From Verrucomicrobium spinosum DSM 4136 = JCM 18804 (lineage in GTDB: Bacteria > Verrucomicrobiota > Verrucomicrobiia > Verrucomicrobiales > Verrucomicrobiaceae), in contig NZ_ABIZ01000001.1 of assembly GCF_000172155.1 (NCBI RefSeq), positions 5,737,105 through 5,801,104 of the forward strand: a DNA stretch of 64,000 nucleotides. Direction: 5' to 3'. How positions within the stretch are numbered: position 1 is the stretch's first letter; the number at the start of each line of letters is the position of its first letter. Shown here one piece after another: positions 1-64,000 of this stretch. The position numbers and the translations under genes are program-made. The notes under the pieces were generated by a model. The model had not been told where the DNA came from. It worked only from the letters and a program-made list of their open reading frames with translations, and did not search any database.

Positions 1-3000
1 GCGTGCCCCAGGATGGATGTCTTTGGCTGTGGTGACGTTCTTCACGTAGGGGCGGAACAGCAGCGTCTGCCACGGATGGGGCACCGCTGGATCAAGCCCC
101 TTGCTTCCAGGCACCGTCATTCCGGGCCACACCGCTGTCGGCAGAGAGCCAAACATGACGGGGGACGAGATCATCCGGTTTGGCGTCATGAAGATTCCCG
201 TACGCCAGTCATCGGTCTGGCGCCAGGATTCGTAAAAGTAGCCCGAACGGTAGAATTTTGTGATGTTGTTGCGATTAAAACTCCCGGCGAAATAGTTACC
301 TTCATCAGGTTTGTTGATGTACGCGCCTTCACGGGCGTTGCCTATTCCAGCATCAAAATCAGCAAAGCTGTTGGCAACCGTTGCCGAAGCCGCCGAGCCG
401 GGAATGTCCGGCTGCATGCCATCAGCATAGTTGATGCCGGCCACTAGTTGTAGAGCAAGCGACCTAGTGTTGTAGGTTGGAGTCCCATCAGTCGCTAATG
501 GCTGCGGATTCGCAGGATCCTTGGCCACTTTATAACCCGCCTCATAAGTGCCATGGAAACTCGTGAAATTGTGAGCAACCCTAAGGTCAGTGCGATCCCA
601 CATGGGGTGTGGCTGCCAGAGATTCATGGTGGGTTCTTTCCGTGCCGCCACGATTCGATAGTCCCCATCGGCAGGAATCATGGTCCTCTGAACGTCCGAG
701 TTATTGTATGGCGCCGGAGGGGCAAGTCCCAAGCCCGTTGAATAAGAATTCGCAGGGGGAGAACTGACATCGCCATTCGTATCCAATCGGCCACGAACGA
801 TCTGATGTTGGGCTGACTTCAAATAGTCATTGGTCTGAAGGGACGGTGTCTGCGCGTTTTCCCAGAAGGGGCCGTTCGGATACTCTTCTGATGGCTTGAG
901 TCTCTGATAGCGATCCACCACGCCCGCATAGTTGAAAGCCCACCAATGGGGGCCCTGTTGGGCACGTGAATAGACCCACCGCCCACTTCCATCCTGGGAC
1001 AATTTATAAAAGAGGTTTTGAGATTGGCCTCCATCTGCACACGCCAGATCGGGAACAGGAGTGGTCAGCGGCGCATTGGGAAATCCGATTTTGATCTTTT
1101 GGATCGCTGACTTTTGTGGATTTTGAAGGTCATGCGTATTCCAAACTTCGACAACAAGCGGGGTAACGTTGGGATCAGGGAATGTGATCGTAAGTGGCGT
1201 ATTACGCTTCACCGTGATGAAGTCGCTCACAAAGTTCATGTTCGAAAGATTGGTGTGGTAGCGGGAAACGCTATCCGGATCCGAGGAAAAATCAGGGTCG
1301 CTTGGCATTTGCGTTCCCGCAGCCGTGATGGCTCTGATCCTCCGTCCACCCGAAATCACCCGCGGCGGGGCATGCCCCCCAACAGAGTAGGTGTTGTCCT
1401 GCTCGTAAATGTTCCCGTTCGACTTCAGCGAAAAGTTTGACGTGTTCTGGAACAGGGATTGACCGTTGATCTTGATGCCGCGAATGAAAGCAGAGTCAAT
1501 CACGAAGGTGAACTCCGGGTAGAACTTCGTCCAACCCAATGCTGGACAGAAGGCCTCTAATGTCAACATTGCCTGAATCCGTTTTTCATCCGTTGCCAAT
1601 GGAGTATTGGGAGCCAGCGAGAGGTTCCAAAATTCAGGGCGGAAACCTGGGTGCCGAATAGGATGGAAGTCGGTACTGGCTGGATTCACCCCATACTTGG
1701 CAAAGATTGTTCCAAACGGAGGCGCACCTCGCAGGGGAGGAAAGTTGGAATACCACCGCAACTGATTGCTATAAGTGCCAGCGTTGTTGGGAACATTCAA
1801 TTCATTGTACCCGTTGGACCGCAATCCGATGTGAGTGTTCTGGGCATTGGGCATGACGCCATCTTCGATTTTCATGGCCGACTTGCCACCGCTGATGACC
1901 CCGTTGTAGTTCACCGAGAAATCATCATTTTCACCGTCAGCAGTGCAGATGATATGAAGCCCAGCTTCAGAAAGCGTGAACATGCGGCCCATACCCATGT
2001 ACTCCTTGCCACCTTTAACCCAAACCGCAGGAGCAACTTGCCCGTGCCCAGGCAATACAGAAGTGTCATCTGATCGGGTTTGATTTCCTCCTGAAACAGC
2101 CGCCGGTTGAACGCGAGTTTCGGTGTAAGTATTGTACCCTCCAGCAGCATTTCCTAAAGCAGCCCGCCTAGCAGTATCAGCAACCGTATACAAAGCTTCG
2201 CCAGTGAGAACACTCCCGTTCACAACGGCAGCCATACCATCATTGGAACGCGCCAAAATGCCATCGTACAAATTGGTCATCCGCACATAGTCGAAGAACT
2301 GAATTGCCAACTGACGAACGTTGTCGACGCCGTATTTGGCGACAAAGTTTCCCATCGTGCTGTTAGTCTCACTCGTTCTCGGATAGCTAAGGGAGGTCAT
2401 TTGTTTCTCAAGATAGTTGAGAAGTTCAGTGTTCCTAGCTAGTCCAGTAGACGACGGCAGGCCAGCTACGCTGCCTTTTACATCGTAGTACTGGTGGGAT
2501 GAGTTTGCCCTTCGGAAGAAGTAGCTGTTGGCAACTGACGTCCCAGATTGGGCATTGCGAAGCGTTGCACAGAGAGCGATCAGATTGTCAAAGTTTGTAC
2601 GACGCTCTTTGCCCCTTGACTCATCTGCGATTGGCCACACTGCAATACGAGGGAGGCCATGAATGCTGAATTCCGGTGCACGACTTTGCGCGGTAAGGAA
2701 GAATCGGGAACGCTCAAGGGTTTCGCGATCAAAGATCTTTTTCCCCCCGGTGCCAGGAAGAGTTAATTCACTGGCGGGACGTTGTTTGGTAACGGAATTG
2801 TAGCCCTCGCGAAACAGCATTTCATCGACGCTGGCATACAAGCGTTCAGAACCTGTACCGGCGATGTCAATGGGAGTGGCGACGATGTTTGCAGGATCGA
2901 AGTCATCCTTCACGTACGACTTCGTCCCCCCCATCGATCCCCCAGCGCTGATCTTGGGAGCCAACCCGTAAATCTGTTCCTTGATGGATACGACATCATT

Positions 3001-4059
3001 GATGTTCATTCCATCAAGATTGACCGTTCCACCAGAGGCGGTCGGAATCGGATCCAATAGATAGCCTGGAGCCAAGACGGCACTCAATGCGACCGTGGCC
3101 GGGTGCCCAGGATACCGCTGGTACTCGCCAGCAAGCGCGGGATAGTGAGCCCATTTCCTGTTGCGCTCGTGATAGTAGTAAATGGGACCGGTGAAGGTAG
3201 GCTCCGATGCGGTGTTAACGTTGATCTTGCTGGACTCGTCATCCGTCCAGAAAGCAATTCGACCTACGATGGGATTGTCCGCTGTAGGGTTGTTGTTTGC
3301 AATGGCCGGCACGAAATTGTTGGAGGCATCGAGCGTGCCAAAGCTGCCGTCTTGAAGCATGTAAATCCACTCAACGGGCATCGGTAGGCGCATGAGGTCA
3401 GGATCCGTGCCACCGGGCATTACCACACCATTGATCGTGCCAGCCCCAGACGCGGTCAGCGGGCCATTCGAGTAAGAAAACCCCTCCACTTCTGTCGTGG
3501 GACGAGCCCCAGCCGCCCCCATGTAATTGTGAGCCGCACGGGGATCAATGATTGGGAAATAGATGGATGGCCGCCCTCCCGGAGTTGCCGCCAAAGGAGC
3601 GCGCACCACTGGGGCATTCATGTCCACATATCGTGCCGCATTGGCGGCACTGTCCCACGCAGCGGGTGGCAACGCATTGTTTGCCACTGCTGTTTCGTCG
3701 GTGTCCGAGGAGGTTTCCACCATTCTCGAGCTGGAGTACAATTTCAACAACTTGGAGAAAGCTCCCGTTGCACTGTACACACGAACCGCTCCTGGCTGAG
3801 TTGCATGAGTGGTCCGGGCCGATCCCGTGGCGGTGTTCTGCCCATTCTGGATTTGGGCCTGCACAATGGCGACCGCAGCGTCAGAAAGCTGCTTGGCCGA
3901 CTGGGCCGAGTTGTATTTTTGAGTGGATCTAAACTCCGTTTCCGACGTCGAAAACATCGCCAACATCAGGATGGTGATGAGCGCCAACACCCCCAAGACG
4001 GTGATCAACGCCACGCCTTTCCGGCGGTGTTTTAGAGCGGCGAATAGTCCGATTTTCAT
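1..4059 (-). CDS. Verru_Chthon cassette protein A (C-terminus beyond window edge)
   Basis: The minus-strand frame stays open from ATG at 4059 to the window edge: 1353 codons with no stop where I translated it, so the true C-terminus lies outside. The protein begins MKIGLFAALKHRRKGVALIT followed by a hydrophobic stretch (VLGVLALITILMLAMFSTSETEF), a type IV prepilin-like N-terminal helix of the kind used by pseudopilin-like proteins. An AGGA lies 5 nt before the ATG. The body is a long, mixed globular protein with no repeats; it contains phrases such as GRIAFWTDDESSKINVNTAS that I associate with the Verru_Chthon cassette protein A family (TIGR02600), which is large and travels with small prepilin-like proteins B, C and D. 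Those partners would lie to the left. Inference: part of a pilus-like or secretion-like envelope apparatus; the biochemical role of the family is unknown. The neighbouring giant PATR genes read the same way but appear to have their own promoters. Confidence 0.85.
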   Translation of the reverse strand, partial: MKIGLFAALKHRRKGVALITVLGVLALITILMLAMFSTSETEFRSTQKYNSAQSAKQLSDAAVAIVQAQIQNGQNTATGSARTTHATQPGAVRVYSATGAFSKLLKLYSSSRMVETSSDTDETAVANNALPPAAWDSAANAARYVDMNAPVVRAPLAATPGGRPSIYFPIIDPRAAHNYMGAAGARPTTEVEGFSYSNGPLTASGAGTINGVVMPGGTDPDLMRLPMPVEWIYMLQDGSFGTLDASNNFVPAIANNNPTADNPIVGRIAFWTDDESSKINVNTASEPTFTGPIYYYHERNRKWAHYPALAGEYQRYPGHPATVALSAVLAPGYLLDPIPTASGGTVNLDGMNINDVVSIKEQIYGLAPKISAGGSMGGTKSYVKDDFDPANIVATPIDIAGTGSERLYASVDEMLFREGYNSVTKQRPASELTLPGTGGKKIFDRETLERSRFFLTAQSRAPEFSIHGLPRIAVWPIADESRGKERRTNFDNLIALCATLRNAQSGTSVANSYFFRRANSSHQYYDVKGSVAGLPSSTGLARNTELLNYLEKQMTSLSYPRTSETNSTMGNFVAKYGVDNVRQLAIQFFDYVRMTNLYDGILARSNDGMAAVVNGSVLTGEALYTVADTARRAALGNAAGGYNTYTETRVQPAAVSGGNQTRSDDTSVLPGHGQVAPAVWVKGGKEYMGMGRMFTLSEAGLHIICTADGENDDFSVNYNGVISGGKSAMKIEDGVMPNAQNTHIGLRSNGYNELNVPNNAGTYSNQLRWYSNFPPLRGAPPFGTIFAKYGVNPASTDFHPIRHPGFRPEFWNLSLAPNTPLATDEKRIQAMLTLEAFCPALGWTKFYPEFTFVIDSAFIRGIKINGQSLFQNTSNFSLKSNGNIYEQDNTYSVGGHAPPRVISGGRRIRAITAAGTQMPSDPDFSSDPDSVSRYHTNLSNMNFVSDFITVKRNTPLTITFPDPNVTPLVVEVWNTHDLQNPQKSAIQKIKIGFPNAPLTTPVPDLACADGGQSQNLFYKLSQDGSGRWVYSRAQQGPHWWAFNYAGVVDRYQRLKPSEEYPNGPFWENAQTPSLQTNDYLKSAQHQIVRGRLDTNGDVSSPPANSYSTGLGLAPPAPYNNSDVQRTMIPADGDYRIVAARKEPTMNLWQPHPMWDRTDLRVAHNFTSFHGTYEAGYKVAKDPANPQPLATDGTPTYNTRSLALQLVAGINYADGMQPDIPGSAASATVANSFADFDAGIGNAREGAYINKPDEGNYFAGSFNRNNITKFYRSGYFYESWRQTDDWRTGIFMTPNRMISSPVMFGSLPTAVWPGMTVPGSKGLDPAVPHPWQTLLFRPYVKNVTTAKDIHPGAR

Positions 4060-4097
4060 AAATCCTAGCGTGTGAAATTTTCTGCGCAACGCGCGCT

Positions 4098-4126
4098 ATT
4101 TAATCAATGACGCAAATAGTCGTCAA
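4098..4126 (-). promoter_or_regulatory. Sigma70-like promoter of the cassette A gene
   Basis: Read on the minus strand: TTGACG (4121-4126), 17-nt spacer, TTAAAT (4098-4103), matching the consensus at 5/6 and 4/6 positions, about 40 nt upstream of the ATG at 4059. The spacer contains a perfect dyad TGACG-N8-CGTCA, which could be an operator. Assigned from sequence only. Confidence 0.45.
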
Positions 4127-4205
4127 TCAAATTACCATGTAATCACTACGTATTTTCTTTGCCATGAGGGAGAAATTCCCCCCTTGGACACGGCTCGGTG
4201 ATTTC

Positions 4206-7200
4206 TTACTTGCGGCGTCTACGCAGGACGGTGAGACCGAACGCCATGGCGATCAGAGCGAGACGGCCGGGTTCCGGAATTGCCACCACACTGATGGTGC
4301 CATTGGTGTAGAGGCTGGAGAAGTCCCACTGTAGATTAAGGGAAGAGAGATCAGGCACACCCGCAAAGTTCCCTTGGGTTGCAAGAATATTGCTGAAGGT
4401 GCCACTTGCCATTGTGGTCCAGTCGATCAAGTCCCAAGTCCGACCGGCCGTATAGTTGCTGGCATTCACAGCGAACGTGCTATTCACCTGCAAGACCGAT
4501 GTCGGAGTATTCAGAACGGTGTTCAACGAACCTGTGAGGACCAGACGGTCGTTTGCCGTCGTTGGGTTCAGCCCGCCTTGGGTGGTGAACAGATCGAATT
4601 GAATTGTGCCTGCAAGGGTAATAACGCCAGTGCCACTCGTCGTAATATGGAAGTCCTCGGCCGCAAGCGCCCCAGCGTTGCCAATAGTGAGCGTGGAGCC
4701 CGAATTGAGCGTCACGGAGTTGTTGAGGCCGGCAACAATTGCCCCCCCCCCTCCCAAGAAGGTGCCGCTGGCAAACGTCACGGATCCGGTACCCGTGCCG
4801 GAACCGGTGGCATTGTTTACCAACAATCTGCCGGCACTCACGCTAGTAGTGCCCTGGTAGGTGTTGGCCCCAGTCAGTTCCAAGGTGCCCGCTCCTTGCT
4901 TGGTGAGAGCAAATGCCCCCTGCACCGTGTTGGCAAACTTCAGAGCCGCGCTGGTTACGACGTTGACCGTGGTGTCTGAGGTCATGGTGACGGCACCATT
5001 CCAAGTGTTGCTGCCACCCGTGACTTTCACCGCGCCACCAGCAGACACACCGGTGCCACCCACGCTCAGGTTTTCATTTCCAACCGTAACAGCACCGCTG
5101 GTCCCATCGATCTCCAATGTGGCTCCAGAAGCGATCGTGGTCCCTGTTCCCGCGGTTCCATCGGCAGCCCCCAAGGCATTGCTGTTGGTGATACGAAGAG
5201 TGCCAACGTCCACGCTAGTGGAGCCGTGAAAGGTGTTGTTCCCGCTCAGGGTCGCCACACCGGCCCCCTTCTTGCTCAGAGACAAGATGTCCGCATTGAC
5301 ACCAACCCCGGTTGCTTCACTGAAGATGCCGCTGAACAGGACTCCCTGCCCACTGGTCACCGCGTCTGCAGATGACAGCGCGAGTGTCTTGAGTTCCGCC
5401 ACACCTGTAGCACCGTCCTGGAGCACGACGTTTCCACTGAAGGAGACGTTGTCCGCCACACCGCTTCCGACCAGGTCAGTCTCGGTGCCAAGCACCATGC
5501 TGCCGGCACCGTTAGCATTGATATCAATGGCATTTGAGATCGATACGCCTGAAGCATTGGCCAACAGTTTGACCGTGGGGTTCAGGCCGTCTTCCTTCCA
5601 GTACAATGGATCAGTGGCACCGTTGGGAGTGGCAACATTGGGAGCTGCCATGAAGTACGTCTTCCCTATATTGCTCACCCCCGCAGTAACGGCGACCTGC
5701 GTACCATAGTTCATCTCGCCTGCCGCATCGAACTCCGATACGCGAGCGATGTTCATGCTGCCATCCGCATTGATTTGGACGACACGATAAATGCCGTTCC
5801 TCTCCGGATACTCCACCTCGTCTTTCACCACAATCCAGACTCCGATATCCGCATTGGTGAATTGATGCCCGTCAATGGTTGCGCTGATGTCGTAGAACGC
5901 CCCGTTGCCCGCCCCCACACTGGCCGGAGTGTCAGTAGTGCCAGAGCCATCCGCCGTCGCAAGAAACGCTCCACCGTAGGCACTGAGATTGTCAGCGTTG
6001 ATTTTGTAGTTGTTTTCCACTCCCAGAACAGAGCGCCCGGCAGTAGCATAGACAGCAACTCCTGGAGTCAGACGCTTGGTCGCATCCCCTAGCTCCACAG
6101 TGACGGTGCCCAGCGATTGACTGTTATCCACCAGCAGGGTCGCATCGCGGATCGTCATCCCGCCATTGACCGCCGCAGTGTTTCCGCTGGCACCCGAGTT
6201 GAAATTAAAACCTGCATTGGCCCCCGTCAACCGCACGACCCCCCCACCAACCAAGGTCGATCTTCCACCATTGGATGCGGCAGAGATGAGAGACGAGTAT
6301 CTCGCAGTGGTGCCCGCATCGACCGAAAGAAAGGCATTCCGATTCAAGGTCACTGGCCCCGAAATCTGGGTGTTGGCTGTAGTATGAATCGTAGAGATCC
6401 CTTCATAGTTCCCAGTCGCCGGCGTCACTTCTGACTTCCCGATAGTAATGGAGTTCGCCAGCGAAGATCCATTGAACCGCAACTCCAATGCATCTACAGC
6501 GCGACTGTCGTTGGTCCCCCCTACAAGTACTGCCCCGCTGCCAAACGAATCATTCTGCACGCCGATGAGCAAGCCTTGAGCGAGTTGAGTGCCCGCGGAA
6601 TACGAGTTTGACGCTTCCAACTCCAACCCACCAAAGCCGGATTTCACCAGAGCACCAAACTCTTTGCCAGAGATGACGCCACTGATTCGTCCATCAACCT
6701 CAGCAGATCCGTCGTCCGCACGCACCATGCGATCTTTAAAGCCAAGCTCAATGTTGTTTCTGAAAATCAACGTTCCCGTGGAGTCGTGAGCACCAAAAAT
6801 GAGCGACGTGTTGTCCAGAACAAACCCACCTTTACCCCAGACTAGAGTCGAGGGTGAGGCTAGCCCTCCCAAATTGACGGTTTGATCCCCGCCATACGCG
6901 GCAAACCCGCCACTGCCCACCCAGTCAACCTGGTTGTTTCCGGTCCCAACGCTCCACTCAAAAAGGGGATAGTTGGAACTCAAGCCCAAAACACCGCCGT
7001 GAAACTGGACATGGCTCGTCGTCGGAAGGGCACTAGCATGATCCAATCTCAGAACACCTCCGTGCAGATACGTCCACCCTGAATAGGTGTTCGCTCTCGA
7101 CACGGACGTGGTCCCATTGCCAGTATGAACTAGGTTGACGCTTTTACCTCCCACGAAATAGTCGACAATCGCAACGTCAATCTCAAGAGCTCTCAGTGGA

Positions 7201-10200
7201 TTCCAATTGTGAATCAAGAGATCGGTGGTGTCGTCTTGGGAATTGCCCAAGGCACTCGTCAGTTCTCCATCACCGGTGATTTTCTTCAGCGTGTTCCCGG
7301 AGTGAGTCGCTTGCAGGATGGCACCCTGCCGTAAAATAAGACCGGCACCCGCATCAATCTGAATAACGCTGTCAAGATCCTGGTTGTTGAAGAATCGAAG
7401 GGTGTCAATAGGAGTATCGAGGGTCGTTATCGCCCCAAAGAAACCTTCACTTGCCGATTCACCATCACTAAAGTGCATAGTCTCTGTTCTAAGTCTAAGA
7501 GACCAATTGCTCACATTCGGCGAGTCGTTGATATGGCCATCGAAATCTTCGACTGAGTTGTTGGCGGCACCATTGGCGTTCACAAACGCAAAAAAGTTGA
7601 TCCCGGCGTCCTGATTTTCGTTGGGATCGTAGTAGAGAGCCCGCGGAAGCAGTACCTGTTGGTCCACCCCGGTAATCCCATTCAGGATGATTCGAGGGAA
7701 GCCCCCACCCTGGTTATCCTCCACGAAGCGGATGCTGCTTCCTCGCTGCCATACGACCTCAACTGGGTTAGATTCTCTTTGAAGCACCAACTGCGCAGTT
7801 TGATTTGTTGTCGAACGCACAACCAGTGTTGACGCCCCTGTCCCCACAGTGAACTGCCCCTGGAGGAACTGGGAGCGAGTGGCATCTGTCCCGCCGCCCA
7901 ACACTTCCAACGTCCCCCCCATCATGGTCAATTTGCCATCTTCTGAGTGCGCGAATTTGTTGTCCGTGTTGCCAGTAACCCAGCGAACAGTTCCATCCGC
8001 AATCTGCCACTCGGTGATTCCATAACCGGTGTTGCGCGTGCCGCTAAGCTGGAGGATGCCTGCCCCCACCTTTTTCACAATATAGTCAGCCTCGGTACCG
8101 CCGGTGGCATACTGACCATTCAAGACCAAAGTGGTGTTCTCATTACCAATGTCCCAGACAGCGAGGTTGTTTACCGTATAGCCGCGACCACTGGTGCTCA
8201 CCCCACCGGCACCGTTCAGTTGAAGCGTGCCACCATTGAAAACCAAACGGTCGATGGCATTTGAGGCGGAGCCGACGCCACTGGCGACATTCACGTCGCC
8301 AAATGATCTGATGCCTGTAACTCCCTCGTTGATCAAGGTGACCCCTGTGTAGTTGTTCTGACCATACAAGAGCAATTCCCCAGGCCCAAGCTTGTCAATG
8401 CCGACCCCGCCCGTAAGAACTGAAGAGATGATCAACGGGGCATCAGGGTTGTTCTGGTAGATGAGGAAGTCGGCTGCACTGGTCGTCAAACTCCCTCCGC
8501 TAATCACCGCTGCACTATTGCCCATATTGGACGTAACAAGAATGCCGCCTCCACTGGATAGGTTTGAAGCACCAGAGAGGATGATGGTCATCATGTCATC
8601 CCCACCGTCAGGAGTATTGAAGCGGAGGGTGTACGCCGAGGCGTTCACGGCCTGCGTGTTATCCTTCTGCACGTCCATGTTGCCTGTGGCCACCCAAGCA
8701 TTCACGTCGTCGTTGATCGTGTAGCCTGTGTAGCGGACGATCAGGAGGTCGTTGGTTCCTGTCCCACCCGGGGTGTCATACTGTGTGGTGCTCTTTGTGG
8801 CCCAGTCGGTGCCGGAGATCAACGCCCAAGGCCCAAGAATCCCATTGGTGAGTCCGTTGTCAGTGCTTGCAATGCCCTCGTCGCTGAAATCAATCGTCGC
8901 CCCAGAGTTTCGCGTAATAGTGTTCAACCGAATGATCGCATTGTTGACCCCAGTGGTATCGCGGATGATTTTGTTCTCACCTGCATTCAGGGTAAGACTC
9001 TTGACGATTTCCACGTTGTCGCTACCGCGCTCCCCGCTGAGGATCAAAGCACCCCCGAAACGACTTCCCCCGAGCACCAATGCTGCCGTATTAGAGAGTT
9101 TACTTCCGTCCACACCTGTCCCGTAAGCCCCCCCGTAGTTCAGCACCAAGGTGCCGGAGACGACTGTATAGACTGCAGCATCATTCGAAGGTCCAAGCGA
9201 ATCCCTGTAAGTAGTGAGCCCGCCACTGAGGATCACCATCCCATCACCGTATTGCGTGAGGCTCCCGGCACCGCCCAATGTTCCCTTCAGGTTCAGAACA
9301 CCACCAGCGGCAACGAACAGGTTGGAATTCGCCCCTACCGCGACACTACCCGCCCAAGAACTATTCCCCCTCGCCGCCAGCGTTCCGCCATTGAGATTCA
9401 GTTCCTGGACGCGATTGTACTGCACATCGCGCAACTCCACCGTGGCATTGATCCAGTTTGGAGCGCTCTGACCGCCCGTGCCGCCGCTCACAATCACCTT
9501 CCCAAAGCCGAATGCGCCATCCATCATCGCCACCAAGGAACCGGAAAGCACCTCCGTAATACCCGTGTAGGTGTTTGCCTGATTGGTCCCTGTAAAGACA
9601 GGGTCGCCCAAAATCCAGTTACCTGTCCCAATTTTTCTGAGGGATGTCGCACCACCTGTACCATCCCCAAGAATCAAGTTGAAGATGTTGTCACCACGGT
9701 TGCTGCCCCCAAGAGTAAGCGAGCGGGCTCCAGAACCTTCAAATGCGATGGTATTATTCGCAGTCGCATTGCCACGCCCCATCTGGAAGATTGAACCTCG
9801 TCCGATCCCGTCTGCAATCAAGGCACCCGCGTCAGCACCAACACCAAGAGTAAAAGTACGGTTCGTCCCACCAAATTGCCCTTGCGCGGCATTGCCAATA
9901 TAGCGCAACGCACCTCCTGCCAGTACAAGGTCCGCGGGATTGACCGGGCTGAGCACCAACGTACTTCCGGCCCCAAGGCTGCTGGCGCTTCCAGCGTTAG
10001 CCAACCGAACGACGTTTATCGTGCCACCCTCGATTCTTGTCGGCCCGGTGTACGTGCTATCGATCGCGGTCAATGTTAAGTTACCGGATCCCTGCTTGAT
10101 CAACCCAAAGGTCCCTGTACTGCCGGTATTTTTGAGAATCCTCCCGGAATAAGTGGTAAAAGATGCCTGATTGACCGTAAGGCTGCTCGGAGCGGCTGAG

Positions 10201-13200
10201 GCGGCACCGCCGGTGATTGTCGTAGATATCGAGCCCGATGTCAGACTTGAGATCGTCAAATTGTAGCCATTGGTATCCAACCTCGCCCCCCCGGTCATTG
10301 TCAGATCGAAACCTTTGGACGGAACCGCAGTTGTGAGCGCTGTACTGGACTGCAGCGTGGTGATGCCAGAATCCAGCGTCATTGTTCCCGAGAAGGTGTT
10401 GGTGCCACCAATATCAAGATTCCCACCCTGGACTAGAATGTTGCCGGTAATATTGTTGGTTCCTTGAACAATCAGATTGCGGGTAAACATGCGAATCCCC
10501 CCAATCGTTCCCGTACCAACGGTGTTATTGAGGGTCATGGTGCCGGTCGCGCTCGCGGTGCCGAAGCTCTCCACCCCTCCAGCCAAGTTCAGCGTCCCAG
10601 TCAGCACCACATTTCCACCCCAGCTGCCTACGGAACCGTCAAACAACAACCGTCCTCCATTTTGTGAGGTTACACCCGTGGTGATGTTCATCGTCGTTCC
10701 ATCCCTTGCCGCCATTGCCCCGTCACCCGCACCTAGAATAATGCTGCGTCCTGCGTCATCAATTGTCAGGCTCGTGAGTCCTGAGTTTACCAAGTTCGAG
10801 TGTCCTCGAAGGGTGCCGCCATTCAAAATCACTGAAGAAGACCCGGAAACCACCCCTAGGCCCCTCTCATCCACAATGGTAACAATGCCTTCGTTTACGA
10901 TGGTATCACCGGTAAATGTATTGAGGCCTCCAAGAACCACAGCGCCACTTCCGCCTTTGATGAAAGACATGCGGGCAGTTGTATTTCCAATGACCGCATT
11001 TATCGTTGTGGTGATTCCACTAGAGCTGTAATAAAACAACTCGTTGGTCGCCGACGTCAGGCCAATAGCACCGGTTCCGTTGATCGTGGAGTTCCGGTTT
11101 GCAAGGATGCCTCCCGAGTTGAGCGTCAATTTAAACGTGCCCATGTTCAACGTAGAGTCGTTGGTAACAAATTTGAGCGAGTTGATGGTCACGTTACCCG
11201 TGGGTGCTCCTTGGCTCGACGAGATTGCTACGTTGCCGTTATTGGTGGTCGTATTCCATGCAGAGATTGCGCCCGTGTTGTAGCTTGTGTAAGCAACTAC
11301 CCCGTTCGCCGTGTACTCGGCCCAATCCGTGGGCGAACCCGCAGTCCCGACGGTTGCCCACCCACCCATAATTCCGCTAACATTGGCAACTCCTGCTGTG
11401 AACATGACTTTATTGGCCGCAGTCCCCAACCCTGTGCCAATAAAGCTCACCATCCCACCAGCATTACGAGCGAAGTTACCGAAGGTAAGAGTGCTGGTGG
11501 TTGCCGTGTTGTTCGTTTCAATCAGGTTCAACCCACCCTGAAGGGTAAGGGTTCCAAATGTCTGCGACACGGTGCTGCCACCTGCTTGGGCCAGGAAAGC
11601 AACTTTTCCGCCGTTCATGTTCACAGCCGGGGCGGAGGTTCCAGTGACCCTGTTTACAGCACCCGCTTGGGCCAGGATGCGCAGCTCACCCACGTTGTCG
11701 GAAATATTGATCGCGCCTCCAGTGAGATTCAGCGTGCCGTTCTGAACAACGAACAGCCCTCCTTCTAGATCAAGGTTCCCACTGGTGATGGTTGCCGCAC
11801 CGTTGGCGGTGATCGAGGGGGTAACCGATGTTCCATTAACCCCGCTGCCAAAATTGTAGCCGGTGATCTTCACCCCCCCTGCCACGCTCATCGTGCTGCT
11901 CCATGTGACTTGGGTCGCGTTCGATTGAACGGAAAGCAACCCGTCCACATTGAATCCACCGGCACTGACCACAGTCGCGCGGTTGAAGATGGTTCGGCCG
12001 CCGAAAATGTTGACTCCAGATCCGCCAAAAGTAACGGCACCACCACCGGAGCCAACCGAGTCAATACGGAGCACACCGTTGCCATAGCGGGTGAAACCGC
12101 CACTCCCTAGAATTTGTTTATTGAAGGTCTGGTCCAGACCGTTGTTCACCACACGAATGCCCAACGTACCGTCATTCTGAACCGAGGTTCCTGAACTGTT
12201 AAACCCGGAGTTAAAGCCGCCATTTGTCGTACCGGTACTTGTGGTTTCAAAAATCAAGGTTGCCCCTGAGCCGATTGTAGTGGAGCCAGTGTATTGAATA
12301 CGATCACCGGACAAGGTTTGCGTTCCGGCACCGGTCACGGCGACATTCATCACCCCAGAGCCGCCCGCGTTGTTCCTCAAATAGGCTGCATAATAGAAAT
12401 TATCCCCTGCTAGGGTCGCCATCGTCAGGGTGGAGTTCCCAGTCCCCGTCTGGGTGTTGGTAACCTGAATGACCCCTTCACGGGTGTAGTCCACGATGCC
12501 TCGCACCGTTTCATTGAAGCCCATCATTTGGAAGTAGGCGTTGTTGCCAGATACCGAGTCAAACGAGATGATGGAGTTGTTGTTGATCTGGTTGCTGGCA
12601 CCGAGATAGACCAAGGCGCGCCCGTTACCCCCCATGTTGGCGTTTCCGATCTGGAGATTGCCCTTGATTGCATCAACACCATCCGTCTTTTGCAGGACCA
12701 AGGTCGGGGTGCCGCTGTCGTCCACCCCACGACCGTAAACCGTTGTCAGACCATCATAGGTATTCGCGGTCGATCCTGTGAAGGTCACGCCGCTGTAGCC
12801 CATAATGTTCACTTTGTAGCCATTGCCAGTGATGGCCCCGCTAATATTCAAACGAACACCATTCGTCCCCACATTGGTGTTGATGTTGAGATTGCTGGCC
12901 AGCGTGATTGGTGCGCTGATGACATCGGTCTGGGTGCCATTGGTTTTGCTCAACAATGCGTAGCCATACGCGCTGTTGTCGAATACCAAACTTCCTCCGC
13001 TGCCAGCGGCGACGGTGAAGACGTGCGACGAAGTAGGGTCCCCAATGAAGAGCATTCCAACCGTCCGCGCACCGTCCAAATTGACGGTCGTGGCGGCGGT
13101 GATGTTGGAGGTGATGTTGGCAATCACCCCGGCTGCATTGGGCACGGTGGCTGGATTCCAGTTTACTGTGGAATTCCAGGTAGGAGTCCCGGTGATGGGA

Positions 13201-13313
13201 ACAAAATCATAAACCGCCTGAGCCTGAAGTCGTGAGACTCCCTGACACGCCAAGAGGGTTCCGAATGCTAGAAGTTGGAGGAAAAAGCGGGTGAAGTGAA
13301 GGGGGGGCTTCAT
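4206..13313 (-). CDS. Giant PATR repeat surface protein with PEP-CTERM tail (3035 aa)
   Basis: Signal peptide at residues 1-32 (MKPPLHF..., hydrophobic core FFLQLLAFGTLLA, cleavage near LQAQA). The body is almost wholly degenerate beta-strand repeats of the autotransporter-associated type (TIGR02601/PF12951): recurring phrases such as LTKQGAGTLELTGANTYQGT followed by SAGRLLVNN-like turns, rich in G, T, S, N and poor in Cys. The C-terminus is a classic PEP-CTERM signal: IPEPGRLALIAMAFGLTVLR plus a basic RRRK end. No autotransporter beta-barrel is present, so the expected route is Sec export followed by exosortase-type sorting to the envelope. Two copies of a non-PATR 'GxWA...TDWA' module and a fibre-like insert (about residues 2475-2585) interrupt the repeats. 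A run of ten G in the coding strand lies at about residue 2855. The larger downstream-numbered neighbour at 13513-34047 has the same architecture and orientation. Likely an extracellular adhesin, sheath or matrix fibre; ligand unknown. Confidence 0.9.
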   Translation of the reverse strand: MKPPLHFTRFFLQLLAFGTLLACQGVSRLQAQAVYDFVPITGTPTWNSTVNWNPATVPNAAGVIANITSNITAATTVNLDGARTVGMLFIGDPTSSHVFTVAAGSGGSLVFDNSAYGYALLSKTNGTQTDVISAPITLASNLNINTNVGTNGVRLNISGAITGNGYKVNIMGYSGVTFTGSTANTYDGLTTVYGRGVDDSGTPTLVLQKTDGVDAIKGNLQIGNANMGGNGRALVYLGASNQINNNSIISFDSVSGNNAYFQMMGFNETVRGIVDYTREGVIQVTNTQTGTGNSTLTMATLAGDNFYYAAYLRNNAGGSGVMNVAVTGAGTQTLSGDRIQYTGSTTIGSGATLIFETTSTGTTNGGFNSGFNSSGTSVQNDGTLGIRVVNNGLDQTFNKQILGSGGFTRYGNGVLRIDSVGSGGGAVTFGGSGVNIFGGRTIFNRATVVSAGGFNVDGLLSVQSNATQVTWSSTMSVAGGVKITGYNFGSGVNGTSVTPSITANGAATITSGNLDLEGGLFVVQNGTLNLTGGAINISDNVGELRILAQAGAVNRVTGTSAPAVNMNGGKVAFLAQAGGSTVSQTFGTLTLQGGLNLIETNNTATTSTLTFGNFARNAGGMVSFIGTGLGTAANKVMFTAGVANVSGIMGGWATVGTAGSPTDWAEYTANGVVAYTSYNTGAISAWNTTTNNGNVAISSSQGAPTGNVTINSLKFVTNDSTLNMGTFKLTLNSGGILANRNSTINGTGAIGLTSATNELFYYSSSGITTTINAVIGNTTARMSFIKGGSGAVVLGGLNTFTGDTIVNEGIVTIVDERGLGVVSGSSSVILNGGTLRGHSNLVNSGLTSLTIDDAGRSIILGAGDGAMAARDGTTMNITTGVTSQNGGRLLFDGSVGSWGGNVVLTGTLNLAGGVESFGTASATGTMTLNNTVGTGTIGGIRMFTRNLIVQGTNNITGNILVQGGNLDIGGTNTFSGTMTLDSGITTLQSSTALTTAVPSKGFDLTMTGGARLDTNGYNLTISSLTSGSISTTITGGAASAAPSSLTVNQASFTTYSGRILKNTGSTGTFGLIKQGSGNLTLTAIDSTYTGPTRIEGGTINVVRLANAGSASSLGAGSTLVLSPVNPADLVLAGGALRYIGNAAQGQFGGTNRTFTLGVGADAGALIADGIGRGSIFQMGRGNATANNTIAFEGSGARSLTLGGSNRGDNIFNLILGDGTGGATSLRKIGTGNWILGDPVFTGTNQANTYTGITEVLSGSLVAMMDGAFGFGKVIVSGGTGGQSAPNWINATVELRDVQYNRVQELNLNGGTLAARGNSSWAGSVAVGANSNLFVAAGGVLNLKGTLGGAGSLTQYGDGMVILSGGLTTYRDSLGPSNDAAVYTVVSGTLVLNYGGAYGTGVDGSKLSNTAALVLGGSRFGGALILSGERGSDNVEIVKSLTLNAGENKIIRDTTGVNNAIIRLNTITRNSGATIDFSDEGIASTDNGLTNGILGPWALISGTDWATKSTTQYDTPGGTGTNDLLIVRYTGYTINDDVNAWVATGNMDVQKDNTQAVNASAYTLRFNTPDGGDDMMTIILSGASNLSSGGGILVTSNMGNSAAVISGGSLTTSAADFLIYQNNPDAPLIISSVLTGGVGIDKLGPGELLLYGQNNYTGVTLINEGVTGIRSFGDVNVASGVGSASNAIDRLVFNGGTLQLNGAGGVSTSGRGYTVNNLAVWDIGNENTTLVLNGQYATGGTEADYIVKKVGAGILQLSGTRNTGYGITEWQIADGTVRWVTGNTDNKFAHSEDGKLTMMGGTLEVLGGGTDATRSQFLQGQFTVGTGASTLVVRSTTNQTAQLVLQRESNPVEVVWQRGSSIRFVEDNQGGGFPRIILNGITGVDQQVLLPRALYYDPNENQDAGINFFAFVNANGAANNSVEDFDGHINDSPNVSNWSLRLRTETMHFSDGESASEGFFGAITTLDTPIDTLRFFNNQDLDSVIQIDAGAGLILRQGAILQATHSGNTLKKITGDGELTSALGNSQDDTTDLLIHNWNPLRALEIDVAIVDYFVGGKSVNLVHTGNGTTSVSRANTYSGWTYLHGGVLRLDHASALPTTSHVQFHGGVLGLSSNYPLFEWSVGTGNNQVDWVGSGGFAAYGGDQTVNLGGLASPSTLVWGKGGFVLDNTSLIFGAHDSTGTLIFRNNIELGFKDRMVRADDGSAEVDGRISGVISGKEFGALVKSGFGGLELEASNSYSAGTQLAQGLLIGVQNDSFGSGAVLVGGTNDSRAVDALELRFNGSSLANSITIGKSEVTPATGNYEGISTIHTTANTQISGPVTLNRNAFLSVDAGTTARYSSLISAASNGGRSTLVGGGVVRLTGANAGFNFNSGASGNTAAVNGGMTIRDATLLVDNSQSLGTVTVELGDATKRLTPGVAVYATAGRSVLGVENNYKINADNLSAYGGAFLATADGSGTTDTPASVGAGNGAFYDISATIDGHQFTNADIGVWIVVKDEVEYPERNGIYRVVQINADGSMNIARVSEFDAAGEMNYGTQVAVTAGVSNIGKTYFMAAPNVATPNGATDPLYWKEDGLNPTVKLLANASGVSISNAIDINANGAGSMVLGTETDLVGSGVADNVSFSGNVVLQDGATGVAELKTLALSSADAVTSGQGVLFSGIFSEATGVGVNADILSLSKKGAGVATLSGNNTFHGSTSVDVGTLRITNSNALGAADGTAGTGTTIASGATLEIDGTSGAVTVGNENLSVGGTGVSAGGAVKVTGGSNTWNGAVTMTSDTTVNVVTSAALKFANTVQGAFALTKQGAGTLELTGANTYQGTTSVSAGRLLVNNATGSGTGTGSVTFASGTFLGGGGAIVAGLNNSVTLNSGSTLTIGNAGALAAEDFHITTSGTGVITLAGTIQFDLFTTQGGLNPTTANDRLVLTGSLNTVLNTPTSVLQVNSTFAVNASNYTAGRTWDLIDWTTMASGTFSNILATQGNFAGVPDLSSLNLQWDFSSLYTNGTISVVAIPEPGRLALIAMAFGLTVLRRRRK
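4742..4751 (-). repeat. Ten-base homopolymer (G on the coding strand) inside the giant gene
   Basis: Ten consecutive C on the plus strand (G10 in the mRNA) encode a GGGG stretch at about residue 2855 of the 3035-aa protein, upstream of the PEP-CTERM signal. Tracts of this length slip readily in other bacteria; a one-base change here would truncate or replace the last roughly 180 residues, including the sorting signal. Confidence 0.8.
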
Positions 13314-13336
13314 TGTAAATACTTCGTGAACTCCCT

Positions 13337-13365
13337 CTTATCTCAGGTTGAGCCTACCCTGACAA
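13337..13365 (-). promoter_or_regulatory. Probable promoter of the 3035-aa PATR gene
   Basis: On the minus strand TTGTCA (13360-13365), 17-nt spacer, GATAAG (13337-13342), placing transcription start about 15-20 nt before the ATG at 13313. No good Shine-Dalgarno follows. This suggests the two giant genes can be transcribed separately. The remaining spacer to 13512 shows no clear terminator for the upstream giant gene. Confidence 0.4.
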
Positions 13366-13512
13366 GAAAAATGCTTCGGCTTTTTGCGGCTAATTGCTTA
13401 GTCAACCTGAAGAACCTGATACTGCCAGGCCCAGAAGCGAGGAGGAGGCTGGTTGCGCTAAATGCGAATGGTGATCCACCTTTTAGCGGACCCCCACTCC
13501 ATGGAATCTGAC

Positions 13513-16500
13513 TCAGTTCGCTCTACGGCGACGGCGGAAGCCAAGGCACAGGAAGCCAAGCAGCAAGAGCATCATGCGGCCGGGTTCAGGCACAACACCG
13601 ACCACGATGAGGACACCGTAGTCCTTGAAGTAGCCGACATCCCACATGCGGTCAGCCCCGAGCGTTGGGAGCAGAAGGTCACCAGCCAGACCACCCGAGA
13701 CGTACCGGGAGCCACCCGTGTTGAAGGTGCCGCCCATGGTCCCCGACCAGTCGAGAAGCAGGAAGACATCCCCACCACGCCCGCCCCCAGTAAGGTAACC
13801 ATTGTCCAGGATGGCCACACTGCCCGTGGCAGTTGAGCCAATCGTCAACGTTCCATCCACCTGTATGAAGTCGTGACTTGCAGAGTTGACTGGCGACGAG
13901 GCGTAGCCGCTGATTGTCCCAGCCACGTAGGTTTCGTAGGTGGAAACCGATGTGAGGTAGCTCGTAGAAATATTCACATCGCTGGTCGTTGCATTGCTGA
14001 TCTGCAACTGCATCTGGGAATTGTTGCTAATCGTCAAAGCGCCCCCGAACTCCAGGCGGCCGTTCACGCCACCCGCTGAATCCCCAGGTGCAAGAATCCC
14101 AACCGTCGACCCAGAGCCAATCGTGGTGGCGCCAGCAATCCGGCCGGAACCCGCCAGGGTGGCGACATTGGCGGTGGCCAGTGTCGCACTCGCTGTGCCA
14201 ACGGTGACAGTGCCGGTGCCCTTGAGACTACCGTTGCCGCCCAAACCAACTTGCAGAGCTCCGCGATCCACCACGGTGGTGCCGGTGTAGGTGTTGGCCC
14301 ATGCGAGCACTTGGGTGGTCTGACCGGTTTTCACCAAGTTCAAGGCACCCGTTCCGTTGGTAATCGACCCAGCAAACACGGTGGAAGTCGTATCCGTGCC
14401 GCCATCCACAGTCAGAGTCTTGGCCGAGGCCCCAGAGTTGGTGATCAAACCGCCGCTGGTGTTCGATTCACTAGAGAGAGCCTTAACCTTCTCGTCAAAG
14501 TTGTTCATATCGAACGTCCCGCCATTTCGAACCTCCAGCTCGGAACCATCGGGGACGGCCCCAGCAACTCCGATCTTGACCAACCCACCTGCGACCACGG
14601 TTTTGCCACCATAGTCATTGGTGTTGTTGCCCAAGGTCAAAGTACCCGCCCCAGCTTTGATGAAGCCAGTGCCACCCGAGACTTTGCCATTGATGGTCGC
14701 CGCGACCTGAGGGCTGCTGACCGTGACGGTGTGGTTAATGCCAGCACTGAGAGACATTGCACCACTCAGGGTCAGGTTCTGGGTGCTCGCGGTCCCGCCA
14801 AATGTAAAGTCTCCGTTGACGGTGAAGGCATTGGTAATGGTGCGAACAGCGGTGCCCGCCTGGATCGTTGTCTCATCTTCCAAGGTGATGGCTCCCGTTC
14901 CGTAAGCATTGGTCGCAGCGCTGTTGTCAAGAATCAACGTTCCTGCAGCCACCTTCAGCCCGCCCGTCAGGATATGCGCCGTGCTACCAGAGAGGACCAA
15001 GGACCCATCGCCAGTCTTGGTGATCTGCCCGCCAGTCCCGGTGTAGTTCAATGGGGCACTGATGACCAACCCCATGGGAGAATCCCCTGTGATATTGATC
15101 ACAGGATTGTTGTTCGACAACTCAATGGAGGACCCAGAAATGGTCGGAGTGGTGGCAATGTTGTCATTGTCCACGGTGATTGCATTCGCGGCCGAGAGGA
15201 TGAGCTTGGTGGCCGTGGTCACCTGTGTCGTGCCGGATCCACCTCGGTTGTTGAATGTCAGGCTGGCCAATGTGTTGGTACCAAACATGGTCAGAACACT
15301 GCTTCCATTGAGGGTAACATTGGAGGCCGAGGCGATTTGACCCTCGAATGCGGTCATAGTGACGGTTGCCCCGTTGATCGTGAGATCTCCCGGGATCACC
15401 ACTGTTCCCGCCACGTTCGTCGTCAGAGTCAGCGTCCCTTGGTTGACGATCGTACCCCCCGTATAGGTGTTGGCACCCGTGAGCGTCAGACCACCCGCAC
15501 CTGACTTGACCAACGTCACCACACCCGTTCCACCCACCGACGTATCTTTGGTGTCTTTGATGAGTGAGTGGATGGTGGTCGTGTTCTGACCGATGTAAGC
15601 GATCAACTCCGTTGCGGAGGTTGCGTTTGTTCCAGCCGTCAATACACCGCGAAGAGCAAGCGTCCCAATATCCGTGTTCGCCGCGCCGCTCCTGAGCAAG
15701 CCGCCCGACTCAAGGACGAGGAGATCAGTTGCGGCCGAGTAGGTCAGGTTAATGGCGGATGCGCCCGCAAGACGCAGGGCGGTCGTGGTATTGGACGCAC
15801 CAAGAGCAGTTGTGCCCGTCAGGTTGGTAGTATTTCCGGAAGCCAGGGTGCTGGCATACGTCGGAAAACCGGATGCTCCGATGACTCCTACACCAGTACT
15901 CGTGCTGTAAGCCATATAGTCATAGGTGTTGGAGGCATTGGTTCCAATCGCCCATGCGCCCATGAAGGCCATGTCCGTGGTCGCCACTCCATTGATCTGC
16001 TCCAGGAAGTACCAAGGCTGAAGCTGCGCATTGGCTCCAAGAGCGCCGCCGGAAGCAACAAAGTTGATGGTCGCGCCGCTGCTGGACGAACGGACCAAGT
16101 TGCCGATCGTAAACACCGTCGAACTGCTGCTATTGGTCGCCGTCATCGAGTTCGCACCTTCGCCCAAGGTGACCGTTCCCACACGTTCGACAGCCCCAAG
16201 ACCTGACAGGGCGCTGAAATTGAGGGCACCTCCCCTCATGGAAATCGAGGCATTGTCTGCAATGCGGTTCAGCTTGTTGCTGATTCCAACTTCATTTGTC
16301 CCAGCATCAGAAAGCGCCAGCGTTCCATAGTGGATGTTGATGCTCGTGCTGGCCAGGCTTGCCTGGTCCGAGAGCGTCAAGGTACCACCGATGACATTGG
16401 TTGCACCCGTGTAGGTTTGCGCGGCCGTGATCGTCAGATTCCCTGACCCTGCTTTGGTCACCGTGACCGCATCACTGATCACGCCCGCATAGGTCGTGTT

Positions 16501-19500
16501 CGAGGTGGTGCTGGTGGTGAAAGTCGCGGCCGTGCTGCTGGTGATGTTTCCACCCGCTCCCGCCACAGTGTCGGAGGAACTGAGCGCTCCCACCGCCTGA
16601 CTGTTCCCATTGAGGTTCAGAAGGCCACTGTTCAGGCGCAGGTCTCGCACAGTCGCAGTCGTGGCAGTCTGAGCCACCAGGAGAGTGTTATTCCCCGCAT
16701 TCAGTACCAGAGTGCCCGCATTGATGTTCACCGAACCTCCCAGATAGCTCTGGGCACTGAGAGTCAGGGTGCCACTGTCAGCTTTCACAAGGCCCACTGT
16801 GGCTGAGGCACCGGTGAGGTAGCTGGAGACATTCAGATCTCCAAACGTGTGGAAATACATGAATGAGGCCGCAGTGGTGATGGCACCGCCGCTAATGGAG
16901 GAATTTCCATTCTCAGCCACAATGCCGCCGCTGGTCAGCGTAAGAGTATTGAGCGCTCCGAGGGCGTTGAATAGTGTTCCAGATTGATTGCCACCAGCGG
17001 AAGTCAGAGAACTGCCACCCGCAAGCGTCAGGCTGTTCACCGTTGTGCCCGTGGTCATGAGTTCAGCGCTGGCCACCCTGGAATTAGCCGTGGCGACCGT
17101 TACATTTCCGAACCCGGGATCCGTCGGCTGACCGGGAAGAGAAGTGAAGTCTGCCCCGGTGAGAACTCGAATGCCATTGGTGGGATCATAGGTAACAAAG
17201 CCGACATTTACCCCATCGTTGCCAACCATTTCCGCACGAATGCCATTCGTGAAGGTCGGTACCGTGCCTCCAAATTTCACGTTCACCGTCGTGTCCGAAG
17301 GAGCAGCCCCCAGGCCATTGCCTGTGAACAGGACTGTCCCGCCAGTCGCTCCCAGAGTATAAGCCGTTCCGCTGGAAGCAATCTGAAGGATGTTACTGCC
17401 GCTCCCCGTACCACCAGCGGTAACAGAGATGACGTTCTGGCCAGAGTTGACGGTCAGCGCACCGGTGATCTCGGAGAGAGCGGTGCCACCGCCCCCCACG
17501 ACTGACAAGGTTCCCCCATTCAGAGTGAGTGCCTTGCCACCGAGTCGGTTGGTGACATTAGTGGCCGCGTTGTTAAGCTCCAAAGTGCCACCATTGACAG
17601 TGAATGATGAAGCACTCGCCAAGGCCCCGGACTGGCCAAGGATCAATTTACCCTGGTTAACCGTCACCGCACCCGTGATGCCGTTGTTACCATTCAGAGT
17701 CCAGGTGCCTGCACCATTCTTGATGATGGCGGTGGCGTTGGAAGAAGTGGTCGAGAGGTTATTGAAGGCCGCAGCGATCACCCCATCTCCCGAACCACGA
17801 AGGTACAGAGTCTTGGCCCCGGCACCAGTGGCGGCAAATGCTGACGTGTAGGTCAGACTCCCGGCGCCTGCCACTTCAAGAGCAACGCTGCCGGTCGTGC
17901 CAGCGAAAGTTACAACACGATCGGTGGTTGCATTGGTACTGCCGATATAACGAAACCCGGCAAAATTCGCTGAACTGCCGAGCACGAGCGTCGAATTAGA
18001 GGTAGCCGTTGCAGCCCCCAACGAGCCCGCGCCAGCCCCAATGTTCCCGATCGAATTGAATGCCAAGGTGCCGCGAGTCACCGTAGTGGCTCCCGTGTAG
18101 TAGCTGACACCAGTGACCGACCAGATGCCGGCACCATCTTTGTTCAGGCGGACGATGCCGTTGTTTTCCATGAGGCTACCGGAGAACACGTTGCTTCCAG
18201 TTGAAATGCCTTGCAGGGTGAACGCCTTGGTCGTCACCGCCGCACCCAACGTGTCACCGTCGCTCATTCCCTGGACGTTGCCGCTGAGGGTCAATGCAGC
18301 TCCATATTGGCTTGCGTTATCAATGACGCCTGCCCCGCCGGTACCCACCAACTGGAACAAACGGTTCGTAGAGGCATTGGCATTGCCCAGATACTGCAAT
18401 GTGCCTGCATTGCCAGCTGATCCCAGACGAATCGCCCCGTCTTCGTAGGTGCCCGTACCGATGGAGCTGGCATTGCCTCGATCAGCCAGACTGGTCACGA
18501 TCAGTGTTCCCGCCTGGATCTCGGTCACCCCACCGTATGTACTATTGGCCGAGGTCAGCGTGACCGTTCCGGCTGTCGTTTTCACAAGCCGGGCTGGGAT
18601 CGAGTTCCCGGAGGTCCCAACATCCGCCAGGCTGGCGCGAATGGTCCCCGCCTGAACCGAGATGGTGTCAAAGGTGGTCGTCAACGTACCTGTGCCGTTG
18701 ATGATACCGTTGATCAGATTGATCCGTCCCACTGTGTCGTTGAAGGCCCCGAGATTCAGTGTGGCCGTGGCTGCATTAAGAATAAGGCCACCTGATGAGA
18801 GGGCATTATTGATTCCATAAGTCAGCGATCCCTGGAGAATTGTGGTATCACCGGTGTAGGTATTTGCGGCGTTAAGCGTGATGTCGCCCGATCCAGTCTT
18901 GGTAAGGCCGCCATTTCCACCGCCGCCCACAGCATTCCCGAATACGACGTTATTGCCATTGGTATCGAAGGTGCCTCCCGCCGTCTGGTAGTCGGCATAG
19001 GCAATCCCGGGTGCATCTGTCACACCGAGCGTAATCACCCTGCCACCTGACGTGAGATCGAAGCTTGCTCCGTACTTGAAGGTGCCGCCGTTCATGACCA
19101 GGGAGGTGCCCGTACCAATCTGGTTCACAGCACTGATCTGCAATACACCTTGGTTGATGGTGACTGCGCCAGTGAAGGTGCTGCCCGTGGCAGAAGAGAG
19201 AATGAGCGTGCCCGCACCGGACTTGGTGAAGGCAGCCGTCGTTGTAGTGAAGGGCGAGTCAACCGTCAGTGTACCGGTGTTGGTTACATAGACGATGTAT
19301 TCATTGGCAGCGCCAGTGGTGATACCAGAGTAGCCGTCAATTCGACCACTCAGGTTCGAGGTTCCGGAGACGTTCGCCTGCATGATGGCACCGCTCGTGA
19401 TCGCAAGCACCCCAGTGCCAGACATCGTCACATCCGTCGTGCCAGTATCGATCCTAAGACTGTTCGCGGTAGCAGCTCCCAAGCCCGTGGTGGTCGCGGA

Positions 19501-22500
19501 AATCGCGAAGTTGGAGGTTGGAGTCCCCGTCAGGTTGGCATAGGCAGTTTCGTACTCAGCGGTGGTCAATGGACGGTAGCCCGTGGTGGCGGCATAGGTC
19601 ACGAAGCTGTTCCCCACACCGTGAGTGGTGCTTCCAGCGGCCGTATTGTCACCAATGATCCAAGGTGTGATGCTGATGGTTTTGCTCCCCGCAGCACCAC
19701 CGCCACCAATAAAGTTATTGCCCGTAGGAGTGACGGCATTGGTGAGGCGCCCTGTGTTCAGGTTGCTGCCAGAGATGTCACCAAGGTTGTTCCCGCGAAC
19801 GAGGAGGGTGGAACGGTTGTTGCGCTGGATGTCGTTTGCAGCAACCCCCATGGTGCGGATGGCCGATCCGTTCGAAGCGTTGGCCTGAAGCGTGATGGTA
19901 TTGGCACCACCGAGCAGGTTCAGCACCCCGATAAATTCCGTCTTGCTGGAGTCGTTGCGATCACTGTTGGCACGCAGACCGTCTTTGCCGCCAGTATTGA
20001 TCAAGGTGACCATCGCGGTGTCACGGATTTTGCTGAAAGCTTCCGTACCGGAGTTGAAGTCCAGCAATATCGTGCCTGCATTCAAGAAGTATGAATTTGC
20101 GCCGTTGACGTTCGAAACGTTGCGAGAGGAGAACGTGATTTGACCACCTTCCACGACAATATTGCCAGCGAAGGTATTCGCGATGCCGTTGAAGTTCAGC
20201 ACACCGGTGCTGTTGGACTGGTAGACCAGCGTCCCAGTTCCGGTGAGGTTTCCATTCCAGTTCTGGTTATTGGTCCCGGTGACACTGTTGATACGGAGAG
20301 TGACGTTCGCGGCAATGTTCACGCCCGTGTTGGCCGCCGTGGAGCTTGAACCATTGACCAGGCCTCCAATGGTTTCATTGCTCTGGACATCGAGGTAAGC
20401 GCCAACACGGTGAGCCAGCACCACCACGGAACTGTCGCCAATAGCCCGGCCACCAGAAGCCTGCACTCCGCCTTCGTAGATGGAAAGATTTCCAGCGAAC
20501 GTATTGTCGCCGTTGAGGACAAGGAGTCCGGAGCCAAGTTTGGTGACCCCCTGGTCGCTTCTAATATTCGCCGCCACTGTGGTGGTGCCCGTGTTGTAAA
20601 GGGCAAAGATCAGGTCACGCGCTTCGTTCTCAGACTCCAGGATGCTTCCTTCGGTGCCAATTGTCACGGCGCTTGCACCAGCAGTGCTCGTCACCATGAT
20701 ATTGCCAGTGGTCACGCCCAGTGTCTTGCCGGCGGCAACGCTGAAATTGGCGGCTGCATTGGCGTCGTAGCGAAGGCTGTTGATCACCACATCATTCGCT
20801 ACACTACCGGCAGGCCCGGCAGAGAGGTCAATGTTGCTCCCGGCGGCCCATGATGCAAGATTAGTCACATTGACACCCGTGAGGCGGCTCACATTGCCTG
20901 CCGCATCGGTCACGCCAAAGCCCATCACCCCTGAAGCATCCTTCACGAAAAGGCCGCCAAAGGTAGTGCCAGCAGCATAAACTGCCGTGTTGGCACTGTC
21001 AGCAAAACGGAAGACACCGTTCCCGCCAGACATGTCGTAGGTGAGCACCCCGGTCAGCGGACCAGAGAAGGAGTTGTTATTATTCCGCTGATAGGTCACG
21101 GCGCGAAGCATGGTCGAAGACCCGGCGATCACCAAGTCCGCAGCCCCCGTGCCAAGCTGTAGACCCGTGACATCCTCCACAATTGCCACCGTGTTGGAAC
21201 CCTTGAGCACCAGTGACCCGGCACCGATCTGAGCGCTATAGTCGTTGGCGTTGATGGCCAACGTGCCAAATCCGAGGAGAGCAGTAGAGGAGAGCTTGGT
21301 TCCTGTGTTCAGTCCGTAGTCGAGCACCAACGAACCGCCCCTCAGTGTCGTGCTACCTGTATAGGTATTGTCACCCGCCAACACCAATGTACCCGCATAA
21401 CGCTTCACGAGTGCGGCACTGGTTCCTGTACCGATGATGCCTGCGTTAATGGTCACATCTGCCGCAGCACCCGCTGAGTCATTGATATCGAAGTTCCTGG
21501 ACGCGTTGAGCAAACTCACAAAGCCGGAAATGGCACCCACGTCACCAACCGTTGCCCCGAGACCCGTAGTAGAGCCCTGGTAGTAAAAGCTGCTGTTAAC
21601 CGCCAGAGTATTGCCGCCCAAAAGAATGGTCTGAGTTGCCGCATTGGGTGCCCCAGTACCAAGGCCCTGACCACCTGTCATCACCACGGTAAGCGTGGCT
21701 GGGCCTGCGGATGTCTGCATCTGAGAGATATCCAGCACACCCGAACCGAATCTGAAGTCGTTTGCGATGTTCATGTCGCCAACATTTTCAAACTTCAGCA
21801 CCCCAGCAGCATTGGTGGAACTGTTCCCCATGTACAGATAGTTCAACCGTACATAGTTGGAGCCCGATACGCCGTTGCCCACGAGTGTCAGAGTGCCATT
21901 GCCTATCTTGGTGATGGCGTGCGCCCGCGTGGTGAAGTCCACACCACCCGTGAAGGTAGCGGTTTGGCCTGCAGCAACGTTTACAGTCACATCCTGGCCG
22001 TCCAAAGCAGCCGTACCGCTGGTGAACGCGCCGGTGAAAGTGGTATCCCCCGTCACCAGAACGGTAACGCCGCCGGTGCCGTGTGAAATCACCTTGTTGG
22101 CAATCGTCAATCCACCCACTTCAAGCACTGCGCCCGACTGTCTCAAGATGATGTCACCCGTGCCTGCTGCCGTGTTCGAACCAAGCACCAAGGTGCCGGC
22201 GTCAATGATGGTACGGCCGGAGTAGGTATTTGCCCCATCCAAGATCCAGCGACCTGCGCCGGCCTTGACAACTTCGGTGATTCCACCTGTTCCGTCTCCA
22301 ATAATGGACGAGAATCGGTTGTCCGCGGTGTTGCTACCTGTCAGCAGGAACTGGCGCGCACCCGAGCCAGCAAAGGCAATCGCGCCCGCATTGCTGAAGA
22401 TGAGCGCACCAGTGGTACCCGAAGAATCAATCCCGCCGGTCACCGAATGGATGTTCAAGGTCGAGTTGCCGTTGGCATTCGCGCGGAAAGCAACCGCGGT

Positions 22501-25500
22501 CGTACCCAGGGTGAACAAACGGTCTGTCGTTGCGCCTGCTCCGGTATACTGAAGCACCCCGCCATCAAGGACCAAGCTCGCCGCATTGGTGGTTGCGCTG
22601 GTCGAATCACCGCGTCCGATCGAGCTGTTTTGCCCAATGTTTGCCAACGACGATACGGACAGAACGCTCGTGCTGAACGCAGACCCGGAGTTGGCACCAC
22701 CGCCCGTGACAGTCGTCACGCCCGTGTAACTGCTGTTCACGTTGGTAAGAACCAGCGTACCGCCCCCTGTCGTGGTATTTGCGGTGGTCTTGGTGAAGCT
22801 CAGTTTCCCTGTTCCGTCCTGGAGAAGACCGGCAAACGTGGACGAAACCACCGTTCCGATGGCACTGTCGGTGTTGATGGAGCTGAACGTTGAACCGGAC
22901 AACAATGAGGAATTGATGACAGCATTCGCATTGGTTGACGAGAGATTGGTCACGGCGAGACTTGCGATTCCCAACTGCAAAGTTCCGCCATTGAACGTGA
23001 ACGTAGTGCCGAAATTGCTCGTAACCGCACCAGCGGCATCAAATCGCACGACACCGTCATTCAATACAGTACCACCTGTGTAGGTGTTCGCGCCGGTGAG
23101 CACGAGCGTTCCAGTACCGGACTTGACCAACGTCACAGCTCCGGCCCCTGCATTGTTGGCAATCGCCGAGCCAATGGTGAGTGCCTGGGAGGAATACTGA
23201 TGGATGAACAAGTTGGACGCACCGGTGGTATTGGCAGTGAGAGTGCCGCCATTGATGCTTCCCGCCCCTGTTCCCGTCACCAGGAGGCCGCCAGAATTGA
23301 CCGCCAGGGTATTTCCAGCGCCAATGTTCAAGGCTGTAGCCGCTGCCAGGGTCAAGTTGAGGGAATTGATCGTACGTCCCGCAGTGAGGGTCGTGTCAGC
23401 GGTCACTTTGACGTTGTTGGTTGCAGCCCAAGTATTCTCAGCCGTTGTGGTGTAGGTCTGCAGGGCACGGACGGAACCTGCAGTTGCCGTCGTGTCATAG
23501 GTGGCAAAATCAGTCCCGTTGACAGTGGCCCATCCGCCCATGATGCCATTGGTGACCGTCGGTGCAGTGGAGAGCACAATCCGGTTACGAGTGCTGTCCC
23601 CTAATCCGACCCCAGAGAAGTTCGCTGTTGCGGTAGCCCCTCGCGTTCCCAAACCGCCTGTGAATGTCAGGGTGCTCGTCTGCCCCGATTCAGCCTGGGT
23701 GGTAGACACTTGAGCGGATCCAGCCGAGAGTACGAGTTGACCAAGCGTCTCAGTGTAGTTCACCAGCCCACCATTATTGGTGAACTGGAACGCCCCACTA
23801 CCCGTGAAGGTCAGGGCCGCGGCATCGCCGATCCGGTTCACTCCAGTGGCAGCGAACGTATTGGCGATCTGCACCACCGCTCCCCCTGTGATGGTCAGAC
23901 CAGAACTGGTGCTGATGGATCCCACCGCACCCTCGATGCGCAACACACCGTTGGCGACAGTGGTCAATCCAGTATAGGTATTGGCACCTTGCAGGGTCAC
24001 CGTACCACTGCCGTCCTTGGTCAAGGTTGTCCCCGTAATCGCAGTACCTGCACCCGTGGAGTTGAGGTTCGTTGCGATAGCAGCTTGCACAACGATGTTA
24101 CCAGCCCCACCCAGAGTCAGGTTGTTGCCCGTAGTGCCGGCATTTGTGACCTGCTGAGTAAGTGTGAGAGTACCCGCATCCGAATTGATGCGGGATGCCG
24201 CGTTGAGGAAGATCTGCCCCGACCACGTATTGTTGCCACTCACGTTGCGAAGACCGCCACCGTTGACGATACCCGTGCCCGAGAGTACCAGGGATTCATC
24301 ACCCACCGAAATGTTGCCAGCGAGTTCCAACGCGGCACCCGAAGCCACAATGGTGATCGGCCCCCCGGAAATGTATGCTGTGCCGAAAGTCGCTGTATCA
24401 CGTCCGAGACCGGTCAAGCCTAGCGCATTGCTGTGTTGAATACGCAACGCGCCCGCGCTGATGGTCATCAGCCCTTCGAAGTCCGTGTTGTTGCCGGACA
24501 ACACCAAAGTGCCCAACCCGTTCTTGGTGAGGTTGGCACCTTCAAGCAGGCCACCGAAGGTGAGGGTGGTGTTCGTGTTGGTAGTGATGGTATTGGTACC
24601 AGCATTCACCCCAGCGACAATCGTGCGGTCGCTTGCGATAGTTAGGTCCGCAGTGGACTGGAAGGTGCCCCCGTTGATCACCAGTCGATTTCCATTGGCA
24701 CCGAGCGCTGCATTCGAGCCAACCCGCAGGGTGCCTGCAGCAACCGTGATGTCGCCAGAAAGGCCGCTATTGTTGCCAGACAGTAGTAGCACCCCTGCTC
24801 CAGACTTAACAAATCCTGCGGTCCCCGTAATCGGACCGCCGAACACAACCATCCCCGAGGTCAACAACGGCCCGCTTGAGATGAAGGTATTGGCCACATT
24901 GAGATTCCAAGTATTGGAGCCCAACGCGATACTGCCCGTAAAGACCATGCCACCACCGGCACCGATGTTCGCGCTACCAATGGTCACATCATTGTTAATG
25001 GTGATGTTGTTGGTAAAAGTACGACCCGTGCTGTCGAAGTTTTGAATGGCACCGCCGTTCAGGATGATGTTGGCCGCACCCCACGTGCTGGCCTTGGATC
25101 CCCCGTAAGCTCCAAGGGCACCGCCATTAACGACGATGGTGTCCGTCACAACGGACTTCCAAGTGCCCAGCAAGCCCTGGTTTACCGTAAGGGCTCCCGT
25201 GAACGTATTCGTCCCGGCCAGCACCAGCGTGCCCGCCCCAGATTTGGTCACAGCCACCGCGCCCAGCCCGTTGTTGACGATGGAGGATCCGATGGTGAAC
25301 ACATTCGAGGTAGCCGTACTATTATTGATAAGCAACTCCCCTGCCGCGTCTGCCCCGGTACCCGCAGTGAGATTTCCTCCGAAAATTCCGCCGCTGGCCA
25401 CCGTGCCACTCACCAGGATACCGTTCCGCAACCGCAAGGTAGAACCTGCTCCCAAGGAAACACTGCCCACCGGAATGGCAGCAGCATTGGGCTTGAGGTT

Positions 25501-28500
25501 CAACGTGGAGATTTCTGTCACCCCGGCGTTCGACACGGCAACAATGCCTTCCATTTTGACGTGGTCAGCGCCGGTCCAAGTGCCGGCATTGCCGGAGGTC
25601 ACGTAGTCGGATCCGGTCATGGCAGTGACTCCCTGAACCGAATCATACTTTGCAAACTCAGTTCCGTTCACGGTTGCCCAAGCACCAATGAATCCTGCTG
25701 CCTGGTCGGTCACCCGGATTCTGTTGGTGGCATCAAGCCCCAGACCGACCCCAGTAAAATTCACCGTGCCGGCCCCCGTTCTCGCGAGTGACGAAAAGGT
25801 GAGGGTGCTGGTGCCCAGCGTGTTTTGGGTGGAGTTAATCGTATTCGCACCGCGATTCACGTTCACGGTTCCCGTGGTTTCCGTGAAGGAGGCTGCCCCA
25901 GCGGTGTTGTTGAAGCTGAAGGTCCCGCCATTCATTGTGACGGCGGCACTGTCGCCAATCCGGTCACCATTGTTGGCAGCAGCCGTATTTTGCAGCTCAA
26001 GGATGCCGTTGGATACCACCGTCAGTCCCGAGGAGCTGGCAACCGAGCCTGCAGTTCCAGAAACACGTAATGTCCCGGCGCGCACAATCGTCGCTCCGGT
26101 GTAGGTGTTGTTACCGGCCAGCACAAGCACCCCAGTATTGAGCTTGGTCAGAGCCAAGCCAGAGGCAGACTGCCCAATGGCAGAGTTGATGGTGGAGGTC
26201 ACACCAGAACTGACACCGATAGCTGAGTTGGATGCCAGCGTGATTGGACCGTTAAAGGTTGCGGCAGCCGTGACGACCAGAGAGCCACCGTAGGCCCCCT
26301 GAGCGCCAATTGAGGAATCCCCGACGCCATTGAGAGTGATATACTCAGAGATGGTACTTGCTCCGGTGACGACCATTTCAGCACCATTGAGAACCTTGAC
26401 CCCTGAATTGGGGCCCACCGCACCTAGGACGAGACCGTTGGTGCCCCCGACGGACAGGCGCCCTTTGGCCACCGTGATCTCGCTGGTATAGTTATAAGTC
26501 GTCGTAGCAAGGGTGAAGGTGCCATAGCCCGTCTTCAAAATATTTCCGGAACCAGAGATCTGGTTTCCGTCGTCGATGTTGAAGTTGCTGCTGCCGGCGA
26601 CCTTGAACTCAGCTCCGCCTGCGCCCACTACGATGGACTTGACACTCGTGACGTTCCAATTGGAGAAAACCAGAAGACCGGCACCATTTTGCACAGTAAT
26701 GACACGAGAGGCCGTGCTGCCGATACCCGACGAATCGGCACTGTTGCCGTTGCTTCCCAATGCAAGGAAACCCTGATTGACTAAAATATTGCCGGTGAAA
26801 GTGCTGTTTGCGTTGCCAGTCAGCGACAAGGTGCCTGCCCCATCCTTCACGAACCCCCCCGTACCAGTCAGCGCGCCCGTCAGCGACGTGACGCCGTTGT
26901 TCACGGTAATCGTGCGCAGGTCGCTTCCGGTGTTAATGACACCTGCCAGGATCAAGTTCCCCGTGTTGCCCGCTTCACCAAAGGAGCCAGTGGCCGTTAA
27001 ATCAACGGCATTCAACAGAGTCCGAGTTCCGGCACCATCCGAGGCAAGCACTCCACCAGCCATGGTCAGCTTCCCAGAGCCCAAAGCAAAATCGTTACCG
27101 ACAAGCAAGCTGCCACCGCTCAGGAGGGTGCCGCCTGTGTAGCTGTTGATATTGGTCAATCGAAGCTTCCCGTTCCCGCTCTTCTGAAGCGTTCCTGCGA
27201 AGTTGGTATCGTTGAGAGCATTGTTGGAAATGACAGCCGAGATAGTCAGGGTACCGCTGTTCACTGTGACGGGAAGGGTTGTGGCAACCGTTCCATCTCC
27301 AATCTTCAAAAAGGGAACAGAGATGATGTGGTCGGCATCCGCAGACACAATACCTGTTTTGACGGCAAGCGAGTTGGCACCACTTCCGGTAACGTCCAGA
27401 ATGGTCGAACCGCCAAGAGCCAAGGTATTGAGCTTCCGGTAGGCAGATGATGTCGGATTGTTGTCCAGATTGATATCTGTGCCCACAATCGGCGCGGCAT
27501 TCACTGTGTAGTCAAGCCAAGTCGATTCCCCGGTGGACACTGCGGTGGAAAGCGCACGCACTGAGAAGTTCCCGCCGCCGATGTCAGCGTACTCAGCAAA
27601 GGCACCACCAATCGTCGCCCAGCCACCGATCAGACCCGTGAAAGACGAATTGCCCTGAATAGCATTGAACACGATCCGATTCCGAGTGCTGTCCCCCAGG
27701 TTAAAGTCGGCAAAGTTCACGGTTGCGCTCCCGGATCGAACCAGATTGGCGAACGTAAGGGTGCTAGTCTGACCTGTCGCAGCTTCCGAGGTGGCGATTT
27801 CCGTGTGCCCGCCTGAAAGTGTCAGAACTCCGAGAGTCTCGGAATAATTGGTCCCGGCTGCACTATCGTGAGTGAAGGAGATGGCACCGGAATTGACGAC
27901 GTTCACCGCCGTTGAATTGCTAACCCGGTCGGTATTGTTTGAGGCGCTGGTGTTCGCCATTTTAAGGGAACCGCCTGCCAGTTCAAGGCTGGCCACGTTG
28001 GTCATGGTGGCCCCACCCGACAATTGGAAGGTCACATCCCCAGCAGTGGTCAGCGCGAAACCGCCTCCTGTCACTCCCCCTGTAAGAAGCAAGGCTCCTG
28101 ATGTACTGCGAATGCTGCTGGCACTGGTCAGAGTGACGGCACCTGCGTAGCTGTTGCTGCCAACCATGTTACGAAGGGCTCCTTGACCGCCCACGCCGGA
28201 TCCACTGAGGCTCAGTGATTCCGCGCCAATGGAAATTCCATTCACAAGCTCTAAAGTCGCACCGGATGAAATCAATGTCCCCCCAGCAGTCGAGCCGAGC
28301 GCCCCAGCACTCCCAACCCGAAGGACTCCTAGATAAACGTTCGTGGTTCCGGAATAGGTGTTGGCCCCGCCAATGTACAGGGTGCCGTTTCCAGTTTTGA
28401 ACATCGAATCCGCCCCGATTCCGTTGTCAGCAATCACCCCTGAATACTCCATCGTTTGCCCAGCCGTCACGACTTCAAAGACACCACCTCCAGATCCAGT

Positions 28501-31500
28501 GGCAGATCCGAGCACTATGCCTCGATTGGAGTGAATAGTCGTGTTTCCGGAAGCGCTCAGGATTCCGTTGTTGAGCACGATATTGTCAGAAACAACCGTT
28601 GCGGGTGCACTACCGAGTGAACTGTCTAGGGCAATGCGAAGAGTCCCCCCAAGCACCTGAAGCGCCTTTGACCCGGTCAGGTCAAAGGTGTTGTTGTTGT
28701 TGGCTGTTAAAGCGAGAATGCCGTTGCCGGTTTTGGTAAGGGTTCCTGAGCCAGTGATGATCCCGGAGAAAGTCTGCACGTTAGTGGTCGGCGAAGTGTT
28801 GACCTCAATAGTGCGATTGATCCCGCCTCCCCAATTGACCGTGCCGGAATAGGTCGTAGCCCCTTCATTGTACTGGCCGAACGTGATATTGGTAGCCGCA
28901 GAACCCAGCACGATGGCATTGGCAATAGTGCGACCATCGCTCGACACTACGGTGTTGTTACCACTGATGGTGAACGCACCCGTTCCCAAAGCGGCGTTGT
29001 TGGAAGCCAGGCGCAAACCACCCGCTTGCAAATCCACGCCACCCGTGAAGGTGTTCGCCCCGCCAAGCTGGAGGATGCCCGCACCCGTCTTGATGATTTG
29101 AGAATCACCGCCGATAATAGCAGAAACAGAAAGCGTAGCGCTGGTTTGGCTCGCCAACTTTCCATCGATCTCGATGGCACCGATATTGAAGGTTTTCGCT
29201 CCTCCAAGAAGACTCAGCGTGCCAGTGAGGCTCGACGTCGACGCCACATTCGAACTCGTGGCAGTCACAGCATTCGAAGCGGTCAAAGTGAGAGTGCCCC
29301 CCGTAGTCACCGTCGGATTCGATGTCCCCCCAATATTGTTGAACGTCAGGCTGGTGAGAGAATTGTTGCCGGCCAGCGTCAAGGTTGAACCGCCGTTAAG
29401 GGTGATGGCTTGGCTCGCAATCGTGCCATTGATCTGCCGCACAACGCCGTTGTTAATGATCAACCCGCCGCCCGGCAGGTTACCTGCGGCACCACCGGAG
29501 ATACCGATATCCAACTGCTGCTGGTTAACCACTGTCCCACCGGAATAGTTGTTCGTGTCATTGGCCAGCACAACCACTGGTGTGCCAGACGAAGTTCCTT
29601 GGTTGCCGCCCCAGTAGATCACACGCAAAGGCTGGCCCGCGTTGTCAACGATCCGTGAGTTAATCGTCAAGGCGTTGGCCACCGTGGTGGTGTAGTAATA
29701 AAGGTACAGATCAACGGGAGACGTCGGCGCAGCACCACCCGCAGTGATGACGCCTTGAACACTGGACGTGCCGATCGAAGCGGTTCCTGCGGCATTGGTC
29801 CCCGTAATGTTCTGAATGATGAGTCCCCCACCTGCCAGATTCAGCACATCAGTGGCGGCGGCGAAGGTGAGATTGACATTCGTCCCTGTGGTAGTGGTCC
29901 CAGATGGAGCCACGTTACCGACGTTCAGCGTGTTGACTGTCAAGCCACCCGATGCAATCTGCACTGCGGTTGAGTTGTTGGTGACGACTCTCACGTTCGA
30001 CGTGGCCGTTCCCGTTACTGGGGTAGCAGGATTGGTTAAAGTAGACGTATACCCCGCATAGCCCGTGGTGGACAAAGCTCCGACGCCCAAGCCATCAATA
30101 TAGCTGGCATACTCAACACTCGTGGTGTTGAAATAGCCGCTGTTGGCGACCGCCCAAGCCCCCATGATGTTGTTGGTCAACATGCCGCTGTTGTAGCCGT
30201 TGATAACAATGTTTTCCTGGTTCCCGCTGATGGTCCCCATCTGACCCGCACTCGTGTTGGTGTAGTTCTGGGAAAATGTCAGGGTGGAGCCGGTGGAAGC
30301 GTCGCGGACAAGCCCGCCAACACGCAGAATTCCCGTTTGTGGCGGATATTGGCCACCGTTGTTTCCCGTTGACGCGCTAATCGTATTCGCACCGATACCC
30401 AAGGTAACCACCCCGACCGTCTCAGAGGACAAGGCACCCGCACGACCAAAGAGGGAGAGCGTGCCACCATTCAAGGTGATCCCCGCACTGTCGTTCAGCC
30501 GATTGAGATTGTCGGAAAGGTTGCTGTTATCCAGCAATAGAGTCCCGAAGTTTACGGTCACGGAGGAAGTGTTGGCCAGGGCTCCATCGTCCCGAACACG
30601 CAATGTGCCGCCGGTGACAACAGTGGCGCCCGTATAATTGTTCGCCGTCGTGAGGAACAGAGTGTTCCCCCCAGCCTTCACGAGGGAAACGCTGTCCGTG
30701 ATCAGCCCAGAGAAAACCCCATCAACACCTGACGCGTTCTGCGTCACAAGCATACTGCCTGCACTACCCTTGATGGTGCCACCCGCGCCTGGGAGCGCAG
30801 TGCCCACGGAGTTGAGAGTGGCCACCCATTGCACATTCCCATTCAGGTCCAGGGTGGAACCCTGGTTGACGTTCATCGTCTGGTTTTGAAGAATCGTATT
30901 GATGCCAGCATTCAGAACCAAGGTGCCTTCGTCGAGGTTGGTCGTACTGGAGTAAGACTGCTTAAGCCCCAGGATCATCGTTCCACCAAGAGCCTTTACA
31001 AAACCGTTGGAGCCAGTCATCAGAGACTGGAAGTTCAAGGTGGAACCTGCCGCCACCTGGAAAATTCCAGTATTGCCCCCCATCGCCAGCGAAGTCAGCT
31101 GAATGGTGTTGTTCCCTCCATTCACCAGCACTGCCCCCGTCGTCAAGGTAAGCACACCCGAGCCGAGTCCACCTAGGGTGAGATTGTTTCCGCTCACCGC
31201 TACCGCATTCAGGGTGCGGGAGGCGCCCAGGAAGCTGTTGCCAGAGACTTTCAACGTGGCCGTATCCACTGCCGCATTGAGATTGTTGGTGGTATTGTAC
31301 CCCGTGTAAGCTTCCACCCCGTTCGCCGTGTAAGTGGCGAAGTCCGTTCCGCCATTAATGGTGAACCTTTGGACAATTCCGTTCACAGGAGTCACCCCAG
31401 ATGCAAAGAAGACCTTGTTGGTCGATCCCAGCCCTGCAGCATTGATGTTCAACATACCACCGGTGTTGTTAATCGTGAGGCCTGTGAAATTTAATGTACC

Positions 31501-34047
31501 CGAACCCGTGCCAGTCATGTTGATGTTGCTGGAACCAATGTTGATCACCAGCGCACCGATCGATTCTGTAGACCCGGCGGTGTTGCTGATAAAATTAAGT
31601 GTGCCCACGCTCATGGTGAGCGCCTTGCCACCCAAACGATTGGCAACCGTTGGATTGGCAGTGCTGTTATCCAAAGTCAATGCGCCACCTTGGTTCACAG
31701 AGAACGATGCGCTCGCTGCAGCTCTTCCGTTGGCCCCGGAGAATGCAAGGGTGCCATAGTTAACGGTGGTGGCACCCGTGTAGGCGTTGTCTGTGGTGAT
31801 ATTCCAGGTCCCCGTACCCATCTTGGTCAAGGTGCCGGTCGTAATCCCCAACAAGGTATTCACGTTGCCAGTACCAGCACCTCCAAGGGTGAGGTTCTGA
31901 GTTCCCGTTACACCATTGGCTGCGCCATTTAGATTCAAAATGGCACCACTATTCACACCAATCATTCCAGCTGCAGAGAGCGTAATGGTGCCAGTGATCG
32001 TTGAAGCACCTGAGTAGCCCACAAGTGCCCCGGCAGTATCGATACCAGTGTTTGCAATTGTGAAGTTCTCTGCAGTGGATACTCCAGCAATTTCCACTGC
32101 CGCGCCGGTGTTGTTGGCAACTGTAGTTGCGCCTGCGGTAGTACCCAATCCGCTAGCGTTGGTCACGCGGACGGCACCGTCATTGACTGTCAGCGCACCA
32201 GTCCAAGTGCTGTTGGCAGCAGCAATAACAAGAGTACCATTGTCGTTCTTCACCAACGCATTGCCGACGGCAGATAGGCCAAAGGCGGTCGCAAGCGTCA
32301 CAGTGGTGCCAGCCGTCACGTCAATAGCACTGGTCCCATTGGCAAGGATTATAGTTTGCGCAACAGAATAGGAGACAGGCACCGCGGGAGTGCCACCTCC
32401 AAATCGCAAGCCTTGAGAGGCGCTGTTGGTGTTGATGGTGACTGTATTGAGATTGTTCCCCAAGGCATTTGCGCCATTGGCCTGAACGAAACCCGCATTG
32501 ATTTGGACGTTTGAGCCCCCCACTGCTCCAAACGTGTTGTTTGCATTGCCAAGAACCAGCACACCGTTGCCGATCTTGGTAAATCCAAAAACTCCGCTTA
32601 CCACACCCCCGAGGACAACACTCTGTCCCATGTTGGAAGCTCTGGCCCCACCAGCAATGTTGAAAGTCGGATTGGCCCCCGCCAGGGTTGTTCCGCCAGC
32701 AAACTCAAGCGTATACTGGTTGTTGGCGTTCACGACCAGCGATTGACTGTTGAGCGATAAGCCACCCATTTGAATGGTCTTATTGAGCGCAGTCGTCGCC
32801 GTGCGGTTCAGGTTGATGGTCACCGTACCATTCGTGCCAGTGAGAACGACGTTGTCGCCGCCAGTCGAAAGCGTCTGAGTAGATCCACGCGCATCGCCAT
32901 CCAAAGTCAGATTGTAAGTTGTACCATCCGCTAGATTGATGGTATTGGCAGTGGCCGCGGCGAAATTGGCCAAGTTGTTAACATTCAACGTCCCAGCCAG
33001 GAGGGTCACCACTCCGCCGCCGGACATGCTTCGGGCCCCAGCCCCGGTTCCAAAAATCAACGTCGTGCTGGCATTGTTCAATGCCAAGGTTCCATTATTG
33101 ATCACATTACCCATCCCGAGAACAGATCCGGGGAGCACCCCGTCCCCCACCTGCAGCGTACCTGCGGAAATAGTGGTTGTTCCGGTGTATGTATTGGCAC
33201 CAGCGAGCACCAAGGTGCCAGCACCTGTTTTGACAAGGCTAAAAGCTCCACCACCAACACCTTCTTTGATAATCCCCTGGTAGAGATCACTGCCGGAGGC
33301 AACACCAACAGTCAACGTCTTGGCCGAGGCATTGCCATTTTCGATGACCGCGTTTCCACCGCCTGAAAGACCTGCCACCGAAACGTTGCCCGCTCCGCTG
33401 AATCGAAGTGTACCATCATCTACGGTCAACTTACCCGTGAAACCTGCGGTTCCGTTAATAATGAGCGTGCCGGAGACCGAGTCTTTGGTGAAAGCTCGAG
33501 ACCCGCCGGATTCCGTGATATTTCCCAGGCTTAAGGTCCCTCCTGCCCCATTGAAGAAGTTCACGTAGAGATCGGAGTTTAGCTGAATATCAGCAGAGAC
33601 AGTGTTCGACCCAAAACCCCACTGTTCAATCACAGCAGGCGAAGCACCATTGTTCAGGATCAACTTCTTGCTCGGCTCAGACGTAGATTTCAGCGTCATC
33701 GAGAACTGACCATTTGGATCCCCTATGGCCAACGTTCCCAACGTGATATCATTGACCAGATTGATGGAGAGATCTTGATTGAGGATGGGCGCTGTCCCAT
33801 CTGCTACATCAAAGGAGCCGATGTACGCATAATCTCCGATCGCGTTAGGGAACAGAGAGCCGGTGGATACTCCGCTGGCATCCCGCCAGCCATTTGTCGT
33901 TTGCCAACTCTGGTCTGACGCTGAAATAATCTGCCAATAGTACTTGGCTGCCTGCAAAGGTTGGGAAATCTGCGACCACGCTAGGATGGCCATCATGAAT
34001 CCGCCGAGGGGACCGCGAGATTTGCGCAGGGTTTTCAGGCTGTTCAT
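13513..34047 (-). CDS. Very large PATR repeat surface protein with PEP-CTERM tail (~6844 aa)
   Basis: One uninterrupted frame of about 20.5 kb. I place the start at ATG 34047 because it opens a normal signal peptide (MNSLKTLRKSRGPLGG, core FMMAILAWSQISQ, cleavage after LQA); the frame could extend to GTG at 34110. Beyond the leader, dozens of degenerate beta-strand repeats of the PATR type (pattern KxGxGTLxLxGANTYTGxTTVxxGTLxV) fill the protein. Eight copies of a second module (core like GGWATVNGTDFATYD, then VxAL) are scattered between them. The C-terminus carries VPEPGRMMLLLLGFLCLGF and a basic RRRRR end, a PEP-CTERM signal. No enzymatic domain or beta-barrel is seen. Predicted to be a long parallel beta-helix fibre; if one PATR strand set adds a few angstroms per turn the molecule would be of micrometre order, but that is inference. 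It shares module order and style with the 3035-aa neighbour, implying duplication. Confidence 0.9.
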   Translation of the reverse strand: MNSLKTLRKSRGPLGGFMMAILAWSQISQPLQAAKYYWQIISASDQSWQTTNGWRDASGVSTGSLFPNAIGDYAYIGSFDVADGTAPILNQDLSINLVNDITLGTLAIGDPNGQFSMTLKSTSEPSKKLILNNGASPAVIEQWGFGSNTVSADIQLNSDLYVNFFNGAGGTLSLGNITESGGSRAFTKDSVSGTLIINGTAGFTGKLTVDDGTLRFSGAGNVSVAGLSGGGNAVIENGNASAKTLTVGVASGSDLYQGIIKEGVGGGAFSLVKTGAGTLVLAGANTYTGTTTISAGTLQVGDGVLPGSVLGMGNVINNGTLALNNASTTLIFGTGAGARSMSGGGVVTLLAGTLNVNNLANFAAATANTINLADGTTYNLTLDGDARGSTQTLSTGGDNVVLTGTNGTVTINLNRTATTALNKTIQMGGLSLNSQSLVVNANNQYTLEFAGGTTLAGANPTFNIAGGARASNMGQSVVLGGVVSGVFGFTKIGNGVLVLGNANNTFGAVGGSNVQINAGFVQANGANALGNNLNTVTINTNSASQGLRFGGGTPAVPVSYSVAQTIILANGTSAIDVTAGTTVTLATAFGLSAVGNALVKNDNGTLVIAAANSTWTGALTVNDGAVRVTNASGLGTTAGATTVANNTGAAVEIAGVSTAENFTIANTGIDTAGALVGYSGASTITGTITLSAAGMIGVNSGAILNLNGAANGVTGTQNLTLGGAGTGNVNTLLGITTGTLTKMGTGTWNITTDNAYTGATTVNYGTLAFSGANGRAAASASFSVNQGGALTLDNSTANPTVANRLGGKALTMSVGTLNFISNTAGSTESIGALVINIGSSNINMTGTGSGTLNFTGLTINNTGGMLNINAAGLGSTNKVFFASGVTPVNGIVQRFTINGGTDFATYTANGVEAYTGYNTTNNLNAAVDTATLKVSGNSFLGASRTLNAVAVSGNNLTLGGLGSGVLTLTTGAVLVNGGNNTIQLTSLAMGGNTGIFQVAAGSTLNFQSLMTGSNGFVKALGGTMILGLKQSYSSTTNLDEGTLVLNAGINTILQNQTMNVNQGSTLDLNGNVQWVATLNSVGTALPGAGGTIKGSAGSMLVTQNASGVDGVFSGLITDSVSLVKAGGNTLFLTTANNYTGATVVTGGTLRVRDDGALANTSSVTVNFGTLLLDNSNLSDNLNRLNDSAGITLNGGTLSLFGRAGALSSETVGVVTLGIGANTISASTGNNGGQYPPQTGILRVGGLVRDASTGSTLTFSQNYTNTSAGQMGTISGNQENIVINGYNSGMLTNNIMGAWAVANSGYFNTTSVEYASYIDGLGVGALSTTGYAGYTSTLTNPATPVTGTATSNVRVVTNNSTAVQIASGGLTVNTLNVGNVAPSGTTTTGTNVNLTFAAATDVLNLAGGGLIIQNITGTNAAGTASIGTSSVQGVITAGGAAPTSPVDLYLYYYTTTVANALTINSRIVDNAGQPLRVIYWGGNQGTSSGTPVVVLANDTNNYSGGTVVNQQQLDIGISGGAAGNLPGGGLIINNGVVRQINGTIASQAITLNGGSTLTLAGNNSLTSLTFNNIGGTSNPTVTTGGTLTLTASNAVTATSSNVASTSSLTGTLSLLGGAKTFNIGAIEIDGKLASQTSATLSVSAIIGGDSQIIKTGAGILQLGGANTFTGGVDLQAGGLRLASNNAALGTGAFTISGNNTVVSSDGRTIANAIVLGSAATNITFGQYNEGATTYSGTVNWGGGINRTIEVNTSPTTNVQTFSGIITGSGTLTKTGNGILALTANNNNTFDLTGSKALQVLGGTLRIALDSSLGSAPATVVSDNIVLNNGILSASGNTTIHSNRGIVLGSATGSGGGVFEVVTAGQTMEYSGVIADNGIGADSMFKTGNGTLYIGGANTYSGTTNVYLGVLRVGSAGALGSTAGGTLISSGATLELVNGISIGAESLSLSGSGVGGQGALRNMVGSNSYAGAVTLTSASSIRSTSGALLLTGGVTGGGFALTTAGDVTFQLSGGATMTNVASLELAGGSLKMANTSASNNTDRVSNSTAVNVVNSGAISFTHDSAAGTNYSETLGVLTLSGGHTEIATSEAATGQTSTLTFANLVRSGSATVNFADFNLGDSTRNRIVFNAIQGNSSFTGLIGGWATIGGAFAEYADIGGGNFSVRALSTAVSTGESTWLDYTVNAAPIVGTDINLDNNPTSSAYRKLNTLALGGSTILDVTGSGANSLAVKTGIVSADADHIISVPFLKIGDGTVATTLPVTVNSGTLTISAVISNNALNDTNFAGTLQKSGNGKLRLTNINSYTGGTLLSGGSLLVGNDFALGSGKLTMAGGVLASDGAGTRTLLNAVDLTATGSFGEAGNTGNLILAGVINTGSDLRTITVNNGVTSLTGALTGTGGFVKDGAGTLSLTGNANSTFTGNILVNQGFLALGSNGNSADSSGIGSTASRVITVQNGAGLLVFSNWNVTSVKSIVVGAGGAEFKVAGSSNFNIDDGNQISGSGNILKTGYGTFTLATTTYNYTSEITVAKGRLSVGGTNGLVLGAVGPNSGVKVLNGAEMVVTGASTISEYITLNGVGDSSIGAQGAYGGSLVVTAAATFNGPITLASNSAIGVSSGVTSTINSAIGQSASGLALTKLNTGVLVLAGNNTYTGATIVRAGTLRVSGTAGSVASSSGLTVVSNGILELQNTAAANNGDRIGDSAAVTMNGGTFSFNNTAGAASFTETTGTVNVNRGANTINSTQNTLGTSTLTFSSLARTGAGTVNFTGVGLGLDATNRIRVTDQAAGFIGAWATVNGTEFAKYDSVQGVTAMTGSDYVTSGNAGTWTGADHVKMEGIVAVSNAGVTEISTLNLKPNAAAIPVGSVSLGAGSTLRLRNGILVSGTVASGGIFGGNLTAGTGADAAGELLINNSTATSNVFTIGSSIVNNGLGAVAVTKSGAGTLVLAGTNTFTGALTVNQGLLGTWKSVVTDTIVVNGGALGAYGGSKASTWGAANIILNGGAIQNFDSTGRTFTNNITINNDVTIGSANIGAGGGMVFTGSIALGSNTWNLNVANTFISSGPLLTSGMVVFGGPITGTAGFVKSGAGVLLLSGNNSGLSGDITVAAGTLRVGSNAALGANGNRLVINGGTFQSTADLTIASDRTIVAGVNAGTNTITTNTNTTLTFGGLLEGANLTKNGLGTLVLSGNNTDFEGLMTISAGALRIQHSNALGLTGLGRDTATFGTAYISGGPITIVASGAALELAGNISVGDESLVLSGTGIVNGGGLRNVSGNNTWSGQIFLNAASRINSDAGTLTLTQQVTNAGTTGNNLTLGGAGNIVVQAAIATNLNSTGAGTAITGTTLTKDGSGTVTLQGANTYTGLTTVANGVLRIEGAVGSISTSSGLTITGGAVVQIANTFAATGVNRIGDAAALTFTGSGAFQFTNNGGLVNYTETLGQLVLSAGSAQVSTTQAESGQTSTLTFTGGLGTRGATATANFSGVGLGDSTRNRIVLSTAPTVTNGIMGGWATVNGTDFATYDTTATAGSVRALQTYTTTAENTWAATNNVKVTADTTLTAGRTINSLNLTLAAATALNIGAGNTLAVNSGGLLVTGTGAGSINGGTLTANTTGASNLFIHQYSSQALTIGSAIANNAGAGAVTLVKSGTGTLVLTGANTYTGGTVLNDGVVRFDAAGAVTSNFGTTFTFNGGTLQLGIASLAVTNLSSTNANAVINSSLLSGSTFSSINTDSAIGTVVSSTFAGLLQDGTGKLSFTKTTANTTTGGGTLVLTNVNSSYTGVTTVTGGGANSGSAFSTSVLSVSSLANIGQNSSIGRGDSTSATTNAASLVLDGGVLQYTGAGATTDRLFTLGTTAVAFRANANGNSTLNIHSVTGGIDSSGTTGALIFSNAGAIAFAGSGARQFLLTGSNTADNRFSSIIGDGTGGITEVVKAGAGRWILDGANTYSGRTIIDAGTLVLGSNTAAGTGDIILRQSGAVLEVGGLTIANKVISHGTGGVTVLVTGDTTFTGAFTSGTAALDGQDVTVNVAAGQTATFTGGVDFTTRAHAITKIGNGTLTLVGNGVSGSNYVRLNYLYMGNSSTNAAGVLKFENVGDMNIANDFRFGSGVLDISQMQTSAGPATLTVVMTGGQGLGTGAPNAATQTILLGGNTLAVNSSFYYQGSTTGLGATVGDVGAISGFVSLLNASRNFDINDSAGAAADVTINAGIIGTGTSAALVKRYAGTLVLAGDNTYTGSTTLRGGSLVLDYGLNTGTKLSSTALLGFGTLAINANDYSAQIGAGSLVLKGSNTVAIVEDVTGLQLGTGAADLVIAGSSTMLRAVTYQRNNNNSFSGPLTGVLTYDMSGGNGVFRFADSANTAVYAAGTTFGGLFVKDASGVMGFGVTDAAGNVSRLTGVNVTNLASWAAGSNIDLSAGPAGSVANDVVINSLRYDANAAANFSVAAGKTLGVTTGNIMVTSTAGASAVTIGTEGSILESENEARDLIFALYNTGTTTVAANIRSDQGVTKLGSGLLVLNGDNTFAGNLSIYEGGVQASGGRAIGDSSVVVLAHRVGAYLDVQSNETIGGLVNGSSSTAANTGVNIAANVTLRINSVTGTNNQNWNGNLTGTGTLVYQSNSTGVLNFNGIANTFAGNIVVEGGQITFSSRNVSNVNGANSYFLNAGTILLDFNSGTEAFSKIRDTAMVTLINTGGKDGLRANSDRNDSSKTEFIGVLNLLGGANTITLQANASNGSAIRTMGVAANDIQRNNRSTLLVRGNNLGDISGSNLNTGRLTNAVTPTGNNFIGGGGAAGSKTISITPWIIGDNTAAGSTTHGVGNSFVTYAATTGYRPLTTAEYETAYANLTGTPTSNFAISATTTGLGAATANSLRIDTGTTDVTMSGTGVLAITSGAIMQANVSGTSNLSGRIDGYSGITTGAANEYIVYVTNTGTLTVDSPFTTTTAAFTKSGAGTLILSSATGSTFTGAVTINQGVLQISAVNQIGTGTSLVMNGGTFKYGASFDLTSGGRVITLGVTDAPGIAYADYQTAGGTFDTNGNNVVFGNAVGGGGNGGLTKTGSGDITLNAANTYTGDTTILQGSLTYGINNALSSGGLILNAATATLNLGAFNDTVGRINLINGIINGTGTLTTTFDTISVQAGTIRASLADVGTSGNSIPARLVKTTAGTVTLTSANSTYGGVTEIQAGTLIVTSLADRGNASSIGTGTYEDGAIRLGSAGNAGTLQYLGNANASTNRLFQLVGTGGAGVIDNASQYGAALTLSGNVQGMSDGDTLGAAVTTKAFTLQGISTGSNVFSGSLMENNGIVRLNKDGAGIWSVTGVSYYTGATTVTRGTLAFNSIGNIGAGAGSLGAATATSNSTLVLGSSANFAGFRYIGSTNATTDRVVTFAGTTGSVALEVAGAGSLTYTSAFAATGAGAKTLYLRGSGDGVIAAAFNNLSTTSSNATAIIKNGAGTWTLNGNNGITGAVTVNQGKLILGQSGALASASSFTVNGGTLELNNAATNVTNRLGGKALTLNGGTLSVVGGGGTALSEITGALTVNSGQNVISVTAGGTGSGSNILQIASSGTAYTLGATGGTVLFTGNGLGAAPSDTTVNVKFGGTVPTFTNGIRAEMVGNDGVNVGFVTYDPTNGIRVLTGADFTSLPGQPTDPGFGNVTVATANSRVASAELMTTGTTVNSLTLAGGSSLTSAGGNQSGTLFNALGALNTLTLTSGGIVAENGNSSISGGAITTAASFMYFHTFGDLNVSSYLTGASATVGLVKADSGTLTLSAQSYLGGSVNINAGTLVLNAGNNTLLVAQTATTATVRDLRLNSGLLNLNGNSQAVGALSSSDTVAGAGGNITSSTAATFTTSTTSNTTYAGVISDAVTVTKAGSGNLTITAAQTYTGATNVIGGTLTLSDQASLASTSINIHYGTLALSDAGTNEVGISNKLNRIADNASISMRGGALNFSALSGLGAVERVGTVTLGEGANSMTATNSSSSTVFTIGNLVRSSSSGATINFVASGGALGANAQLQPWYFLEQINGVATTDMAFMGAWAIGTNASNTYDYMAYSTSTGVGVIGASGFPTYASTLASGNTTNLTGTTALGASNTTTALRLAGASAINLTYSAATDLLVLESGGLLRSGAANTDIGTLALRGVLTAGTNATSATELIAYIGQNTTTIHSLIKDTKDTSVGGTGVVTLVKSGAGGLTLTGANTYTGGTIVNQGTLTLTTNVAGTVVIPGDLTINGATVTMTAFEGQIASASNVTLNGSSVLTMFGTNTLASLTFNNRGGSGTTQVTTATKLILSAANAITVDNDNIATTPTISGSSIELSNNNPVINITGDSPMGLVISAPLNYTGTGGQITKTGDGSLVLSGSTAHILTGGLKVAAGTLILDNSAATNAYGTGAITLEDETTIQAGTAVRTITNAFTVNGDFTFGGTASTQNLTLSGAMSLSAGINHTVTVSSPQVAATINGKVSGGTGFIKAGAGTLTLGNNTNDYGGKTVVAGGLVKIGVAGAVPDGSELEVRNGGTFDMNNFDEKVKALSSESNTSGGLITNSGASAKTLTVDGGTDTTSTVFAGSITNGTGALNLVKTGQTTQVLAWANTYTGTTVVDRGALQVGLGGNGSLKGTGTVTVGTASATLATANVATLAGSGRIAGATTIGSGSTVGILAPGDSAGGVNGRLEFGGALTISNNSQMQLQISNATTSDVNISTSYLTSVSTYETYVAGTISGYASSPVNSASHDFIQVDGTLTIGSTATGSVAILDNGYLTGGGRGGDVFLLLDWSGTMGGTFNTGGSRYVSGGLAGDLLLPTLGADRMWDVGYFKDYGVLIVVGVVPEPGRMMLLLLGFLCLGFRRRRRAN

Positions 34048-34110
34048 ATTACGTTTGGGAGTCAAAAATGCGAAATAATCAAAAAACATGGTGGAGATTC
34101 GGCAAAACAC

Positions 34111-34515
34111 GCAATCAAATGTCCCGAATATCCCTAGCTAGCTCGGACTTGCTCCTAGTAGCCCTCCTTGGTCCAGCCCCGCCGAAGCCGCTCAACGTGA
34201 TGCAATTACGTCGTCCCTGAAAAAAAAACCAAACCCTGAAAAGGCTGGAGTCGCAATCGGCGATGTACAATGTATTGCTCAAGTGTTGCAGAATGAGATG
34301 TAAGGGGCCGATTTCACAACAGGGGCGTAGGTTCGGCAAGACTAATTTTTTGCCTCCCACAAGAATTTGGTTCACCCCCACTTAGCCGCTCCTTCACCCC
34401 ATCCATTGCCACACCCCATTCACACCAAGCATATTGCTTACCCTCACCCGAACACGCCAAGACGAGCACACAAGGAGGAGTTTTCGTATTCGCCGCCCTC
34501 CACAGCATCTAACGA
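34111..34515. other. Intergenic region between divergent transcription units
   Basis: About 400 bp separating the giant minus-strand gene from the plus-strand LptA-like gene. It must contain the promoter of the giant gene, but I could not assign a convincing -35/-10 pair. Two short minus-strand open frames here (34115-34381 and 34314-34508) have no recognisable features and no start signals and are not called. Confidence 0.5.
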
Positions 34516-34554
34516 TTGACAATATTTAGGATATATTTAATATTAATCCTAAAT
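34516..34554 (+). promoter_or_regulatory. Promoter overlapped by a 9-bp inverted repeat (probable operator)
   Basis: TTGACA (34516-34521), 16-nt spacer, TAATAT (34538-34543): a near-consensus sigma70 promoter. A perfect inverted repeat, ATTTAGGAT (34524-34532) and ATCCTAAAT (34546-34554) with 13 bp between, covers the spacer and flanks the -10 on both sides, as expected for a repressor binding site. The local sequence is extremely AT-rich compared with its surroundings. The half-site resembles those of several dimeric metal or redox regulators only loosely; no regulator can be named. Confidence 0.6.
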
Positions 34555-34564
34555 TGCCCACGCC

Positions 34565-35434
34565 GTGTCGCCGTCGTCATACCTTATTGCCGTTCCGCTG
34601 GGCATCGTTGCCGCAGCAGGTTGGGTAGTCCGGATACAAGACACTAGTTTTGCCGCTTCCCCGCGGACGGCTAACATTCAGCAGGTGGCAAGACACGCGC
34701 CTTTGCCCGACAAGGGTGAATTTGCAGAACCTGCTCCTGGGGCGCGGCTGGATCATGGGCGCTATGGCTGGGAGCAGACAGATCCCTCAGCGGGTGGCTC
34801 AACTTTGGGAGACAACATCCAACGTCGTCCGTTGGGCTCCAGGCAGTCGGGTGCAGGAGTCCCGTGGCTGGATCAGCCAGGGCCTGGGCCTGCTGCGCCA
34901 ACCGTCAAATCTCTTGAGAACATCCCAGGGTATATTCCCGTTCCCGAACAGGACACTTCCATGTTTCAGACGGTTCCCAGTGATTCTGGGTTCCACATCA
35001 CCGCGGACGAGGCCACCAAGATGGACATCCAGGCAGAGCGGGTGGTGTTCAACGGCAAGGTCAAGATGACCAGCCCTCAGTTCCACCTTTCCGCCACCCA
35101 ACTGATCGTCCACCTCGGGAAGGACAAGAAATCCTTCAAGTTCGCCGAGGCCAAAGGGGAAGTGAATGTTCAGCTCACGGGCGTGCCGGACGATAAGAAG
35201 TATAGAGGACAGTCCAACACCGCCCTTTACACTCCCGCACAGGGCACCTTGCTCCTCACAGGTTGGCCAAAGGTCCAGGGGCAAGGCCAGGAACTGATTG
35301 CTGCTGAACAGGGAACAAAGGTCACCCTCTTCCCAAAAACGGGCAAGATGATCACCGAAGGGCGAGCACAGACCCGGATCGCCAGACAGTTGATGGCCGA
35401 AGGGATGCCCCCGAAAGCGACGCCGGTTCAGTAG
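34565..35434 (+). CDS. LptA/OstA-like exported protein
   Basis: 289 residues from GTG 34565; no ATG lies upstream in frame. The N-terminus has a short hydrophobic segment (LIAVPLGIVAAAGWVV), giving a signal anchor or leader. Residues about 30-140 are Pro/Gly-rich linker. From about residue 145 the sequence reads as an OstA/LptA-type beta-jellyroll: ITADEATKMDIQAERVVFNG, then KVKMTSPQFHLSATQLIVHL, AKGEVNVQL and LLLTGWPKVQGQGQELIAAE, the usual 'unmask the hidden strand' alternation of the LptA/LptC/LptD N-terminal fold. In Gram-negatives such proteins bridge lipopolysaccharide from inner to outer membrane. The gene stands alone here, with no LptB, LptC or LptD nearby, so it may be a specialised paralogue. 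Its promoter is unusually close (leader about 15 nt) and has a palindromic operator candidate; no Shine-Dalgarno is visible. Confidence 0.65.
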   Translation: MSPSSYLIAVPLGIVAAAGWVVRIQDTSFAASPRTANIQQVARHAPLPDKGEFAEPAPGARLDHGRYGWEQTDPSAGGSTLGDNIQRRPLGSRQSGAGVPWLDQPGPGPAAPTVKSLENIPGYIPVPEQDTSMFQTVPSDSGFHITADEATKMDIQAERVVFNGKVKMTSPQFHLSATQLIVHLGKDKKSFKFAEAKGEVNVQLTGVPDDKKYRGQSNTALYTPAQGTLLLTGWPKVQGQGQELIAAEQGTKVTLFPKTGKMITEGRAQTRIARQLMAEGMPPKATPVQ

Positions 35435-35649
35435 TGGACTAATTGGAGGTTACAGCTCGAAGCTGGCGGACGCCGACTTCCACGCCCCCTCTGTGAATCG
35501 GTATAGCACTACGCTCAGTTGTGCTCTCAAGCCAACGCGATAGGTCCTTGCTGACGGAGAACATCGCACATTAGCGATTTTTCATACCTGCAATTATGTC
35601 GATCACGCTGAAATAGCAAAAACGAATGTCACTTGTGGAAAATATCCAG

Positions 35650-35677
35650 TTGATAGACTCACAAGGATCTCTATAAT
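35650..35677 (+). promoter_or_regulatory. Near-consensus sigma70 promoter of a short transcription unit
   Basis: TTGATA (35650-35655), 16-nt spacer, TATAAT (35672-35677), one of the best promoter matches in the window. It drives a short stretch that ends at terminators starting 35792 and 35844, so the transcript would be about 130-200 nt. Confidence 0.55.
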
Positions 35678-35706
35678 GAGAAGTGTAGCCGCAATTGATA
35701 TCATTT

Positions 35707-35784
35707 ATGCAAATCGCTTCTCCACTTCGCGTCATCCGCCTGATTGCAATCTTGTTCCTTGTGGTTGGTCCGTTCATGAAGTGA
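35707..35784 (+). CDS. Possible 25-residue hydrophobic peptide, or small RNA
   Basis: ATG 35707 to TGA 35784 encodes MQIASPLRVIRLIAILFLVV followed by GPFMK: a single membrane-spanning helix with basic flanks, typical of bacterial small membrane peptides. It sits 23 nt after the expected transcription start of a near-consensus promoter and stops 8 nt before a hairpin terminator, so a compact transcription unit surrounds it. Weak points: no clear Shine-Dalgarno precedes the ATG, and short hydrophobic frames arise by chance. The alternative is a noncoding RNA of about 130-200 nt. I see the signals; function is unknown. Confidence 0.35.
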   Translation: MQIASPLRVIRLIAILFLVVGPFMK

Positions 35785-35791
35785 GGAGCCT

Positions 35792-35820
35792 TGGTCTTTA
35801 GAGACCATTTAAATTTTCCA
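35792..35820 (+). terminator. Rho-independent terminator after the small peptide
   Basis: Six-bp stem TGGTCT/AGACCA with loop TTAG (35792-35807), followed by TTTAAATTTT. Confidence 0.5.
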
Positions 35821-35843
35821 ACGCAGCACAACGAAGGAACGAC

Positions 35844-35880
35844 AAAGGCCCGGGACCGCGAGGAGCGTCCGGGCCTTTGT
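35844..35880 (+). terminator. Strong hairpin terminator
   Basis: Ten-bp perfect stem AAAGGCCCGG (35844-35853) / CCGGGCCTTT (35869-35878), with a 15-nt loop. The A and T ends of the stem make it usable in both directions; it backs up the weaker terminator just upstream. Confidence 0.65.
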
Positions 35881-36033
35881 TGCGTCCAGCAGTCGTGAAA
35901 TCGCCCCACCATCTGTGCTACAGCCCCTACCACCCAGGTTCAGGACAAGGCGTCTGAAAGAGCATCGCAAAAAGTTGGACTTTCCCTGTGGGGCGGAATC
36001 TGCAACTCTCGGAGAGCAACGATTCGTCCTCTC

Positions 36034-36597
36034 ATGAATGTCACCCGAAAACTTTTCCTCACCCTTGGTTCTATCGCCCTTCTCCACGGAGGCTTCATTT
36101 CCAGCGTCTCCGCACAAACTGCAGCCCCAAGCACCAATCCCAGTGCCACTGATGAAGTGGACAGCAATCCCCAGTTCTGGCAGGCCTCCTTTGGCAATGG
36201 CGGTCACTACCTCGTCAAACTAGGCTCCATCATCAGCGCCTCGAAACATGAGTACATTTCTGACGCTGCCGCCCGGGTGGTGGAGGTGACCATCGGCACC
36301 TCCTCTGAAGTGGTCGCCCGCTTCTACTTCTTTGAGCCCGTACTACGGGACACTCCGATTGCGGCAGGACAGATGCTGCTCAATCGGGCGGAAGAGGTGA
36401 AAAATCAAGTGGCCGCCAGAGTCGCCCCCTCAGCCGGCAAACTCCAGGTGGTAAAAAACTATCCCACCTCCACGCACGCGCACACGGTCGAATACGCGCT
36501 GCAAACGGAAGCCGCCCTCGGCTCGCTCTACAATAGTTTGATGGCCGCCATTCACACCGGCCGCGGCAGGACTTGGAAGGAACCTGCGCCGAAATAG
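36034..36597 (+). CDS. Exported protein of unknown function
   Basis: 187 residues. A clear signal peptide spans residues 1-28 (MNVTRKLFLTLGSIALLHGG..., cleavage after VSA before QTAAP). The mature part starts with a Pro/Ser/Thr-rich linker to about residue 42, then a compact globular domain (FWQASFGNGGHYLVKLGSII, then ARVVEVTIGTSSEVVARFYF), mixed alpha/beta, without Cys. I recognise no family. The C-terminal half is helical and ends EPAPK. It lies between a strong terminator upstream and a convergent azurin-type gene downstream, so it is probably monocistronic. Expected in the periplasm or outer envelope. Confidence 0.75.
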   Translation: MNVTRKLFLTLGSIALLHGGFISSVSAQTAAPSTNPSATDEVDSNPQFWQASFGNGGHYLVKLGSIISASKHEYISDAAARVVEVTIGTSSEVVARFYFFEPVLRDTPIAAGQMLLNRAEEVKNQVAARVAPSAGKLQVVKNYPTSTHAHTVEYALQTEAALGSLYNSLMAAIHTGRGRTWKEPAPK

Positions 36598-36651
36598 CGG
36601 AAAGCAAGCTCGCCAACCGCAACAGCTGTGGTCCCCCAAGGCACGGTGCCT

Positions 36652-36687
36652 AAAAAAAAGCTTCCCGGCACTGCCACCGGGAAGCTT
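36652..36687 (-). terminator. Terminator of the azurin gene
   Basis: Eleven-bp perfect stem AAGCTTCCCGG (36658-36668) / CCGGGAAGCTT (36677-36687), 8-nt loop, followed on the minus strand by a run of U (A-tract 36652-36659). It lies between two convergent genes and may also stop the plus-strand one. Confidence 0.8.
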
Positions 36688-36718
36688 GAACTTTGAATCA
36701 CTCGTGTAACCGAAAGGC

Positions 36719-37360
36719 TTATTCCACCTTCATGGTCCCCTGCATGATCATCGAGTGCCCTGGGAAGGTGCAGAGATAAGGATAGTCACCCTTTTCTTTG
36801 GGTGCCGTAAAATCGACCGTTTCCTTTTCCTTGGGGTTGAGCAGTTTCGTGTGAGCCAAGACATCAGGGCCTTCAGGAATATAACCGCGGGCCATCCATT
36901 TCGTCATTTCGGCCATCATGCCGTTTGCGGCAGCGATCAGCCGATCCTTGGAACCCGCAGCGCCGAGCACCCAGTTGTGTTGCAGCGGGGTGGTGCTGTC
37001 ATTGTCAAAAGTCAGTTTGACCGCCTGTCCCGACTTCACCGTGAAGTTGGTCACATCAAAGGACATGGGATTAGCCGCGCCAGGTTTCAAGGTGACGACT
37101 GCCGCCCCACCCTCTTCTTTTACTGAGGAAGGAACTGCTACAGGGGCCGTTGCTGTGGGCGTTGCAGCCGCAGGAGCCGCCGCTGCCGGAGCATGTGCCG
37201 CGTCAGGAGCCTTCTTGCTCCCGAACGACTTCCCGAGACCACCCACAATAAGCACCGCTCCCGCACCGAGCGCGAAAACTCCAAATGCCAGGCCGATGAA
37301 GACATTGGCTGCGCTCCAGAAAGAGCCGCCACCTTCGTGAGAGTCGTGATGGGTGTCCAT
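36719..37360 (-). CDS. Membrane-anchored azurin-type blue copper protein
   Basis: 213 residues. The N-terminal 15 residues are His/Gly-rich (MDTHHDSHEGGG) and precede one transmembrane helix (about 17-41). An Ala/Pro-rich tether (about 50-80) leads to a cupredoxin domain (about 85-213). The domain matches azurin closely: His128 in QHNWVLG, and the C-terminal loop Cys197-Thr-Phe-Pro-Gly-His202-Ser-Met-Ile-Met206, giving the type 1 copper ligands His, Cys, His and axial Met at azurin spacing. AHTKLL and VDF...PKEKGDYPYLC are also azurin-like. Role by family: single-electron transfer between periplasmic redox partners. Unlike free periplasmic azurin this one is tethered to the membrane by a flexible arm, which suits shuttling to a fixed oxidase or reductase complex. 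Monocistronic: a strong terminator follows and the degP-like gene's terminator precedes it. Confidence 0.9.
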   Translation of the reverse strand: MDTHHDSHEGGGSFWSAANVFIGLAFGVFALGAGAVLIVGGLGKSFGSKKAPDAAHAPAAAAPAAATPTATAPVAVPSSVKEEGGAAVVTLKPGAANPMSFDVTNFTVKSGQAVKLTFDNDSTTPLQHNWVLGAAGSKDRLIAAANGMMAEMTKWMARGYIPEGPDVLAHTKLLNPKEKETVDFTAPKEKGDYPYLCTFPGHSMIMQGTMKVE

Positions 37361-37440
37361 GATTTAAATAAAGGGCACTCAAGGAAGCACGGAAGCCGCA
37401 CGGGTCAAGAAATGCCCGCCCTCCCGTGTCCCGGAGCATG

Positions 37441-37474
37441 AAAAAGAAAAGGCCGGACTCCGAAGAGCCCGGCC
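37441..37474 (-). terminator. Terminator of the DegP-like gene
   Basis: Stem GGCCGG (37451-37456) / CCGGCC (37469-37474), with an inner CTC/GAG stem and CGAA loop, followed on the minus strand by a U-rich run (37441-37450). Confidence 0.75.
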
Positions 37475-37499
37475 GGTCGGAAAGGGACAGCTCAATGCA

Positions 37500-39122
37500 T
37501 CAGTTCCGAATCACGAGGAACTTGGTCTGCCCTGCACGCAGGATTTTGAGCTGTACCGCAGCACCAGCGTCACCCTTGTGCGCTCTGGCTTCCGCAGCCG
37601 TTTTCACGGGCTGGCGGTTCACCTGAAGGATGACATCCCCTTCCTGGAGACCTACTTTGGCCGCAGGGCTGTTCTCCTCGACGGAGGTCACCACCACACC
37701 GGTTACATCGGCCTCAATCGTGTACTCCTTACGCAACTCGTCGGTCACATCCTCAATCCGCACGCCTTCAAGGAACCCGGTCGGTTTGGCCTGTTTTCCA
37801 TCACCTTGCGCCCCGCTGGAGGCGAGCTTGTCAGTGTCAAGCTTCTCAAGAACGGCATTCAACTCCATGCGCTCCGGCTTCTTGGACTGCTCGTTAAAGC
37901 GCACAACGTCGAATTTCACCGTCTCACCGGGGCGCTTGGAGCTCACCATGAGACGAAGCTTGGAGGGCTCCTCCACTTTTTCACCGTTGGCCCCCACCAC
38001 GACATCTCCTTCCTCGAAGCCAGCCTTGGCCGCCGGAGAATTCTCCACCACACGGGTGACTGTCACCCCCTCCTCGTCTTTCAGCCCCAGGAAGTCCGCC
38101 ATGCTGGGATCCACAGGATCCATCTGAATGCCGAGAAATCCACGGTCCACCTTGCCGTCATCGAGCAAGTCCGCAGCAATGTTAAGCGCCATGTCAATCG
38201 GAATGGCCAGGCCGATCCCCGCGAACATGCCACTCTGGGTCTCGATTGCGGTATTGATGCCGATCACACGACCCAGCCCGTCCACCAGCGGTCCGCCGGA
38301 GTTGCCTGGGTTGATGGCGGCGTCAGTCTGGATGAAATTCTCATAACCCGCCTGACCCCGCCGCCCAATGATGCCGAGTTGGCTGCGCCCGAGCGCACTG
38401 ACGATCCCCTGTGTCACCGACTGAGTCAGCCCCATGGGCGACCCCACGGCCAGCACCACATCTCCTACGCGCAGCTTGGAACTGTCGCCGAAGACGGCAT
38501 GAGGAAGGTCTGTGCCATCAATCTTGATCAAAGCCACATCCGTCTGGGGATCAGTGCCAATGACTTTGGCCTCATACTCCTTCCCGCGGCCCGCGATCAC
38601 CACTTTGATCTGGTCCGCACTTTCGACGACATGGTTGTTCGTGAGGATGTAACCATCGCCGGTCAGGATCATGCCGGAGCCCAAGCCGGTTTGCCGGGGC
38701 TGCTGCGGACGCTGGCGATTTCTCCCACCCGGACTGGGCTGGTTATTATCTCCCGGTTCACCCCCACGACGCTCCATCCAGTCACGGAAGAACTCACGGA
38801 ACATGGGCGGGAGCTGCCCCAGATCGTCCTCGCTCATCTCGGGCATGCTCCGGCCAGGCGTGCCCTTCTTGGAGTAGGTGCTAATGCTCACCACACTCGG
38901 GAGGATGCGCTGCACGACATCCGCGTAGCTCAGGGTGAGCTGGCCCGCGTTCGCGAGGGGCGCTGAGTCACGGGTCACCTTGCTGGCGAAGTCCGCACTC
39001 GTCATCGTAAAGGACGGCTCCTTCGTCTCAACCGGCTTCTGCTCTTGGGCAAAAGTCAAGGCTGCGACACCGAAAACTCCAACTCCTGCAAGGGCCAGTA
39101 CTTTGGGATGCTGTATTTTCAT
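37500..39122 (-). CDS. degP: DegP/HtrA-type periplasmic serine protease with two PDZ domains
   Basis: 540 residues, the usual length of Do-like proteases. Signal peptide 1-25 (cleavage near TFA-QEQ). The trypsin-like domain has the full catalytic triad: His164 in TNNHVV, Asp195 in TDVALIKI and Ser275 in NPGNSGGP. A Pro/Arg/Gln-rich insert at about 115-145 (GGEPGDNNQPSPGGRNRQRP) corresponds to the variable LA loop. Two PDZ domains follow: about 325-425 (GFLGIQMDPV ... GDVVVGANGEKVEEPSKLRL) and about 445-540 (VTSVEENSPAAKVGLQEGDV ... QVNRQPV). It degrades or refolds damaged envelope proteins. Given the enormous exported repeat proteins nearby, quality control of such substrates is a plausible job (inference). 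Which of DegP, DegQ or DegS-like subtypes applies cannot be told; the symbol is by family. Confidence 0.92.
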   Translation of the reverse strand: MKIQHPKVLALAGVGVFGVAALTFAQEQKPVETKEPSFTMTSADFASKVTRDSAPLANAGQLTLSYADVVQRILPSVVSISTYSKKGTPGRSMPEMSEDDLGQLPPMFREFFRDWMERRGGEPGDNNQPSPGGRNRQRPQQPRQTGLGSGMILTGDGYILTNNHVVESADQIKVVIAGRGKEYEAKVIGTDPQTDVALIKIDGTDLPHAVFGDSSKLRVGDVVLAVGSPMGLTQSVTQGIVSALGRSQLGIIGRRGQAGYENFIQTDAAINPGNSGGPLVDGLGRVIGINTAIETQSGMFAGIGLAIPIDMALNIAADLLDDGKVDRGFLGIQMDPVDPSMADFLGLKDEEGVTVTRVVENSPAAKAGFEEGDVVVGANGEKVEEPSKLRLMVSSKRPGETVKFDVVRFNEQSKKPERMELNAVLEKLDTDKLASSGAQGDGKQAKPTGFLEGVRIEDVTDELRKEYTIEADVTGVVVTSVEENSPAAKVGLQEGDVILQVNRQPVKTAAEARAHKGDAGAAVQLKILRAGQTKFLVIRN

Positions 39123-39148
39123 GGATTAGATTGATAAACTTGCTGTCT

Positions 39149-39165
39149 CATCTGGCTCCCAGATG
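39149..39165 (-). promoter_or_regulatory. Small perfect hairpin in the degP leader
   Basis: CATCTGG / CCAGATG with a 3-nt loop, ending 27 nt before the ATG at 39122. It could influence translation or simply be chance. The rest of the 285-bp spacer up to 39407 contains no gene and no promoter I can assign confidently. Confidence 0.25.
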
Positions 39166-39407
39166 GGCATGAAACTGCGAGCATTACAGACGACGAGACT
39201 CGCATTTTGTTGAATGTTATTTGTCGCCTTTTGTTTGAACGAACAGGTAAGGCTTTTGTTTTGGCCAATCTTGCCATTCCCAGTTCTCTCATTGCAAATG
39301 GTTGAGCAGGTATTTGCCAAGGGCGGCATGACGGAACTTTTCCATCTATCGCAATAGGATCGGGTTCACGCGCCACAGTAGCCAGTTCGCCGGCCCATCA
39401 GCGGGCC

Positions 39408-42395
39408 TCAAAAGGCGACACCCTTCTGACGGCACCATCCGGCCGCCGCAGCATTGCCCAGCCGGGCCGCCTGCTGGTACCAGCGGGACGCTTCATCCCG
39501 ATTGGTCAGCACCCCTGTCCCGTATTCCAGACACTGGGCGTAGAGCATCATGCTTTCAGCATGGCCACGGCCAGCCCCTTCCGCAAAGAGTTGCACGGCG
39601 CGCTCCGCATCTGGGGACGTACCCTGGCCGCGCAAATACAGCGCCCCAAGGTTTCCGCAGGCACTCGCCACCCCTGCGCCGTACGCGTCTGTGCAGAGCT
39701 GGAAGGCCCTTGCATCATCCCTCTCCACACCGATGCCCCGGGCATAACACACCCCGAGGAGGTCCTTTGCCACGACATCACCACCTGCGGCGGCCTTCTC
39801 CAGCAGACTGGCCGCCTTTGCGCCATCCGGCGGCGTGCCCCAGCCTTGCAGGTAGCACTCAGCCAGGGGAATGTAAGCCGCCAAATCTCCGGCAGCACTC
39901 GCTTTTTCAATCCACACGAAGCCGCTCCTCTCATCCACAGGACCACCCTCCCCTCGCAGATACGCCCGGCCCATGGCCAGCATGGCTTCCGAGCTACCGG
40001 CCTGGGCAGCGCGCTCCGCAGATCCGCGAAGCTCCTTCGTGAGTTTGCCTCCCGTTTTGCGCAAATCCTGTAGTTTGGAAATCAGACTCGGATCCGACGC
40101 CAGAGGAATCGCCATTGCCACCTCCACAGGAGGCGTACTTTTGGCCACCGCCGCGCCTGCAGGAGCTGCTCCCGCCCCACTTCCAGGGGCAGACGTTCCA
40201 CTGCGCTTCGCCAGGGCCTCCAGGTCCTTTACCACTGGCTTACTGGGCGGAGGGAGGCTAAGTTTGGTTGATTTCCCGCTATCTGGGGGAACTGGGAGTT
40301 CGATTTTGGTGACGGCCTCATCCTTTTCAGGCCCCTTCGGAGTTGGGGCGGAAGTCTTCTCCTTGTTCCCCTGCAACCAGACAGCGCGGCCGGTGAAGTG
40401 AGCCAGCGCGGCCCCCACCAGCAGAGCCCCTGCCACCACCATGGTGCAGGTGAGCCAGAAAGGTCTCTTGGACCGCACCGACATCCAGGAACTCTCCACC
40501 GTAGAGCTGCGCACCCGCATGCCAGAGCGCATGGGCGGCAGGGCGAACTCCTCATCGAAGTCATCGTCCACCTCGCCCACCGAGGATTTTTGAATCAGCG
40601 CCTCGGCAAAGCCCAGTGCAGGCTGCTCAGCGTCCTCAACGGGTCGCTGATGCTGCGGCATTGGAGGCGGGGGCGAAGGCGAGCCCCCCTTGCGAGCGGG
40701 TAGCGGGGTTGCGGCGCGTGGCATCTCCCGTGCCGCCCCCTGGGCGGGCTCCACCCCACTCAGTTCCGCATGCGGGACCGTTGGCTTGGGCTGCACCAGT
40801 TCATACTTCTGGACCAGCTTGGCAAATCGAGAGAGGAAGGAAGCGCGCGGTGAAGGCACCCCTTTGGTCGTACGCTGGAGTTCATCTTCCAGCAGGGCAC
40901 AGACAGAGTCGGTCTGAGGAATGCCCGTCACATGCTTGCTGGCAGAGCCATCCGGCATGCCCACGAGACAACAGCCCAGCGCCGCCATCCATCCCCCATT
41001 CCAGACGGGATTGGCCCCTCCCTTGGTCTGGCCCGAGAGAGGCAGCAGCAGCCCTGGATCGGTCCCACGACCTGCCATGCCATGCATGCAGGGGTGCGTG
41101 CGGATGACGATGGAGAATCCCGGCCACTCGTTCAGCTTCGTATTCAGCAGCCCCGTATCCACAGGTGCCTCTTTGCCGAAGCCCGTGAAAAGATAGATGT
41201 CCTCAAGGCGCAGGCGATGGCAGGCCAGCCCGGCTTTCTCCATCTGCTCCAGCGCGGCATCCATACTGGCCAGCACCACATACACTTCTTGCGGATCCAA
41301 CACCCGTCGAGTTTCGAGCAGATCACTCAGCGGCACGCCTTCCACCGCCGTCTCGCCCATGCACTCGATCTCCTCACCGTGCTCAACGAAGACAACAGGG
41401 ATGAGGTTCGGATATTTCCCCTTAGGCAGATTCTGCACCTGCCGGAGGGCGGCCTCTGGGAAATTCCCGGCCAGGCGCCGGGGCGGCAGCTGCTCGACCA
41501 CCACCGTCTGGCCCGTCTTCATGTACATGCCCCGCAGCGCATACGGCTGGGCAGGAGTCAGCTTCTGGCTCTGGATACGAACGGTCTGGCTGATGCTGCG
41601 GGCCAACTCCTGAAAGTTGGCCATCATGGGGGCAAGATACGGCTTGGGCTTGAGCGCAGCGGAAAGTTCACCCTCCTGGGGGGCGGCATCCAGCTTATGG
41701 AGATCCGCTATGGCCTGCGGCAACAAGGCCGCACCTTGCAGGCTCCAAGCTCCCAACACACGGGCCAGTTGCTCCTGTAGTTCAGCACTGCGTATCGTTG
41801 CCTCCTCCCCTTCGGAGGACTTCTGGAGGTGCTCTCCCAGCCAAGTTTGAAGAAACTGGATCTGCTGCCCCAAAGCTTGAGCTTCAGCCTTGGCAGTGTC
41901 TTTCGCCGTGACGAGACGATAATCCGCCAGCACCGCCACCAGGCAGTGCGGTCCAGTTTGCACCAGACGCAGGCTTTCAAGAGCCCGGATGGGCAGGCTG
42001 TCGCCCTGCGGCCCCAGCCCCTCCATGACCCGGAGGACGGCCACGGCCAGCTTCACCGCCACTCGGGCAGGCAGATCCTCGCGACGCTCCAGATAGGCTC
42101 GCAGGGTCTCACCATCCACGTTCTCCGTGATGTAGAAAGCGCTGCTGTCATCCTCACCATATTCTACCACCCTGGCCCGCAGGGGGTGCCCCTTGTCTGC
42201 AAACAGGCGGGCGCGAGCCTCAAAGGCCGCCTGGTCCTCAACGGGATCCAGGAGCACATGGCAGTGGACGAACACCTGCCGCCGTGAATCGAATGCAAAG
42301 ACCGCCACCTGCTCGCTGGAGCGGAGGACTTCAAGGTTGGCCCCATCAGCGTCTTGGGCGATCAGGTAGTGACGGAACTGCGTAGGATTGGCCAT
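39408..42395 (-). CDS. Tandem pseudokinase-TM-Sel1 repeat protein
   Basis: 995 residues. The cytoplasmic part has two degenerate protein-kinase-like units: about 1-240, with a hinge-like FYITENVDGETLRAYLERRE, and about 275-420, with ECMGETAVEGVPLSDLLETR and CHRLRLEDIYLF where an active kinase would have HRDLKPxNI. Neither shows the catalytic Asp, the DFG motif or a glycine loop, so both look inactive. A low-complexity Pro-rich region (about 520-640) leads to one transmembrane helix (about 647-667, WLTCTMVVAGALLVGAALAH). The extracytoplasmic part ends in five Sel1-like repeats (about 800-990; each with the A.......L..CY..G.G......A..L...AA..G pattern). This is a receptor-like layout: intracellular pseudokinase scaffold joined to a periplasmic protein-protein interaction solenoid. 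Upstream lies guaA with its own terminator, so it is probably transcribed alone. Partner and signal unknown. Confidence 0.8.
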   Translation of the reverse strand: MANPTQFRHYLIAQDADGANLEVLRSSEQVAVFAFDSRRQVFVHCHVLLDPVEDQAAFEARARLFADKGHPLRARVVEYGEDDSSAFYITENVDGETLRAYLERREDLPARVAVKLAVAVLRVMEGLGPQGDSLPIRALESLRLVQTGPHCLVAVLADYRLVTAKDTAKAEAQALGQQIQFLQTWLGEHLQKSSEGEEATIRSAELQEQLARVLGAWSLQGAALLPQAIADLHKLDAAPQEGELSAALKPKPYLAPMMANFQELARSISQTVRIQSQKLTPAQPYALRGMYMKTGQTVVVEQLPPRRLAGNFPEAALRQVQNLPKGKYPNLIPVVFVEHGEEIECMGETAVEGVPLSDLLETRRVLDPQEVYVVLASMDAALEQMEKAGLACHRLRLEDIYLFTGFGKEAPVDTGLLNTKLNEWPGFSIVIRTHPCMHGMAGRGTDPGLLLPLSGQTKGGANPVWNGGWMAALGCCLVGMPDGSASKHVTGIPQTDSVCALLEDELQRTTKGVPSPRASFLSRFAKLVQKYELVQPKPTVPHAELSGVEPAQGAAREMPRAATPLPARKGGSPSPPPPMPQHQRPVEDAEQPALGFAEALIQKSSVGEVDDDFDEEFALPPMRSGMRVRSSTVESSWMSVRSKRPFWLTCTMVVAGALLVGAALAHFTGRAVWLQGNKEKTSAPTPKGPEKDEAVTKIELPVPPDSGKSTKLSLPPPSKPVVKDLEALAKRSGTSAPGSGAGAAPAGAAVAKSTPPVEVAMAIPLASDPSLISKLQDLRKTGGKLTKELRGSAERAAQAGSSEAMLAMGRAYLRGEGGPVDERSGFVWIEKASAAGDLAAYIPLAECYLQGWGTPPDGAKAASLLEKAAAGGDVVAKDLLGVCYARGIGVERDDARAFQLCTDAYGAGVASACGNLGALYLRGQGTSPDAERAVQLFAEGAGRGHAESMMLYAQCLEYGTGVLTNRDEASRWYQQAARLGNAAAAGWCRQKGVAF

Positions 42396-42466
42396 GCTGC
42401 TTACTTGCCCGGAATTTCATCAGGCCGGGGCCGTTTTGCAACCCCTTACTAGCAAGATGCAAGCCA

Positions 42467-42487
42467 CCGGCCGGATCGTCCGGCCGG
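42467..42487 (-). terminator. Hairpin downstream of guaA
   Basis: Perfect 8-bp stem CCGGCCGG / CCGGCCGG with loop ATCGT, 14 nt after the guaA stop. No U-tract follows, so termination by this hairpin alone is uncertain. Confidence 0.5.
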
Positions 42488-42500
42488 GGCTCGTGGGAAC

Positions 42501-44021
42501 TCACTCCCACTCAATGCTTGCCGGGGGCTTGGTCGAGATGTCGTAAAGCACCCGGTTCACCCCTTTGACGGAGTTCAGAATGCGGTGGGACGTGGCGCGC
42601 AGAACTTCGTGCGGCAGTTCCACCCAGTCGGCGGTCATGGCGTCTTCGCTCACCACCGCGCGCAGGGAGATGGCCTGCTCGTAGCTGCGCTCATCCCCTT
42701 TTACCCCCACGGTCTTCACGGGAAGAAGGGCCGCATAGGCCTGCCAGGTCTTTTCATACCAGCCGGAACGACGCAACTCCTCGATGAAGATCGCATCGGC
42801 ATTGCGGCAGATCTCGAGACGCTCTTCCGTCACCTCACCAGGGACGCGCACCGCCAACCCAGGCCCCGGGAAGGGGTGCCGCCAGAGCGCACGATGCGGA
42901 ATGCCAAGCGCTTCCCCCAGCGCACGCACTTCATCTTTGAAAAGCTCTGCGAGTGGCTCTATCACGCGCCCCTGGTCTTTGAGTTCCAGCACCCGGTCCA
43001 CACGGTTGTGGTGGGTCTTGATCTTGGAGGCAATGGAGCCACTGGTGGCACTTTCGATGACATCTGGATAAAGGGTACCCTGCGCCATCAATTCGATGTG
43101 GTCAGCAGCACCAAAGAACACATCCAGGAACAAGTTCCCGATGATCTTGCGTTTGGCCTCCGGATCGGTCACGCCCTTGAGCGCCCCCAGGAAGGTCTCA
43201 CGTGCGTCCACCACCTCGATGGGCACCCCCACTTCCTTAAACTGGGCCTGCACCTCTTCGGACTCATTCTTGCGCAGCAACCCATGATCCACAAACAGGC
43301 AACGCTGCTTGACGCCTGCCTTGTGGAGCAGCACCGCCAGCACGGTGGAATCCACCCCGCCAGACACACCGCAGATCACTTCCCGCCCGCCCACTTCCTG
43401 ACGGATTTTTTCAATCATCTGCTCCTTGAAGGAAGCAATGCTGAACTTCGCCAACCGGCCTTCGGCAAGTCCGAGGAAGTTGTTGAGGATCTTGGTTCCC
43501 TGATGGGAATGGGTGACTTCTGGATGGAACTGAATGCCAAAGCAGGCCTCGCCCCATTGGAGGGCCACGGGGACGGCATCCTGATTGGTGGCGATTACCT
43601 TGGTGCCCTCAGGCAGGTTCTGCACCGTGTCACTGTGGCTCATCCAAATCTGGGAATCCGCGGGGATATCCTTGAAAAGCACGCTGTCGTTGGCGATGAG
43701 GCGGGCCGGGCCGTACTCACGGGTCACTCCAGGCTTCACGGTGCCGCCATGCTTGATGTTGAGTAGCTGCATCCCGTAACAGACCCCGAGAATGGGGACA
43801 TCCAAGGCACGCAAGGCATCGAAATCCACATCCGGGGCATCGACCTCTGAGGTGCTGCGGGGGCCCCCGCTAAGGATCACAGCACCCGGTTTGTTCAGTT
43901 CCTTCAGCTGCGAAGGCGCATACAGGTGGGACACAAAACCCAGTTCGCGGACTCGCCGCACAATGAGCTGGCTATACTGTGAGCCATAGTCCAACACTGC
44001 TACTTCGCCTTCGGTCATCAT
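42501..44021 (-). CDS. guaA: GMP synthase (glutamine-hydrolysing)
   Basis: 506 residues, the usual two-domain length. The N-terminal class I glutamine amidotransferase has the nucleophile Cys81 in GVCYGMQLL and the His-x-Glu pair in FGIQFHPEVTHSHQG. The ATP-pyrophosphatase domain carries the P-loop SGGVDST, followed by the dimerisation domain ending in VNRVLYDISTKPPASIEWE, the family's conserved C-terminus. It converts XMP, ATP and glutamine to GMP in the cytoplasm. Start ATG 44021 or the adjacent ATG 44018. The preceding gene on this strand is lon, 248 bp away with its own hairpin, so guaA is likely independent. Confidence 0.97.
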   Translation of the reverse strand: MMTEGEVAVLDYGSQYSQLIVRRVRELGFVSHLYAPSQLKELNKPGAVILSGGPRSTSEVDAPDVDFDALRALDVPILGVCYGMQLLNIKHGGTVKPGVTREYGPARLIANDSVLFKDIPADSQIWMSHSDTVQNLPEGTKVIATNQDAVPVALQWGEACFGIQFHPEVTHSHQGTKILNNFLGLAEGRLAKFSIASFKEQMIEKIRQEVGGREVICGVSGGVDSTVLAVLLHKAGVKQRCLFVDHGLLRKNESEEVQAQFKEVGVPIEVVDARETFLGALKGVTDPEAKRKIIGNLFLDVFFGAADHIELMAQGTLYPDVIESATSGSIASKIKTHHNRVDRVLELKDQGRVIEPLAELFKDEVRALGEALGIPHRALWRHPFPGPGLAVRVPGEVTEERLEICRNADAIFIEELRRSGWYEKTWQAYAALLPVKTVGVKGDERSYEQAISLRAVVSEDAMTADWVELPHEVLRATSHRILNSVKGVNRVLYDISTKPPASIEWE

Positions 44022-44215
44022 AATTTTGAATGGAAGGCGGTAGTCATTCGCGCAGAATGGCGGGATGTCAAAGGGGGAAGAACGGCAAACTGCATTAGCA
44101 GGTCAGCTCCAGTATGGCGTTCGGCCGGGAGGGACGCCCCGGTCATGGGCAGCTTCCTGCGGCGGCACTGTGGCCTGACTGTTGGGGAACTCCGATCACA
44201 CCACATGCATCGGGA

Positions 44216-44253
44216 GGTCCGGCGGTTGCGCTTGAAGCACAAGCCGCCGGACC
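44216..44253 (-). terminator. Long hairpin downstream of lon
   Basis: Ten-bp stem GGTCCGGCGG / CCGCCGGACC extended by TTG/CAA and a small inner stem; it starts about 17 nt after the lon stop. No clear U-tract follows. Confidence 0.5.
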
Positions 44254-44269
44254 TTGCACCGATGGGAGC

Positions 44270-46702
44270 TCACCGGGCCTGCTCGTGGACCAGGGCCTCC
44301 CGCAATACCTCGTCCACCGTCTCCACAGGGATGATGCGTACGGTCTCCCGGACCTCTGCAGGGAGCTCGGGAATGTCTTTCTCATTGAGCTTGGGAATGA
44401 GGATCGTTTTGATCCCCGCCCGGAGCGCGGCGATGGATTTCTCCTTCAACCCACCTATCGGCAACACCAGCCCCCGCAGCGTCACCTCACCCGTCATGGC
44501 CACGTCCTTGCTGACGGGACGCCCTGTGTAGAGGGAGGCCAGGGCGGTGAACATGGCGATACCAGCGGAAGGGCCGTCTTTGGGAACCGCTCCAGCAGGG
44601 ACGTGCACGTGCACCTCCGTTTCCTCAAACTCCTTGGGATCGATTCCCAACGCCCCTGCCCGGCTGCGAACGAGGCTCAGGGCCGCCCGCACGGATTCCT
44701 TCATCACATCGCCCAGTTGCCCGGTGAGGATGAAACCTCCCTTGCCAGGATAACGCAGAGCCTCGATGTGGAGGATCTCCCCTCCCACTGAAGTGTACGC
44801 AAGGCCCGTCACCACTCCAGGGGCACTGCTTTGCAGCCTGCTTTCCCGGCCAAATTGTGCCGCCCCCAGCGCCTCTACCACCACGGCCGGAGTCACCTCC
44901 ACGCGTTCCGTTTCCTCCTTGGCCACCCGGGCAGCCACATGGCGCACCACGGAGGCAATCTGACGCTCCAGATTGCGCACCCCTGCCTCGCGGGTGTAGT
45001 CTTCGATCACGGTGGCGATAGCCTCATCCGCCCAGGGACATTGTTCCGGTTTGAGCCCGTGTTCCTCCACCTGGCGACGCACGAGATAGTTGCGACCAAT
45101 CGCGAGCTTTTCCCGTTCAGTATAGCCCGGCAACTGCACAATCTCCATACGATCCCGCAATGGCGCAGGAACCGTGTCCAGCGTGTTGCAGGTGGCGATG
45201 AACATCACTTGTGACAAATCAAAGGGCAGATCCACATAGCGATCCACGAACTCATGGTTCTGGCGTGGGTCCAGCACCTCAAGCAACGCGCTGGCGGGAT
45301 CACCCCGAAAATCCGCGCCCATCTTGTCCAGTTCATCAAGCATGATCACGGGATTGCGAGTACCCAACCGGCGCAGTTCCTGAATAAGCCGTCCAGGCAT
45401 GGAACCGATGTAGGTGCGCCGATGCCCACGAATCTCCGACTCATCCCGGATGCCGCCCAGACTGATCCGGGCAAACTTGCGACCGAGCGAGTCAGCGATG
45501 GACTGCCCCAGGCTCGTCTTGCCCACGCCTGGAGGACCTAGGAAACAAAGGATCGGCCCATGCCCGGCTGGGTTGAGCTTGCGCACAGCCAGGTACTCGA
45601 TGAGCCGGCGCTTGATCTTTTCCAGGCCGTAATGGTCGCGGTCCAGGATCTCCTGGGCCATCTTCAGATCCACGTGTTCCTCATCCTGCTTCCGCCAGGG
45701 CAGGTCCGCCAGAGTCTCCAGATAGTTGAGTGTGACGGAATGGTCCGGGCTGGCCGTCGGGGTGATCTCGAGCTTCTTCAGTTCCTTCCTGGCCTGCGCC
45801 TGCGCCTTCACAGGCAGCCCAGCCTCGTCCAGTCGCCGGCGCAGGTCTTCCACCTGTTCCTCCGTGCCACCGTCCTCCCCCAGTTCCTTTTGGATGGCGC
45901 GCACCTGCTCACGCAGGTAAGCCCGCTTCTGGGCCTCAGAGAACTCGCTCTGCACGTCCTGGCGCAGCTTGCTTTGCAGCTCGGCAATGTGCAGTTGGTT
46001 GTACAAATGTGCCTGGAGCCGGGCAATGCGGAGCAGCACATCGCGCTCCTCCAGCAGGGCTTGTTGTTCCGCCACCTCCAGCCCCAGGTTCGAGGCAAGA
46101 AAGTCTGTAAGCGTAGCCGTGTCATGGATGCCGTTTACGGCGTTGACAGCTTCCTCAGAGGCATCTGGACGCAACTTCAGAAGTTTCACGGCCGACTCGC
46201 GCAAGTTTGCCATCGCCGCGGCGGTGTTGTCGTCGGCTGGCGGCAGCACACTCGCCAGCACCTCCACTTCAGCACGCAGAAAAGGCTCCATTTGCACCGG
46301 ATTTTGCACCCGGATGCGATCCTCACCGTGCACAAGAATGACCACCCCGTTCTGGGTCTGGCGCATCATGCTGATGACCTTGGCCACCGTGCCATATTCG
46401 TGCAGATCCGCCGGTCCAGGTTCATCATTGGCCGGATCTTTCTGCATTACCAGAGCCAGCATCTTGCCCTGCGGAAGACTTTCTTCCAGCAAGCGCAGAC
46501 TGCCTGCCCGGTTCACATTGAGTGGCACGACAGTCCCGGGGAACACAATGGTGTTCCGCAGTGGCAACACAGGCAGAGTAAGATGGCTGGCGGGAGGATC
46601 TCCTGCTCGGGTCGAGCCCTCAGCGGCACCAGCCACATCCAAAACCGGGGCGACTGGAGCTTGGGGAGGAGAATCGTCAGGGGAGCGAGTCTCAGTTTGC
46701 AT
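44270..46702 (-). CDS. lon: ATP-dependent protease Lon
   Basis: About 810 residues from ATG 46702; a GTG at 46729 would add nine residues. Lon N-terminal substrate domain (about 40-240, LPVLPLRNTIVFPGTVVPLN), a coiled region, then the AAA+ module with Walker A GPPGVGKTSLGQ (about 388-399) and Walker B VIMLDELDKMG, and the C-terminal protease with the Ser-Lys dyad: Ser at about 709 in KDGPSAGIAMFTALASL and Lys in IGGLKEKSIAALRAGI. It degrades misfolded and regulatory cytoplasmic proteins. The hsp20 gene ends 45-72 bp upstream on the same strand, so an hsp20-lon heat-stress operon is likely. No CIRCE-type inverted repeat was seen upstream of the pair. Confidence 0.96.
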   Translation of the reverse strand: MQTETRSPDDSPPQAPVAPVLDVAGAAEGSTRAGDPPASHLTLPVLPLRNTIVFPGTVVPLNVNRAGSLRLLEESLPQGKMLALVMQKDPANDEPGPADLHEYGTVAKVISMMRQTQNGVVILVHGEDRIRVQNPVQMEPFLRAEVEVLASVLPPADDNTAAAMANLRESAVKLLKLRPDASEEAVNAVNGIHDTATLTDFLASNLGLEVAEQQALLEERDVLLRIARLQAHLYNQLHIAELQSKLRQDVQSEFSEAQKRAYLREQVRAIQKELGEDGGTEEQVEDLRRRLDEAGLPVKAQAQARKELKKLEITPTASPDHSVTLNYLETLADLPWRKQDEEHVDLKMAQEILDRDHYGLEKIKRRLIEYLAVRKLNPAGHGPILCFLGPPGVGKTSLGQSIADSLGRKFARISLGGIRDESEIRGHRRTYIGSMPGRLIQELRRLGTRNPVIMLDELDKMGADFRGDPASALLEVLDPRQNHEFVDRYVDLPFDLSQVMFIATCNTLDTVPAPLRDRMEIVQLPGYTEREKLAIGRNYLVRRQVEEHGLKPEQCPWADEAIATVIEDYTREAGVRNLERQIASVVRHVAARVAKEETERVEVTPAVVVEALGAAQFGRESRLQSSAPGVVTGLAYTSVGGEILHIEALRYPGKGGFILTGQLGDVMKESVRAALSLVRSRAGALGIDPKEFEETEVHVHVPAGAVPKDGPSAGIAMFTALASLYTGRPVSKDVAMTGEVTLRGLVLPIGGLKEKSIAALRAGIKTILIPKLNEKDIPELPAEVRETVRIIPVETVDEVLREALVHEQAR

Positions 46703-46774
46703 GGAAAGTAGGGGGAAAGATGCGTTCACAACGGGGGGTGGTTTTGTTGAATCGTGGGAATGCTTGCCAGGAGA

Positions 46775-47311
46775 TCAGGCCTTGGGAAGGGAGATCCAGA
46801 GCCACCCATTCTCCTGTCGGGCATCCGCATCAGGCACATTCAGATCTACCGGAAAATCAATGGTGCGCTCGAAGCTGCCATCGGTGATCTCCATGATGAG
46901 GATGCGTCCGCACGGAGGATGCCCACAACGCGCCTCTGGAGCGCTCCGCTGTCCGCGGAACACGAGACGCCGATCCGTCAACTCAACGAGGATCTCGTCT
47001 TTGTTTACGCCGGCCAGATCCACGCAGACCTCGAATTTGGAAGGATGCTCGTAAACATTGACCGACGGACGCCAAACGGCTGCTGGAGGCCGGAAAGCGC
47101 TGTGCCGGAGCTTTTCCAGCTCCGAAACCAGCTTGTCCGCCCTGGTGACAATGTGCGTGAGGCGAATGCCACGTGGCATCGTCGTCCGGACGGTGGAAAC
47201 CAGCAAAACCGGACGGGACGGCTCCGGTTGTTGAGAGCGTGTCGAACTGGGCATGGCAGGAAAATGTGGCGCTGAAGACGGGTTCATCTCGGGGCACATG
47301 CGCAGCCCCAT
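46775..47311 (-). CDS. Hsp20/alpha-crystallin small heat shock protein
   Basis: Up to 178 residues. The alpha-crystallin domain starts near residue 75: WRPSVNVYEHPSKFEVCVDL, AGVNKDEILVELTDRRLVFR, then an insert and FERTIDFPVDLNVPDADARQ, ending with NGWLWISLPKA, the conserved last strand. An insert with two Cys (RCGHPPCG) sits in the loop before the SFERTI strand. The family binds unfolding proteins without ATP and passes them to other chaperones. The N-terminal arm is uncertain: ATGs at 47311, 47287 and 47257 are all possible and none has a clear Shine-Dalgarno. Immediately upstream of lon, which fits joint heat-stress control. Confidence 0.85.
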   Translation of the reverse strand: MGLRMCPEMNPSSAPHFPAMPSSTRSQQPEPSRPVLLVSTVRTTMPRGIRLTHIVTRADKLVSELEKLRHSAFRPPAAVWRPSVNVYEHPSKFEVCVDLAGVNKDEILVELTDRRLVFRGQRSAPEARCGHPPCGRILIMEITDGSFERTIDFPVDLNVPDADARQENGWLWISLPKA

Positions 47312-47382
47312 GGAGGATACGAATGTCGGCGATCGAATGGGGGCAAACGAAGTTGGAGCCGGAAGAGCCTGGAGCGCTCTTC

Positions 47383-47757
47383 ATGGTGCCGGCAAAGCCG
47401 TTGGGAACTTTAGTTCGGCGGGTCAGTCGGGCGCCCCTCGTCAAACCACCTCTGACAATACCAGGCACCCCATTCAGCCTGCTCACACGCACCACCAAGA
47501 TCCAGCAGACGGTGGCGATGGATTGCGGCAATCGCAGCGGCAAGCGTGAAACGTATTCCAGCACCAATCTGCGCCCCACAGAAAAGGGCCTGGCATCTTT
47601 CGACAGCTGGCCTGACTCCGTTTGGTCCATCAAGCTGATCAATATCGAGGTCACCAACCGATCCGCGCAAGAAGTCTATTTGGAGAAGTGGTGCTGCTCA
47701 CTGGGGTCAGCATCGTGTGGATTTCAGCCGTGGGGTGGATATGGATCCAGATTTTAG
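47383..47757 (+). CDS. Small unknown protein, possibly frameshifted into the next frame
   Basis: ATG 47383 follows GGAG at 47371-47374 (8-nt spacing) and opens 124 codons. Codons from about 47480 to 47690 are strongly G/C-ending, as in the real genes here, and read RTTKIQQTVAMDCGNRSGKR and WPDSVWSIKLINIEVTNRSA. No family is recognised. The last 67 nt overlap the next plus-strand frame (47691-47996), where coding character continues. Either two coupled genes overlap, or a single gene has a frameshift near 47685-47700. Divergent from hsp20. Confidence 0.4.
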   Translation: MVPAKPLGTLVRRVSRAPLVKPPLTIPGTPFSLLTRTTKIQQTVAMDCGNRSGKRETYSSTNLRPTEKGLASFDSWPDSVWSIKLINIEVTNRSAQEVYLEKWCCSLGSASCGFQPWGGYGSRF

Positions 47758-47996
47758 CGCCCAAACCTGCCCCAGAACCCGCCGAAAAATCCCTCACCCT
47801 TCTGCAGAAGGTTACCACGGCAGAGGATCGCAAAGCTTTGTTCAATACCGACAAGGTGGAAGATTTGGCGACGGAAGGAGCCAAGGCGGCCATCGACAAG
47901 TTCAAGTCGACCTGGAAGTTCCGTTCATCTAACCAGAAGGCCAAGGAGGATGCCAAGGTTTCGAAGGATGCTGCAGCGCAGCAAGGGAGTGAATGA
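47691..47996 (+). CDS. Small single-TM protein of unknown function
   Basis: About 101 residues if started at GTG 47691, which has GGAG at 47682-47685; the frame is open back to a TTG at 47622. It begins with one transmembrane helix (VLLTGVSIVWISAVGWIWIQ), then a Pro-rich link (PKPAPEPAEK) and a charged helical tail (KKV/AAIDKFKSTWKF-type, Lys/Ala/Glu-rich), probably periplasmic. Codon use looks genuine. It overlaps the end of the preceding frame, suggesting translational coupling or a frameshifted single gene. No family recognised. Confidence 0.55.
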   Translation: MLLTGVSIVWISAVGWIWIQILAPKPAPEPAEKSLTLLQKVTTAEDRKALFNTDKVEDLATEGAKAAIDKFKSTWKFRSSNQKAKEDAKVSKDAAAQQGSE

Positions 47997-48201
47997 TGTC
48001 CGTGACAGGCCCAGCGTCACGCTGGCTTTCCACCCTGTTTCAGCTATCAGGCCATAGGAAATCACAAGAGCCGCTTTCACCTGCTGGAGACAGGTCCCCG
48101 CAGCCATTGATGAATGCCAGCAGAGCTAGTCTCCCTGCATCATCAAGATTCCCGAACGACCATCCCGATATTCACTCCATCCGTCATTGGGCCGTGATGG
48201 C

Positions 48202-48300
48202 CTACCGCTCCGCGGTAGAATTTACCGAACCCCATACCATGGGTAGTCCTCGCTCCGCTCGGCCGACCCATGGCTAAGGATTGGCGAACCCTTCGGGTTC
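48202..48300. other. Cluster of three hairpins in a 450-bp noncoding stretch
   Basis: CTACCGC/GCGGTAG (48202-48218), CCATGGGT/ACCCATGG (48237-48273) and GAACCC/GGGTTC (about 48286-48300) lie in a row just before the 8-bp repeat array. The surrounding 47997-48320 has no convincing gene. This may be a mobile repetitive (REP-like) element or a structured RNA; a genome-wide search would tell. Confidence 0.4.
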
Positions 48301-48320
48301 ATGAGCCAACTCGCGCAAAA

Positions 48321-48480
48321 ACTGACGCACTGACGCACTGACGCACTGACGCACTGACGCACTGACGCACTGACGCACTGACGCACTGACGCACTGACGC
48401 ACTGACGCACTGACGCACTGACGCACTGACGCACTGACTTACCGCTTTACTGGATCACTGCTTCACCGGCTTACCGTCCA
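48321..48480. repeat. 8-bp tandem repeat array running into a gene's 3' end
   Basis: Fourteen perfect copies of ACTGACGC (48321-48432) are followed by six degenerate units in the same 8-bp register: ACTGACTT, ACCGCTTT, ACTGGATC, ACTGCTTC, ACCGGCTT, ACCGTCCA (48433-48480). The consensus of the degenerate part is ACYGNNTY. The last units lie inside the coding end of the peroxiredoxin gene (stop at 48455-48457). No spacers, so not CRISPR. Confidence 0.95.
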
Positions 48481-49009
48481 TCTGAACCACCTTCAGCACA
48501 TCCGCCGCCTGTTCAACGGTAGAAGCCTTGGCGTCATGCCAGATGACTTTGCCATCCTTGACCAAGAACGCCTGACGTGTGGCCAAGCCCACCAGAGGAA
48601 TTTTTTTCACGCCAAACTCCGTCAGAATCTTCCCGTCTGGATCCGCCAGCAGGGTGAAGGGGAGATTGTATTTCTTCTCAAACTTCTTCTGCGCCTCGAC
48701 GCCATCCGTGCTGACACCCACGACCTGGATGCCGGCCTTGGTGAGATCTGTGTAGGCATCCCGCAGACTGCAGGCTTGCGCCGTGCAGCCCGGGGTGTCG
48801 GCTTTGGGGTAAAAATAGACGAGCGTCAGCCCCTTGGAATAGAGATCCTCAAGTTTGACGGTTTTGCCGTTCTGGTCCTGGGCCTCCACCTTGGGAGCGT
48901 CGTAGGGAGCAACGAGTTTGCCATCGCTGGCGTGCGTAAAGAGGCTGGAGAAAAGTCCCATGGCAACAATCAGGGGGATGAGGAACTGGAGGGGCTTCTT
49001 GAATTTCAT
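48455..49009 (-). CDS. Exported PrxQ/BCP-type peroxiredoxin
   Basis: About 184 residues from ATG 49009, which has AGG a few bases upstream and opens a signal peptide (MKFKKPLQFLIPLIVAMGLF..., cleavage near HAS-DG). The frame reaches back to 49048 but those residues are not leader-like. Thioredoxin-fold peroxiredoxin: FYPKADTPGCTAQACSLRDA holds the peroxidatic Cys and, five residues on, the second Cys, the atypical 2-Cys arrangement of BCP/PrxQ. It would reduce hydroperoxides in the periplasm. A close homologue lies next door (49156-49683). The last codons (GKPVKQ-stop) are encoded by units of the 8-bp repeat array. Confidence 0.9.
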   Translation of the reverse strand: MKFKKPLQFLIPLIVAMGLFSSLFTHASDGKLVAPYDAPKVEAQDQNGKTVKLEDLYSKGLTLVYFYPKADTPGCTAQACSLRDAYTDLTKAGIQVVGVSTDGVEAQKKFEKKYNLPFTLLADPDGKILTEFGVKKIPLVGLATRQAFLVKDGKVIWHDAKASTVEQAADVLKVVQMDGKPVKQ

Positions 49010-49101
49010 GACCTGAGACGGGGAAAAAAGTTCGGCGTGGTCAGCCATGTTACGCGCCTCAAATGCAAACTGGATTCATTTGCTGCATTTACCGGCAAAA
49101 C

Positions 49102-49134
49102 AAAAACCCCGCATCCCTTACCGGAACACGGGGG
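49102..49134 (-). terminator. Terminator of the second peroxiredoxin gene
   Basis: Stem CCCCG (49107-49111) / CGGGG (49129-49133), followed on the minus strand by U5 (A-run 49102-49106) and further U-rich sequence. Confidence 0.65.
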
Positions 49135-49155
49135 CAAAAGGTCACCTGGTGGGGC

Positions 49156-49683
49156 TTACTTGGCCTCTTCCACCGCTTTAAGCGCGTCTTCCGCCTGCTT
49201 TTCAGTGGCGGCAGCAGGGTCGTGCCAGACCACTTTACCCTCCTTTACGAGGAAGGCTTCACGGGAAGCCATGCCGTTGGGGCGCTTGGCGACCTTGAAG
49301 GCATCAATGACCTTGCCATCCTTGTCTGCGATCAACTGGAAGGGGAAGGTGTATTTCTCAGAGAAGGCTTTCTGGGCTTCCACGGTGTCCGCGCTCACGC
49401 CGACGATCTTGACGCCTTTCTTGGCCAGTTCGGCATTGCCGTCGCGAAGGCTACAGCCCTGCTTCGTGCAGCCCGGGGTGTCAGCTTTGGGGTAGAAGTA
49501 CACGAGCACAAACTTGTTGTCCTTGTACAGGTCAGCAAATTTGACGACCTTGCCCGTCTGGTCGGTGCCTTCGATGGCGGGAGCGGCGTAGGGAGGATCA
49601 ACTTTCACAGCTTTGGGTCCGGCGATGACGCTGGCAGCAGCCAGCAGGGTAAGGGAGAAAACGGCGGCGATGGATTTCTTCAT
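49156..49683 (-). CDS. Exported PrxQ/BCP-type peroxiredoxin (paralogue)
   Basis: 175 residues from ATG 49683. This start gives a signal peptide (MKKSIAAVFSLTLLAAASVI, cleavage near IAG-PK); a longer frame to 49854 adds residues that do not look translated. FYPKADTPGCTKQGCSLRDG holds the peroxidatic Cys and the second Cys five residues later; EAFLVKEGKVVWHDPAAAT closes the fold. It is the same length class and organisation as the neighbour at 48455-49009, a tandem duplication. Its own terminator follows at 49102-49134. Role: removal of peroxides in the periplasm, with a thiol donor still to be found. Confidence 0.92.
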   Translation of the reverse strand: MKKSIAAVFSLTLLAAASVIAGPKAVKVDPPYAAPAIEGTDQTGKVVKFADLYKDNKFVLVYFYPKADTPGCTKQGCSLRDGNAELAKKGVKIVGVSADTVEAQKAFSEKYTFPFQLIADKDGKVIDAFKVAKRPNGMASREAFLVKEGKVVWHDPAAATEKQAEDALKAVEEAK

Positions 49684-49859
49684 GGCGGGAGCAAAACGCG
49701 AAAGCGCCCGGGAGTCTAGCAAGAATGGGGGCGGAGTCCCCAGATCGCCAACATTCACGCTGTCGGGGCTGGCCCATGAGCGCCACGGGTCCAAAAATTC
49801 TCCTCCCGCAGCCCCAACCTGAGGTATAGGAACGTCCCTTCCCTGCTTCCACACCCTTC

Positions 49860-50750
49860 ATGCCCGCTTCCACCGCGATTATTGTTTACCCGGCCATCGC
49901 CGCACTGATGTATGTGTTCAGCGCGCTGCTGTTCAAGCGTTCCAGCGAGACGGGCGTTGGCTTGTGGCGCACCACCTTCGTCGCCAACCAGATTGTCGGG
50001 CTGCTCTTTGCCCTGCTCTGGCTGCTGGGGGGGCGGGAGGTCACTTGGGACATCGTCTGGCAGCCGGGGTTGATCGCCCTGTGCCTGTTCATTGGGCAAC
50101 TCTCCCAGTTCCTCGCCCTGGAGAAGGGTGACGTTTCAGTAGCCGTTCCCATCTTCGGCCTCAAGGTGGTGCTGGTCGCCGTCTTCACACCGCTCGTCGT
50201 GGGCATCCCAGTGTCTCTGACGCTCTGGATCGCCGCTTTTCTAAGCGTGGCGGGAATCACCCTTCTCAACAAGAAGCACGAGGGCAAACGGCCGAAGAAC
50301 ATCGGCGTCACCCTCATGGCTGGCGGCGTGGGAGCAGTGAGTTTCGCCCTCTTTGACGTGCTCGTTCAGAAGTGGGGGCCGCAGTGGGGTGTGGGCAGGC
50401 TGCTGCCGCTGATCTTTGGCATCAATGCGATCCTGTCCTTCAGCCTCATATTCCTTTTCAAGGCACCGCTGCATGAAATCCCCAAAACCGCATGGAAATG
50501 GCTCTGCGGAGGCTCCGTACTCCTGGGCACGCAAAGCATCATCTTTGTCAGCACGGTCGCGATTTACGGTCGAGCCACCGCCGCCAACATCATTTATGCC
50601 TCGCGTGGTCTCCTCAGCGTGGCTCTTGTCTGGCTCGTCGGGCACTGGTTTGCCAACCAGGAACAAAACCTCGGCGGCAAGGTCCTCGCCTGGAGGATGG
50701 CAGGTGCAGCCCTGATGATGACGGCGATTGTCCTCGTGGTCGTGGGGTGA
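49860..50750 (+). CDS. EamA/DMT-superfamily permease
   Basis: 296 residues with ten predicted membrane helices, the standard DMT layout of two five-helix repeats. First half: YPAIAALMYVFSALLFKRSS ... LSQFLALEKGDVSVAVPIFG (the EamA 'P-F' helix), second half: AGGVGAVSFALFDVLVQKWG ... LVWLVGHWFANQEQNLGGK, where the last strongly matches EamA C-termini. Expected to export or import a small metabolite across the inner membrane; substrate cannot be read from sequence. Convergent with the large dehydrogenase gene, sharing the hairpin between them. Divergent from the peroxiredoxin gene, 176 bp away. Confidence 0.88.
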   Translation: MPASTAIIVYPAIAALMYVFSALLFKRSSETGVGLWRTTFVANQIVGLLFALLWLLGGREVTWDIVWQPGLIALCLFIGQLSQFLALEKGDVSVAVPIFGLKVVLVAVFTPLVVGIPVSLTLWIAAFLSVAGITLLNKKHEGKRPKNIGVTLMAGGVGAVSFALFDVLVQKWGPQWGVGRLLPLIFGINAILSFSLIFLFKAPLHEIPKTAWKWLCGGSVLLGTQSIIFVSTVAIYGRATAANIIYASRGLLSVALVWLVGHWFANQEQNLGGKVLAWRMAGAALMMTAIVLVVVG

Positions 50751-50758
50751 TGCAAAGA

Positions 50759-50827
50759 GTTAGATGTTAAGCGTTAGACGTTATGGGGAGGCTTCGGACG
50801 GCCTCCCCATAACTCTTAACTTCTAAC
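50759..50827. terminator. Bidirectional terminator built of 7-bp repeats
   Basis: A long imperfect inverted repeat fills the gap between two convergent genes. Left arm: GTTAGAT, GTTAAGC, GTTAGAC, GTTATGG then GGAGGC (50759-50792). Right arm, as complement: GTTAGAA, GTTAAGA, GTTATGG then GGAGGC (50801-50827). The GC-rich tip GGGGAGGC/GCCTCCCC closes an 8-nt loop. The arms are tandem 7-mers (GTTARRN), one copy more on the left. The right arm ends directly at the stop codon of the minus-strand gene. Confidence 0.75.
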
Positions 50828-53824
50828 TTACTTGAACATCGGATCTTCCTTGTTCCCCTTGCTCAGCAAGTAGGCGAGCAGGTCGAGGATGTCGTTTTGA
50901 TTCAGGGTGCTGAGGAGGCCCGGCGGCATCATGGACACCTTGGACTGATCCATGCTCTTGATCAGCTTCCGATCGACCCGCTGGAGTGCATTGGGGTCCA
51001 TCATATTGATGTTCAGCGTGATGGTATCACCCGCCAGGTTCATGATCCGACCGTACACCTTGCTGTCGTCATTGAGCGTGACTTCAAGCTGGCCATACTG
51101 ATCGCTGATTTCCTTGCTGGGCTCAATGATGTGCACGAGTAGATCCCGTGGGCTGTACTTGCCCGCTACGCTGGTGAGATCCGGCCCGATGGCACCGCCC
51201 TCCTGACCAAAACGGTGACAGGCAAAGCAGGTGGCCTGGCCAAACATGTTGCGGCCATTTACGAAGTTGCGGCCGCCTTCGAGACCGGCTCCGAGCAGGC
51301 CTTCAATGTCTTCCACCGTGTAGTTTTTCACGAAGGACTTGAGAGTGAAGGTGAACTGCGGAGCCTTCACATCCGGCTTGGCCTCCAGGATGGGCTTGAG
51401 CGCCACCTTCTCTGCCTCTGTGAGCCCCGCCTCGGCATCCTTGCGGATGTCCTGCATGAAGAGGTCAAAGCTCGCGCCACCTTTGAAGGTAGGAGCGCGA
51501 AGGCACACCCACTTGAAGAAGCGCTCGCGCAGTTCCGGAGTCCAGCCAGCTTTGGCGAATCGCAGGCTCTGAGCCAGCGCAATCTGCTCTTCCTGGGTCG
51601 GGGCATTTTCCAGGATCGGGATGGCCTTGGCCACAAAGGCATGGTCTCCCAGGAACGTCAGCACATTCACGAGGTCCACATCCAGCCAGGGTTCACTGGT
51701 CGGAAAGATGGAAGACAGACGGCCAATGGCCTTCTTACGAACGCCGTCCGCCGGCTCCCCAAAGCGGGAGAAAGCCAGCATGTTTACCCGCACGTAGAGC
51801 TCCCGGTCAGTCCCTTTGAGATCGGCAAACTTGATGCGCTCCAGCGCATTCATCACCGGCTCATAGAAAGCCCTGTCTCCATTGGAAGCACGAGTCAGCG
51901 CCATGAGCGCCATCAGCGAGGCACGGGGGGACGTTTCAGCCAGGGCCTTGTCCTTCCAGGTGGCCAGGGGTTGATGCTCCACCGCAATGCGGGCGGCAAA
52001 GCGGATGAGACGGTCAGGATGACCGAGCTGCGGCCAGGCAGCTGCCAGCGCCCCGGGGTCCGCATTGCCATGGAAGGCTTCCAGACTGCGGCGCAGTTCG
52101 TGAAGTTGTTTCTCCTCGCCCTGAAGCGTCAGCGGTGCAGGAGCAGTGCTTTCCTTGCCCGTGTACGTGACCCGGTAGAGACCGCTCTGCACACGACGAC
52201 CACCGATGGTGATGTAGAGTGCGCCATCCTTTGGAGAGACTGCCAGGTCCGTGAGCGGCAGCGGATTGGCACTCATGAACTCCTCGAACTCCGCCTTGTA
52301 CCCGGCACCCTCGGGCTTCATGTGCACGGCGTAGAGTTTGCCATAGCTCCAGTCAGAGATGAAGAACGCCTCCTGGTATTTCGCCGGGAACTTCGCGCCA
52401 TACCCGAAAGCCACCCCTGTGGGTGAACCAGGGCCGATGTCTGTGACGGGCGGAAGGCTGTCCTCCCAGCGCACCGGCCACTTCTTCGAAAGGGACCGCC
52501 AGCCAAACTCGCCACCGCTCTGCACCATGCACACGCGAGTGGGCCGGTACCAGGGCACGCTGAAGTCCCACTCCATGTCCGCGTCATAGGTGAAAAGATC
52601 CCCCTGGCGGTTAAAGGCTGCGTCGTACTCGTTGCGGAAGCCGGTGGTGATCAATTCCCACGTCTTGCCATCGGGATCCGTCTTGGCGACCCAGCCACCC
52701 GGCGCCATGACATCCCGCATGAAGCCACGCCCGACAAGAGGCGGCAGCAGCACATCCTCCGCCCAATGCCGGGGCACCCGGCTGCTGTCCATCTCAGTGA
52801 GAGGTGTCTGATTGCCCACCACGCAATAGAGAGATTTGCCATCCGGTCCCAACACCACAGCGTGAGGACCATGTTCACCGCCCTTGTTGGGGAAGGCACG
52901 CAACTGCTCCACCTTGTCGAACTTGTCGTCTTTGTCCGTGTCACTGATCCGGTAGAGTCCACGGGGAAACTTGTCGGAGTTTGTGATGGCATAGAGGTGG
53001 CCGAAGGCAAACAGCAGCCCTTGGGCCTCGCCGATCTCCACAGCGATTTCCTCGATCTTCGTGTCCTCCGGTTTGCCATCCAACGCTGGAGGCGTTACGC
53101 GATAGAGCTTGCCATACTGGTCGCTCACAATGAGGCGGCCCTTGTCGTCGAAAGTGTTAGCCACCCAGGAGCCCTGAGTTTTCAGCGGCACGCTGTAGAG
53201 GAGTTCTGCCTTGAAGCCCTCCTTGAGCTTGATGTCCTTCACCGCCGTGGCTTCCGGCTCCTTCAGGTTGGCAGCCGCGGCAAGGCTCTTTTCATTGAGA
53301 TTGGCCCAGGATCCGCCTCCCAACGGGGCGAGCGCAATCGCAGGCTTCCAGTCTTTGTCGTCAAATTTTACCTGTTCCCATCCTGCAGGGGCGGTCTCAC
53401 TGGCCTTCCATGAGGCATCCGTGACGATCTCGGTCTGTCCTTTGTTGCGGGTCTCGATGATGAGCTTCACCAGCACCGCACCTTTGTTCCCGCCGCGGTT
53501 GGTTCCAGTGACCGCCAGCACGTTTTGCCCCTTGACCACGGCGTCACTGACTTCCTTGACCTGGACCTTGTCCCATCCCTGGCCCGTGAGCACCGGTTTG
53601 CCATTGAGCAGAACGGTCAGTTCATCATCTCCGGTCGCCTGTAGGCGAACGGCATCACTCTGCTGGACATTAAACGTTTTGCGGAGATACACCGTCTGGT
53701 TGGGTTTCGCCTCAGCGGCGGACCAGATCCACTGCGGCGTCTCTGCAAGCGCCGTAAAGGCGGCGAGACTGAGAGCTGCCGTGGCGGCGAGGGGAACGGT
53801 GATGCGTCGGTAGAGAGAAGGCAT
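50828..53824 (-). CDS. PVC-type membrane dehydrogenase with cytochrome c haem domain
   Basis: 998 residues. Signal peptide 1-28 (cleavage near ALA-ETP). Residues about 30-170: beta-sandwich of the WIWSAAEAKPNQTVYLRKTF type. Residues about 190-570: six-bladed propeller resembling glucose/sorbosone dehydrogenases (TIGR02604-like 'putative membrane-bound dehydrogenase' of Pirellula/Verrucomicrobium). Residues about 600-830: helical HEAT-like. The C-terminal haem domain (TIGR02603-like) has CFACH at about 864-868, then GPDLTSVAGKYSPRDLLVHI and the distal Met region KVSMMPPGLLSTLNQND. By family it oxidises a sugar or other polyol and passes electrons to c-type haem; true substrate unknown. Typical of PVC bacteria, which carry many paralogues for degrading complex polysaccharides. 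Monocistronic; convergent with the permease gene. Confidence 0.9.
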   Translation of the reverse strand: MPSLYRRITVPLAATAALSLAAFTALAETPQWIWSAAEAKPNQTVYLRKTFNVQQSDAVRLQATGDDELTVLLNGKPVLTGQGWDKVQVKEVSDAVVKGQNVLAVTGTNRGGNKGAVLVKLIIETRNKGQTEIVTDASWKASETAPAGWEQVKFDDKDWKPAIALAPLGGGSWANLNEKSLAAAANLKEPEATAVKDIKLKEGFKAELLYSVPLKTQGSWVANTFDDKGRLIVSDQYGKLYRVTPPALDGKPEDTKIEEIAVEIGEAQGLLFAFGHLYAITNSDKFPRGLYRISDTDKDDKFDKVEQLRAFPNKGGEHGPHAVVLGPDGKSLYCVVGNQTPLTEMDSSRVPRHWAEDVLLPPLVGRGFMRDVMAPGGWVAKTDPDGKTWELITTGFRNEYDAAFNRQGDLFTYDADMEWDFSVPWYRPTRVCMVQSGGEFGWRSLSKKWPVRWEDSLPPVTDIGPGSPTGVAFGYGAKFPAKYQEAFFISDWSYGKLYAVHMKPEGAGYKAEFEEFMSANPLPLTDLAVSPKDGALYITIGGRRVQSGLYRVTYTGKESTAPAPLTLQGEEKQLHELRRSLEAFHGNADPGALAAAWPQLGHPDRLIRFAARIAVEHQPLATWKDKALAETSPRASLMALMALTRASNGDRAFYEPVMNALERIKFADLKGTDRELYVRVNMLAFSRFGEPADGVRKKAIGRLSSIFPTSEPWLDVDLVNVLTFLGDHAFVAKAIPILENAPTQEEQIALAQSLRFAKAGWTPELRERFFKWVCLRAPTFKGGASFDLFMQDIRKDAEAGLTEAEKVALKPILEAKPDVKAPQFTFTLKSFVKNYTVEDIEGLLGAGLEGGRNFVNGRNMFGQATCFACHRFGQEGGAIGPDLTSVAGKYSPRDLLVHIIEPSKEISDQYGQLEVTLNDDSKVYGRIMNLAGDTITLNINMMDPNALQRVDRKLIKSMDQSKVSMMPPGLLSTLNQNDILDLLAYLLSKGNKEDPMFK

Positions 53825-54019
53825 GGGTGGTGGCTTGGCGGGACAGAGATAACTGCGAAAAGCATAACGCGTACATCATGAGGGGAATTTCAACTGTGAC
53901 GTGATCGCGGGACAGCCGCCTTCGGCGGAGACAAAAGACTGGAAGGCGAAAGACAGAAGACCTGAGATGAGGGGCAGCGGCATGTGCTCGAGAAAACTCC
54001 ATACTCTCTCGGTGCAGCA

Positions 54020-54067
54020 ACCGATATACTGATCTACTGGTTTACCGGACCACTGCGTTACCGAAAT
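54020..54067. repeat. Degenerate 8-bp repeat array (second locus)
   Basis: Six consecutive units in 8-bp register: ACCGATAT, ACTGATCT, ACTGGTTT, ACCGGACC, ACTGCGTT, ACCGAAAT, fitting ACYGNNNN with pyrimidine-rich ends. It lies upstream of the DUF1003 gene; an upstream alternative ATG (54066) falls inside the last unit. Confidence 0.75.
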
Positions 54068-54161
54068 GCACTCGCACCCTCCTCCGCACAGGAACTCTCA
54101 CGGCCCCACGGGGGTCTGTCAGGCCACCCAGAAAAAAGTACCTCACGCGGAGCTCGTTCCC

Positions 54162-54848
54162 ATGGGAGCCCTCCGGCCATTAATTGCCAGCAGGATCTCC
54201 GCCCAGTATCCGAACCTGCAATCGAGCTCGCTCATCTCTCATGAGGTGCTGAATGCAGCTCGGCTGGACTACGTGAGGTCCGCGCTGGAGGACCAGTTGG
54301 GCGAGCTGACGCACCTGGACGAGGAGGTGGTGGAAAGTCTGCACAAGCATGAGGTGCTGAGCGCACGTCCTCTGGATGACCCAGAGGACAAAGAGTCCAG
54401 CTTTGGCGCACGGGTGGCGGACAAGATTGCCAGCTTTGGCGGGAGTTGGACGTTCATCCTCACCTTTGGTGGGTTTCTCGTACTCTGGATCGCCGTCAAC
54501 GTCTGGTTCCTGGCATCTCGGGCGTTTGATCCCTACCCCTTCATTTTGCTGAATTTGATCCTCTCCTGTCTGGCAGCCATGCAGGCCCCCGTCATCATGA
54601 TGAGCCAGAACCGGCAAGAGACCCGGGACCGGAGGAGGGCGGAGAATGACTACAAGATCAACCTCAAGTCCGAGCTGGAAATTCGCCATCTGCACGAGAA
54701 AGTGGACTACCTCCTGCACCAGCAGGCCACTCGCCTGCTGGAGATCCAGGAGATCCAGCTCGACCTCATGCGGGAGCTGGCCAATCAAGGAAAAAGTGAT
54801 GCAGGGACGCGGTCGGCTCGAAAAGGTGACGAGACTAATCACGTTTAG
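54162..54848 (+). CDS. DUF1003 family membrane protein
   Basis: 228 residues from ATG 54162; an ATG at 54066 lies in repeat DNA and its extension (MHSHPPPHRNSHG...) is not protein-like. An N-terminal soluble segment (about 1-75) precedes the DUF1003 core: SFGGSWTFILTFGGFLVLWI as helix 1, PYPFILLNLILSCLAAMQAP as helix 2 and the hallmark IMMSQNRQETRDRRRAENDY. The C-terminal part is a charged amphipathic helix or coiled coil (ELEIRHLHEKVDYLLHQQAT). The family occurs widely and has no known biochemical role. A terminator follows at 54901-54924. Confidence 0.88.
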   Translation: MGALRPLIASRISAQYPNLQSSSLISHEVLNAARLDYVRSALEDQLGELTHLDEEVVESLHKHEVLSARPLDDPEDKESSFGARVADKIASFGGSWTFILTFGGFLVLWIAVNVWFLASRAFDPYPFILLNLILSCLAAMQAPVIMMSQNRQETRDRRRAENDYKINLKSELEIRHLHEKVDYLLHQQATRLLEIQEIQLDLMRELANQGKSDAGTRSARKGDETNHV

Positions 54849-54900
54849 GATCCTCCCGGCTCTCCCCCGGCCAAGGTGGCCGATTTTTCACTATTGCTCG

Positions 54901-54924
54901 ACTGTCCGTGGACAGTTCTTTTTC
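54901..54924 (+). terminator. Terminator of the DUF1003 gene
   Basis: Stem ACTGTC (54901-54906) / GACAGT (54911-54916), loop CGTG, then TTCTTTTTC. It overlaps the alternative GTG start (54908) of the next frame, supporting the later start at 54962 for that gene. Confidence 0.65.
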
Positions 54925-54961
54925 ACTGACTCCTTCCGCCTCCGTTTTCCTGACTGGTCCC

Positions 54962-57535
54962 ATGATGCCCTCCGTGCTTCGCCGGCTGCTGCCGGTCCTT
55001 TTCCCGTTCCTGTATCTTTCCTGCCTGGCCCTGCCGAAATCCATCCTTGCCCAGGACCAACCCGCTACGGAGGATGACATCCCCATCCCCCGCGCTGACA
55101 TCAAGCTGGCCCATACCACGACCTCGGCCCGGTTGTATGAACCAGACGAGCGCCCCCCGGTGGCGGTCATGGTCTTCGGGTCCGGAGATGGAGGATGGTC
55201 AGCATGGGAAGATGCCGTGAGTCACTGGCTCCGGGATGCCGGAGTCTATGTCATCGGGCTGGATCTGCGCGAGTATGCAGCCAAAGACTACACGGCGGAG
55301 CTGTTGGGCCGGGACATGGCCACCCTCGCAGCCGAGGCCGCCAGCCGGGGCGGTGGCGATGACAGCACGCCAGTTATCTATGCAGGCTGGAGCATGGGGG
55401 CGGTGCAAGCGGTACCGGCAGCAGCATGGAAGGAACGCCCCGCCGCGCTCAAGGGCATCATCATGCTCAGTGCCGACAGCCGGGGGCGCTTTGGCCTCAG
55501 AGCCTCTGATGAACTCGGCGTCACCCCCACCGGTCCTGGCACCTTCAGTCTGGGTGACTTTACTCCTGCGATGGCGGGCCTGCGGGTCGCGCAGTTCCAT
55601 GGAGGCGCGGATTTCATGGCCTCCACTGCCTGGATCCAGAGCTTGAAGACGCCTCATGAACTCTACGTGATCGGCGGCGCCAACCACGGCTTTGACGGGC
55701 CGGCCGACGAGTTTGCGGAGGATCTTCTGCGCGGTGTTCATTGGGTGTTGGGGGATGACAGCGCGGCGGCACCACCGCCGGAAGGCGAACTCCCCTTCGG
55801 CCTCTCCCCCCTCTGGCCAGTAGCCGCCCTGGCCATCGGCCTCTCCATCTTTTTCCTCGTCTCCAAGAAACACTCCATCGCCGTGCTGGCATGGGCCGTC
55901 ACGCTCATGGGGCTGGTGGACCTGCTGGAAGCGCTTTTTCAAAAGCCGCCGACCGTACTGGCCTGGATGGAGCAATGGGTACCCCTAGGGGTGACGGAAA
56001 AAAGCCGACTGCTGCTGCTGCTCTCCGGCCTGGCCCTTCTCTCCCTTGCACGCGGTTTGCGCAGGCGGAAGCATCTGGCCTGGCTCCTCGTGCTCGTACT
56101 GCTTAGCGTGTCCGTGGTGCTGCATTTGTCCCGGGCATTCGACTGGCACCACGCCCTGGCCGCTGCCGTGCTGCTCATCCCCCTGGTCAGGTGGAGGCAG
56201 CAGTTTGTGGCGAGGTCAGACGCGCCGTCGGTTCGCATCGCCGGACTGGTGGCCTTTTCACTGGCGTTTGGCCTCATGATTTATGGCACCGTGGGCATCC
56301 GGCAGTACAGTGAGTCCGGCAAGGTCGGAGCAGCGCTCTCATGGGCAGACTGTCTCCACGGGGCTGGCGCGGCGGTGTTCATGCAAAAGTCGGAGTTGGA
56401 CCATGACGGTGGCCGGGAGGTGCGGGGCTTCCTCGCCACACTCCGCACCGGCAGCTTACTTAGCTCCATGCTGGTACTGGCCCTGCTGCTGCGCCCCGTA
56501 CTGGCCAAGCGCCATCCGGAGGCCACCGACGATGAACGCGAGCGCATGACAAAGATCATCGCCGAGTACGGTCGGGACCCAATGGACAACTTCGCCCTGC
56601 TGCCCGACAAGCGCTGCTTCTTCACGAAGGATGGCAAAGGGCTGGTCACCTATGCCCTGTGGCGAAAATATGCCGTGGCCCTGGCAGATCCCATCTGTCC
56701 GCCGGAAGGGCGCGCCGCAGCCGTGGCGGAGTTCCGCGCCTTCTGCCGCAACCAGGACTGGCAGCCCATCTTCTACTGCGTGCACGTCTCGAACCGCCCC
56801 CTTTACGAGGAGGAGGATTTCGTCACCTTCAAGGTGGGTGAAGACGCCCGCCTGGATGTCGCGGAGTTCAAACTGGAGGGTGGAAAGTTCCAAAATCTGC
56901 GCACCGCCCGCAACAAGGCACGCAAAGGCGGCCTCACTTTCCAGTGGTATGACGGTACACCCCACACCGATCACGGGCTTGAGGCCCAGCTCACGCTGAT
57001 CTCCCAGGAATGGCTGGCCCACAAGCACGGCGGAGAGATGACCTTCGACCTCGGGGCCTTCAGCATCGACAGCATTCGCAAACACGGCGTGGCGATCGTG
57101 CGCAACCCAGAGGGCCGGATCGAAACTTTTGCCACATGGCTCCCCTACCATCAGGGCAAGGGACGCTGCCTGGATCTCATGCGCGGGCGCGCGGAGGCGC
57201 GGGATGTGCTGGACTTCCTCATTGTGGAGGCCATCGACCATTTCAAGGCGCAAGGAGTCCAGGAGGTCAGCCTCGGGAATGCCCCACTCGCGAACGTCAA
57301 TGCCGGTGACGGGCAGGCCCTGGAGTGTCGCAAGGAACGCGCCGTGCAGTTTCTCTTCGACAACTTTGACAAGTTCTACGGCTACAAAAGCCTGTTCAAC
57401 TTCAAGAAGAAGTACCAGCCAGAATGGCAGGGCCGCTACATCGCCTATCCGCCGGGCGTAGGACTGGCCATGGCAGGACTTGCCATCGCAGGGGTACACT
57501 TGCCTAAAGGGTTCATGGGGCTGGTCAGGTCCTAG
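54962..57535 (+). CDS. VirJ/AcvB-like hydrolase fused to MprF/LpiA-type phosphatidylglycerol lysyltransferase
   Basis: 857 residues from ATG 54962, which opens a signal peptide (PSVLRRLLPVLFPFLYLSCL, cleavage near LAQ-DQ); the earlier GTG 54908 falls in a terminator. Residues about 30-260: alpha/beta hydrolase of the VirJ/AcvB type: GSGDGGWSAWE, nucleophile Ser144 in AGWSMGAVQ, His242 in GGANHGFDGP. Residues about 280-520: some six or seven membrane helices. Residues about 535-850: DUF2156/MprF synthase domain, with YGRDPMDNFALLPDKRCFFT, LDLMRGRAEARDVLDFLIVE, LGNAPLANV and FNFKKKYQPEWQGRYIAYP, all MprF hallmarks. MprF/LpiA transfers lysine from Lys-tRNA to phosphatidylglycerol, making the surface less negative. 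In Agrobacterium, AcvB is reported to hydrolyse lysyl-PG and is encoded beside lpiA. Here one polypeptide would hold both. The hydrolase would face the periplasm, the synthase the cytoplasm. Confidence 0.88.
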   Translation: MMPSVLRRLLPVLFPFLYLSCLALPKSILAQDQPATEDDIPIPRADIKLAHTTTSARLYEPDERPPVAVMVFGSGDGGWSAWEDAVSHWLRDAGVYVIGLDLREYAAKDYTAELLGRDMATLAAEAASRGGGDDSTPVIYAGWSMGAVQAVPAAAWKERPAALKGIIMLSADSRGRFGLRASDELGVTPTGPGTFSLGDFTPAMAGLRVAQFHGGADFMASTAWIQSLKTPHELYVIGGANHGFDGPADEFAEDLLRGVHWVLGDDSAAAPPPEGELPFGLSPLWPVAALAIGLSIFFLVSKKHSIAVLAWAVTLMGLVDLLEALFQKPPTVLAWMEQWVPLGVTEKSRLLLLLSGLALLSLARGLRRRKHLAWLLVLVLLSVSVVLHLSRAFDWHHALAAAVLLIPLVRWRQQFVARSDAPSVRIAGLVAFSLAFGLMIYGTVGIRQYSESGKVGAALSWADCLHGAGAAVFMQKSELDHDGGREVRGFLATLRTGSLLSSMLVLALLLRPVLAKRHPEATDDERERMTKIIAEYGRDPMDNFALLPDKRCFFTKDGKGLVTYALWRKYAVALADPICPPEGRAAAVAEFRAFCRNQDWQPIFYCVHVSNRPLYEEEDFVTFKVGEDARLDVAEFKLEGGKFQNLRTARNKARKGGLTFQWYDGTPHTDHGLEAQLTLISQEWLAHKHGGEMTFDLGAFSIDSIRKHGVAIVRNPEGRIETFATWLPYHQGKGRCLDLMRGRAEARDVLDFLIVEAIDHFKAQGVQEVSLGNAPLANVNAGDGQALECRKERAVQFLFDNFDKFYGYKSLFNFKKKYQPEWQGRYIAYPPGVGLAMAGLAIAGVHLPKGFMGLVRS

Positions 57536-57888
57536 GAAACGAGGACGTTGGGGAGACCAGGGCGTGTTTGAAAAGATGATTCGGGCCTGAAGGGCCGCCA
57601 GATAAGTACCGTACGGTTGGGTGGTCATTCGGCGGTGGTCGCATGCCCCTGCACTTTGAGGTGACGGCCATCTCTCGATCCCGCCCACGACACAACTCTT
57701 GTATGGCCCACATCCCTAAAAATTCCCTTCACGAGCTGGACGCTGTGAGCCTCTCAAACCCGCCACCTGGGGGCGGCGTTGCCCCACTGAGGCTGACGAA
57801 CGGCTTGTCGAGCCAACCCGACCACCTTGCGCGTCTCCACCGATCCCCTCATAGAAAGACGAGGGACCAACCCATCCTCACCAAAGCC
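57536..57888. other. Noncoding spacer
   Basis: About 350 bp with no convincing gene. The plus-strand frame of the next gene is open back to 57643 but the extra residues are Pro/Arg/His-rich and unlike the gene itself. No clear terminator for the fusion gene was found. Confidence 0.5.
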
Positions 57889-58254
57889 ATGATCACCTCT
57901 GATCAGCTCGACGCCTTTCGCGCAGGCCTACGGCGTTGCGAGGGCTACACCACCCTCAACATGCTTAAAGAAGCTGAGAGGGAACTGCTCCAGCTCCCTG
58001 CGGAACTGCGCCTGACGCTTCCCTACCTGATGGTCAGCATGAACTTCTTCATCCACTGCCGCCAGTGGGACATGGCCACCAGGATTGGAGCGTGCATTCT
58101 CGAGAGCTGGCCCGATTGTGAAGACGTGCGGAGGCTGGCCATGCAGTGCTACGTGCGAAATGGCTGCCGCGGTGAGCTGCCGCCCGCCCTGCTCCAGGCT
58201 CCAGGCACACTCCGGCAGGTCATTCGACCGGGAAGAAACTTCGGCCGGAACTGA
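57889..58254 (+). CDS. Small TPR-like helical protein
   Basis: 121 residues from ATG 57889 (MITSDQLDAFRAG). It is all-helical and amphipathic; LNMLKEAERELLQLPAELRL and LMVSMNFFIHCRQWDMATRI and LESWPDCEDVRRLAMQCYVR pair as helix-turn-helix units of about 34 residues, the spacing of tetratricopeptide repeats. There is no signal peptide, so cytoplasmic. The C-terminal tail is Arg-rich (RPGRNFGRN). Such small TPR-like proteins serve as adaptors; no partner is evident. Convergent with the histidine-kinase-like gene. Confidence 0.7.
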   Translation: MITSDQLDAFRAGLRRCEGYTTLNMLKEAERELLQLPAELRLTLPYLMVSMNFFIHCRQWDMATRIGACILESWPDCEDVRRLAMQCYVRNGCRGELPPALLQAPGTLRQVIRPGRNFGRN

Positions 58255-58318
58255 AGCTGCCCGGCCAACGATGCCTCAGGAAACAACCCAACAGTGACGC
58301 CAGTCTCGTCCCAAAGCG

Positions 58319-58347
58319 AAAAAAGGGGGATCTCCGTTGGAGCCCCC
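58319..58347 (-). terminator. Terminator of the histidine-kinase-like gene
   Basis: Stem GGGGG..CTCC (58325-58335) / GGAGCCCCC (58339-58347) with a 2-nt bulge and 3-nt loop, followed on the minus strand by U6. Confidence 0.75.
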
Positions 58348-58367
58348 TTCAAAGTGACAGCAATGGC

Positions 58368-59123
58368 TCAGGCAATGGGTACGCTCACCCAGAAGGTGGT
58401 CGTGTTGTCCTGCGAATTCACTCCGAGACGGATGTTCATCTGGTGGCAAAGCATCGCGGCGATGGTCAGGCCGAGGCCCAGATGGTTGCTGTTCTTCGTG
58501 CCCGTGAACGGACGGAAGATCTCACTTTGTTTCTCCAGAGTGATGGATGATCCCGTGTTGCTGATAAGGATATCGACCAAGCGCTCGCTTGCTGGAGAGA
58601 TGACGCCTGGACCGTGGACCTGCATGAGAGCGCGGCCACCCGTGCGCTGGACGGATTCAGCTGCGTTTTTGAGGATCTCCACGAGCAATTCCTTGAGCTT
58701 GGTGGGGTCCACCAAAACCGGGGGGAGGCCAGGGGAAACTTCCAGATCAAAAGCGACGCCATTTTTTGAGAAGGGATCCTGAAAAGAGGCCCCCACCACA
58801 GCGATGTACTCGTTCAGATTGAGTGGCTGCAAGGTGACTTTGGCGCATCCGCCAGCAGCGCGAATGCGCTCGCTGAGGCCTGAAATGTTAACCGAAGCCT
58901 CTTTGATATGCTGCATGTTCTCCAGCACCCCGGGATCGAGGTCATCATTCATCAGAATGAGGCTGCTGAAGCCCTGAATGATGGCCAGCATGTTGTTCAG
59001 CTTGTGGGTCAACCCTCTTAAGAGCTCCTGGTGGTAGCCGTCGGCCGACTGTGGCCCAAGATTGAGGTTCGTGGGGTAAACGAACTGCATGGACTGCCCC
59101 GTTGAAGCATCTGTGGCCATCAT
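58368..59123 (-). CDS. Soluble histidine-kinase-like protein with altered ATP lid
   Basis: 251 residues, no transmembrane segment and no sensor domain. Phospho-acceptor region: RGLTHKLNNMLAIIQGFSSL, where HKLNN takes the place of the H-box (HxLNN type, as in NtrB-like kinases). N-box: LKELLVEILKNAAESV. The G1/D-box position reads DILISNTGSSI, lacking the Asp of DxGxG; the F-box is IFRPFTGTKNSNHLG and G2 is LGLGLTIAAML. So it can probably bind ATP only weakly, or acts as a phosphatase or adaptor. No response regulator lies beside it, so the partner must be elsewhere. Monocistronic, with its own terminator. Confidence 0.82.
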   Translation of the reverse strand: MMATDASTGQSMQFVYPTNLNLGPQSADGYHQELLRGLTHKLNNMLAIIQGFSSLILMNDDLDPGVLENMQHIKEASVNISGLSERIRAAGGCAKVTLQPLNLNEYIAVVGASFQDPFSKNGVAFDLEVSPGLPPVLVDPTKLKELLVEILKNAAESVQRTGGRALMQVHGPGVISPASERLVDILISNTGSSITLEKQSEIFRPFTGTKNSNHLGLGLTIAAMLCHQMNIRLGVNSQDNTTTFWVSVPIA

Positions 59124-59216
59124 GAATACGAGTTGAAATTAATTAACAAAGCCTGAATGTCCACATCTTATTCACAATTCCAGTGAGGTACACAAGACAT
59201 TCATTGTGAGGCGCTT

Positions 59217-59747
59217 TTATCCTGAGATAGAGTCTGTACCACCGGAACTGTCCACATCCAGCTCGCGTACCCGCTTACGATCACGCTCGCTCTGTACAGC
59301 GTGACGCAGTTTTTCCCTGACGTCCTCCGCTCCCGCGATGGCTTTCAAGTCCAGTTCTGGGGTGGAAGCATCTGAGGTGATGAGGGACAGATTGCCCAGC
59401 CCGAGCATCCGCAAGACAAACGGCTGCTCCAGGCTGTAATCCTTCACGCGGTAGAGTTCGAGTTCATCCAGCCGACGGTTCAAGATGCCACTGGTCTTTC
59501 GAAGCCGCTGGGTGGTGAGTTCGTAGTGAGTGGCTTTAGTCACCCACCAGCGTGCAATCCACAGACCAAGCGGAACCACCAGACCAGCGAGGGACAGCCC
59601 CCCGGTGAAGGGAAAGGCCACGAGGCAGCCAATGGCCAGAAGGATGCAGAAAAAATAGAACCAAAAGTGCACCCACTGGGAGGAGTGCCCCTTCCACAGG
59701 GTGGTTTCACCCGGTGCGGACGGATTAACGCGGTCGTCGGTAGGCAT
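59217..59747 (-). CDS. Bacterial PH-domain membrane protein (YdbS/bPH2-like)
   Basis: 176 residues from ATG 59747 (MPTDDRVNPSAPGETTLWKG); an upstream start at 59783 adds twelve odd residues. After ETTLWKGHSSQW come two hydrophobic helices (WFYFFCILLAIGCLVAFPF and LAGLVVPLGLWIARWWV), then the bPH2 core THYELTTQRLRKTSGILNRR, LDELELYRVKDYSLEQPFVL and RMLGLGNLSLITSDASTPEL, which is the hallmark of the DUF304/YdbS-YdbT family. A charged tail ends in DSSGGTDSISG. The family sits in the inner membrane and its role is poorly known; it is often linked to envelope stress. Confidence 0.87.
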   Translation of the reverse strand: MPTDDRVNPSAPGETTLWKGHSSQWVHFWFYFFCILLAIGCLVAFPFTGGLSLAGLVVPLGLWIARWWVTKATHYELTTQRLRKTSGILNRRLDELELYRVKDYSLEQPFVLRMLGLGNLSLITSDASTPELDLKAIAGAEDVREKLRHAVQSERDRKRVRELDVDSSGGTDSISG

Positions 59748-59936
59748 GTTGTTGGGCAAATGTTGTTTGCTACAACAAAGCATAGCGCAGAATACCGACC
59801 ACCGCCAAGAGAAGCGTTCATGAAATCACCCACACCGCTGGGCCACGCCCCTCTCACCCAGGTGAGCAAGTCTCCCGTGCCCACGGCGGCAAGCACAGGA
59901 AGTTGGTCGAGGCGCGCCAAATCATCCAAGGCTGGA

Positions 59937-60740
59937 CTACACGCCCGGCGGCTGGAACTTCTCCAAACGCCACGCCTCAAACTGCTCCTTGCTCGTACGA
60001 TATCGGGCACCACAACGGGGGCAGGTCATGGTGAGCATCTCATCATCGCCGAACGCATGACTGAGGTCGTCGTCAGCCAGCTTGGCCAGCACGGGATAGA
60101 GCCGCTCCAGATTGCAGCCGCAATGCCACACGTAGAGCCGGGTTTCCAGCAGACTCAGCGTCTCCGTCTTGTCCATCTCACGGATCGAGTCATCGGTGAG
60201 CGAGGCCAGCCACTCTTCATCACAGTCCGGCTGGGCCGAGACCATGACGATGTCTTCCTCCCCATGGCGGAAGAGACGCGTCGTGCGCTGCTCACTTTGG
60301 GTGTAGAAGCCCTCGACCGCCTTGAAGACATCATTTCCGGCAAAGTCCACCATGCTCTGGCGGGCCGCCTTTCCCTGGGCGGCCGTCTGGGCGATGAAGA
60401 TGTTCTTCCCAAAATCCCGCACATCCTCGGTGAAGACACGTCCGGCGACTCTTCCCGGGCGTGATCCCCCGGTGACAAAGACATTCACGAGCGGGTTGTG
60501 GAAGTTGAGCGTCCAGCCACACGTTTCGTCCTGGGGACGGGAGGCGAGATGCAGCGTCAGGGCCGCGAGCGCCTCCTTGAGCAGGAGATCGTTGGTGTTG
60601 GAGTACTTCAACTCGTGCTCGGCACGATGGAGGTAGTAATCAATGTACAGGGGCTCAAAGTCGGCTCTGGCCACTAGCGCGTTACGTCCTCGCACAAAAT
60701 AAGTGCGGACCTCGAGCGGGCTGGCTTCAGTGTCTGTCAT
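59937..60740 (-). CDS. hslO: Hsp33-type redox-regulated chaperone
   Basis: 267 residues, close to the usual Hsp33 length. The N-terminal substrate-binding part (about 1-195) includes TLNFHNPLVNVFVTGGSRPGR and the variable loop. The C-terminal zinc domain has CxC at about 207-209 (WHCGCNLERLYPVL) and CxxC at about 238-241 (MTCPRCGARYRTSKEQF), the four ligands of Hsp33. In the family these Cys release zinc and form disulfides under oxidative heat stress, switching the chaperone on. Fits with the peroxiredoxins and Hsp20/Lon in this region. Ends EKFQPPGV. Divergence is moderate, so I am confident of family rather than exact orthology. Confidence 0.82.
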   Translation of the reverse strand: MTDTEASPLEVRTYFVRGRNALVARADFEPLYIDYYLHRAEHELKYSNTNDLLLKEALAALTLHLASRPQDETCGWTLNFHNPLVNVFVTGGSRPGRVAGRVFTEDVRDFGKNIFIAQTAAQGKAARQSMVDFAGNDVFKAVEGFYTQSEQRTTRLFRHGEEDIVMVSAQPDCDEEWLASLTDDSIREMDKTETLSLLETRLYVWHCGCNLERLYPVLAKLADDDLSHAFGDDEMLTMTCPRCGARYRTSKEQFEAWRLEKFQPPGV

Positions 60741-60892
60741 GGCTGCTGATCTGAGATTCGGGGGTTAAGGGGGGCTGGGGACATAGCAGAGGCTGGCCCA
60801 TTGGGGAAACGCAATGTGCGTCTGTAGAAACTTACTGCGAGAGGCGTGCCATCTAGTATGCTCAATCTTTTCTTACGCTTCCCGAGCGACTT

Positions 60893-62188
60893 ATGAATCG
60901 TCGTCACTTCCTCAATTTCATCACCGCCTCGAGCGCTCTTGAGGGCCTAACCCGCGCCGGCCTGGGTCAGGAAACAGGTGTTGCACCTGTTGCAGAATCG
61001 CTGCCTCCGACGCGCGCCCTGACCCTGGGATCAAAATTCCACTGGTTCGCCTACTATGACAAGCTCCAGTTTGACCCCACGGACCGCTATATCCTGAGCA
61101 ATCAGGTGGACTTCGAAGGGCGCACCCCGGGACCGGATGACGTCCTGCGCGTGGGAATGATCGACACGGCAGACGGCGACAAGTGGACCGAACTGGGCAC
61201 CTCGACCGCCTGGGGCTGGCAACAGGGCTGCATGCTCCAGTGGCTTCCCGGCTCACAGAGCAAGATCATCTGGAATGATCGGGACAAAGCCACCCAACGC
61301 TACGTGAGCCACATTCTGGATGTGAAGACGGGTGAGAAACGCACCCTCCCCCTCCCGGTGTACACCATCAGTCCAGACGGGAAGTGGGCGGTAACGCCTG
61401 ACTTCGCCCGCATCGACTACTGCCGCAGCGGCTATGGCTACAGCGGCATCCCAGACCCTTGCTCGAATGAAAAAGCGCCCGCCAAGAGTGGCATCTGGCG
61501 CATGAATCTGGAGACGGGTGAGCACCAGCTCATCTTCTCCATCGCGGACGCGGTCGCCGTCCCACACCCGGAATTGGATCTCACCCAACTGTGGAACTGG
61601 TTCAACCATCTCCTGATTTCCCCCGATGGCAAACGCCTCATCTTCCTGCACCGCTGGCGAGAGCGGGTGGACATCCCGCGCGAGCAAAAGGCGGGCGGCT
61701 TCAAAACCCGGATGTTCACCGTGAATCTCGATGGCACGGAACCGTATGTGCTGGAGCCCAGCGGCGTGGTCAGCCACTTCATCTGGCGCGATCCCGAGCA
61801 TCTCGTCGCGTGGGCCAAACCCACTGCTGAACCCGAGGCACGGGTGATCGTGTACAAGGACAAGACTCGGGAGTACACCAAACTCGGTGCGGACAAGATC
61901 ACCGTGGACGGGCACATGACCTACCTTCCCCACCGGAACAACGAATGGCTCCTCTGCGACACCTATCCCGACCCGGTGCGCCGACTGCAGACGCCGTTCC
62001 TTTACCATATCCCCACGGATCGACGTATTCCCTTGGGGCATTTCTTTGAGCCTCGCGAGTACAAGGGAGAGTACCGTTGTGACACCCACCCGCGCTCCAG
62101 CAATGATGGCAAAAAAGTCGTGATCGACTCGGTGCATGCTGGCAACGGCCGGCAGATGTACCTGATTGACGTATCAGGGATCCATTAA
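60893..62188 (+). CDS. Possible Tat-exported beta-propeller protein
   Basis: 431 residues. MNRRHFLNFITASSALEGLT carries an RRxFL twin-arginine motif followed by a modestly hydrophobic stretch, so Tat export is likely but not certain. The rest is a WD40/TolB-like beta-propeller: repeated ISPDGKWAV, LLISPDGKRLIFLH, TVNLDGTEPYVLEPSG, FIWRDPEHLVAWAK and SSNDGKKVVID, each a blade-like strand set. Similar proteins include oligogalacturonate lyase-type and other propeller enzymes; here the fit is only general and no active site can be named. Orientation opposite to the hslO gene, 152 bp away. Confidence 0.7.
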   Translation: MNRRHFLNFITASSALEGLTRAGLGQETGVAPVAESLPPTRALTLGSKFHWFAYYDKLQFDPTDRYILSNQVDFEGRTPGPDDVLRVGMIDTADGDKWTELGTSTAWGWQQGCMLQWLPGSQSKIIWNDRDKATQRYVSHILDVKTGEKRTLPLPVYTISPDGKWAVTPDFARIDYCRSGYGYSGIPDPCSNEKAPAKSGIWRMNLETGEHQLIFSIADAVAVPHPELDLTQLWNWFNHLLISPDGKRLIFLHRWRERVDIPREQKAGGFKTRMFTVNLDGTEPYVLEPSGVVSHFIWRDPEHLVAWAKPTAEPEARVIVYKDKTREYTKLGADKITVDGHMTYLPHRNNEWLLCDTYPDPVRRLQTPFLYHIPTDRRIPLGHFFEPREYKGEYRCDTHPRSSNDGKKVVIDSVHAGNGRQMYLIDVSGIH

Positions 62189-62464
62189 AGTGCGTCTTTT
62201 TTCGGCGACCAGGTCTGGGCAGGTTCACCCCTTCTCTGCCTTCGCGTTTTAATTGGCGAATGCATGGAATCCCCCCCCTTTCTCTGTCATCCAACATGCA
62301 GACAACATACAGAGTTTCCACTTTCCAGAGTCGGAAGATCCCTTAGAATAAGCCAAACCCCTATGGAAAGCGATGTTGTGGACACCGCGATACCGTGATG
62401 CTCAGCCCGTCCCGGTGCCCCCCGCGAACTCTGCCTCCACCATGGGAGTTGGCTTGTCTGATTG

Positions 62465-63274
62465 ATGAAAAAGAACCGCTGGCGTTTCATTCTTCTCACT
62501 TCCTGGATCCTGTTTACCGTTGCTTTCCTTCTGCGGGAAGTGCTGCTCCGCATCAGCAGTGTGGATGACCGGAGTTTGCTGCCTTGGGCTTTGACCCACA
62601 CTCCCAGCCATTGGGCTGTCATGCTCACGCTGGCTTCGTTGGCGTACGCCATGTTCGTTTTCGCCCCCCTCCAACTGCCCTTTATGGCCCTGTGGACGGT
62701 GCGGAAAACGCCCGTGCCTGCGAGAAAAAAACTTCCCGTCCTGCTCATCCCCTGCGCGCTTATTTCCACTTGGTGGGTGAGCGACACTCTCCGCCATCCG
62801 CCCGACTCCAAGGGCCATTTCGAGGCAGTCATGTCCCACCCTCTTCCAGTGGGTTCCTCGCACTTCATGGCCATCCACCCCCTGGGGACTGGCACCTTTG
62901 CAGAAATTTGGGGCAGCGTGCACGGCTACCGGATGAAGCTGCCCTCCAAGGAGGCGACGCACTATTGCCGCAGCCTGGGTGGGGCCCAATACGACTTTGT
63001 CGTGGAGTCGCTCGCAGACCCCTATGATGACTTCTTGAGCAGTCTGCCAAAGGAATGGGGCTACGCCTTGGGGCTGCCTCATTTGCAGGTGCATCAGTTG
63101 CCGCCCATCTGTGGCAAACCCGCTTTTGCCATGGTGGATCCCACCCGCGATGACATGCTGGTCATGGTATGGCAGCAGGGCCAGCTCGACTCACGTCCAG
63201 CGCAACATCTCTATCCCACCCGCTCTGCTGAGCCCGACTTCTACGCCAACGCGAAGAACAAGCCAGGGCAGTGA
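62465..63274 (+). CDS. Membrane protein of unknown function
   Basis: 269 residues from ATG 62465. Three hydrophobic helices at about 8-30 (FILLTSWILFTVAFLLREVL), 52-78 (VMLTLASLAYAMFVFAPLQL) and 90-108 (LPVLLIPCALISTWWVS), then a soluble domain from about 110 to the end, with VGSSHFMAIHPLGTGTFAEI, THYCRSLGGAQYDFVVES and PPICGKPAFAMVDPTRDDML. Two Cys (YC, IC) could form a disulfide if the domain is outside. No family recognised. The spacer before it (62189-62464) has a run of eight C (62271-62278) but no visible terminator. Confidence 0.7.
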   Translation: MKKNRWRFILLTSWILFTVAFLLREVLLRISSVDDRSLLPWALTHTPSHWAVMLTLASLAYAMFVFAPLQLPFMALWTVRKTPVPARKKLPVLLIPCALISTWWVSDTLRHPPDSKGHFEAVMSHPLPVGSSHFMAIHPLGTGTFAEIWGSVHGYRMKLPSKEATHYCRSLGGAQYDFVVESLADPYDDFLSSLPKEWGYALGLPHLQVHQLPPICGKPAFAMVDPTRDDMLVMVWQQGQLDSRPAQHLYPTRSAEPDFYANAKNKPGQ

Positions 63275-63637
63275 GTTCCACCTCCAATATCGGGACCCAA
63301 ATACTGATTCCAACCGGATTCACCATGCTGCCAACGCTGCGGCCACCCTCGTGCGATCCTCTGGATTTTCGTAAGCAGTCGGATCGAAAGGGGCCTCGCG
63401 CTGATTGAGAGCCCCGAGCGCGTCAGTGCGGCCAGTAGGAAGGTGGAAGTGACGCGATTTTCATGGTTCTTCAGGTCCGTCGAGCGGTCATGACGATCAA
63501 GGGTGACTTCCCCCCAGTTCACCAGCCTTTTTTCGACACGGCATCGGCAAAGCAGTCAGGCACTATAGCTCGTCAGTCGCACCACCCGCGCCTCCCAATT
63601 TCAACCATCTCCAAAAGCTCCAGCCCTCCTCCCCCAC
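63275..63637. other. Noncoding spacer
   Basis: About 360 bp with no gene I can support. A minus-strand frame at 63241-63522 (93 aa) lacks any recognisable feature and overlaps the end of the preceding gene. Confidence 0.45.
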
Positions 63638-63672
63638 AAAAAACCGGCCGTCCCCGCAGGAGCGACCGGTTT
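63638..63672 (-). terminator. Terminator of the right-edge gene
   Basis: Stem AAACCGG (63641-63647) / CCGGTTT (63666-63672) with further inner pairing, followed on the minus strand by a U-run (A-tract 63638-63643). The stem's outer arm is shared with the first units of the 8-bp repeat array. Confidence 0.7.
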
Positions 63673-63716
63673 ACTGAATTACTGGTTTACCGAGTTACCG
63701 ACCCACCGTTTCACTT
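63665..63716. repeat. Degenerate 8-bp repeat array (third locus)
   Basis: Six units in register: ACCGGTTT, ACTGAATT, ACTGGTTT, ACCGAGTT, ACCGACCC, ACCGTTTC, then a partial ACTT. Consensus ACYGNNTY. It runs up to and over the stop codon (63711-63713) of the minus-strand gene, as at 48455. Confidence 0.8.
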
Positions 63717-64000
63717 GGCCGCATTCTTCTCTCCCCAGGCCTTCACGAAATCAATGCACTGCTTGATGTCAGGCACGTTGTCTTCCCACTTGTTCTCGTA
63801 TTCCACGGAGATATTGCCATCGAAGCCCTGAGCCTTGAGCTCAGCCAGGCAGCCCGCCACATCGCTCACGCCGGTGCCATAGATCTGGTCAGGGCCCTGT
63901 TTGCCGATTTCCTTGCGGTCTTTCAGGTGGCTGCTGATGATGCGGCCTTTGAGAATCTTGAGACACTCGATGGGCTGAAGCCCGCTGGTGGCCCAGTGAC
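63711..64000 (-). CDS. Sugar phosphate isomerase/epimerase-like protein (N-terminus beyond window edge)
   Basis: The C-terminal 95 residues of a gene that begins beyond the right edge; stop TGA at 63711-63713. The fragment reads HWATSGLQPIECLKILKGRI, then ISSHLKDRKEIGKQGPDQIY, GTGVSDVAGCLAELKAQGFD, GNISVEYENKWEDNVPDIKQ, CIDFVKAW. HLKD and the SVEYE strand are the metal-binding landmarks of the xylose-isomerase-like TIM barrel (AP endonuclease family 2) superfamily, common as exported or cytoplasmic sugar isomerase/epimerases in Verrucomicrobiota. Exact substrate unknown. Its terminator lies just downstream at 63638-63672. Confidence 0.8.
   Translation of the reverse strand, partial: HWATSGLQPIECLKILKGRIISSHLKDRKEIGKQGPDQIYGTGVSDVAGCLAELKAQGFDGNISVEYENKWEDNVPDIKQCIDFVKAWGEKNAAK

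Follow-up and report, generated by a model that had tools for sequence, protein, structure and literature searches.

Fusion of a VirJ/AcvB-type hydrolase to an MprF-type aminoacyl-lipid synthase that lacks the flippase subdomain in Verrucomicrobium spinosum

Why should a domain of the kind that makes aminoacyl-lipids and a domain of the kind that removes them be part of one protein? The question is raised by a gene of Verrucomicrobium spinosum DSM 4136 = JCM 18804 in the window, a 64,000-nucleotide stretch of contig NZ_ABIZ01000001.1 (positions 5,737,105 to 5,801,104). Translation of the window gives a stop-free open reading frame of 857 amino acids at 54962-57535 on the forward strand. The original prediction, made from the sequence letters, described it as a hydrolase joined via membrane helices to an MprF/LpiA synthase, a self-contained on/off unit for lipid charge with lysyl-phosphatidylglycerol (Lys-PG) as its substrate. 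Major features of the gene are listed below in window coordinates.

54962-57535, + strand: fusion protein of a hydrolase, seven predicted membrane helices and an aminoacyl-lipid synthase; open reading frame intact in 21 distinct genomes
54962-55051, + strand: predicted signal peptide, residues 1-30 (RR, hydrophobic stretch 12-30), from hydropathy
55082-55786, + strand: VirJ/AcvB-type alpha/beta-hydrolase domain, residues 41-275, from PF06057, AcvB chains 9xhm/9xhn and an AlphaFold2 model
55187-55189, + strand: Asp76, equivalent of AcvB Asp271, kept (alignments)
55391-55393, + strand: Ser144 in GWSMG, the nucleophile, equivalent of AcvB Ser336 (alignment)
55403-55405, + strand: Val148 at the position of AcvB Asp340; Glu in 12/12 non-fused relatives (alignments)
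55487-55489, + strand: Arg176 at the position of AcvB Asp370, the lysine side-chain contact (alignments)
55610-55612, + strand: Asp217, probable triad acid by its position, the same in all 21 fusions and all 12 non-fused relatives
55685-55687, + strand: His242 in NHGFDG, the catalytic His, equivalent of AcvB His433 by position in the residue alignment (the aligned AcvB fragment stops before His433)
55805-55861, + strand: linker helix TM1, residues 282-300, predicted bridge from periplasm to cytoplasm, in 21/21 fusions
55883-56506, + strand: TM2-TM7, residues 308-515, matching subdomain 2 (TM9-14) of MprF/LpiA by hydropathy and alignments, with subdomains numbered as in PMC8131360
56552-57448, + strand: aminoacyl-lipid synthase domain (PF09924) at residues 531-829, predicted cytoplasmic, from Pfam and PDB alignment, with the residues essential in S. 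aureus MprF (SaMprF) kept

The two-domain composition is borne out by profile search. PF06057 (VirJ) matches residues 69-191 with 41.1 bits against a cut-off of 22 (E 2.2e-10), inside the span of residues 30-260 that had been assigned to the hydrolase, and PF09924 (LPG_synthase_C) matches residues 531-829 with 238 bits (E 1.6e-70). At E 1e-3 the hydrolase part of the fusion is the sole PF06057 place in the whole genome. A PDB sequence search aligns residues 305-856 with MprF chains (best E 1.5e-52) and residues 69-200 with the two AcvB chains 9xhm and 9xhn (E 1.3e-4 and 5.4e-4); when the query is cut down to the hydrolase part, the two-domain AcvB chain reaches 1.8e-6, summed over two stretches, and the AcvB catalytic domain 1.4e-4. 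The NCBIfam profile bifunc_MprF scores 374.8 bits against a cut-off of 600, and its match begins at profile position 317. No sensor or switch domain was found in the protein by Pfam profile search, and the two enzymes are produced jointly as a single chain, so the on/off unit is not supported. Our search of the open-access literature found no published account of such a hydrolase-synthase fusion.

Sampling 386 genomes of the order gave 19 with the intact fusion, and two more come from another class. For the one pair of genomes compared, dN/dS is 0.032 in the hydrolase, 0.028 in the helices and 0.041 in the synthase, so that all three are under purifying selection. Because the frame is intact in 21 distinct genomes and its dN/dS is low, we reject chance or an assembly artefact as its origin. 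In genome G217 (BvORR034) the two halves of the fusion lie at the ends of two contigs; in G515 (L036/L050) the frame changes close to the C-terminus; and in G507 the match comprises just 122 positions in a 153-aa frame. Row L036 contributed only the stretch before its break, or its hydrolase part, and does not enter the synthase-residue, tree, linker-helix and active-site residue tables. None of 131 matching plasmid records covers 80% of the query. A scan of genome contigs, which reaches close relatives only, returned seven loci, all titled Verrucomicrobium, Verrucomicrobia, Verrucomicrobiaceae or Phragmitibacter.

The synthase domain retains K550, K624, E627, D738, R741 and K815, which correspond to K547, K621, E624, D731, R734 and K806 of SaMprF by motif, spacing and the alignment to PaMprF. 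Changing any of these six residues is reported to abolish Lys-PG synthesis in SaMprF (PMC2774229). Five of the six are present in all 21 fusions, and K624 in 19, the other two having Arg. The alignment to PaMprF starts at residue 305, and hydropathy places six transmembrane helices ahead of the synthase. The synthase part of the fusion has the form of a truncated S. aureus MprF plus one helix; the S. aureus C-terminal domain with six helices is reported to give full Lys-PG synthesis, the product staying mostly in the inner leaflet (PMC2774229).

Hydropathy predicts seven helices in an N-out/C-in arrangement, with the positive loops SKKHS, RRRKH and ARSDAPSVR on the inside, and a signal-like N-terminus with an N-out topology for the hydrolase domain. 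It therefore agrees with the earlier placement of the synthase inside and the hydrolase outside the membrane. A reversed topology, as reported for LysX2 (PMC8974105), is disfavoured by the same helix count and loops. The extra linker helix of the fusions is what the predicted N-out/C-in topology demands. In four other Verrucomicrobiota genomes the hydrolase and a flippase-less synthase are separate genes overlapping by ATGA (4/4 split loci), and none of the four split short synthases, when read from the overlapping ATG, has a counterpart of the linker helix, although earlier start codons are present in three of them. Loss of a stop codon is therefore insufficient on its own to account for the fusion. 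The same kind of hydrolase stands beside an MprF-type synthase in three arrangements, namely fused, split with a short synthase, and adjoining a full-length MprF. In the tree, short and fused synthases cluster apart from the seven full-length MprF rows with support of 100/100. The tree neither demonstrates nor rejects that the fusion arose once (AU p 0.249; the fusions fall on one side in 20% of 200 bootstrap trees).

The protein has no MprF flippase subdomain, and a predicted periplasmic hydrolase stands in its place. Pfam search detects no PF03706 (the MprF flippase region) in the fusion up to E 1, and none at E 1e-3 across its own 8.22-Mb one-contig genome. PF03706 also goes unmatched in 8 of 20 fusion genomes, this one among them (G521 was left out of the set), and in three of the four genomes with a split short pair; the search can score a true MprF below the curated cut-off (27.2 bits in G628, 26.8 bits in G243), yet it detected both. 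Flipping is described as requiring subdomain 1 (PMC8131360, PMC2774229), and with the S. aureus synthase truncated in the same way most Lys-PG stays in the inner leaflet (PMC2774229), so the term self-contained is not supported for the fusion. Along with the missing flippase, the overlapping split genes with the linker helix and the rebuilt hydrolase pocket described below go beyond the original prediction.

Since the flippase subdomain is absent, the aminoacyl-lipid is likely kept to the inner leaflet. We place about half of our confidence in the fusion being a membrane-anchored pair of opposing enzymes that confines the aminoacyl-lipid to the inner leaflet and keeps the outer one clean. The synthase domain would make the lipid in the inner leaflet; a periplasmic esterase with the putative triad Ser144-Asp217-His242 would cut the aminoacyl ester from any lipid arriving at the outer leaflet; and the seven helices, six corresponding to MprF subdomain 2 and one being the extra linker, would tether both. 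The protein would then act as an asymmetry keeper or level limiter, not as a surface-charge switch. We found no lipid data for the host organism in the open-access literature searched.

The best-surviving alternative, to which we give clearly less weight, is that transport is intact and the fused hydrolase trims outer-leaflet lipid as AcvB trims the LpiA product, the fusion only fixing a 1:1 ratio. LpiA-AcvB is proposed to operate in this way (PMC13197417). The route could be the six-helix subdomain acting as a weak scramblase, DedA-type proteins, of which the genome has two (DedA/VTT), or separate PF03706 proteins. PF03706 is matched in 12 of the 20 fusion genomes, in 11 of them as an open frame of its own, 320-434 aa long, and in G003 within a full-length MprF, so flipping in trans is possible there; in S. 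aureus a free subdomain 1 aids flipping in trans to some degree (PMC8131360). However, the genome studied here has no PF03706 match, and subdomain 1 is the part described as essential for flipping.

Ser144 and His242, located as predicted, are invariant in all 21 intact fusions and in all 12 non-fused relatives with this type of hydrolase (two AcvB-like rows, L018 and L065, are excluded from the latter and tabulated apart). Ser74, equivalent to AcvB Ser269, is kept in 21/21 fusions. The roles of the catalytic residues in AcvB and VirJ, including Ser336, His433 and Ser269, are given in PMC13197417 and PMC13135905. The surroundings of the triad differ. AcvB depends on three acidic residues for Lys-PG, of which Asp271 alone survives: the Asp340 position (Val148 here) holds V in 17, A in two, G in one and T in one of the 21 fusions, and the Asp370 position (Arg176) holds Arg in all 21 and also in the 12 non-fused relatives (RGRYG type). 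Asp271 and Asp340 are reported to be conserved among AcvB homologs, and Asp370 is linked to lysine specificity, homologs from organisms that make Ala-PG having Thr or Ser at this position (PMC13197417). Position 220 is acidic (D) in 12/12 non-fused relatives versus A/S/T in fusions; position 243 is acidic in 11/12 (D or F overall) versus Gly in 21/21; and position 171 is P versus A/C/L. In all, the 21 fusions and 12 relatives have no residue in common at active-site positions 148, 171, 220, 243, 89, 216, 245 and 247. At the position of the AcvB membrane-loop Trp378, 16 of 21 fusions have Glu. The rows for split genes (n=4) and full-length pairs (n=10) are a selection from many more pairs, and row L021 entered one comparison only.

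The hydrolase is a remote relative of AcvB (41 bits in Pfam) with a pocket that is rebuilt in all 21 fusions around the retained triad and Asp271 equivalent. The replacements at 148, 220, 243 and the Asp370 position mean that aminoacyl-PG may not be its substrate; the amino acid is probably not lysine, and the Lys-PG of the original prediction is not favoured. The lost Asp340 does not exclude hydrolase activity, because AcvB D340A is reported to give only moderate Lys-PG accumulation.

A rebuilt pocket would also suit a hydrolase that is not a plain eraser and instead transfers the amino acid to another envelope acceptor or exports it by release. With selection still purifying, the change does not look like decay. 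Yet the fusions retain the triad together with Asp76, which binds the alpha-amino group, and this is what an aminoacyl-ester hydrolase should have. The altered pocket may just as well point to another amino acid; we know of no acceptor for such a transacylation and regard this reading as unlikely. Slightly less probable still is a vectorial device without a classical flippase, in which a tRNA-charged amino acid would be loaded onto a lipid inside, cross the membrane on this carrier and then, at the rebuilt periplasmic active site, be handed to an envelope acceptor or released outside.

The predicted fold bears on a further reading. The AlphaFold2 model of residues 31-283 (pLDDT 74.4, pTM 0.81; the full-length model, at pLDDT 44.7, was set aside as unusable) matches esterase-type folds with Z up to 18.8, and AcvB is not among the matches listed, which cover library entries to 8 April 2026 and may predate the AcvB entries. 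That the hydrolase has some unrelated ester as its substrate, and is tied to the synthase merely for anchoring or co-expression, is similarly doubtful: the best fold matches listed are general esterases, thioesterases and monoglyceride lipases and Pfam Hydrolase_4 also scores, under its cut-off, but the closest solved relatives by sequence are AcvB chains and this kind of hydrolase accompanies MprF-type synthases in all three arrangements.

A writer and an eraser in one chain without a lipid-flipping part would be a natural test of how membrane charge is controlled on each side. Binding between LpiA and AcvB was described in 2026, and the authors regard what this coupling means in vivo as elusive (PMC13197417). 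The fusion can be seen as such a contact made permanent by evolution, without the flippase, so that one gene with single-residue variants is enough to test in which leaflet each reaction takes place. It further provides an MprF-type synthase that has no flippase, and its hydrolase, with a changed pocket, is material for mapping amino-acid specificity.

Among known systems, the LpiA-AcvB operon and complex of Agrobacterium tumefaciens pairs an MprF-type synthase on the cytoplasmic side with a VirJ/AcvB-type hydrolase in the periplasm (PMC13197417), as is predicted for the fusion. The parallel drawn in the original prediction is sensible because the AcvB catalytic domain physically binds LpiA, a contact that the fusion would make covalent. 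Physical pairing of both enzymes and the catalytic Ser, His and Asp271 equivalents are common to the two; LpiA-AcvB is described as two proteins with a full flippase, whereas the fusion is one tethered chain lacking the flippase subdomain. AcvB carries an additional domain at its N-terminus, its lysine pocket is acidic (Asp340, Asp370) and its membrane loop has Trp and Leu; the fusion has Val148 and Arg176 in the pocket and the fusions mostly Glu at the Trp position. MprF(-8) of S. aureus, a laboratory construct (PMC2774229), and C. perfringens MprF1, described as naturally without a flippase domain (PMC11980842), likewise consist of a synthase with six C-terminal helices but, unlike the fusion, carry no hydrolase. 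The Ti plasmid VirJ, which acts on Lys-PG, is free-standing (PMC13135905). LysX is likewise an MprF-type synthase fused to an enzyme of the same pathway, lysyl-tRNA synthetase (PMC2922099, PMC8974105). That partner supplies the substrate, whereas the partner in the fusion is of the product-removing kind. In fungi, ErdS, a DUF2156-type ergosteryl-aspartate synthase, is opposed by the alpha/beta-hydrolase ErdH, a eukaryotic system that differs from the fusion in its sterol acceptor and in being two proteins.

The fusion gene is an open frame of 857 codons, and the features listed here lie within it or directly upstream (window coordinates).

54066-54848, + strand: DUF1003 gene (PF06210), directly upstream of the fusion gene
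54868-54917, + strand: two hairpins with T-runs, downstream of the DUF1003 gene and ahead of the fusion gene
54962-57535, + strand: fusion gene
57035-57055, + strand: EMxFD(L/M)(G/S) motif, at the position of SaMprF E685 as placed by motif

Residues 69-191 of the fusion protein match VirJ (PF06057, 41.1 bits; cut-off 22) and residues 531-829 match LPG_synthase_C (PF09924, 238 bits), with weak sub-cut-off Pfam matches to Hydrolase_4 (66-171) and the transmembrane family PF16995 (308-506). The closest solved structures by sequence are AcvB chains for residues 69-200 and MprF/LpiA chains from residue 305 on. These Pfam and structure-database matches therefore bear out the original prediction of a VirJ/AcvB-like hydrolase joined to an MprF/LpiA synthase, including its residues and coordinates.

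What that prediction overlooked is that, judging from profile searches, the flippase subdomain is absent. The NCBIfam model for bifunctional MprF matches the protein only from profile position 317 on (374.8 bits vs a cut-off of 600). PF03706, which represents the flippase region, has no Pfam match in the protein and none anywhere in its own genome at E 1e-3, a search that was positive in 11 of 14 control genomes. At this threshold PF03706 is absent from 8 and present in 12 of the 20 fusion-bearing genomes tested, and has no match in three of the four genomes in which the hydrolase and a short synthase are separate genes (the split pair). RtMprF is reported to consist of subdomain 1 (TM1-8), subdomain 2 (TM9-14) and the synthase, in that order; subdomain 1 contains the bulk of the lysyl-PG site and, by the same account, is essential for flipping (PMC8131360).

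The fusion profile was matched in 54 of 386 genomes of the order sample, 19 with an intact fusion; in 21, separate hydrolase and synthase matches, some fragmentary, lie close together on one contig. In the phylum sample it was matched in 27 of 387 genomes, and two of the intact fusions there belong to another class (G029, G003). Relatives with matches in the genome contig scan include Verrucomicrobium sp. BvORR106 (93%), BvORR034 (at two contig ends), Phragmitibacter and other Verrucomicrobia MAGs. The two domains occur in three arrangements: the fusion; the split pair, with the hydrolase first, the short synthase second and an ATGA overlap in 4/4; and a full-length MprF (mostly 850-980 codons open) with a separate hydrolase adjoining on either side. 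In a synthase tree of 32 rows (25 fused or short, 7 full-length MprF), fused and short synthases group apart from full-length MprF (support 100/100) and the split short synthases form one clade (98/98), while the data neither support nor reject grouping the fusions as a single clade (AU p 0.249). Neither half looks decayed at the sequence level. In comparison with BvORR106, the hydrolase has a dN/dS of 0.032, the linker and helices 0.028, the synthase 0.041 and the N-terminal 40 residues 0.28; dS near 1 in places makes these values rough.

Hydropathy marks a signal-like stretch (residues 12-30) and helices at 282-300, 308-326, 348-366, 372-390, 398-416, 426-444 and 497-515, and the loops SKKHS, RRRKH and ARSDAPSVR are predicted to face inward; 455-473 and 827-845 are also marked and were taken as non-spanning. 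Seven spans starting at an outside hydrolase are predicted to put the synthase inside, where aminoacyl-tRNA is. The first (linker) helix is found in 21/21 fusions and the full seven in 20/21, one helix being under threshold in the fusion of locus L004. Read from the ATG overlapping the hydrolase stop, the four split short synthases begin directly at the second helix; their four partner hydrolases showed no helix at the C-terminus. The linker helix is therefore an addition in the fusions, giving, in the predicted topology, the one more membrane crossing that a working fusion needs.

The structure predicted for the hydrolase domain has an alpha/beta-hydrolase fold (pLDDT 74.4, pTM 0.81), and its fold neighbours are esterases and lipases (Z up to 18.8, rmsd 3.5 over 208 residues). 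Ser144, Asp76, Asp217 and His242 are invariant across 21 fusions and 12 non-fused relatives. Among AcvB mutants, Lys-PG accumulation is reported as strong for D271A and moderate for D340A and D370A (PMC13197417). The Asp340 position is V in 17 fusions, A in 2, G in 1 and T in 1, and E in all 12 non-fused relatives; the Asp370 position is Arg in both groups. Eight positions share no residue between fused and non-fused hydrolases (89, 148, 171, 216, 220, 243, 245, 247), six of them at most five residues from a triad member. Position 171 aligns with AcvB Leu365, which lies beside glycerol in a docking model (PMC13197417). At 148, 220 and 243 the fusions have lost acids that the non-fused rows carry, and at 245 they have gained one in 18/21 (Asn in 3); domain-wide acidic totals show no clear difference (21-33 vs 20-31). 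The pocket, as read from sequence, speaks against lysine as the amino acid. The membrane-loop Trp378 position is E in 16 fusions, L in 3 and K in 2, and since it is non-Trp in the 12 non-fused relatives too, the loss of Trp is not attributable to the tether.

Two AcvB-like hydrolases adjoining full-length MprF in Verrucomicrobiota (L018, L065), kept apart from the 12 non-fused relatives, differ from the RGRYG type to which those 12 belong in having D at the Asp340 position and retaining the Trp-Leu loop. Two hydrolase types, AcvB-like and RGRYG, are therefore present side by side in Verrucomicrobiota, as classed by these residues. A 662-aa frame at another locus (L021:1513-3498, - strand) carries, behind an unassigned N-terminal part, a C-terminal VirJ domain whose nucleophile elbow, GRGLG, lacks Ser; it is probably a dead relative.

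In the synthase half, the SaMprF residues whose change abolishes Lys-PG synthesis, K547, K621, E624, D731, R734 and K806 (PMC2774229), correspond to K550, K624, E627, D738, R741 and K815, and are conserved in 21/21 fusions except K624, which is Arg in 2. EMxFD(L/M)(G/S) is found in 25/25 fused or short synthases vs EKxFSLG in 7/7 full-length rows.

A DUF1003 gene also lies directly upstream of the fusion in L031, L037, L002, L004 and L048, five of the 17 loci searched (L033, one of the 17, covers just the far half of a fusion), and its product is a possible partner. The hairpins may mark the end of the upstream transcript; the 4.1 kb scanned contains five such sites where shuffled sequences average 2.8, so they may be due to chance. 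Farther upstream, both on the - strand, lie an adjacent pair of AhpC/TSA-like peroxiredoxin genes (48455-49764; one by Pfam, the other by similarity to the first) and a gene whose 998-aa product carries a cytochrome c domain at its C-terminus (50828-53824).

The catalytic domain of AcvB is reported to bind LpiA, which raises the membrane association of AcvB (PMC13197417); a fusion would make this type of contact permanent. As the fusion lacks its own flippase, the simplest picture, with every enzymatic step drawn from family knowledge, is that the synthase would make aminoacyl-lipid inside, the lipid would leak slowly outward, and the hydrolase would remove its aminoacyl group outside, keeping the outer leaflet free of aminoacyl-lipid and limiting its total amount. 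The genome encodes four CDP-alcohol phosphotransferase proteins, and phosphatidylglycerol synthesis is therefore plausible; its two DedA/VTT proteins could be lipid movers.

No described fusion of a VirJ/AcvB-type hydrolase and a synthase was found in the open-access collection searched, which omits most subscription journals. C. perfringens MprF1 is mentioned as flippase-less (PMC11980842), and the S. aureus synthase with six TMs is reported to support full Lys-PG synthesis, the lipid being mostly retained in the inner leaflet (PMC2774229). The fusion protein resembles this truncated form plus one helix plus a hydrolase. Both halves are already known as kinds, and LpiA-AcvB as a pair; what is new is the variant that unites them in one chain, lacks the flippase and has a rebuilt pocket.
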